A stretch of 64,000 bases of DNA from the NCBI RefSeq assembly GCF_965638725.1, contig NC_134970.1:5996001-6060000 (forward strand), given 5' to 3'. The position numbers were made by a program, and so were the translations under genes. Shown piece by piece: positions 1 to 64,000 of the stretch. The DNA comes from Aptenodytes patagonicus. Its lineage: Eukaryota > Chordata > Aves > Sphenisciformes > Spheniscidae. The notes under the pieces were generated by a model that worked only from the letters and a program-made list of their open reading frames with translations, searched no databases and was not told the origin of the DNA. Position 1 is the first letter of the stretch, and every line of letters begins with the position of its first letter.

Positions 1-10920
<10,920 letters not shown>

Positions 10921-11295
10921 GAACGAATCCAAATTAAATCACAAAAGGTAAAACAGAGGAACGGGGTTTTTCAGGAGGAAAATATTTATGTTTATTCGGG
11001 GGGAAAACGTTAAATCGGGGAAAAAAATTAAACGTAGATGAGGGAAAAAAATTTAAAAAAATCAGGGGGAGGGGAAATAAATCGGGGGGGGGGGACCAAA
11101 TCGGGGAAAAAAATTAAAAATTCAAGAAAATGGAGGACTCACGGGGAAAAGTCAAACGACAGGAGACGGCGGCAGGAGCGGGGTGCGGCCGGGCAGCCCC
11201 GCGGCGGGCGGGGGGGTGCCGGGCCCGATCGTGCCCCGCTCTCGCCTCTCAGCCCGGGAGGGCAGAGGGAGAGGGGGGGACACCGGGGTGTGGGG

Positions 11296-11482
11296 GTGGG
11301 TGCCCGGCCCCGAGTGGGTGCTCGGCCCCGGGTGGGTGCACGACCCGGGTGGGTGCCCGGCCCCGAGTGGATGCCCGGCCCCGAGTGGGTGCTCGGCCCC
11401 GGGTGGGTGCACGACCCGGGTGGGTGCCCGGCCCCGAGTGGGTGCTCGGCCCCGGGTGGGTGCACCACCCGGGTGGGTGCCA
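11296..11482. repeat. 17/18-bp GTGGGTG minisatellite
   Basis: About ten tandem units of the type GTGGGTGCCCGGCCCCGA, alternating with CTCGGCCCCGG and CACGACCCGG variants. Because most units are 18 bp, both strands stay open in several frames, giving spurious long reading frames. Confidence 0.9.
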
Positions 11483-12905
11483 GCACCCGCCAGCGCCGCA
11501 GCCCCTGGCTGAAGCGCCAGCGTAGGGTGGGGTCCATGACGTCCCCGGCCCTCGTTACCCGTTAACGAGCTGAGCCGGGCCCCGAGGTCCCCGGGAATCA
11601 CCCGCCTGCACCCCCAGCCCGGGCGGGGGGGGTGCTGAGCCCTGTTCGGGGGTGCTGGGCCTGAGCAGGGCTGCCTTCCTCCCCTGCTCCACCTCCTCCT
11701 CCTCCTCCTTACCGGGGATCCCCCGCCGTGGGGGGGTCCACGCTGGCCCCTTCGTTTCAGGCAGGGACACCCGCACCCTGTCCGCGGGGCCAGGGATACT
11801 GAGGGGCCGCATCCTGCACCACGGTCAGGGCTCAGGGACGAGCACCCACCACGGCACCCACCCGGGACCCTCGAGAGCGCCCGCACCCCTCCGGCAGCAT
11901 GCAAGGGGGGGGGGGGTTGTCTGGGGGTGCAGGTGAGGGTCCTGACCCTGCCGATGGGTGTCCTGCTGGGCATCACCCCACTCCGGGTCCCGCCGATGGG
12001 TGCTCACCCACCCTGCCCGAGCATCACCCCCAGGTCCGTAGGGTCCCCAAACGGGCCCTGGGGACGGGCTTGTGCCTCCGTCCCAGGACAGGCAGGAAGG
12101 CAGCAGGCAGCAGCCCTGCCCGCGGGGCACCCTGACCCCGTCCCCAACCCTCCCCCAGGCAATTGGGGTCCGGGGGGGGAGGCCGAGCCCCGCTCAGGCT
12201 TTGCTTTCCCGGGGCATTCCCTTAAAATACAAGCTAGGAAAACATCAGCATTTGGGTTAAAACCCCAAGGGGGGGGGGGGATGCAGATAACATTTTTTAA
12301 CCAAAATCGCTGCGTCTGGCCACAAAACGGCTTCTGGCCACCAAAATCCTCCAGCAGCTCCTTGGCCAAAACCCCATCCCGGACCCTCTGTGCCCCGGGA
12401 ACCGCGGCCCCGGGGCCCTTTCCGGGCACCTCTGCCCCGTCAGCAGTTCTGCGGTGCCCGGCGGCGGCGCCGGGGGAGGTTTCCCAGGGTGGGCAGAGCC
12501 TTCTTGGGGCTCTTGGAGGGGGTCTCAGGGCCCTTGGTGGGGTCTCGGGGTGCTTGGGGGGGTCTCGGGGCAGCGGGACGAGCCTGGGAAGTCCCAGCCC
12601 CCCCCCCTCCCCCGATGCCGCAAGCACCGGGGATGCAGGGGACCCCCCAGGTTTGGCGCTGGGGTGCCCAGGGAGGGTGCTGGGGCAGGGTGCCCCTGCT
12701 CTGTGCCGCTCCGTGCCTGCGCAGTGCCACTACCCAGCAGGTCCCAAGGGCCACTCAGCGATGCCTTCCCCTCTGCCAGCCGTCTGTTCCCAAAAATCAC
12801 CTTTTTTCCCCCCTGTCGAGGCAACTTTTTAAGGCACAAACACCCATTTTGCACCCCAGGAGGGACCCCAGGGGTGCCACCACGCTCCGTGCCCCACTCA
12901 ACCCT

Positions 12906-12928
12906 GGGTGGGTGGGTGGGTGGGTGGG
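12906..12928. repeat. (GGTG)n microsatellite
   Basis: Five to six perfect GGTG/GGGT units in the AHCYL1-CSF1 spacer. Confidence 0.85.
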
Positions 12929-14779
12929 AAATTCTTTTCCACCCTCCCCTACAAGCATGGAGGGACGGGGATACGGCTCCGTGTGTCCCCCCAGCTATGG
13001 GATCACTGACATGGGGGGGCTGAGAGCAGGTTTTGCCCCCCCCCAAATTGGGGGGGGGTCTGGGGGGGGGGGGGGGGCTGCTCAGGGCAGGGAATCACTT
13101 CTCTGCTCCCAGCCGGGTCGGTAATAGCGTGGAGAAGAGGCCACCAGCTGGGGACATGAGAAGCAGAGGGACCCTCCTGGCCCGAGCCCCGGGGCGGGGA
13201 GACGGGTTTTCACTTTTTTCCTGCATTTTCCATGTGCCTTCGCAGGTTTGGGCTGCTTGAAGCAGCCAGGGGGGTCAGAGACGAGGGTTTGCGGGGTGTA
13301 AATTTGGAGGGGGGCAGGTATTGGTGCTCCTCACATCCCCCCAGCAGCCAGGGACGCTCCCACCTCTGCTCCTCTGAGCCCTACCAAAGCATTAAGCTGC
13401 CATCACAGCCCTGCCATCATTCAGCTCCAGAGTTAACAACCTCTCCTGTGCAGCCAGCTTCCACCTGGAGCTGCCTGCAGGGCAGGGGCTCGCTGCCCCC
13501 AGCACCCCCAAACCCAGGCACCCTGCCCACCCATAAGAGCAGCCTCTGACCTTAAATACTCCCCCAAATCCAACCATAATGATTGTGGCCTGAATCCAGC
13601 GGGATATATATAGGTCCCACTTCCCTGGGAAGGGGATGTGGACCTGGGAAACCCCCGGCTGCTGCTGGGGAGAGGAAGGGCTGGGCTGAGTCAGCTGCCC
13701 TCGAGGAATCCTGTTTGTCAGCAAACGCGGCAGCGGGCTCAGCACCGACACCCGCAAAAGGCTCCTGGGGCCCCATCCTGCCCTTCCCGTCCCCCCTGAG
13801 CGAGCGATGGGGGCGGGGGCTTAACCCTGCACACACACACACACCCCCCAACACCAAACCCCCCATGAGCACGCTGGTAGGGGCTTAGGATGGTGTTGAA
13901 GCCCCCTCGTGCCCCGGGTATCCCCCCCCGCCCCCGGAGGTGCTGGATCCATCCAAGGGGAGCGGGATGCAGGACTCCCCCGCTCCTGGAAGGCAAGGGG
14001 AGCCGGGGGGGGAAGGAAATGCCTCTTCGAGTGCTGCCTCTCCAAGTGAAGTGCTCACAGGAAGCTTTGCCGAGAGCAGCCTCCAGTGTGTTTGCGTTAA
14101 ACAGCTGCTTCCCGACCCTCCGCATGGATTTTGGGGGGCCCCCACCGCCGGGAAGGGGACCCCACGCCTGGAGCCCCCTCACCCCGGCGATGCCGGAGGG
14201 ATACGGGTGGGCTGGGGGCAGGAAGGCCGGATCCGTCCCTCTGCCCTCGTGCCGGTGACCATGAACTCCCGCGTACATCAACAGGAAAGCGGGTCGGGGC
14301 GGCACGGCCAGCTGGCAGCCTGTCCCCCCGCGCCCTCGCCACGCCGCCGGCCACATCCAAACCTCCGTCCCGCGGTTCCGAACGGGGGCTCCAGCAGCTT
14401 TCCCTGGATCCCAACCCCCCCAGGCAGAGCCCAGAGCTGCCCCCGTCAGCTCCTGGGGACCCCCCCCCCCCGGGTTGCAGGACAGCAAAGCAGCCCCGGT
14501 GCAGGGTGCAAGCAGGAGGGGACACAACCCTGGGTCCTGGATCGGGCCCGGGAGCATCCTGGAACCTGGATCGGGGGGGGGACGACTCCATTCCCCCCCC
14601 CTTCCTGCATGTCCCAGGGCACGGCTCCGGCAGGACCCCCGTGTGTCCCCCCCCAGTAATCAGCCCAATGCAGCCGCACGGGGCACAGACCCCCCCCCCC
14701 CCCCCATCAGGGACCCCAGGGGTGGGACAGGGCTGGTCACAGGCTGCGTCCCTCCATCGCCCACGCCAGCTCCCACGCT

Positions 14780-16420
14780 TACACAGTGCTACACGGCTCG
14801 GTTTATTAATAATATTAAATATACAAGGTATTTTCTATTATTTTCTTTAAATAGACTTCTTTAAATGACTTTGTATAAAATATTTCGACATTTCATTGTA
14901 TCAAAAAAAAAAAAAACCAAAAAACAAAAACACAAACACAAACCAAACAAACAAAACAGAGGCAAAATAAATCCGACACAGCTTAAAGGCGAGTTTTCTC
15001 CCCCAGGAGGGGGGGGACAGCACGGTGTCGGCATCTCCTCCACGGTGCAAATCGGTGCCGAGCCGGTGGCTTACACCAGCAGCGAGTTTGGCCCCAGCCT
15101 CCCTGCTGGGGTCAGGGCTTTCCTCCTGATTTACACCAGTCCCTTGCACTGGAAACCCCTCCTTTTGGCAGTCATAAATACACATATAAAAAAAAAAAAA
15201 TTAATAGTAATGCTTTCTTTAAAAACAGTTTGGTTTGTCCACATTTTCTTCCATCATATAAAAATAATACTTCAAAACCCAAGAGCAGCGCGGGCCACGC
15301 TTCACGTTCAGGGCCAGAGGGATGCTGCGGTGGGGCAGGATGCGGCCCGAGCCCGGGGTTTGGGGTATCTGCGGGGGTGCTATATCCCAAACCGGGCTCT
15401 TCCCAAAGCCGGGGAGGGGGCTGAGCCAAAAAGCCCCCGGGTACCCAGCTGGGGCATCTCCATCTCTTACGCCCACGTCGATCCAGTCCTTCCCCGGCCC
15501 CGTTTCCCTTCTCTAAAGCGCAGTCACAAAAGAAATCCAGTCGCAGGCGAGGCCAGCTCACAGCAATAACCCTGCGAGGGGGCAGGACGGGGCCCCCCGT
15601 AAAATACTTCTGCAGGATAAAGACTTTCATCCGCTATATTAAAATAAAACCCTAACGGCACGACGGCGAGCCGAGGCCAGCTCAGGCATGCAGGATCGGA
15701 GCCAGATCTCCAGTGGCAGGAGGATGGGGACCGGGACCGTGCCAAGCGTCACCCCCCCCCCCCCCCCCAAGCCCGGCCCCGTGCGGGGACGCGGGCACCA
15801 GTGGGCTTTAAATATTCACAGTGTGAGGGTTGAAGTTGCAAGTCAGGGCTGGGGTCGTGCAGCCCCGGGGGGGTGGGAGTCCCGGCGACTGACACCCCCC
15901 CCTCCCCCCGGCATCTGGGATGCTCCGGCTGAAGCCTTGGTAAAGGCAGGGTGAAGGTGGGGGGGCGATGGGTGCTGCTCCAAACCCCGCTGTGCTGGGG
16001 TGGGAAGAAGAGCCAGGCGATTCAGGGAGCTGGTCCCCTCCATCTTCAGCCAGCGCTGGCCATGTCCGAGTCAGATCCGTCATCCCACATCCAGCGCCAG
16101 CCTCTCCATCGTCCTGCTCAGCACCATGGTGTCACATCAGCCACCGCCGCCATCCCGGCAAAGCCCTTCAGCGATGGTCCGACACCTTCCAGCCCCTCGC
16201 TTCCCGGTGCCCGGGGGTCCCACTCAGGGCGCACCCCCCCATCCTTTCGTCCCTGCCAGGGAGGTTTTTGCAGTCTCTGGCCGCCGGCGTGGGGCGAGGG
16301 AAGAGGGAGTGTCAGCATCATGGCAGGACTGCGGAGGGGCCGGCGCGTGCCAACCCTCCTTCGCACGGCGAGGAGCATCCGAATCCGTCCCCCGAGCAGC
16401 TTCACATCCCGCCTCGGGCC
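14780..16420 (-). other. CSF1: CSF1 3' UTR exon
   Basis: After the stop in coding exon 8 the transcript has a donor (GTGAGC, exon end 16755). A good minus-strand acceptor (TTTCCCCAG, exon start 16420) opens a last exon running to the poly(A) signal. The long, poorly coding, distally AU-rich exon has the expected layout of a CSF1 3' UTR. Poly-C runs occur at about 15751-15770 and 15892-15910. The boundaries are inferred from splice motifs. Confidence 0.6.
14802..14807 (-). terminator. CSF1: CSF1 poly(A) signal
   Basis: AATAAA on the minus strand (TTTATT on plus) lies at the far end of an AT-rich stretch (14,800-14,900) that would be the distal 3' UTR of CSF1. The transcript would be cleaved some 15-25 bases further on, near 14,780. 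The AU-rich run with ATATTTA-like elements fits the AU-rich 3' UTR known for CSF1 mRNA. Confidence 0.7.
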
Positions 16421-16755
16421 CTGGGGAAAGGAGGAGAAAGATGAGTGGGAGCTGAGGCTCTGCCAGGGAGGGCGGGGTGGGGGTGGGGGGGGGGGAGAAA
16501 CACATAAAAACCACAGGAAAAAATACTATATATATTAAGAAAGTGCTGGTAATGGATTAATGGGCTGCAAAACCGCATGCTGGCAGCGGCAGGACGCGGA
16601 CCTGCTCCTCTCCGTGTCTTCCCACACCATCCACCCCCTGCCAGCAGCCGAATTTCCCTGCCCGTGGCTGAGGTCAGCGCCAACGGGGGCAGCCCGGGGA
16701 CTCGTCGGGGGCTTGGACCGGAGCCCTGCGAGGTCCCATCCAGCCCCTGCTCACC

Positions 16756-19700
16756 TTAGAGGTCCTGAGTCTCCAGCTCCGGACATCCCCTTGCTCCCTG
16801 CAGCGCCCTGCAAGGGAAAGCCGGGGGAGGGGGGGTGGTTTAGGGTAGGGTGGCCCAGAGCAGGGATCCCCAAAGCCCCCCCCCCAAGTGGGATGGTGTT
16901 GCACCCACCTCCTCTCCGGCTCCTCAGGGTCGCAGCCTCCATCTTCCAGCGACCGCTCCACGACCTGCACAGAGGGAGGGGGAACAGGGAGATGAGCCCT
17001 GGGGAAGGGGAGGGGGCCGCGGCAGGGGGGGCTCTCACCCCCAGCGCAATGGGGGGGGGGGGGGGGGAAATCTCCCAAATAACAGCCTCCCACCCCGCTC
17101 AGCACCACCACTTGTCCCCCCCATCTCGAAATGATAGGGAAACTGAGGCAGGAGAGGATGCTTGTGCCCGGGGAGGAGGCGGGGGGGCTCGGGGAGGGGG
17201 GGGAGCCTTACCCTGGATTTATACTTGTAGAAGAGCAGCCCTCCCATGGCCAGCAAGACGGCCACCACGCTGGCCACCGTGATGTATATCAGGGGCTCCC
17301 AGCGGCCTTCCTTGACAGCCGGCTCCTTCCTGCGCTGCTCTGTGCTCAGAACAAAGCCAGAGTCAAAGCTGGGGCCGGCCCTGCCGTCCTCGGGCTCCCG
17401 CAGCCGGCTCAGCCCCCAGCCTTGCACCCTCGCCCCGTCCCCGGGGCCGCCCGGCACTCGGCCCCGCATCCCTGGGGCCATCCTGGAGAAACGGAGCTGC
17501 GTGACGGGCTCGGATGCCTCGGTGGGACGGATCCTGGCTCCGCCGCCTGCCGAGCCGGTGCTGGGGGATGCTGCCGGCGTGGTGGTCCTGAGCCCGCCAG
17601 GATGGTCTGGGAGGATGGAGGCTCCCTCTTGCTGGGCCGGATCCTGCGGCGGATGGCCGGCCACCGCTTCGGTGCTCCCCTCCACCAGCTCTCCATCCCC
17701 ACACAGGATGGGGACGTCCACCGCCGCCAGGCTAAGGGTCCCGGCCGGATCCAGGAGGGCTTCGGCACTGTCGGCTGGAGCTGTCTGCTGCATCGCGGGG
17801 GACAGCACCGATGCCGTGTCACCTACCCCGGCACCCAGGACCTCCTCAGTCCCCGAGCCACCGTCTGTGCTACTGGGGGGCTGAGACAGGGCATCTAAGT
17901 CAGCAAGGGTGGCATGGAGGAGGCTGTAAGGGACCCGGGTGCTAGCGGGTGCCACCTCCCTGCCGGCATGGGTGGCAGCAGAGAGGGAGGGCTGGGTGGC
18001 AGAAGGGAGGGCAGGGGACAGGCAATTGCAGTCAGGATCTGTCCCCACACCTGAAAGAAGCAGAGAGAAGAGACGGCCATGGGGTCACCAGCCTCCAAGA
18101 GGAGCACAGCCAGCAGATCCGAGGTCAGGGGCAGCAACCCCATCCCTCCCCACAGCCCTGGGCAAGAGGGTCAAACAACCTCCTGCCCAAAAAAAAACCA
18201 AAACAACAAACAGGGAGGGCAAAGGTGAGGCAGAGAACAGGCAGGGAGCAGGCAGGGACAGACGTGGCAGCACGAAGATGACAAGCAGCGGGCAGGATGA
18301 AGCAAACCCGAATCACCGGGTCCCCTGAGCAGACGGCACCGGGTTATCCACGACTGGCAGGAGCCAGACAGCCACGTTTAACGTCCCCCACGGCACAGGG
18401 ACACGGCACGGCTCCGACACATAGGTGGCAGCGAGACGTCTCCTCCGCGGGCATGCAAACACACAGCGCAGGCGCTCGCGAAAGCACAGACGGCAACACG
18501 GGTTCTTCCACCCCGGCGGGCAATGCTCTCCCTGGGGAAACTGAGGCACGGGGCAGTTGAAGTGACACAGCCAAGGTCATGCAGCACGTCGGTGGCAGAG
18601 TGTCCCAACGCCTCGATTTCTCCGTGTTATGCCCAAGCCAGGCGCTGCGGCTTTGAGATGGAGCTGAGCCTGATGCCTCCAGCCAGGCCGACGGAGATGC
18701 CTCCTCATTCCCCCTCAGCATCTCTCTGGCCTTGTCTCCAGCAAGTTTCGGCCCAAATCCCACCTCCAAAGGGTGACCAGCCCCTTCTCCCAACCCGGGC
18801 TCTCCCCAGACATAGACGCAGAGCTCGCCGACACACCGCCAAGGCCACCCCACGGGGACGGCCACCAGCCGAGCAACAGAGACGGGGACTAATGCAGACA
18901 CATGCCGTGCCCACGGCACCCGCGTGTGCCCATGGACGGGGACACGCGGCTCTCAAGCTGCTCCATGCAGACGAGCCCAAACCCGCCAGCCCGGCACAGA
19001 TTTGCCGGGCAGAGACAAAGCCTCAGCATCTCACCTGGTGAGGATCCGGCCTTCTTGGGTCCCAAGCAGGTCCTGCCGTAGACCTGGCTGCAGTCCTTCT
19101 CGAAGGTCTCCTGGTTCTGCAGCAGCTGGTTGATGTCCTGGAAGAATTGCTTCACCAGCACCAGCATCTCGTAGGGGGAGGTGGTGAACTCCTCGAAGCA
19201 CATTTGCGAGAGCTGGAGGAAGAGCTGGGCTCAGCATCGGCTCCACAACCATGCTGGGCAGCCGGTGTCACCGCCACGGGGTACCACGCTGCACCCAGGG
19301 CAGGGTTTGACCCCACCATGGCTCCCTGTGTCCATGCACACCCCATCTCTGCTCCACTTCAAGGTCCTGCCCACGCACCCACCCCAGGATGCTCTGGATA
19401 CCCCATTTCACCCAAGGTTGAGGACTCAGACCCACACCCCTGTGGATCTGGCACCCCACGAGGCAGGGGACACCGTACCTTTCTCTCCTCATCATCCTCC
19501 TCCTTGATGCAGGGGTCGACGTTCTCGTCGATGCGGCTGTACATGCTGCGCACCATCTGCATCTTCTTGGCGTTGGACGAGTTCTCCTTGAACTCGGTTC
19601 GCTCCAGGATCTTGCCCAGCAGAGGAAAAGCGGCTTTCACGTAGCAGACGGAATCGTTCTGCGAGGAACACGGACCCCCCAAAAAAGCGAGACCGGTTAC

Positions 19701-22700
19701 TGGATGGGCAGAGGCAGCACCACCCGTCCCACTCTGCCTGGGGGAAACTGAGGCACGGAGCCACAAAATGCCTTTCTACGGTCCCGCAGGCTGCCCAAGC
19801 TGGGACTCGACAGCCGCCTGGCCAGGCAGGATGGGTCCCTCCTGGGCTGCCTCCCGCAAAGGGGGACAGGAGAGGGGAGACTGGGGACCCGGGGACCCCC
19901 CTATGCACCAGCCAGCCCTGGTCCCTGTCCCCTTCTGTCCCCTGGTGCCCAGCGAGGAGCCACTCACCAACTGCATCTTATTGATGAACTTGAAGGAGAC
20001 CCTGCCTGGGTGCTGCATCTGGGTGTCAGCCTGGAAGGAGAGAGCAGGATGTCACCCCGCGGCTCCGGGGGGATAACACAGCAGGAAGGGGCAGCGGAGC
20101 CGACACGGGCACCCCGAGGGCATGAAGGGGTGCCTAAGCCCCCCGAATCCACAGGACTGCGGGGTTCTGCTCCCACCCCTGCTTCATCCCACACCATCTT
20201 CCTCCTCGCACAGACATTCCCTAAGGTCAAACCTCTGGCAGGGGGGAGCCCAGGATCCCTGCTCCCACCAAGACGGCACGCTCCCCATACCAGAGACGCC
20301 TGCCTCCTCCTTGCCAGCTCCCACCCCGCCTCTCTTCCTCCTCCTCTTCCTCCCAGCACCACCAAGCAGAGCCCGGCCCTGCTTGTTTCTCCCAGGGTCT
20401 CCCTCGCACCGCTCGCTCTGCTAAAGCCGGGCTGCAAAAGAGCAGCCTGCCATGCAGGAGGTGGTCGTGACACCAAGGTCACATATCCCCCTGCGTCACA
20501 CAACGCCGGGGTCCCGCACACAGCGCTGCCGGCTCCCCGTACCACGACCCTTTCCGACGGGGGTGAAAACCCACCCCAAACAAGCCCCCTGCCTCCGGGC
20601 CGGCATCCCAGGCTGGGAGGGCGAGGGCTGCCAGAATTGCCGGCCGGCAATTCTGGCAGCCCTCGCCCTCCCAGCCTGGGATGCCGGCCCGGCAGCCCTC
20701 GCCCTCCCAGCCTGGGATGCCGGCCCGGAAACAATTGCTCCATTATCCCCGCAGGGGCTGGAGCGAGGGCCGGCTCCTCGGCCAGCGGGAAGAGGAGAGG
20801 GCTGTAATCCCCAGCAGAGAAACCACGACTTCCATTCAAACCTGCTCCGTCCCCTTTCTTCCCCCCCAACCACACACCCACTTTTAATCCCCGGGGGTTG
20901 CAAAGCAAAGGCTCCCCGGAGACGTTGGGGTGCTGGGGCTGCAGGGACAGCTCGGGCAGAGGAAGCTGAGCTTGCACACACGACATCTGCCAGCTCCTGG
21001 CACCGCAGCTCGGTGCTTAAAGAGGAAGAGGTAAAGCAAGCCCGGACACAGCTGCGAGCTGGAGAGCTCGGTGCAAAGCAAGCGGGCAGCGAGGATTCAG
21101 AGGCGCCGCTATCGCCTCTCGCCCGCACACCCCACTCGCTGCAACGGCAGAATTTAATCTGTGACAACTGTGCAAATCCCTGCGTGTCCCCGATTCCCGT
21201 TTCTCTCCCGAGCATCTGCGTGATTCCCTGCTCAGAGGTGAGCCAAGGGCCAGGGTGGGATACGGCCCCAGCAGCCGAGATGGGGCCAGGAGTTGCTTCC
21301 CTGTGGGGTGGGTGCAAGCACCCGGAGCTGCCCACGGGATGAAGGCACCCATCGCCCCAGCCTGGCTGGCTCCGTCGCCCAGCTAGCCTGGCCAACGGCC
21401 CCCCTCACTGCCTGCCACCCACCCACAGCCCCATTGCCAGCCCAGCTTCCAGGCAAGCAGCTGGACTCAGGAATGCAGCCGGATTCCTCCGCTTAACCCC
21501 TGCGCAGCCGCACAGAAAACGCCATGGCCCCACAGCACCGGTCCTCTCCACCGCTTCCCCATCACCCCTGCACCCATCCAGCCCCGCTTGTGCCCCCTTC
21601 CCTGCCACGCTCCTGCCAGCTCCCACTTCCCCTCTTTCTCAGTTTCTCCCACCGGCACTTTTCCGTGGCCACCCTTGCTAAAGGCACCACGGTGTGTCAC
21701 CCCCCAGTGCCCGCTTGTCCCTCATGCCCACGGATGCTCAACTGGTAGAGCTGAAAATAAGCTGATTCGCTGCTTTTCAGCCCTAACTAAGGGCTGATTT
21801 GCGCCTGCCCAGCCCCAAACAGGCCCCCGTCCCGCAGCAGAGCCCGGGGAGGGCACTCACCAGCTCCTCCAGCTCGGCCAGGTGCTTCTCCGTGATGATC
21901 TGCTGGCAGTAGCTGTTCTGCTCCGTCTCATGGATGCTGCAGACCAGGAGGAGGAGGAGGGACGACAGCAGGGTGCAGCGGAGCAGGCACACCTGAGCAT
22001 GGCAGAGCAAAGGCTTGGAGTAGGGCAATCCCCCCCCCCCGAGCCCCCTGCCCTTCCCCACCATCCCCCAGAGGAGCCACCTTTGCAGTGGACAGGGCTT
22101 GATCAGGATCCAGCGGGAAAACCCCACCACGGTCCTCCAACCCTGTGCCCGTCCCCATCCTGCTATTTTTAGGAGCACCCGGTCAGTGGGGAACTTCCCA
22201 GTGCCTGGCACGGGGGCTGTGTGGCCAGGGCCCGGCTGGCACAAGCCTGGACATGGCTCTCGGCCACCTCCACATTCCCCATCCAGCCCTTGTCCCCTCT
22301 CCCGCACCATTTCTCAGTCTCTCCTGCAAATCTTCTCCTCCACCCCGGCTCCAGGGAGCCGTCTGACGCACAGACCCACCCATCCCCAAAAATCCTCTTC
22401 CCACTCTCCAGACGCCCCCAACCTCCAGTGCCTGCACCCGCCGGGCTCTTTCCATGCAGCGGCTCTGGCGTCACCCCAAATTCCCCACCCAATCCCCCTG
22501 CAAAGAAGCGGGGAGGCCCCGAACCGTGGCGGGACCCCAGTGGGCAACGGGGCTTGTCCCAGGGCCAAGACCCCCGAGGTGGGGATGGAGCAGACCTCCG
22601 GGGTGGGTGCGTGTGCCCCCCTTCCCGGTGCACCGGCACCGAGAGGGTGTCTGGGTGATGGGGTGGGGGGGAATTTCCCTTGGAGGTTGTCCAGAAATTC

Positions 22701-23281
22701 TCCCCTCTTGTGAAACTAGAAGATGCCGCCCGGGCCACCACCGAGACACGGCCACGGCTGGCCGGAGCCTCACCCCGCCGGGGACGGGCTGGAGCCGGGG
22801 GACGGGACGGGGCTGGAGCCGGGGGACGGGACGGGGCTGGAGCCGGAGCCTCTCCCCGCCGGGTCCGGGAACCGGGACGGGACCGGAGCTGAGAACCGGG
22901 GCGGGGACGGGGCTTCACCCCGCGGGTCCGGGAGCCGGAACGGGGCTGGAACCGAGAACCGGGACGGGACTGGAGCCTCAGCCCGCGGGTCCGGGAACCG
23001 AGCCGGGGCTGGAGCATCGCCCCGCCGAGAGCCGGGACCCCCGAAGAGGGGATTCGCCACGTCCCCCTGCGCGACCGAGGAGGGGTGACGAGGAGAACCG
23101 GGGCCGACGGACCGGCGGGGTCCGCTCCCCCCGGGGACCCCGCACAGGTGGCAGCGGGCGCCGTGCCGGGGGCGGGAGGGGGGGGGGGGGGGGTCGTGGG
23201 TGGGTGGGGTCCCCGCGTGGGGTGGGGTGGGGTGGGGGGTAGCGGGAGGGGCCGCCGTACCTTGGCTCCGAGGCGGGGCAT
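16756..23281 (-). CDS. CSF1: CSF1, macrophage colony-stimulating factor, complete CDS (8 coding exons)
   Basis: Coding exons (minus strand) are 23281-23261, 21992-21861, 20030-19968, 19658-19479, 19212-19035, 18050-17212, 16964-16909 and 16807-16756. Together they give 506 residues in one consistent frame, all with GT/AG borders. Residues 1-28 are a signal peptide (MPRLGAK, then a leucine-rich core). The four-helix cytokine domain follows, with cysteines in YCQQI, VCYVK, DPCIKEE, MCFEEF, KDCSQV and GRTC. The large exon 6 encodes a Ser/Thr/Pro-rich spacer starting with the conserved PDCNC motif and a membrane span at about 445-466, then a KYKSR stop-transfer. A short acidic tail ends ELETQDL. 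CSF1 is the CSF1R ligand that drives macrophage and osteoclast survival and proliferation. The membrane form is cleaved to release dimers. The residue aligned with human Cys31, the interchain disulphide, is Gly60. Confidence 0.96.
17136..17150 (-). repeat. Short MIR core fragment
   Basis: AGGGAAACTGAGGCA, the MIR-core 15-mer with one change, lies in CSF1 intron 6. Next to it, minus-strand sequence reads CCCTATCATTT, like the MIR stretch after CAGTTTCC. Confidence 0.5.
18534..18650 (-). repeat. MIR SINE relic in CSF1 intron 5
   Basis: On the minus strand it reads like the MIR core: GTGACTTGG-type sequence, then TGCCTCAGTTTCCCC. On plus, GGGGAAACTGAGGCACG is followed by GTTGAAGTGACACAGCCAAG and a GGTCATGCAGC...GGTGGCAGAG block. 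This matches the MIR consensus over about 70 bp and decays beyond. Confidence 0.85.
19741..19812 (-). repeat. MIR SINE relic in CSF1 intron 3
   Basis: It starts with GGGGAAACTGAGGCACGGAG and continues through a GGTCCCGCAGG block to AGCTGGGACTCGA, matching the MIR order GGTCACACAGC ... GCTGGGATTCGA with heavy divergence. Confidence 0.75.
20595..20692. repeat. 98-bp perfect palindrome in CSF1 intron 2
   Basis: Two 49-bp arms (20595-20643 and 20644-20692) are exact reverse complements with no spacer. The centre is GCCGG/CCGGC. Positions 20693-20728 repeat the last 36 bases of the right arm as a direct copy, so the locus has one inverted and two direct copies of the same unit. Confidence 0.95.
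22760..23050. repeat. GC-rich minisatellite in CSF1 intron 1
   Basis: Repeated blocks of GGAGCCGGGGGACGGGACGG type, initially a 24-bp unit and then degenerate with CCGAGAACCGGGACGGG variants, lie just inside intron 1 of CSF1, 0.2-0.5 kb from the start codon. They are G-rich on the plus strand. Confidence 0.8.
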
Positions 23282-23386
23282 GGGGGCTGCCGTGGGGCCG
23301 GGGGCTGCGGCGGGGCCGGGAGGTGCGGGCGAGGCGGCGATGGGGCCGAGCGGGGCCGGGCTGAGCCGCCGCCGCCGCCGCGCTCC

Positions 23387-23394
23387 CCTTTATA
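23387..23394 (-). promoter_or_regulatory. CSF1: CSF1 TATA box
   Basis: TATAAAGG on the minus strand lies 106 bases upstream of the CSF1 ATG in a CCG-repeat context. A TATA box here predicts transcription starting near 23,360 and a 5' UTR of roughly 80 bases containing the CCG run (23368-23382). Confidence 0.75.
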
Positions 23395-23450
23395 GCGCCG
23401 CGGCAGCATGTGGTTTATGAGAAAGGGCTGGCGGCCGGCCAGCGCCCGCG

Positions 23451-23756
23451 GCTCGGCTCGGCTCGGCCCCGCTCGGCTCGGCTCGGCCCCGCTCGGCTCG
23501 GCTCGGCTCGGCTCGGCTCGGCTCGGCTCGGCCCCCCTGGGACCGGCCCCGCTCGGAGCGGATCGGGTCCAGCCCGGCTCGGCTCGGCTCGGCTCGGCCC
23601 CCTGGGATCGGCCCCGCTCGGAGCGGATCGGGTCCAGCTCGGCTCGGCTCGGCTCGGCTCGGCTCGGTTCGGCTCGGCTCGGCCCCCTGGGATCGGCCCC
23701 GCTCGGAGCGGATGGGGTCCGGTCCGGCTCGGCTCGGCTCGGCTCGGCTCGGCTCG
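23451..23756. repeat. (GGCTC)n pentamer array with higher-order structure upstream of CSF1
   Basis: GGCTC/GCTCG pentamers run for about 300 bp. They are interrupted three times by the same spacer beginning CCCCCTGGGA(C/T)CGGCC and containing GCTCGGAGCGGAT. The array starts about 60 bp upstream of the CSF1 TATA box. It has higher-order repeats of about 70-90 bp. Confidence 0.92.
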
Positions 23757-23800
23757 CAGCGGCGGGCGCTGTGTGCGCGACCCCCCCACCCCCTGCACCA

Positions 23801-24690
23801 TCACTTGCACACACACACATGCATGCACGCCCCTGGGCACGCGCACTTGCATGTCCATGCATGCCCCTGGGCACGTGCACGCGTACACACACGGGGATGC
23901 GCAGATGTGCACGCGCCAAGGTTGGAGCCCCCCCGCCCGTATGTGCATGCACACCCCTTGGAACACGTACATATGCGCACACACACACACGCATGCACAG
24001 CACTGGGGCATGCACACGCGCACACACACACGCTACTGTATGCGCAGCACCGGGGCTTGCACACATGTATGTGTATGGTCACCCCTGGGCACTTGCACCC
24101 ATGTATGTGTATGGTCACCCCTGGGCACTTGCACCCATGTGCACACGCAGCGCGTGCACACACACACACACACACACCCTGGGGCTCGCACACGTGTGCA
24201 TGCTCACTTCTGGGCACTTGCACACACGCAGCGTGCGCATGCGTGCGCACACACACACACAGCCCTTGGGCTTGCACACATGCATATGTGCATGCTTACC
24301 CCTGGGCACACGCACACGCACACGTGACACAACATGTGCGTGCATGCACAGACCCCACACCTGCATGCACAGACGTGCATGCACACCCATGCACATGTGC
24401 GCACGCACACCACCCACATACACACTGCACGCGTGCACACAAACACACGCCCAACGTGCACACATGCATAAACTCCTACATGCACACACACCTTACACGC
24501 ACACCTGTGTAACCATGCGGCTGTGCGTGCACACCCACACGCATACATTCCGCACACGCAGGGTTGCATGTTTATGTTTGCGCACAAACCACAAATATAC
24601 ACACACGCCCCTTCCACCTGCAGGTGTACACCCACAATCCCACGTGCAGCATACACAAACACGCTGACACGCACACCAACACACCACCCC
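23801..24690. repeat. Degenerate CA/CG/TG alternating purine-pyrimidine tract
   Basis: About 0.9 kb dominated by CACACA, GCGCAC, GCATGC and CACGTG alternations. The cleanest stretches are near 23970-24000, 24135-24178, 24235-24262 and 24305-24327. Two near-identical 37-bp copies around TATGTGTATGGTCACCCCTG occur near 24067 and 24104. The tract lies 0.4-1.3 kb upstream of the CSF1 TATA box. Confidence 0.9.
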
Positions 24691-25147
24691 AGTGCATCGG
24701 CGACGCCGACGCGCAGCCCCGCTGCAGCTTTGTGCCTTGCTCCTGGTCCACGCCATAAGTTTTCCTGCAGAAAATCCTGCGTGGGTCTGACAACCTTCCC
24801 CTTGCAGCACGTGCCTGGTTTGTCCCCAAAACGCCGCCATTTGCAGCCCACCGCAGCCGAAATGCCCTCGAGAGACGTTTCTGCCATGCAGAGGGTTGCA
24901 GGCGATTTGGGAGCGGGGTGCCCTTGCCGTGCCGGGGTGTAGGGCTCATGGGTGCACTGGGTGCTGGGAGCAGTGGCGGGGCGGGGGATTTGGGGTGTCA
25001 GCGTGTGTGAGCGGGGCAGGAGTCGAGGCATCGGGGACAAGAGGATGGTGAGAGGCCCCAGGGTGTTCCTGCAGCGGCTGATTCAGGCTCCCACGGCTGC
25101 TTTGCCTATTGCTGGTGCCGGGCAGGCAGCAGGCACAGAGGTGTGTG

Positions 25148-25812
25148 AACGGATCCGTGGGCGTGGGCGTGCATGGACGGATCCGTGTGTGCAGGGATGG
25201 GTCCGTTTGCATGGGTGTGCATGGACGGATCCGTGTGTGCAGGGATGGATCCGTTTGCATGGGTGTGCATGGACGGATCCGTGTGTGCAGGGGTGGATCC
25301 GTTTGCATGGGTGTGCATGGACGGATCCGTGTGTGCAGGGGTGGATCCGTTTGCATGGGTGTGCATGGACGGATCCGTGTGTGCAGGGGTGGATCCATTT
25401 GCATGGGTGTGCATGGACGGATCCGTGTGTGCAGGGATGGGTCCGTTTGCATGGGTGTGCATGGACGGATCCGTGTGTGCAGGGGTGGATCCGTTTGCAT
25501 GGGTGTGCATGGACGGATCCGTGTGTGCAGGGATGGATCCGTTTGCATGGGTGTGCATGGACGGATCCGTGTGTGCAGGGGTGGATCCGTTTGCATGGGT
25601 GTGCATGGACGGATCCGTGTGTGCAGGGGTGGATCCGTTTGCATGGGCGTGCATGGACGGATCCGTGTGCATGGATGGATCCATGTGTGCATGGATGGAT
25701 CCACACGTGCACGGACGGATCCACACGTGCACGGACGGATCCACGTGTGCACAAGCAGATCCATTTGCATGGGTGTGCAGGAAGGGATCCATGAGTGCTC
25801 GGACGGATCCTT
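25148..25812. repeat. 48-bp minisatellite (two 24-bp halves, each with GGATCC)
   Basis: About ten units whose first half is GCATGGACGGATCCGTGTGT plus GCAG, and whose second half is GGGTGGATCCGTTTGCATGG plus GTGT. A degraded tail of CGTGCACGGACGGATCCACA type follows to 25812. The unit is a multiple of three and lacks stops, which leaves roughly 280-codon frames open on both strands. These are not genes. Confidence 0.95.
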
Positions 25813-28800
25813 GGGCAAGGGATCTGAGGACAGAAAAACCACCGGCGTTGAGGCGCTGGGCACGCAGAAAGCCCCGTCCTCTGCTTTGGGGATTTTCCTG
25901 TTTGCTGCCTGTTTGTTTGCAGGCGACTGGAAGCAATTAATCACCACGAGGTGAACTGTGGCCTTGCAAAGTGTTCGTCACCCCAACAGAACCAGAAAGC
26001 AAAATACTTCGCAAACACGACTGGATGCAAGCGGCGGCCCCGGGTTGCGGCTGTGACAAGGGTATGGTGACAACGGGGCCGCGTGTCGGTGACAGCCACC
26101 ACATCCGAGCTTCGAGGAAGCAGCGGTATCTGCTCCCCCGGGGCCAGAAACGCCAACGGGGTTTCAAGAAGCTGCTGAGGGTTTTTCTTGGAGCTGAGAT
26201 AACGCCAAACGAACCGAGGGCCGGGATCGGGGACCCGGCAGAGGAACGACGGGGGTTTGGGGTTTGGGGAAGAGCTGGGAGCCGTCCGGAGATGGGGACA
26301 GCAGTGACGGCTCCGCAATGGCATCAAATCTGCACCGGTTTATGGGTGCCATGTGTGTCCTTATCAACCACAGGTAGCCCTTAGCAACTGCACGCAGATA
26401 AACATTGATGGTGAGGATGATGGCAACAGGGGGAGGAAGGACGCTGGGGTTAAAAATGAGCCATACTCACAAAATAACCCCCTTTCCCCCCCCCCAGATG
26501 CCAAGAGATTATATTCGTTTTCCGCAATGAGCTGTCCTGGGAGCCTCAGCAGCACCCAGCAGTGGGAGGACGCCGTGGTGGGCACCCAAGGGACACAGCC
26601 GGGTGACACCAGCCCCGAGGGGTGACTCACGGGGACCCCGTGCCAGCGCGTGAGGCCCTTTTACACTGGCTGAGGACCACGCTCCTTCTTATCTCCTGCA
26701 CACTCATCCCCCCTCCTTTTAAGTGACCGGAAAAGTGTCACATCCCCAAGTCATGGGACAAGTGAGTGCGGGCAGGGGGACAGAGGGACAGAGGGACAGG
26801 TTAATAATCCACCCCCTGCGTGACAGAGGGCAAAAGCAGGAGCCGCCTCCTTTTTTTTTTGGCAGGGAAGTGGCTTTTGCCCCTCCTCCCCTCCCAAACC
26901 TGCCGAAATCCCTGAGTCACGGGGCAGAAATAGAGACGACATCAAGAGCGGCGGCGGGTGACAGCAGTGGCAGCACCCCCCCGTGCCCACACCACAGGCA
27001 GCAAAATTTGGGGAGGCAAAATTTGGGCGGGGGGGGGGACGGGGGGGGACCTGGCTGTCCCACTCCCAGTTGCAAAGTGGGACCAGTGGCACTGTCACCG
27101 CTCTGGTACTGCCCCGGGGGGCTGCTGTCCCCATCTCCCCTGCAGCCACCTCCAAGCCCTGAGGCTGTCACCCAGGGGGGCAAGGCAGGATGAGGCCGTG
27201 GGGGCTCGTGGGCATCCCAGGGGGCTCCCCAGGTCTGCTGGCCCCCAGCGCAGGGGGATGCAGGGATGCAGGCAGAGGGGATGCAGGATGCTCCCGGCTT
27301 CGAAGGGCCTGGACCAGACACCGGTACCATTCCACTTGCAACCGCATCTCCTCCGTGTCTGAGGTTAGAGCATCCCCGGACCTTGACCCTCCCGCTCGGG
27401 GAGCTGGAGGGATCCTGGTCGGGTAGCTTCAGCTTCAGCGATTCCCCCTCTTCCCAGCCCCGATGGGAACAGGAGCACATCCCAACCCAATGCCTCATTT
27501 TTCGAAGGCTTTTTCAGGCCAGCGAGCACCAAAAGGAGGTTAAAACCTGCAGCATATCCGAAGCCCCCCCGGCTGCGTAGGGCTCTGTGGAGAAAGTTAT
27601 TTCCAGCAAGAAAGTGCTGCAAGCTCTTAATCAGTTCCTTCCCCGGTGATTCACCGCGGGGCCGGGACGCTCTCCCCACAGCCGGTGGATGAGTCTTTCC
27701 AGGCACTGCAGCAGAGCCAGGACCGCGGGGCCCCCCCCAAGCACGGTCCGGGCTGGAGCGGTGTGTGCCCAGGCTGGAAATCCCCGTGGGAAGGTCCCGA
27801 GCCGGTTCCTTGAGGAGCAGAGGAATGCGGGTGGCAGGCGCTCCCCCCGGCCCGCTGCCAGCGGTGGGGACTCGGGATGTCACAAGCAGGCAGCGGGATG
27901 AGGCTGGAGCCTTCATCCCGTGGCGAGCCCCCTGCTTCCTCCCCTCCATCCCTCCCACATTGCCTGCTCCAGACCGGGCCCCTCTGTCTTGCTCTGGACC
28001 CCCTCCCCCCCCCCCCGTCCAGCCCCGATCATCCCCCCTGCTTGGGGTCCCCAGCCTACCATGGGGTAGGCACCCATGGGAGAGGAGCGCTGGCTGGATC
28101 CGGGCGCAGGGGAATCGGTGGCTGTCGGCCGGCCAGGCTGGGAGCGAGGGAACCACAGGGTCAGGCTGCGTCCGGCGCCCGCGGAGAAAGTCCCTTTTTA
28201 AAGTTATCATAACCCAGGGTCCAGCCGTCCTCGACCGCGGAGGCTCCCGGGGGACTTGCCAGCCCCCCCGGCACACGCTGAGGGGGGGGCCTGGGCAGGG
28301 ATAAAGCTCAGCCCCTTGGCTCGGGGAGGGGTCACCCGTGCCAGGGGTGCGTGCCAGGAGGAGAGGGGGGACAGAGGATGGGTTATGGCCCCACATGGGT
28401 CACCAGCGTGTCCCCAGCCCTCGCGGCCAGGGCTGAATCACGCCAGGCTCCGGCTCCGCTCCTCCCTCCACCGAGGAATGCAGCTGGAGCCGGAGCCAAA
28501 AGACTTCCCGGGCGGCTGCCCACCGGCACCCACCGAGCCTGGGGGGGACAAGAGGGGGCAGGAGGTGCCACCGGTAGCCCCTTGGCTGCAGCGGTTTTGG
28601 GGTGGTGGCAAGAGGCTGCCCACCCCACGGCATCTCCATGTGCCCATGCTCCAGGGGGCTGCACCGATGGGTGCCCAGGGCTCCCCAACACCCCCAGTAT
28701 ACCCTGAACCAGGGTGCTGCGGGGAGGGGGGGGGACGTCACAGCCCGCAGCGTGCCACATCCCCTGCTCAGCCCCACACAGGGAGCGCCCACCGGCTTGG

Positions 28801-31800
28801 CATCACCCGGTGCTCGTGGCACGGTGCAGCGTGGGTGCAGACCCGGCACCCTCCAGCTCAGCCTGGCTGGAGCCAAGCGGGTGCTGACTCACGGGGGGGG
28901 GGGGGGGGGGGGGGTCCGGGGGCTGCGCCGGGAGCAGCTGGGTACAGGTGGGGGTGGGCGGCCAAGTAGCGTCGGGGGGGAGCGCAGCTCTGCGCCAGGA
29001 CCGGGGGCAGGATGGGCAAAGGGCTTGGGAGCGCTCCAGGGAAGCCTGGCCTTGGCGCCATGGTGGAGGGGGGGCCAGCGGCACCCGCCCCAGGAGGGCT
29101 GCGGGGTCCCCGGCTGCCGCCGGGGCTGGGCACAAGCTCTTGCCAAACCGTCGCCGGGATGCCACGGCCCTGGGGCTGCCATGATGGATGGAGACAGCAT
29201 CATCCTTGACCTCGGTACGTGTCCAGGTGGCTAAATCCCCCCTTTGCCTCCCAAATTGGGCATCTGCACCCCACGTGGCTCCGGCCCCGGGCTGGCAGGG
29301 GTGGCACAGGGGTGCCACCCACAAATGCGAGGCTGGAGGGGGTGTTTCAAGCCACCGGCCCTGAGCAATGAAGATGCTGCTGGGGCGTCGCGAGGAGGGT
29401 CCAGAGCCGCCCCGGCCACAAACAGAAGAGCCGTTTGTCCTCCCCGCCGGGGCTGGTTGTTTATCTGCAGCCGGAGCTGTTTACATCAGCCACTGGCCCC
29501 GATCTCCGCCACGGAGACACACACGCGGGGCCCCATCCCCGGCTGCGCCCCCGGGTCCCCAGGTGCCACCGGGGCTTTGCCGGGGAAGGAGGGGGAGAGG
29601 GGACAGATCGGGGTGTGCGAGAGCCCTGGCGAGGGCTGAGTCATGGCCTCATCCTGCTCCACACCCAGCGGCCATCCTGCCCCGCCGTCAGCAGCAGCTC
29701 TCCCCCGCACAGGATCTGTCCCCGGGAGCTGCAGAGCCCCTTTCCCTGCTTGCATCCTTGAAATCAGGGGGGACCCCCAGCCCCAAGGGACATCCCTGCC
29801 AACCAAAGTGACACCCTGGGGGACAAGGACCAGTCCCCAGGCGCTGCAAGGGGCAGCGGGGCTCAGCCCCCATCGTCTTCCTTGCTGCGGATGGAGGGAG
29901 ACCGAGACAAGCGCCTACGGGCCCAGCTGGATGGATGGATGGGCTGGGGGCTGGACAGACAGACCGACTGTCACCCATCAGACCCCCTGCAGCGTGCAAA
30001 CCCCCATAATTTTATTGCTTGATTCCAGCCCCGATCCCCGAGGGGCAGCTGGGGGCTGCCCCGTCCCCGAGCGGGGCTCAGCCCCCGGGAGAGCCCCGCG
30101 CCCGGGGGGGAACACGAAGGGCCCCGCTCGCCGGGGTGGGAGCCCTCGCCTCCCAAAAGGAAGCAGCTCCTGCCAGGAATTCGAGGCATTACTCAGCTCG
30201 GTGGCCAGGGATCAGCTGTTTTGGCTGCGCAGAGCCTGTTTTCCATTAGCAGCAGAGGTTTTAGCACCGTAAAGCTGCCTCCTCCCTCCTGCCCGCAGCT
30301 CCAGAACGGCCCCCGAGAGCCCGAGCCCTACCTGGGGGGACGGGATGCCGACAGCAGGTAGAGGGAAGCCGGCAGCGGTTTAGCCCTAACGAGCCTTGGC
30401 CGTGAGAGCTCCCCGTGGCTCCGCGCCTGGATCCGGCCCTTTTCCATCGCAGGGACGCATTTCAGGCGGCTGGTCGGAGGGATCGCGGTGCTGGGGGAGC
30501 TGCCGGTGCCGGGTGTGCCGATGCCGCGGCGCGCACATGCTGCAAGCCCAGCTGCGCTGGCAGCCCGGTGCCCTGGCTGGTGGCCAAGTGGTTCGTTTTG
30601 GGCTGAAAACAGGAGATTTCGATGCGCTGCAATGGCTGGTGGGGGTGAAGGTGGCAATAAGGGGGTGAAGAGGCGTTTGGGGGTGTTGCAAAAAGCTCTC
30701 CAGCCTCTCACCTCTCCAGCCAAACTCTGCGCTTGGGAAGGGTCTGGAATCCACTCGGGTTTATTAAAAGCATCTTTTGGGCTCTGGGAAACCGAATAAA
30801 TGCGTCACAAACACCGAGTCCAACCCCCGCTTCCAGGCAGCCCGGGTCTGGTATCACGAGAGGGGACACGGCAGGACCGAGCGCAACTGGCATCATGCTG
30901 CATCTCTCCGTGAAAAGCCACCAGCTGGCGAGCGCAGCCCGCTCCCACCGCTCCCACCGCTCCCCGGCCAACACCGATGCTAAATCCGGCCTTTCCCATC
31001 TCCCTCGCAGCTGGACCAGGTGCTCCTGCCTCCATCCCGGTGGCCTCGGCTTCCCTCCCCGGGGACATTTCCCCATCCTCTTCCCCCCCACCCATCGCGA
31101 CCTCCATCCCCATCCGAGCGCGGAGCCGAGCAGGCCCCAGCAATGGGGCGAAGCGGCTCCAGCTGTTTGCACATGGTTGGAGACTCCAATTTTGATGCAT
31201 TTTCTGCTTTTTCCAAGAAAACTAATGGTCCTTTCAGCAGGTGAACTGTTTCCCTGCTCAGCCAGGAAGCAAACGTCCCGTCCCACTCCGGGGAGCATCG
31301 GCCGTGCTGTGGATGCAAGGGGGGGGCTTTGAGCAGAGCTGGAAAGCGGGATGCTTATGCAGGCATGCAGCAAAGCTGGTCAAAAATAGGGTCCTACAGC
31401 AGTTTGGGGGGGGGCTGCGGCTATGCTTAGAGGAGGAGATGCTGCTGGGTAGCCCGGATCGCCCTCCTCCCAGCTGATAGCACCCTGTGTGCCCAGCCGC
31501 CGGGTTGTGCACCTATGCCACGAGCATTGTATCATCCCCAGGACAGCATAAACAACCTTCAGCCGCCACCAGGAAAAAAAACAGGCTGATGCATCTTGGC
31601 ATGCACTGCTGCGGCTCCACCCGTCCTCCCACCCGGCAGCCCTCCGGCCCGTGGGACAGCCGGCAAAAACGGCCCCACGGCCCCTTCAAAACCCCATGGA
31701 GCAACACGCTGTCGCAACGGGGGCGGGCGGAAACGGTACCCGGCGAGGCTGAAGAGCACGAAACCGCTATAGGGAACCTGCAAGGGTGCTCGTGGCCCCG

Positions 31801-33335
31801 GAGAGTGGGCGATGCTCGGGGTGCCCCTCACCTGGACCCTGAGTTTGGGTCATCTTCCATGTCCTTGCATGGGGAGGATGCAGGATAGGGGCCAGGATGC
31901 CGAGTGCCTCCAAGGCATGGAGAGAGTCGGCAGCCCCCAGCGTGATTCCTCCCACCCCAAGCAATGGGATGGACCAAGGATCCCCAAGGATCTTGGAAAG
32001 GCTTAAATTTAGGGGCTGAGATGAGCCAGGCAAGTCCCAGCTCAACAAGGAGACCTGGGCGTGAGCCGAGGCCAATCCATCCCCAAACCCACTCCCAGCC
32101 GTGGGGAAGGGGCTCCACGTTGCTCCCCCTGCCCGGTAATGCCACGGGGCCAGTCTGCTGCTGCCATCCCCCACCCCCCCAGCCCCGGCACTCGTAATTG
32201 AGTATAATCCAGCGGAATTTCATCCCGCGGCCACTGCTGTCGCATCTGGAGGCTGGTGTGGTCTGCTCATAGCCGTGCTCCATTTCCAAACAACCACAAG
32301 AGTTTTCCATCCTCTTTTGATTAGCGTGCGGTTCCCGCCACAGAGCCTTCTGCCAGTTTGCCCCGAGCGGGGCCGGCAGCCCCATGCTCAGCCGGGGACC
32401 TTGGCCGCGATGTCCCCAGGGGTTCCCAAGCATTCCTGATCTGTTAAAATTCATGATGACCCCCTGGTATGGCTGTTGCCGTCGGCTGGGGACAGAGCCC
32501 GGCTCCCGGCGGCTCTGCCGGGGAGGGTGGTGGCACGGCAACGGGGACCTGCCTCCTGCCAGCTAGCGATCCTGCTTCCCAGAAAACCACCCCAGGATGG
32601 GAATCGGCAGCTGATCAAAGGGGAGCTGCCCCACGTCCTCCCAAGCCCAGGGCTGCAAGGCCAAGCTGGAGGCTGTGCCAGGCTCTTAACGCACGGTCAA
32701 AATACCAGGGCTTTGCTCAGCCCGATGCTGGTGGCACCACTCCACAGCCCAGTGACCGTCCCCAAGGGTGGGGGAGCCCCTGGGTGCCCCCATCACCCCT
32801 CCCTGGGGAGCACCCAGCTACAGAGAGGATACAGTCCCCCCCATCCATGCTCCCCGATGGGTGGGATAAACCCCTCCAGGAGCTCCTGGCTCCCAGGTCC
32901 CAGCCACCCAGCAGGTCCCTCCTGCTGTCCCCGGGCCCCGTCCCCGCTCATGGCACTGCAGCGGCAGCGGCTCAGCCACATCTGGGGCCGATTTTCCATG
33001 CAAAGCCACATTCGCCTCTGGGACGCAGAAGCCGCTCCGGGAAATCCCGCGGGAGCCGAGGAAACAGCCCGAAGGCTGGCTCAGGATGTGGTCGCTTGAC
33101 CTGGAGGAAAGTGGAGCTGGAGGGGCAGCGGGGGAGCGCTGCTGGATGGGGGCAGCGGCAGGAGAAACCTTCCCCCCCCCCCCCCCCCCGCTCGCCCAGA
33201 CCCCGCCAAGAACAGTCTCGCTGTGGCCCTGGGGACAGGATTACGCCGAGCTGGAAGCATGTCCTGCCACGAGCCCAGGCGCTCCATGACCTCACCACCA
33301 CGTGCCTCCAACAAGGAAGGAAAAGAGGAAACTTA

Positions 33336-33379
<44 letters not shown>

Positions 33380-35781
33380 ATAACCTTTGCCCGAGCTTTT
33401 CCTGGGGGAGAGAGTGTGACCCATGGCCAGCACCACTCACCCTTTCCACGACAGCGAGCATCACCCGGGGTGATGGTGAACCCACCCAGCCCACACGCTG
33501 CTCCGGCTCCGCTCCCGCATCCCCAAGCCGTGAGGATGGACACGGGGACATCGCTCCCGGCCACGCTGGAGCTGCGATCCGCCTCCCCAAACCCACCTCT
33601 GCCTTGTCCCAGGGGCACAGCCACCCCTCGGGGCCACCCTAGGCACTGGATGGGGTCGTCACCGTGCACCTATGGGTGCCGCACACCCCCCCCCCCGCCG
33701 TTGCACATCCTTGATGTATGTAGAGGCGAGTTTGAGTGGCTTAGCAATGCAGCAGCTGGCATTGGGAAATGAAGCCGGGGGAAGTTATGCCCAGGCTAAT
33801 AAATACATCGAAACCGTTTGTGGTTTCCTCATGGGTGGCATCCTCCCTCTCCCACCCCCGCGGTGAAGTTCCCCAGGGCTCAGCTCACGGAAGGCAGAGC
33901 CGTCGGCTGAATCCCCATCCCACCCCAGGGCCGATGCTGGAGCTGCCAGCAGATGCAGGAAGGGAAATGACAATTAAAAAGAAGGAAAATATTAATTCCT
34001 CCCGGCAAAAGTGGTACAGCGCTGGGATGGAGCTCACCTCCATCCCCAGGGATGCCAAAATTACACCTGACCGCAGCAGGGACCTGGGCAGGATTCGGAG
34101 CGGGGACCCCTCTGTTACCCCGAGCTGCTGGAAACACTGCGGAAAAGCAGGACATGAACCGGGATCAGCTCCCTGGGAAAAGCCCAAACCACTCGGAGCT
34201 ACTAATTCCTCCTGCCCAGCGCCAGGTCTCTTGGCTGGGAAGTCCTGGGGTGGTTTGGCTTCGCTTCAGTCCTTCCCTTCACAGATGAGGCTCGATGTCA
34301 CCGTGAGGCACCTGACCCCAACAGCAGCACCTTTGCTTCAAGGAGGGGAGGGAAGAGCCAAATCCCAGGAAAGGGGCTGGAGCCAAAGCTGCCCCGCACC
34401 CCTCCCAGCATGGAAAAATGAAACTGGAGCCGCTCATGGGCTGAAATCCCTTTTTTTTTTGGGGGGGGGACACACGTTTACAGCAAGGGGAGCTGAGCAG
34501 CACGTGGGTTGCTTCCCTGCACCCCCAGCCCCTGTCCTGGGGGGGGGGGGGGGGGAATAGCTCACTTCCCTCAACCCCCCCAGGTTGAGCATCTCGGGGT
34601 GCAGATGGAGCCTGAGTGTCAATCCCCTCCTGAAACACCCCACGAGCCACCACGGCACCAGCCATGTGGTGACAACGAGTGATCCCGGTGACTCAGAGGG
34701 AGGGAGGGAACGTACACGTGCCCCTTCCCCACCTCAGGCCGCCCCCCCCCCCCCCCCCCCCCCCCAGTGCCACCACCCTCATCCCTGTCCCCAAACCCAC
34801 CTCCAGACCCCAGCCCAGGTGCTGGGAGGACAAACACGGCTCCGAGCGCCTCTGCCCTGGGCAGTGCCCACAGCCACCCCCAAAGCCAGGGGATCCCCCC
34901 CCCCCCGTATTTCAGGACAGGAGGCATCGGCAGCAGGATCACCTCCAGGCTGTGGATTTAAGAAGAATCCTTAAATTAAAAGCTTAATCCCTACCTACAA
35001 GGGGGCAAACCAGCTGCTGGCTCCTCTTTGTACAGCACCTGGCACTGGGAGCGAGCAGGACCCGAGCTGCTACTGCAATAGAGAGAAGATGGATTGGGAT
35101 TGGGATGAGAGCCCAAGAGCCTCCCTCCATCCCTCCAAAACCCTTTTACTGAGCCAGGGAGGCAAATTTATCCTCCCCAACATCAGGACCAACACTTGGC
35201 AGCTGTTTTCTCTCAGCTCCCAGGGCTCACCTGGCCCAGGGCGGCCGTGCAGGATACAGCCGAGCGTCAGCCAAGCAGGTTTTTTTTTCCCCTTGGAAAG
35301 GGAAAAGCGGATCCAGGTTTGCTGCAGGGCTGAGCAGGGGGATTTCCTGGGGTGAAGCACAGAAAAGGACTGTGGGGGGATGAACTCAGCCTCCCCGGTG
35401 GCACCGCATCTTCCACCGCCTTCCCGTGGGCTGGGTGACGGGGCTGTGCACGCCGCAGGACTGCCGCTGTCACGGGCCAGGAGACGTCCCCTGGAGGGGC
35501 TAGGGTGGGGGGCTGGGTTTGGGGGTGTCCGGGTGGATGCTTCGCGTGACGGAGTCACAACTCACCCCCCCACACACATCCCAGGATGCTGCTTTTAGGC
35601 TGTTTTCCTCCCCCCCCCCCCCGACCTTCACACATTCCAGCCAGGCTCGGCTGCTGAGTCACGCTTGGCTGGCCGAGGGACAAGGGACCTGTCAGGGGAC
35701 AAGGGACCTTCCCACCGCCTGCCCCCCCCCCCCCTCAAGGAGGAGAGACTCATCAAAACCACTCCAGGGAGGAAAAGCACC
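25813..35781. other. Gene-free upstream region of CSF1 / EPS8L3, part 1
   Basis: No coding exon, RNA gene or autonomous transposon was recognised. The stretch contains long homopolymers (T38 at 33338-33375, G22 at 28893-28914, C24 at 34742-34765), GGAT-type microsatellite traces near 29930, and several TGASTCA sites (26623, 26913, 28885, 29637, 34689, 35655). It is probably intergenic regulatory DNA. Confidence 0.55.
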
Positions 35782-36466
35782 GGGCACCCTCGTCTCCAGG
35801 GCACCCTCGTTAACGGAGCATCCGCATCTCTGGGGCACCCTTATTAATGGAGCAGCCACGTTAATGGGGGACCCTCACCTCTGGGGTGTCCTTGTCTCCA
35901 GGGCACCCTCCTCCCTGGGGCACCCTGACCTCTGGGGCACCCTCACCTCTGGGGCACCCTCACCTCCAGGGCACCATTACCTCCATGGCACCCTTAGTAA
36001 TGGGGCACCCACATTAACGGGGCACCCACATTAACAGGGCACCCTCATCCCTGAGGCACCCTCATCTCCAGGGCACCCGTACCTCCATGGCACCCTTAGT
36101 AATGGGGCACCCACATTAACAGGGCACCCTCGTCCCTGGGGCACCCTTACCTCCAGGGCACCCTTAGTAATGGGGCACCCACATTAACAGGGCACCATCG
36201 TCCCTGGGGCACCCTCACCTCTGGGGCACCCTCATCTCCAGGGCACCCTTACCTCCAGGGCACCCTTAGTAATGGGGCACCCACATTAACAGGGCACCAT
36301 CATCTCTGGGACACCCTCACCTCGAGGGCACCCTCATCTCAGGGGCAGCAGCATATCTGGGGCACCCTTATTAACCGGGCACCCATATTAATAGGGCAAC
36401 GTCATCTCTCGGGCACCGATATTAACTGGGCACCCTCATTATCTGACACCCTCCCCTCCAGGGCAC
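35782..36466. repeat. 17-bp GGGCACCCTCACCTCTG minisatellite with higher-order repeat
   Basis: About 40 units of 17 bp. A marker unit, CCCTTAGTAATGGGGCACCC, recurs at about 35991, 36093, 36161 and 36263. The spacings of 102, 68 and 102 bp are 6, 4 and 6 units, so a multi-unit block has been copied within the array. Confidence 0.9.
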
Positions 36467-37200
36467 GCACCCCTTCCAGAGCATCGCCCCGACTCCCACC
36501 CATGCCCTGTTTCGGCAGCCCCGTGGCTGCTGCCCGTGGAGCATCCCACGGGCACGGGGGCTGGGTACCCCCGTGGGTACCCCGAAGGCAGCCGGAGTGC
36601 GCAGGGGCTGGGGACCATCCATCGCCCCTCTGCCCCCCCAGCGTGTGAGCAGCTCCGGGCCTGGCTTTGTGCTTGCAGAGCCGGAAACCAGCTGTGGTTT
36701 GGAAAAAAAGAGGAAAATTTGAGTTTTCCTCCTCCGTAGGAATGAGACTGGGGGAAGGAGAAGTGGCTCTGGGTCCTGGGCGGCCCCGAGGAGCCGCTGC
36801 TTGACTTTCCTCCCTGCGTCTTTGGGGGAGGATTTTATTTAGCTGATACAAATGATATTTGGGGCACTTTTTATTCCGGTTTCCTCCCGGCAACAGTCTG
36901 AGATGAGTCAGAAATCCAAAATAAAGAAAAATAAATTTAAAAATAAAGGGAAGCAAAGGCGAAACTCCCACCCCTATTGTAAATAATAACAGTGCAGCTT
37001 GTGCCGGAGCTGCCGGATGGAGCTGTGGAGGCTGGAGCCAACCCAGGCACCCCGAGTGCTGAGTGGTGCCCCAGGGCCGGATCCTGTGGGATTTTGGGAT
37101 GCTGGCATCGCCGGCTCAAGGCCAGGTTATGCTGGGACACGTTCCCCGCTCCGTGCCCTTGCAGGCGGTGCGTCAGGCATCGAGCATCACTCCTCAGGCA

Positions 37201-37328
37201 GAAAAACCCCGCGTCGGCCTTCAGCGCTGAGCAGGATTTTGGCAGGGTGATGGGTTTACTCAGGCTGGAAGGGAGCCGGCCCTTCCCGAGAGCAGGGGAG
37301 GAGATTTAACCCCTCCGGCCACCTCCAT
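37201..37328 (+). repeat. Dispersed direct repeat, copy A
   Basis: Shares with 37811-37938 the blocks TTACTCAGGCTGGAA, GGAGCCGGC, CTTCCC(G/A)(A/G)GAGCAG and TTTAACCCCTCCGGC in the same order and near-equal spacing. Confidence 0.8.
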
Positions 37329-37810
37329 CTCGCCTCGCCGTGCCCATCCCGCAGCGCTGGCCAAGGACTGGAGGTGACACCAGCATCTCTCCCCCCCCCC
37401 CATACCCCGCCCCCGCCCGGCTGGTGCAATGCAACCGGCTGCTTTCCATGCCCCGAAAATTTGGGGCCGGGCGGGTGGTCCACGCGGGCATTTGAAAATA
37501 GCCAGCATGGTTTGGCCAGACGCACTGCCCAGCGCTGCCGTGGTGCTTCTTGTCCTCGCCGCAGCCACAAATCCCTACTGTCCCTCCGAGGGGGTTTGCC
37601 AAATATGACCCCGAAACGGCGGTGGGGACGGGGCGGCTGCAGAAACCCCCCCCCCCCCCAATGCCTCCTCACGGCTGGTTCCCATCCCGGCGTCTGGGTA
37701 ACGCCTCTTGCCAGCTCTTAATTAACGACTGTTATCAAAATGCCTTCTTGGTCTGAGCGGTGCCGGCCCCGTCAGTCGTGCGGCTCTGTCGAGCAACGCT
37801 GTTTACAGCC

Positions 37811-37938
37811 GAAAAAAAAACCCGCAACAGCCTTCGGCACCGGGTTTTGGCAGGAGCAATGGGCTTACTCAGGCTGGAAAGGAGCCGGCTCTTCCCAGGA
37901 GCAGAGCTTTAACCCCTCCGGCGAGCCAGGCTCCACCT
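37811..37938 (+). repeat. Dispersed direct repeat, copy B
   Basis: Second copy, about 610 bp from copy A and diverged by substitutions and small indels. No target-site duplications or transposon features are seen. Confidence 0.8.
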
Positions 37939-40900
37939 CAAATGCATCTTCCCGAGCCCCTTTCTCTTGGCGTGGGGTCACCCCTGGGTGCTGGTGGGCG
38001 CGGAGCCCCGTGCTGTGCACCCCGTAGTTTCCCCCGGGGACCTGCAATCCCCATTTCTGCTCTTCTGCGAAGCAGCCGCCGCCCGCGTGCCGGGGCTGGG
38101 TGTATCTCAGTCCTTCCAGGAGCAGCGAGATGCTGCTCGAAAATTAAAAACAAAAGGGGGAAAGATATAAATAATCAAAATAAATAGCCAAAAAAAGCTA
38201 GCTGCAAGGGCGACGGCGAGGACGGTGCCGTATGGAGCATCCCTTATGGGGTCTAAGCCACCGCGGAGCGGGGCTTTCCTCTCCCTCTGCCCCAGACTGC
38301 CCGTGGCCCCAGATCTTCGCAGTCTGCTCTTGATGTCTGGGTTTGCACCACCCTGAAAGTCAGAAGCATGCTGCTTTGTTATTATTTTATTTTTTTATTT
38401 TATTTTATCTTATTTAAACGCAAGCTGACATTTTCAAGCAATTGCCTGATTTCAGCATCTGGAGCCAGAAGGTCCTTTTTTATGGGCCGGGGTGTCTACG
38501 GGCCTGAACCTCCTCGCCGTGGCCTCCTCTGAAGGACCCCACGAGCATCCTCCACCGCCGCTCCAGCCCTCACCTGGAGGGAGCCGAACCCCAGCTCCTC
38601 CGTTGACATCTCCATCTGCCAGACCCTGAGATGGCTCAGAGACACTCAGCTCCCTCATGTCCCGTAGACCAGCCTTGGCCAAAGGTGTCTCCAACCAGAC
38701 CAGCAAAGACCGGGGGGGTCTAAATCTGCAGGCACCAGCTCAGACCCACCACATCCCTCCAGGACCATCCACATCCCGTATGAGCAATGACACAGTTCGC
38801 TCTGTGACCCCAGGAAGCTGCTGGAGGCATCTCAGGAGGCATCAGCCATCTCCCAGCTTCATGGACCTTGGCCTCCATCTCTTGCCTGTCCCTTAAAAGC
38901 CGCTTTGGAGGCTGAATTAAGCACTGGAAGATGCTCAGATGGCAAAAATTACCCACAGGGGACGCAGAGCCCCTTTGCCTTGCAGCTCCGCTCCCCGGCC
39001 CCACTGGCTTCTCCAGCCCTTGCTGATGAGGGACCTGGGGACTCGGAGGGATGAGCTATTTTCAAAACCATCGGTGAACCACCTGGGTTTGCTATTCCCT
39101 TACCTTTGCCACATCCGTTGGTGGCACAGCCGTGGAACACCTTCCAAACCAGGAGAAAAAGGCACTGGCTTTGGGTTGAATTCACGCTGAAGATGCCACC
39201 TGGGGCTTGCAGATAGGAAGAGACCAGAGACATGCCAGAAAAAGAAAAAGTGAGTGTCCAAGCCTTCAGGGATTTGGCTACTCTTCTCTGCAAGCTTTCA
39301 CAGAGCAATTTTAGGACCTGATCAACCTTTTGCCAGCTGGCGAACAGTCTTGGACGCTCATGGCATCCAGGCACACATCCCTCCCGGTGTCCAGCAGAAG
39401 CTGCGCTGGGCTGAATAAGATGGGCGAGCCAATGGTTTCTCCTCCCCGGCCAGCTTCCCATGGGAGCCAAACAATAGGGAAGGTCAAACACTTTCCTTTC
39501 TGGTTATTTATCAATGGAACGACATTTTCTGGCAGCAAACAGTTGCCTTTTGGCGGAAAAACCAGCTGTTTGTGTCCCAGCAAGCCCCGACTGTGTCAGT
39601 CTGGAAACAGCCCTGGGGGACTTGGGGCACCCAGACTCCAGCCCCGTGTCTCTCGTGGGACCGGGGAGCGTGGGCAAGTGTGGGAGATGCCACCCGACGG
39701 CAGGAGCAGGAGTTGGGATTTTGCTTAAAACACCTCGTAGTGCTCCAGTTCCCCCCTTTCCAGCTCTGCGCCCTTTTGCAACCAGCTTTTACCCAGCTCC
39801 CACCCCGGAGGGTAGGAAGGACCCAAGACACTACATTGAAGACGCATCCAGTGACGTGCGAGGAAGAACCCACCCCATCCGGTGCCCCGGGAACCTCCTG
39901 CCGTGGGCTTTTCCCCACCCAGCTCACGCCACGTCTCCCACCGCCGCACGCAGACGACATCTGGTCGCCCTTTCACAATTTCCTCCGGAGCTTCTCCATC
40001 AAGCAAGACACCACGAACCCGTGCTCGGCAGCATGCTCCTCGCCTGTCCCCTGCCAGGGACCTCACGGGTGGCTCCCAAATCGATCCCACCGCCCACGAG
40101 GTCTCTTTGAACGTTGACTCAGCAGCACATCGCCTCGGGAAGGGAACCGCTCATCACGACCCACCGCGGCATCGCCCGCTCGCAGCCTTTTTTTGGCTGC
40201 GCCCTCCGCGCCCCGACCAGCTCAGCATCATGTGTTGCCATCACCCGTGTGCCGCCTCATTCACCGCCCTCATCACCCTCCCTGGAAAGATGCCGGTGAA
40301 AATGTATTTTCCCTGGAAACACCGTCAGTTGCGCCACTTGACCCCGTCCTCCTCCCCGTCATGGCCCCAGGCTCGATATCTAAAGGCAAATCTCACAGCC
40401 GGGCTGTATCGGTCGATGGTGATGGGTTTGGGTCCCCAGCCGACTCCGGCTGCTCCGTCCAGGCAAGAAACTCAGCTCATTTTCTTCGAGGGAAGAGTTG
40501 GAGCTCCCGGTCTTTGCCGAGCTCCTTTTGCTGCCGTGCTGAGACCCGGTTGGGTCCCTCAGCCTCCCAGGATGAGGGATTTGGTGGCTGAGCTCTGCTC
40601 AGCCCTGAATTTGTGGGGTTTTAGGGGTGGAGGAAAAGTTCCAAGGGCTAGATCCTGCTGTTAGAGAGGGTGCTGCTCTGGGAAGCTCTTGGGTTAGGTT
40701 CACCCCTGGTTTGGGATGAGGAAGGAAGGGGTGGGAAGCAGGATGGAAGGGCAGCACCGGGGCAATGGAGACGCCAGCTCTTCCCATGGGGGGATTCACC
40801 CCAAATGCCAAAAACTGGAGCGGAATAAACCCCTTTCCGAGCTCGCCCTGGGCTCACTGGGGTCCCCGGGCTGCTCAGGCTTCCCGCACTCTGCACATCA

Positions 40901-43708
40901 GGGACCCATTTCCCATCCCGGAGAGGGACACGTCCACGGGCAGCGATGACTTCGGAGGTCCAACCTCCCTGACCCACCTCCCTGCCCTCTCCCACCCCCA
41001 GTCACGTCTCCCAGACGGTGCTTACCCCAAAACCCATCCGTCCTCCGGCACCCGGAGCGTGGGAAACACCGAGAAGCACCTCCAAAGCCTCCAGGGATTC
41101 GCAGCAGTTCGGCCACTCCCAAACGGGCTGTAACCTCGTCACCTCTAATTAAACCCGTGTGTTGCCAGAGCCCTTTCGGCCCCCACCACCTCTGGAAATC
41201 CCCGGGCCGCGGCCAGTCTGTGCTGCCAGGATGAGAGACGGTTGGGAGCGAAGCAGGATGGGTCCCACGCATACAGGGTTGGCCCCCGGGAGCGCCGGTT
41301 TTCCCTCTTCACCCCAAAAGCAAGATGCTTTTTGCTGGTTTGTGGCCAAAGCCATGGGGCTGGCTGCTACTCGGGAGGTAAAAAAGCTTTTTATGTGCCT
41401 TCACGGGGCTCCTGCCCTGTCCGTGGACCAGGATGATGGCTCAGGATTTGGGGGGACCTGAGCGATGCTTGCATCCCCGATGCTCTGCAGCACGTGCGGC
41501 TCCCTCGCTGCTCTTTTCCATTTCAGCCTCTTCAAAGCAAAAAAACTCAAGGTGCGAAGGTCGTCGGTCTCCAGCCAGGTCCCTGCAGCTCAGCCGGGAG
41601 CCACCGGCCATGGGCATTCCCGGCTGAGCCGGGCACAGGCGCCTGCCACCCTCGTAACCCCCAGTGCATCATCCACTCGCCAGGATTTTCTCCATCATCC
41701 TCCAGAAATGAAAGAGGGAAAAAAAAAATCAGCAGCAGGTTGAAAAGCAGAGGAGGATGGTGCTGCTTCTGCAGTGCTGCTTCTGAAAAGCCTTCGAGGA
41801 TGGTGCTGGAGGGATTTTGGAAAGCCAATGGGCTAGAAAAGCCCCAGAGCTCTCCTCCCGCTCCCCTGAAGAAACGGGATTCAGCGGCACGCTGGCAAAA
41901 CCGCGATAACCCGGAGCAACACGGGCCAGGACACCCCACGGCCACGGAGCTTGCAGCACCGGGCTCGGGGCTGGGGCTCAGCCTCTCCCTTGGGGTGACC
42001 CCGAGGATATGCGGGGGGGTTTGGTGGCGGCACCGAGCTGGGACCTCCAGGGATGGCAGAGGAGGAGACGCAGCGCCCAGCGAGCCCCCGCAGCAAAGGG
42101 ACCCAGCAGGGTGACGGGGACCCGGCAGGGTGATGGGGACCCAGCGGTGGCTCTCGGCATGGCACCGGCTCTGTAATGCCCTCCTGCGGTGGCCATGCCA
42201 GGCGTGCCTAAGCCCCTTGGCAGGATGCCACCTGGGTCCAGCACCCGCAGGAGCATCCCCCAGGGACCGCCGTGGCCAGGCGCCCACCTGGGACTCATCC
42301 TGCTCTGGCTCTGGCCCTGCTCGCTCAGTGGAGAGAGGTCTAAAACACGGGCAGGGATGGGACACGGTGTGCTGGGGTGACCGTGGACCAGGGACAGACC
42401 GAGAGGGGTGCAGGGAGGCAGGGTGACAGCGGGGCTTCACTGAGCATCCCTCCATCTGTCCCCCCATGTCACCCCAAAACAGTATCCGAGCCCGGCTGCC
42501 GTGACGGTTGGGACATCGGCTTGTCACTGTCACCACCAAAGAGACCCCGCGGAGGGCAGAAGGACTTCTGGATTTGGGCATCACTGAGAGGGACATCCTG
42601 ACGCTGGGGGCTGTGCCATGCCCTTCCTCCGGCCCGGGGAGAACAATCTGACACAGTTTCCCAGCCCCCAAGGGGTTAAACCGTCCCCATGCGTCCCCAA
42701 AATGACGGGGAGCCGCTGGTCCCCAGCAATTAGGCGGCAGGTCCGGGTACACCGCGGTCCGCCCGGCGCTTCGCCTCGGTGACGTGGGGACGGATCCAGG
42801 CTGGCCGGCGGTTTGTGCCGCTGGCCGGCACCCAGCAGCCGGAGCCACAGCTGCTTTCCGGCACCGCGACCCCAGTGGCACCTGGCTGGGAGCGATGTGT
42901 CACCGATAATTCCAGGAATCGGTGGCCCCGCAGTCCCCCTCTGCCTGGGTACCCCCAAATCTGCACCAACCCCATGTTGCCCCTGGGGTAGGGCCTCATC
43001 CTGCATCCCCCGTGGGGACAGGGTGGGTGGCTGATGGCTGGTGCGGGGCATCAGGCTGTGTCCCCAGCGCTGTCCCTTCGGCGGGTGTGGGTGTCCCCCC
43101 ACCCAGGAGCTTTACAGGGCAGAAAAGGGGGTGCAGGATGAGGCCATTTTCCTCCCCAGAACAGCTGCGTTTTGGGGTCAACTCACTGATTTAGCACATT
43201 TTGACACCGGGGGTTTCTAAACCTGAGATGGCAAAAGGCTTCGGCATCGCCCCAGGCCGGAGGGGTGGGAGAAGCTTCCGAGCCCCTTCCCGGCTCTTCC
43301 CAAGGGGGTTGGTGGCCCCTGGGGACTTCCCGAGCCCGGGGAAGGGTGAGGGGGGGGGGCAAGGCGGGGCTGGGGCTGCGCAGGGATGTGTCGCCTCTGG
43401 CCGGGAGTCGAGGGGAAAAAAATAAAAATGGGTTTTTTAATAATATTTCTGCCGCCGGCACCATTCCCAGCTTACCCAGTGGGGTGACTGGGAGGAGCTG
43501 GGAAGGGGCAGGGCGAGCACCCTGTCCCTGCGGAGGGGTGGACATGGATGGGCCATGGTCCTCCCCACGCCGTGGGTGCTGCCGGGGGGGGATCAAGCCC
43601 ACCCTAGACCCACGAGTGCCATAAAGAGCCAGGGAAGGAGCTGGATTCCTCCAGTCTGATGTAGCCCCCGCGCTGCGGCCAAGCTCAGAGAGGCGGCGGG
43701 ATGCGGCT

Positions 43709-43750
43709 GGGGAAACTGAGGCACGGCCGAGCTTGTGGCAGAGCTGGGGC
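43709..43750 (-). repeat. MIR SINE relic
   Basis: GGGGAAACTGAGGCACGG followed by GTGGCAGAGCTGGG. Both blocks belong to the MIR consensus in the right order; the sequence between them is shortened. Confidence 0.65.
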
Positions 43751-44817
43751 GGGGAGTATCGGGGTGCCTTGGTTCAGCCCTTGGGATGTGACTTGGGTGC
43801 AGGGGGAGCTTGGGGTGGCCGGGGACACCCCAGGGTGCACAATTTGGGGCTGAGGCGGTGCTGCCGGAGTCCCCGGTTAACGAGTGCCCGACGGGATTTG
43901 TTGTCCTCGTCGCAAGGACTTTGCTTCCTCCTCGCAGCTCGTCACACCTTCGAGGCCACGTCGGTGCTGGGGACTGTCACCGGCAAGGACCCAGGCATCC
44001 GGGAGCCCTCGGTGGTGCGGGGAACCAGCAGAGCTAGGGATGCTGTGGCACCCCGGTTACCCGCTCCCCACAGCTCCCAGTAAGGGGGACTGGCTCCCCA
44101 TGGGGTGCTGGGAAGGGGTGCTGTGGTGGCACTGCACCCCAATGTGGCCCAGCGCTGGCTGGTGGGTGGTACTGGGTGAACTGGGGAGCAGCAGAGGGAC
44201 AAGCACCCTCCAGCCAGCCAGCACCCATGATCCTAAATGGATCCCAAATGCCATTTAAATCCCCTCCAGAGCAGGACAGGGCCCTCGGGGGGAGTCCGGG
44301 GGGGGGGGGGGGGCATTTTGGCCCATATCCCAAGAGACCCCCCACTTGGCTCCCCAAACCTCTCCCCAAGCCCCCCTCCTCCAGGCAGGGTACCCGGTCC
44401 CTAAGGAGGAGGGAGGAGGGGACAGGGGGACCACCACGTCAGGGGACACCCCCCCCCCAATTCCCTTCCACGGCAGTATATCTACTGGGGGGGGGTGCTG
44501 AGCTATTGGGGGGCTGTAACCCCAAACCTCCCACGGGGACCGCGGTGCCACAGAGCAGGCAGCCGCTTGCATCCCCCCCCCCCTCGAGAAGTGTCACCCA
44601 AATGTCCCCAGCGCCAGGGACCCCGGTGGGGTTGGTGGTGCCAGCAGGACCTGGGGCGGCAACCGGGCACATCTGGGACCCTGCACATCTGGGAGCTCTA
44701 TATATGGGAGGGCTGCACATCTCGGGGGGGGGGGTATCACACATCTGGGGACAGGGGTGACGTGGGGACCTACTGCCCCCTGGTGGCCTCAGGTGGGGAC
44801 TGCACCCTGCCCCTCCC

Positions 44818-44842
44818 TGAAATGGGGAAACTGAGGCACGAC
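44818..44842 (-). repeat. MIR core fragment
   Basis: Contains AAATGGGGAAACTGAGGCAC, equal to the MIR stretch GTGCCTCAGTTTCC...ATTT read on the minus strand. Confidence 0.6.
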
Positions 44843-46341
44843 CCCAACCCTTACACCCTCTCCCCGCTCCCTGGGGCCATTCCAAGCCCCCCCTCCCTCC
44901 CCCCCCCCCCCCCCCCGCCATTGGCCCCTCGGCCCTGCTCGTACCTGTCCACCGACGGTCCCTGAACACCCCCAAAGGGGTGTCACCTCCTGCTCCCTGC
45001 CATGCCCTGCAGCGCAGGATGCCGGGGTCCCTCCGCAGTGGGGCCAGTTTGGCCCAAAAACCTGGAAAGAAAATGGAGAGAGAGGGTCAGCCGGGATGTG
45101 ACAGCCTGCGGGGCTGGGGGAGGCCCGGGTGGGACCGCACGCTGCCAGCAATGCCCTTGGGGACACGGTGGCCACAGCCCAGCTGACCCATCACACACCC
45201 CACCCCCACCCCCTCAGGCTGCATCAGGATCAGCCCAGAGAAGCCAAAAGGCCCCAAATGAACCCAAAACCCACCTCGCTGCGCCGGGGGAGGAAGGCCA
45301 GCAGGTCACCCCGGTCCCACGGACACGACCCCAGGCCAGCGCCAACCACAGCGCGGCCACCCCGTGCCCCCTGGCTGGGGGGGGACAGACTGGGGCCGGA
45401 GCTCTCCCCGATGCCTTTGGGGGTGCCGAGGGATGGATCCTGCAAAGGGGACCCTGCGGGAAGCAGGGCTGGACACCCAGGGGTGACCCCACGACGCTGG
45501 GGACAGCGACCCTGCTGCCACCAGCCTTAACCCAAGTGAAGGATCCGCATGCCGGATCCGGCCCCTTCCTTGGCACAAACCACACTGGAAGGGTTTTCCC
45601 AGCGGCAACCGAGTTTCGGGGCGAGCCCCGGGGTTACCCGCCGGGCACGGGCACAGAGGTCTGTGGGAGACAGGGTTGGGTGCTGCCATGCATGCCATCA
45701 CCAAGGCTCAGCCCCCGGGCGGGGGGGGGGGTGGGTAGGGACCAGCCTGGACTTGGGGTGGGGGGCACCCTGCCTGCTCCGGGCTGCGGTCCCACCTGGG
45801 TGCCCCCGAGGCGAGCAAGCCCTGCCGCAGAGCGGGCAGTCCAGGGTGAGGCAGGGTGGTGGCGGCTGTGCCAGGTGGTTGTCCCCACTGCCCTGTCATG
45901 TCCCCCCCCCCCGCCCCGCCTTGAAGCAGATGCCACGGGGCAAAGAGCAGGCGGGTGCGGTGCCGACGTCAAGCCCTTGTCCCTGCCCGTGCCACCCTCC
46001 GCTGTGCACTTCCAGCCCGGGCGGCTGAGCCAGTGGCACCAGGATCGGGGTAGGTGGGGGCACCCCGGGTGTCCCCCCCGAGACGGGGACCCCATCTAGT
46101 GACATGGGGAGGTTGGCTCTGGCCGCTGGGTGAACCCCGCGGGGCTGGGAGGGGGCAGGATGGCTGGGGATGGGTGGGCAGGGGGGTCCTGCTGGGGAGT
46201 GGGGTGATGCCACCGTCCTGGGGAGGTGGATGGCATGGGAGGGGCCCCCGGCGGTTGGGGACACACTGGGGGCGACGCGGGGACCGTGCCCAGGCCAGGA
46301 CTCCGTAGCAGGATCGAGCCACCCTCGCTGCCCCCGGCAAG

Positions 46342-49300
46342 ATGGGAGACCCCTTCGGCCACTGGAGCAACCCCCAGTCCCAGTGAGTACCCAGCAGGGT
46401 GGGGTGTCTCCACCTTGGGGACCCCGAGGGCTGGGTGGGGAGAGGGGACCATGCTGCAGGCACGAAGGTCCGTCTGTCCGTCCATCCAGGGGTGAACGCA
46501 ACAACAGCTCCCCACTCCAACGCTCCAAGAGCTTCACCCGCCCCAGCGGGAAAAGCATCTACAGTGAGTTAATGGCTGCACCCCAAAACCCCCCCTGCTC
46601 CTGTCCCCAACCTGTCCCCATCCCCTGACCCCGCGTGTCCCCGCAGACCAGCGCAAGGACTACAGCCAGACCCTGCTCAAGCCCCAAAGCAATTTCCACG
46701 TTGAGGTAGGAGACCCCCAAACCACCCCAAGCCCCCCAACCTTGCCGGGGTGCCCCCGGTTTGCAGAGCACGGGGCGGCAGCAGGGCAACCCGGTGACAC
46801 CCGGTGCCGCGTCCCCCCCAGCACCTGCTCACAGTGCGCCTGGAGAGGGACATCTGCAGCATCAATGACTGCCTGGCGCGCCTGAAGGTGCTGGAAGCCC
46901 AGGGACGGGTCTGGGGGCAGGATCTCATCCTGCAAGTCAAGGACCAGGAATTGGTGCTGAGGGATGTGGAGAGCAAGGTACCCCCTTGGCCAGGGCACCC
47001 CCCGAAGCCCTGGTACCCCCTGGCCACGGCACCCAGCTTGGCCATGGCACCCACTCTGGACCCCAGCACCCCCATAAATCTGGTGTTCCCCCAGCTGTGG
47101 CACCCCCTGCAGCTCTGGCACCCCCATAACCCTGGCATCGCCCCCCCAATAGCCCTTGTACCCCCCTCGGCCCCAACACCTGCTCCAGCCATGGCACCCC
47201 ATTAACCCTGGTACCCCCTTCACCCCAGCATGCACATCAGCCTTTCAACACCCCCTGGCCCTGGCACCCCCTTGCACCCCTCGCCCTAGCACCCAACTGG
47301 CCATAGCACCCACCTTGGCCATGACACCCGCCCTGGACCCAACCCCCCCCCACAAATCCAGTATTCCCCCAGCTACGGCACCCCCATAATCCTGGTGCCC
47401 CCACACACCTTTGCACCCCTATAAGCCTGGCACCCCTTGGCCCTGGCACTGACCACAGCCCTTGCACCCCCATAACACTGGCACCCCCTTATAACTTTGC
47501 CACCCCCCAACCCTTGCACCCCTACAAGCCTGGCACCCACAACTCTACCCCATAACACCCCCCCCCCCCCAGACTCAGCACCCCCAAAAGCCTGCTATTC
47601 CCCTGGCTGTGCCACCCCATAACCCCACCACCCCCCATTAACCCTTACACCCCCACAACCCTACAAGCCCCCCATGCCCTAGCACCCCTGTAACCATTGC
47701 ATCCCCTTAGCCCTTTACTCCTACTAGCCATTCTGGGGGGGCTGAGCACCCCGTTTCGCCCCCCGCCAGGAGGAGCTGGAGGCTTACCCACTGGACAGGG
47801 TGCAGGGGTGCTCGGCCGCGCTGGACGTCTGCAGCTACGACTCAGTTTTGGCCATCAGCGTGCAGGAGCGGAGCCCCCCGGGGACCAGCGTCCTGCTCTT
47901 CCAGTGCGAGCATCTGGGGGTGAGCCCTGAGGGTGGGCAAATGGGGGGGGGGGGGGGGGGCAGCACCCCGGGATGGGGGGGTTGATGGTGGTGGGTCTGT
48001 GCCAGGCAGAGACGCTGAAGAGCAGCCTGGAGAAGCTGGTGAAGCAGTGGAAGGAGGAGCAGAGGAGTCAGTATGGGCACAGGTAAGGGGGTACGTGGTT
48101 CTTCGCCCCCTCCCTGGGGACAGCCAGGCCTGGTCCCCCCACGTCTGCCCCCCCCCCCAAGCTGTTGTGGGGCTGGGGGGGGAGGGGGTGTCTCCCTGTG
48201 GGTGGGGGATAAGGCCACGCTGCCCCCACGTCCCCCAAAGAGTCCCTCCCTGTGGGCGCAGACCCCCTTCTGCCTGCTTCCCTCCTGCCTCTTGGCAGAG
48301 ATCCCCCCTCACCCTCCTGGGGGGTAGACCCCCCCCCCTTTTGCCCCAGTACCCCAGCTCCTGGCTCAGCCCCTCTCCTACCCCCCCTACCACGGGCTCA
48401 GCCCCCCTCCTACCCCATCCCCACGGGCACAGACCCCCCCAGCCCCATACCCCATCCCCAGGCTCAGCCCCCCCCCCCCTTCCCATCCCTCCTTGCCCAG
48501 GAGCAGCCTGGACAGGCCACCGAGCCCGGCCCCCCCGTACACGGAGGATCCCTACCCGGCCCCGGAGCGGTGGACAGACATCCCCGAGCCCTACTTCCAC
48601 CCACCCCCCCAGCGTGGGCTGCCCTCCTCGGACTACAGTGAGTCTTGGGTGGGGTTTGCAGCATGCCTCAGTTTCCCCAGGAGCAGGGGGTGGGAGTGGG
48701 GTGATGGGGAGCAGAGCTGGGACCCTCTGCCGTCACCAGGCTTGCCGGACACCCAGCAGATGCCATGGACCAACCTCCCGGGCCAGGTCAAGTCCAACTT
48801 AGACCGAGATGTTGTAAGTCCCATCCCACACCCACCCCACCTCAGATGGGGACACCCCAGCTGGCACCCACCCCGTCCCATCCTTCTCCCGCAGGAGGTC
48901 CTCAACCACGTGCTGAGCGACTTGGAACTCTTCGTGGTCCGGCTGAAGGCAGCCCTGGGCTTGGTCAGCACCACCAACCCGAAGAAGAGGAAGAAGAAGA
49001 GGAACAACAAAGGTGGTGAGGGAGGGCTGTGCCCCGGGGGGCTGGCAGGGGTCCGGGGGGGCCATCCCGGTGCCAAGCGCCCCTTCTCTGCCCCTCCAGC
49101 TCTGCCTTCCAAGAATGACTACATGGACTTTTTCCAGAAGGTGAAATACGCCCTCAACCTCGTGGTAGGTCCCGTTGGGCTGGATGTGACCCCATGGCTC
49201 GTGGGCATCCCTGGCATGTCCCTGCCCGCTGCGCTGCTGGGCTGGGGGGGCTGCGTGGGGACGGGGGGGGGGCTGCGTGGGGACATCCTTTCCCCCCTCC

Positions 49301-50978
49301 ACGCAGGGAAGGACCCACCAGCACGTGCAGGAGCCGGACCCCTCCACGCTGCTGCGTCTCATCTTCATGGCCCTCTCCTTCGTGAGTGCCCCCAAAACCG
49401 GGTCCCAACTCCCCCCCCCCCACCCAGGGGTGAGCAGGATGGGGAGCGGCCACCACCCCCACCCCCCCTCCCCATCCTGGGGGGCAGGTATGGGGGTGCT
49501 GCTCCATCACCGCCCGCCCGGAGCAGGTCCTGGACCACTGCCCCAACCCCAGCCTGGCCCTGGCGGTGGAGGCACCGCTGCTGCTGCCGGAGGCGGTGGA
49601 GCTGCTGGAGAGGACCCTGCACCAGGATGACTACAGCACCTGGAAGGCCCTCGGCATCGCCTGGAACAAGACCAGGTGGGGTCCGGCCCCCCCCAGCACC
49701 GAGGCGGGGAGGGGGGCGGGGGGGGGGTCCAGCCTGGGGTGTGGAGGGGTCACACCACCCACCTTGGCTTTCTCCCTGCCCGTTGCAGGGCAGAGTACCC
49801 CAACGGCGAGCTGGTGCCCCGCTACATCCCCATCTTCTCGGACGGGTGGCTGCCCCCTCCGATGGAGCAGGTACAGCACAGCGGAGGCCAGGACGTCCCG
49901 CCGCCTGCCTCAGTTTCCCCAGCTCACTCTCAACACCCGCGCCTCTCTCTGCTCCCTGCACAGTTGCCGGCCACCGGCCGGAGGGACAACCCCGGCCAAG
50001 CGTAAGTGCTCCCGCTGCCCCGTGGATGCTGAGGGCTGGGGCAGGATTCGGCCCCTGGCTGGATACTCATGCCCCCCTCCCATCTCCAGGGCCCCCTTCC
50101 CCGCCCAGGGGCTGGTGCGAGCCCTGTACGAGTTTCAGGGCAGGAACCCACAGGAGCTGAGCGTCAGGATGGGGGACACGCTGCAGGTAGAAATCGAGGG
50201 GTCGTTCCGTCCCCCCCCCCCCACGGGTGCTTCTGGGGAAAACGGAGTGGGGACCCCCACCCTGCCTGCTGGGGGTCCTGGAAGGGTGTGACAGCAGGGT
50301 GCTGCCCCACCTTGTCACCGCACACCTTAGGTCCTGGACCAGCGGAAGAAGTGGTGGCTGGTGCAGCGCAGCTCGGGGGAGAAGGGCTACGTCCCCAGCA
50401 ACATCCTGGAGCCCCTGGGGCAGGGGCACGGGGGGGGGCACAGCGCCATCCAGGTGGGTGTCCCCTCTCCCCTTCCCTCCCCGCACCCCTGCCACCAGGA
50501 GGGGGTGGCAGGGGGCCACCTCGCTGTCCCCTCCCCTTGTCCCCCGCTCCAGGACAGCCCCCCCAACCTGCACCCCAACTCCTCGCCAGCGGAGGTGACA
50601 GCCTGGCTGAAGGACAAGGGCTTCTCGAGGATGTAGGTGGACCCTTGAGCCCCCCCAACCCCCGTGGCTCCATACCCAGCTCACCCCTTACCGTCTGTCT
50701 TGTCTGTCCGTCCGTCCGTCCGTCCGTCCGCAGCACGGTGCGGTGCCTGGGGGTGCTGACGGGGCACCAGCTGCTGCAGATGAGCCCCGCGGAGCTGCGA
50801 GCCGTCTGCCCCGAGGAGTGGCGGCGAGTCGTCTTCAAGCTCTCCTCCGTCAGGACATCCCTGGGGGTGAGGGACCCCCAGCCCCGCGCCCCCTCCCCAC
50901 CCCGGGGCTCCCCCACCCACCCCACCCCCCAACCCTTCTCCCTTCCCCTTCTCTGTGCAGATGGGCCCCAGGGATTGA
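46342..50978 (+). CDS. EPS8L3: EPS8L3, EPS8-like 3, complete CDS (19 coding exons)
   Basis: Exons: 46342-46382, 46490-46563, 46647-46705, 46822-46977, 47770-47919, 48006-48082, 48501-48637, 48740-48813, 48895-49015, 49100-49164, 49307-49381, 49527-49675, 49789-49870, 49964-50001, 50090-50186, 50331-50453, 50553-50632, 50734-50866 and 50961-50978. They join in one frame to 582 residues (human about 593). The product starts [18 protein letters not shown] domain follows (about 55-185; starts [16 protein letters not shown]), then a basic [10 protein letters not shown] linker, an EPS8 middle region, an SH3 domain (about 440-494; [23 protein letters not shown]) and a C-terminal SAM-like helical domain ([21 protein letters not shown]). 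It ends MGPRD. EPS8 family adaptors link receptor and Rac signalling to actin, and EPS8L3 is mainly epithelial. All borders are GT/AG. The gene is convergent with the GST gene. Confidence 0.95.
46978..47769 (+). repeat. EPS8L3: Degenerate CACCCC minisatellite filling EPS8L3 intron 4
   Basis: Almost the whole 0.79-kb intron consists of diverged short units built on (C/G)GCACCCC(C/T)(A/T)TAACCCTGG. It is strongly C-rich on the sense strand. Confidence 0.8.
48664..48678 (+). repeat. MIR core fragment in EPS8L3 intron 7
   Basis: TGCCTCAGTTTCCCC, identical to the reverse complement of the other core fragments in the window. Confidence 0.5.
49906..49920 (+). repeat. MIR core fragment in EPS8L3 intron 13
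   Basis: TGCCTCAGTTTCCCC, exact core 15-mer. Confidence 0.5.
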
Positions 50979-51348
50979 GCCACCGAGGCCACGCTGGCAC
51001 CGTGTCCCCCGCTGTCCCCACCATGCACCTCCCAGGACGGAGCACCCCAGGCACTGCAGGACTGGGGGGGGGGATGACCCCACACCCCCCATCCCGCCCG
51101 GCCCCCCAAGACGGAGAGCCACTCCTTGGGGGTTAGGGGACACGTCCCCGCCAAAGCCACCGCTGACGCAAGGCTGCTGGGACCCCCCCCCCCCCCCGCG
51201 CCTGAGGGCTCTTGGGGACCCCCCCCGGGGACATGCACTGCTGGACCCCCAGCGGTGAAGTGGGGGGCAGGCAGCCCCCCCGGGGGGGAGGGGCGGGCAC
51301 CGCGAAACGTGTGCGCACCCCACAAAATGTAAAGTGACTGCTGTGGAA

Positions 51349-51354
51349 AATAAA
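51349..51354 (+). terminator. EPS8L3: EPS8L3 poly(A) signal
   Basis: AATAAA lies 371 bases after the EPS8L3 stop codon, followed by a GT-rich region with GGGGTCTGCG. The 3' UTR would be about 0.39 kb and ends about 0.65 kb from the oppositely oriented GST 3' end. Confidence 0.8.
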
Positions 51355-51374
51355 GAGAGTGACAGCACCGGGGT

Positions 51375-52015
51375 CTGCGCGGGGCGGGGGGGGGCACCCC
51401 GGTCCCCGTGTCACCCGTGGGCCACCCCAGTGGGGCAGGGAGGGGGACAGGGCAGGGAGGGGGACACGGCGTGCCACCCCCCAGCGGGGACCTGCCCAGC
51501 AGCACCCAAAGGACACCTCCCAGTCCCCATCCTGGGCAGCCCCTCGTGTCCGGGGGGGGGCGGGGGGCTGGTGGCAGCAAGAGGCCCAGGGGACGGGGCT
51601 GTCCCCAGCCCACCCAGCTCTGCACCGCGGGGGGGGTGGCAGGGCACCAAGCCCCCCGCCGCCGCCCCCCCCCCCCCCCCCCCGCCTTTATCAGCGCTGC
51701 CTCGTTAGCGGGCAGGAGTGCGCTAACGAGAAGGGAGGGGGCCCAGGGCACCTTTCCCAGGGGAGCGAGGGGGGGGGGCCCGGGGGACAGCACAGGGCTG
51801 AGCTCGTGCCCCCCCAAACCCCAGCCAAGCCAAGGTGGGGGGGGGGCCAGGGCGGTGGCGATGCCCCTTGGGGCAGGGAAGCCCCACACACACACACACA
51901 CCCCCACCAGCCCCCCACGCTCGGGGGGGACACACACGGGACAAGCCCAGCGCCCCCCCAGCCGCCCCCCCACGCCGCAACACTCGGGGCCGGGGGGGGT
52001 GGGGCTCAGGTTGCC
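51375..52015. other. Spacer between convergent EPS8L3 and GSTM 3' ends
   Basis: No gene. GC-rich, with a poly-C run at about 51667-51683 and a CA run at about 51885-51900. Confidence 0.65.
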
Positions 52016-52028
52016 ACATCTAAAGCAC

Positions 52029-52034
52029 TTTATT
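52029..52034 (-). terminator. GSTM2: GSTM poly(A) signal
   Basis: AATAAA on the minus strand (TTTATT on plus) lies about 140 bases after the GST stop codon. Confidence 0.8.
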
Positions 52035-52172
52035 GTGTTGGGGGGCTTCACGCCAGCGGTGCCCACCCCACCCCACCCCACAACGGAGGGTGCTGGGGGG
52101 GGTCAGGTCAGGACACGGACACACACCCCTCCCCCCCCGCCCCCCCGGCTCCCCTCGCCCCACGCTGGGCCC

Positions 52173-52654
52173 CTACTCCTTCTTGTTGCCCCACTTGGCC
52201 ATCTTGTTGTTGATGGGCATCTTCAGGAAGCGGCTGGACTTCATGTAGGCAGCCACCTTCTCCAGGGCCTGCGGGGGCAAGGGGAGCGTCAGGGACCCGT
52301 CCCACCAGGGCACCCCCCCACCCCCTGGGTACCCTCGGGGGCCGGGGTGTCTTTCCCCAGGGAGGGGAGGGCGACGCCCAGGACGGTCCAGCTCACCCCA
52401 AAGCGGTCCATGAAGTCCTTGAGGTTCTTGAAGGGCTCCAGGCACTTGGGCTCGAAGATGCGGTTCTGCTCCAGCACGTCGAACATGAGGAAGTCCACGA
52501 AAGTGAGCTGGGGACAAGGGGGGGGGACACGGTGAGGACCAGCGTGGGGACAAAGCCCCTCCCCAGCCCCCGCTGCCCCCCTCCCCCCAGTGTCCCGGTG
52601 GTACCTTCTCCCCCGCAAACCACTTTCTGTCCCCCAAGAAGTTGGAGAAGAGCT
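52173..52654 (-). CDS. GSTM2: Mu-class glutathione S-transferase, last three exons (5' part lost in gap)
   Basis: Minus-strand exons: 52654-52605 (partial, cut by the gap; LFSNFLGDRKWFAGEK), 52507-52397 (111 bp; LTFVDFLMFDVLEQNRIFEP onward) and 52268-52173 (ALEKVAAYMKSSRFLKMPIN, ending KMAKWGNKKE). The human GSTM counterparts contain FLGKQPWFVGDK, ITFVDF and YMKSSRFL. This is the C-terminal all-helical domain that forms the hydrophobic substrate pocket. Mu GSTs conjugate glutathione to electrophiles in the cytosol. The N-terminal thioredoxin-like domain and catalytic tyrosine, in exons 1-5, are absent because of the run of N. The class is certain. The paralogue symbol is tentative: I follow the single mu gene I recall at this locus in chicken. 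Confidence 0.9.
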
Positions 52655-52754
52655 NNNNNNNNNNNNNNNNNNNNNNNNNNNNNNNNNNNNNNNNNNNNNN
52701 NNNNNNNNNNNNNNNNNNNNNNNNNNNNNNNNNNNNNNNNNNNNNNNNNNNNNN
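52655..52754. other. Assembly gap (100 N)
   Basis: Exactly 100 undetermined bases, a conventional placeholder for a gap of unknown size. It cuts an AMPD2 exon on the right and a GST exon on the left. Confidence 0.99.
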
Positions 52755-58951
<6,197 letters not shown>

Positions 58952-58984
58952 GACGGCTCCTGGGGCGGCGGTGGCGGGGTTGGT

Positions 58985-59215
58985 GGCGGCGGGGTTGGAG
59001 GTGGCGGCGATGGTGGCGGTGGTGGCGATGGTGGTGAGGGGGTTGGCGATGGTGGAGACGGGGTTGGCGATGGCGGGGTTGGCGATGGTGACAGGGGTTG
59101 GCGGCGGTGGCGGGGGTGATGATGGTAGCGGGGGTGGTGATGGTAGCGGGGTTGGCGGTGGTGGTAGCGGGGTTGGCGGCGGTGGCGGCGGCGGCGGCGG
59201 GGGCCCCCGGGGCCC
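58985..59215. repeat. GGN triplet-rich array (GGTGGC/GGGGTTGGC)
   Basis: Repeats of GGTGGCG, GATGGTGG and GCGGGGTTGG lie immediately upstream of the first AMPD2 coding exon on the minus strand, where they read as CCGCCACC runs and end at a possible acceptor (CCGCCCCAG, exon start 58959). Confidence 0.8.
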
Positions 59216-59378
59216 CGGCGGGGACTCTTACGGCAGCAGGGCGGCAGGGCCGAGCGATGGCTGCCGCTCCCTCCCCTGGTTGATGATTGATGCAGGAAAC
59301 CCGGGGCTGGACCAAAGTCCCCGGCGGAGCCAGGCCGGAAGCCGGGCCGAGGAAGAGGATGGGGCGGGAGGAGGATGT

Positions 59379-59411
59379 GGGCGAGGAGGAGGAGGAGGAG
59401 GAGGAGGAGGA
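59379..59411. repeat. (GAG)n triplet repeat
   Basis: About ten GAG/GGA units with one GCGAG break. Confidence 0.85.
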
Positions 59412-59529
59412 AGGTTGTCGGAGCAACCAGCCCTGCTGCGGCGCTGGGTGGGGGGGGGCCTCGCCCCGAGGCGGGTGCTGTGTGCCCCGGGTGCTGAGTG
59501 CCCCCCCCCCGGGGAGAGCCGCAGCCCCC

Positions 59530-60020
59530 CCCAGGCAGGCATCGTACCCCCCCATAGAGGGGGTGTCATCCCCCCTGAGAGATGGTATTGGAACCCCCCC
59601 AAAATGGCAGCGGCACCCGCCAACAGCAGGGTACCAACCCCCCCCCGAGGTGGGCATTGTGCCCCCCCAAGACAGGCATTGCCCCCCCAAGACAGGGTAC
59701 CACACACACACACACCCCCCAAGATGGCCATCATCCCCGCCGGAGTCGGGGCACCGCACCCTGCAGCGGCAGCTCTGTACCCCCGGCTGGGCACTGCACC
59801 CCCCGACGGGCATCCTCGCCCCCAGGACAGGCATCCCCCTCCCCAGGGTGGGTGCTGCGCCCCCCGACACGGGCCATCACCCCCCTACGCTTAGACATTG
59901 TACCCCCCCCCCAAACGACTGAGTACCCCCCAAAATGGGGCATCGCCTCCTCCAAGACGAGCATCCCCCCCTCGGATGGGGTACTGCACCCCAAAAGAGG
60001 GACTCACACCCCCCTCCAGC
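59530..60020. repeat. Degenerate CCCCCCAAGACAGGCAT minisatellite
   Basis: Repeated poly-C blocks of 6-9 bases separated by (A/G)AG(A/G)(C/T)(A/G)GGCAT-type linkers over about 0.5 kb between AMPD2 and GNAT2. Confidence 0.65.
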
Positions 60021-60312
60021 CCTCCCACCCCGAACCCTGCAAGGGGGGGCCGGGCGCCCTCAGCACCCACCGGGGATGTCCCCATGAGGTAACAGCACAG
60101 GGCCTGACCCCCCCCAGCCCCTCCAAATCCCCCCTTACCCCCCAGCCAAGCTGGGGGCACCATCATACAGGGGACCCCCCCACACCCCAGGAGCAGGACC
60201 CCGCTGGGTCCCCACTGCTCGGGGTCTGGGGGGTGCCACATCCTTGTGTCACACACACCCCTGCCCCTCGCCCCCCCCCCCCCCCCCCCCCCCAGTCCCC
60301 CTACGTCCCTAC

Positions 60313-60441
60313 CTGTGCCGGTGGCCCTTGGTGCCGCGGCCTTGAGCGCCGGGGAGGCGTTTGGGTGGGTGCCGGGTTGCGTCCCCGCCGAGCGCCCGGC
60401 CGAGTCCCCTAATCCGGCACTGGAGCAGGGGGGTATTTTTA
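60313..60441 (-). promoter_or_regulatory. AMPD2: Candidate upstream AMPD2 promoter and non-coding first exon
   Basis: On the minus strand a TAAAAATA box (60441-60434) is followed about 120 bases later by CACAG/GTAGGG, a strong donor ending at 60313. A CTAATCC homeodomain site on plus (60409-60415) lies between them. The coding exon at 58951 has a possible acceptor at 58959. Alternatively these elements may serve GNAT2. Confidence 0.35.
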
Positions 60442-60469
60442 GCCGCTGCCGGAGCGGAGGGAATGCCAC

Positions 60470-61620
60470 CCGCCAGGGCCCGTCCCCCCCGGCCGTGTGT
60501 CCCCCACCCCATCCGCTGTCCCGTGGAGGGGGAAAGGGGACAGCGAGGCGACACCACCCGTCAGGGCCAACTCTGTGCCAGGCTGGGGGGCCACAACAGC
60601 CATCGGGGAGGGGGGGACAGCGGGGACCCCCAGCCTGAGCTCTGGGCTACGGGTGAAAGCCATGTCCCCTCCCCAGCACCGTCCGTCCCCTCCCCGTGAC
60701 ACCGGGTGTGGGGGTGTGTGTGTGTGTGTGATATTTTAATTGGACACCCTTCGTTAGCCCCAAGTTCATTAGAGGCTCAGAAGGGGCTTTGTGTCCACGG
60801 GGACAGCGGGGACAGACTGTCCCCACGCCACAAAGGCTGGCAGGGATGGCGGGGGGGGGGGCTTGGGGAGGGGACACACGCCAAGTGGGATATGGGGACA
60901 CCGGTAAGGGGACATAAGGACCCCAGTGACCCTGTTGGGGTGCAGGGATTTAAGGGGACCTTAAACCCAAATACTGGGGACCTGCAGCACCTTTGGGGGG
61001 ACCTGACACCCCAGCCTGGGGCTGCCTGTGCCCCCCCCCCCCCCGCCCCAGTGCCACCCCTGCGCCCAAAATCAGCCCCGGCAGGACAAAGTGAGGGCAC
61101 CCACCTGCCCCCTCGGGGTGGGGGGGGACCCTGTGGTCCTGCTGGCCTGGGGGAAGGGTGCTGGGCTGGGGAGAGGGCTGCTGAGCCAGGGGGAGGAGGA
61201 GGAGGAGGAGGAAGGCTGAGCGCACGATCCCATTAAAGAGCTTGGGCAGCAGGAGGGCAAGGGGCGGCACCCAGCAGGGCAGGATTAGGGGGCTCGTTAC
61301 CCCTCCGCAGGAGGAATCCCCCAGCACTGCCGTCCCCCTGCCACCGCCCCTGCGGCACCCGGGGACCCCGTGGCTCCCGGGGGGGGGACGGGACAGGGAC
61401 GGGGACATGAACAGGGGGCTGACCCCATCCCCAATGCCAACCCAGAACATAGGGGGACACAGACCGTGGACACGGGGGGGGGGGGGAGCCCCAAACCCAC
61501 GCCCCCTCCCTGAGCCATCGCGGGGGACACAGGGTGTCCCCATCCCCCGCGGGCAGGGGGTGGCCCGCTGCCTGCCCCCTTACGTAAAGCCCCGTGCCCA
61601 CCTCCCGAGATGCTCCGTCT
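60470..61620. other. Spacer between AMPD2 5' region and GNAT2 promoter
   Basis: No gene recognised. Contains a GT run (about 60711-60730), a C run at about 61031-61044 and a GAG repeat at about 61190-61213. Confidence 0.55.
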
Positions 61621-61636
61621 TTTTTTTTCCCCTGAG

Positions 61637-61696
61637 CCCTAATCTTTGCCATCTTGGGCTAATTGGATTTCCTGGGTCACATGGCGAGATAAAAAG
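61637..61696 (+). promoter_or_regulatory. GNAT2: GNAT2 photoreceptor-type promoter
   Basis: Within 60 bases are CTAATC (61639-61644; CRX/OTX type), CTAATTG (61659-61665; the reverse complement of CAATTAG, the Ret-1/PCE-1 photoreceptor element) running directly into GGATT (61665-61669), and a TATA-like GATAAAAAG (61688-61696). Transcription would start near 61,720, giving a 5' UTR of about 250 bases if unspliced. Confidence 0.6.
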
Positions 61697-61971
61697 TCCC
61701 AAATCCCACGATCCAAAAAAATCAGGTTATCCATGGGGAATTAAGGGAGAGAGCGGCGGGCAGCCGGCCCGCGAGGAGCCACCAAACTCTGCCTGCTGTG
61801 GGGCACCCTGACGTCGGGGCGGTGGGTACCCGGCTCCGCTTTTCGGGGCTCTTCTTTCTCCTCCTATCACCCACCGCCCGCCCCCAGGGTGTGTGCGCCG
61901 CTCCCCACGGAGAGCTGGAAGAGCCCGGGGACCTAGAGGAGCTTGAGGTGTTCAAGGAGGAAGACGAGGAC

Positions 61972-63898
<1,927 letters not shown>

Positions 63899-64000
63899 GT
63901 GAGTGGGGTCACCAACCTGGGGGGGGGACACGGGACAGGGACATGCCTGGGGACCCCCCCCCCCCCGGCTGCTCATTGCCATTTCCCACCCAACCTGGCA

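Follow-up and report, generated by a model that had tools for sequence, protein, structure and literature searches.

The window, i.e., the whole 64,000-nt stretch of DNA that we analyzed (positions 5,996,001 to 6,060,000 of an 8.34-Mb contig, in a genome of 1.35 Gb), harbors a CSF1 gene encoded by minus-strand exons running from 23281 down to ~17200. The identity of this gene, already proposed in the preliminary description, is supported by the match of the joined exon protein to the Pfam CSF-1 profile (1.4e-18) and by its matches to solved CSF-1 structures (PDB CSF-1 chains). A search of the whole genome with the same Pfam profile, performed without introns, yielded no match, although the CSF1 gene is present, and no relative emerged when bacterial and archaeal genomes were scanned once for stray DNA of CSF1. 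Domain fragments of PTB, SAM, GST, and AMP deaminase lie at 46.8-54.7 kb of the window (in this vicinity, one match to SH3 and another to AMP deaminase fell slightly under the cut-offs); we take the PTB/SAM, GST, and AMP deaminase fragments to represent EPS8L3(-like), GSTM, and AMPD2, i.e., the neighborhood of CSF1 in human. The features of the gene and of its upstream region are as follows.

17215-21992, minus strand: further CSF1 exon pieces (21861-21992, 19968-20024, 19482-19658, 19048-19212, and from 18048 on), boundaries approximate
17215-17307, minus strand: CSF1 transmembrane segment, boundaries approximate
23261-23281, minus strand: first coding exon of CSF1 (MPRLGAK), start codon at 23279-23281
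23388-23396, minus strand: CSF1 TATA box, GCTATAAAG on the minus strand, putatively used as promoter
23429-23441, no strand assigned: TGGCN5GCCA palindrome, 32 bp upstream of the CSF1 TATA box
23449-23756, no strand assigned: CGGCT pentamer array of ~300 bp, between TATA box and alternating tract
23801-24690, no strand assigned: alternating purine-pyrimidine tract, predicted to be Z-DNA-prone, with its Z-dense part at 23801-24500
23832-24310, plus strand: part in which the spacer CC(C)TGGGC(AC) or a variant of it recurs, with eleven starts found by motif search (23832, 23866, 23957, 24003, 24050, 24084, 24120, 24179, 24210, 24264, and 24301)
24056-24140, plus strand: 36-bp tandem duplication within the tract, 2.4 copies, 97% match
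24231-24254, no strand assigned: strongest predicted Z site, GCGTGCGCATGCGTGCGCACACAC, according to a re-implemented Z-Hunt
25151-25669, plus strand: 48-bp minisatellite, 10.8 copies, 96% match, weakly Z-prone

Upstream from the TATA box, the order is NFI-type palindrome, CGGCT array, alternating tract, and 48-bp minisatellite, with the GC-rich pentamer array separating tract and TATA box as originally described. Nowhere in the window are tandem repeats as dense as in the 2.4 kb lying upstream of the TATA box (TRF cover of 0.44 versus 0.067 overall). The pentamer array has a 65-bp higher-order period; the 48-bp minisatellite, which is possibly length-variable, carries repeated GGATCC; and a further array at 35865-36441, of 17-bp units of the GGGCACCCTCA type, displays higher-order periods of 34, 68, and 102 bp. 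TGGCN5GCCA is the full palindromic NFI/CTF consensus, and Liu reportedly found in 2001 that an NFI/CTF site is needed at the human CSF1 promoter. Exact TGGCN5GCCA sites number five in the window relative to 4.35 expected, and it is only the position of the palindrome at 23429-23441 that makes this putative site notable.

It had been proposed that ~0.9 kb of alternating purine-pyrimidine sequence lies at 23801-24690, 0.4-1.3 kb upstream of the CSF1 TATA box. The distance determined from the sequence (0.40-1.29 kb) agreed with this proposal, as did the degree of alternation: 0.767 of steps alternate over 23801-24690, relative to a window mean of 0.42, and the most alternating 890-bp window of the 64 kb spans 23794-24683 (0.771). 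The next non-overlapping 890-bp window, at 24881-25770, reached 0.592, and 200 mononucleotide shuffles of the tract gave an alternation of 0.497 (largest, 0.537). What did not stand was continuity; we rejected a single unbroken alternating run, as the tract comprises 24 alternating runs of ≥12 bp (12-37 bp each, out of 36 such runs in the window) with spacers. These spacers, of the CCCTGGGC type, recur between the runs (overlapping matches one base apart were taken as one in our count), and a 44-nt family is represented in the tract by 11 partly overlapping copies, 10 of which are 61-75% like the reference. Because of these recurring spacers, the 36-bp duplication, and the 44-nt family, we read the tract as a mosaic, decayed CA/TG/CG minisatellite with an alternating unit body, most units being too decayed for TRF; the repeated units inside it place it in the class of minisatellites or composite tandem repeats. 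Its 341 YR steps comprise 179 CA, 87 TG, 52 CG, and 23 TA. Known GC/CA-rich minisatellites and composite microsatellites resemble the tract in having units and spacers, internal duplication, and decay by substitution, whereas the tract is long and strongly alternating, and thus of high predicted Z potential. An origin from the neighboring 48-bp minisatellite was rejected on a comparison of the units alone, which differ, and an assembly-gap effect was rejected because the sole gap of the window lies at 52655-52754.

Predicted Z potential was scored with our own re-implementation of Z-Hunt, including its energies and normalization, such that absolute scores may differ from those of the original program; the re-implementation ranked CG > GCATGC > CA > TA. 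The tract accounted for 393 of the 592 window positions scoring >1000, for 140 of the 152 scoring >10,000, and for all 15 scoring >100,000. More specifically, scores >1000 were obtained at 44% (0.442) of tract positions, or at 0.454 when the tract was scored alone, relative to 0.145 for 100 dinucleotide-preserving shuffles (sd, 0.030; largest, 0.226) and 0.007 for 100 mononucleotide shuffles. Our background consisted of the window and a sample of 20 pieces of 10 kb each from its contig (200 kb including 5,000 N), and the best 890-bp cluster held 400 positions >1000 at the CSF1 tract versus ≤36 in each of these pieces. The Z-DNA-prone character initially ascribed to the tract is thereby upheld in the Z-Hunt sense, its score being well over the background of the window and one contig, and the predicted capacity for Z formation is strong. 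Density was high in 23801-24500 and low in 24501-24690 (0.126 of positions >1000). Between the TATA box and the tract (23397-23760, including the CGGCT array), no score >1000 was found, the highest being 981, and a Z site of that strength nearer to the TATA box was accordingly rejected; the nearest score >1000 lies ~0.37 kb upstream.

We also computed Z-DNA formation under torsion by means of a competition model with junction costs for closed domains of 3, 5, and 10 kb, which is a calculation and not a measurement. At a superhelical density of -0.040, the model predicted means of 0.4, 0.8, and 1.2 Z domains, respectively, for the tract, versus 0.1, 0.1, and 0.3 for TG16 in ordinary flank, where TG16 is a stand-in for the human repeat with a length not taken from human sequence. 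At -0.070, the strongest density tried, the tract would contain 46, 76, and 152 bp of Z in 3, 5, and 10 kb, implying that few runs flip at once; ordinary window pieces would also contain 20-74 bp of Z.

As the preliminary description had stated, the TG repeats of the human CSF1 promoter are known to convert to Z-DNA; PMC3293710 reports that they do so upon activation by BRG1 and that they are nucleosomal before activation. With this human precedent (PMC3293710 and PMC6294567), a convergent switch can be envisaged for the bird, in which NFI would recruit BAF at the TATA-proximal site, remodeling would free negative supercoils, a run of the tract would turn into Z-DNA, and the CSF1 promoter would be held open. 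Bird and human share the gene and an upstream alternating sequence, and the strong predicted Z potential of the tract and the exact NFI-type palindrome close to the bird TATA box both fit such a switch. A reader of Z-DNA is also encoded in this genome, as indicated by the following frame, which is probably ADAR1.

L032 (C26:630731-631225): an open frame of 492 aa carrying two z-alpha domains, which are joined by a linker of ~40 residues

In contrast to the human repeats, which PMC3293710 describes as "within" the promoter, the tract of the bird, a broken mosaic of 0.9 kb, extends from 0.4 to 1.3 kb upstream of the TATA box, with nothing >1000 closer than ~0.37 kb; it thus does not appear to be a Z-forming TG repeat inside the promoter of the human CSF1 type, and its Z formation is a prediction. 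NFI-type sites, moreover, are no more frequent in the window than expected by chance. We rejected the possibility that the tract is orthologous to the human TG repeat, a judgment based on its different position and not on an alignment. In index listings of the published literature, we found nothing on a bird CSF1 upstream tract or on avian CSF1 promoter repeats, nor any work on alternating purine-pyrimidine minisatellites in chicken.

An argument against the CSF1-specific reading came from the rest of the genome. A genome search with the CSF1 tract returned no close copy; distant likenesses were found on contigs C19, C73, C5, C16, and C169, all of which are alternating tracts of 0.4 to >2 kb, and short matches were obtained at further places. 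The tract on C19 lies upstream of a CpG-rich first exon.

L022:1440-2770 (C19:1298054-1299384): 1.3-kb alternating tract with units of ~36-60 bp

It exceeds the CSF1 tract in both length and Z density, and starts ~0.35 kb upstream of the start codon, in CpG-rich DNA. Exons ~9 to 11 kb beyond this start codon, and in the same orientation, gave matches to Pfam Sugar_tr and are presumably GLUT1/SLC2A1; they appear to belong to the first exon beside the tract, in which case the CpG-island promoter would be that of SLC2A1. A fragment beside another tract had no Pfam match, and we take it to be CR1-like, a bird retroposon. This fragment, together with the likeness of CSF1 and GLUT1 to their chicken counterparts, points to a bird genome.

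Using the C19 tract as query, with 40 of 90 candidates scored, we obtained 57 matches (many of them short and of 64-78% identity) at no fewer than 39 distinct places, query and CSF1 included, and CSF1 ranked 31st of the 57 by likeness to this SLC2A1-side tract. Similar tracts are present at places elsewhere in the same genome: with CSF1 set aside, we read 15 of 38 places, and all 15 hold dense clusters of Z-prone sites. For ten tracts hand-picked among the top 20 of the 57 matches, and therefore biased to strong tracts, the best 890-bp counts of positions >1000 were 689, 575, 700, 624, 515, 501, 297, 445, 283, and 668, such that eight of the ten are denser than CSF1 (400). When clusters were counted in this way, that of L022 extended into its own CpG island. 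Among six tracts compared, alternation was lowest at CSF1 (0.767 versus 0.805-0.864), as was the share of positions >1000 (0.442 versus 0.471-0.780), and CSF1 ranked fourth in the share >10,000 (0.157 versus 0.053-0.327). A 22-bp alternating pattern occurred at 306 places genome-wide versus 25 for its reversed control, indicating that short alternating runs are common too. The 39 places seem to represent a class of CA/TG/CG minisatellites in this genome that are long and alternating, exemplified by the tracts L034-L043.

On these observations, a role of the tract specific to the control of CSF1, as implied by the earlier suggestion, is not supported. With similar and often denser tracts elsewhere in the genome, the CSF1-specific reading lost most of its support, and alternation at CSF1 shows no sign of being better preserved than at other tracts. 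We therefore regard the NFI-BAF switch outlined above as quite unlikely, and the notion that the bird tract stands in for the human proximal TG repeat as no easier to credit. The human parallel is doubtful because the tract looks like a worn repeat array with counterparts elsewhere in the genome, and the likeness to human CSF1 control is probably a coincidence.

CpG-island-like DNA, defined as ≥300 bp within 1 kb of a tract, accompanied 10 of 16 tracts, CSF1 included, and was absent within this distance at the other six; bounds were trimmed by hand for this count at L022, L024, L036, and L038, and right flanks were shorter than 1 kb at L022, L024 (7 bases), L027, and L030. Random placements fell beside such DNA at a frequency of 0.093 in the contig sample and 0.258 in the window, whereas random draws from the same contig at a flank GC of 0.62-0.75 did so at 0.31-0.33 (binomial P ~0.01), the flank GC of L024, L025, L036, L037, and L040 falling outside the two bins that make up this range, or at their limits. 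The excess at the tracts is modest, post hoc, and relative to a one-contig background, and is suggestive. This tie to promoters could be a sign of function: kilobase alternating tracts beside CpG-island promoters might be retained in this lineage as a general buffer absorbing negative supercoils behind strong promoters. Both the 10 of 16 tracts and the capacity predicted by the competition model are consistent with such a buffer, but six tracts have no CpG-island-like DNA nearby, and recombination or GC content can also yield promoter enrichment. We find retention for buffering rather unlikely, and would be similarly hesitant to cite CSF1 and the presumed SLC2A1 gene as instances of it.

According to PMC11580473, birds show an enrichment of Z-DNA motifs within 1 kb upstream of start codons; our tract resembles that case in being Z-prone DNA upstream of a start codon, partly in the first 1 kb, although the study deals with motif counts and a search of it for CSF1 yielded none. 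As stated in PMC5519329, birds are without PRDM9 and their recombination is concentrated near promoters and CpG islands. The association of 10 of 16 tracts with CpG-island-like DNA agrees with both patterns. Promoter-directed recombination is a plausible engine for repeats at bird promoters, and the CpG-island excess would follow either from repeat growth driven by recombination or from a torsional role.

Another possibility is that the tract acts through protein-binding sites instead of Z-DNA, with candidate GCGTG cores and E-boxes serving as an enhancer. GCGTG is the core motif of AHR/ARNT. It occurs 26 times in the tract, whereas dinucleotide shuffles gave 12.2 and not one of 300 attained 26; similarly, TGCGTG occurs 13 times versus 6.3, with one shuffle of 300 reaching 13. 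CACGTG, however, was not clearly enriched (4 versus 2.46, a count reached by 65 of 300 shuffles), and alternation by itself would produce the GCGTG excess. We consider an enhancer of this kind extremely improbable.

We compared substitution patterns for signs of selection. Transition/transversion ratios against the CA or TG unit were 2.38 at CSF1 and 1.82-3.41 at five other tracts, versus 1.14-1.70 in three diverged non-alternating arrays of the window; the 48-bp array gave 5.0, on 12 changes alone, and the pentamer array 0.43. CSF1 is nothing special among the tracts by this measure. There is some circularity in the test, given that likeness was the criterion for choosing the tracts. Decay of methylated CpG and slippage both preserve alternation, so that Z potential can arise without any need of selection. 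The Z potential is clearly greater than in the dinucleotide-shuffled controls, a result that selection for Z formation would equally yield, and the scarcity of TA steps (23 of 341 YR steps), the poorest Z-formers, fits CpG decay and selection alike.

Weighing these results, we conclude that the tract is probably a decayed, promoter-flanking CA/TG/CG minisatellite driven by mutation, with Z-DNA formation under torsion as a possible side effect. Short duplications and microsatellite slippage, with recombination presumably taking part alongside, would have built the tract beside the CpG-rich CSF1 promoter, and mutations, mostly transitions, would then have eroded it. Because transitions spare purine-pyrimidine alternation, its Z-forming power would have been retained without selection. 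The runs of the resulting tract would be expected to compete with one another for Z nucleation, and one to a few of them would flip when negative supercoiling builds up in a closed domain, behind a polymerase or upon nucleosome loss, and the flipped runs would absorb torsion. If the tract does form Z-DNA in cells, as this scheme supposes, any effect on CSF1 would be expected to be mild and without specificity for this gene. That kilobase alternating minisatellites next to CpG-island promoters act in this bird lineage as torsional sinks, flipping stepwise to Z-DNA and holding the promoter open, and that avian CSF1 thereby independently regained the human Z-DNA step, strikes us as very improbable.

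CSF1 is one of the best-known cases of Z-DNA in transcription, which makes a tract at the avian promoter a natural experiment, and the other, partly stronger tracts in the same genome call for caution in reading it in terms of CSF1. The class of kilobase alternating minisatellites, perhaps with a tendency to flank CpG islands, offers a better question than the CSF1 locus itself, and bears on whether recombination or a torsional function is the builder of repeats at bird promoters.
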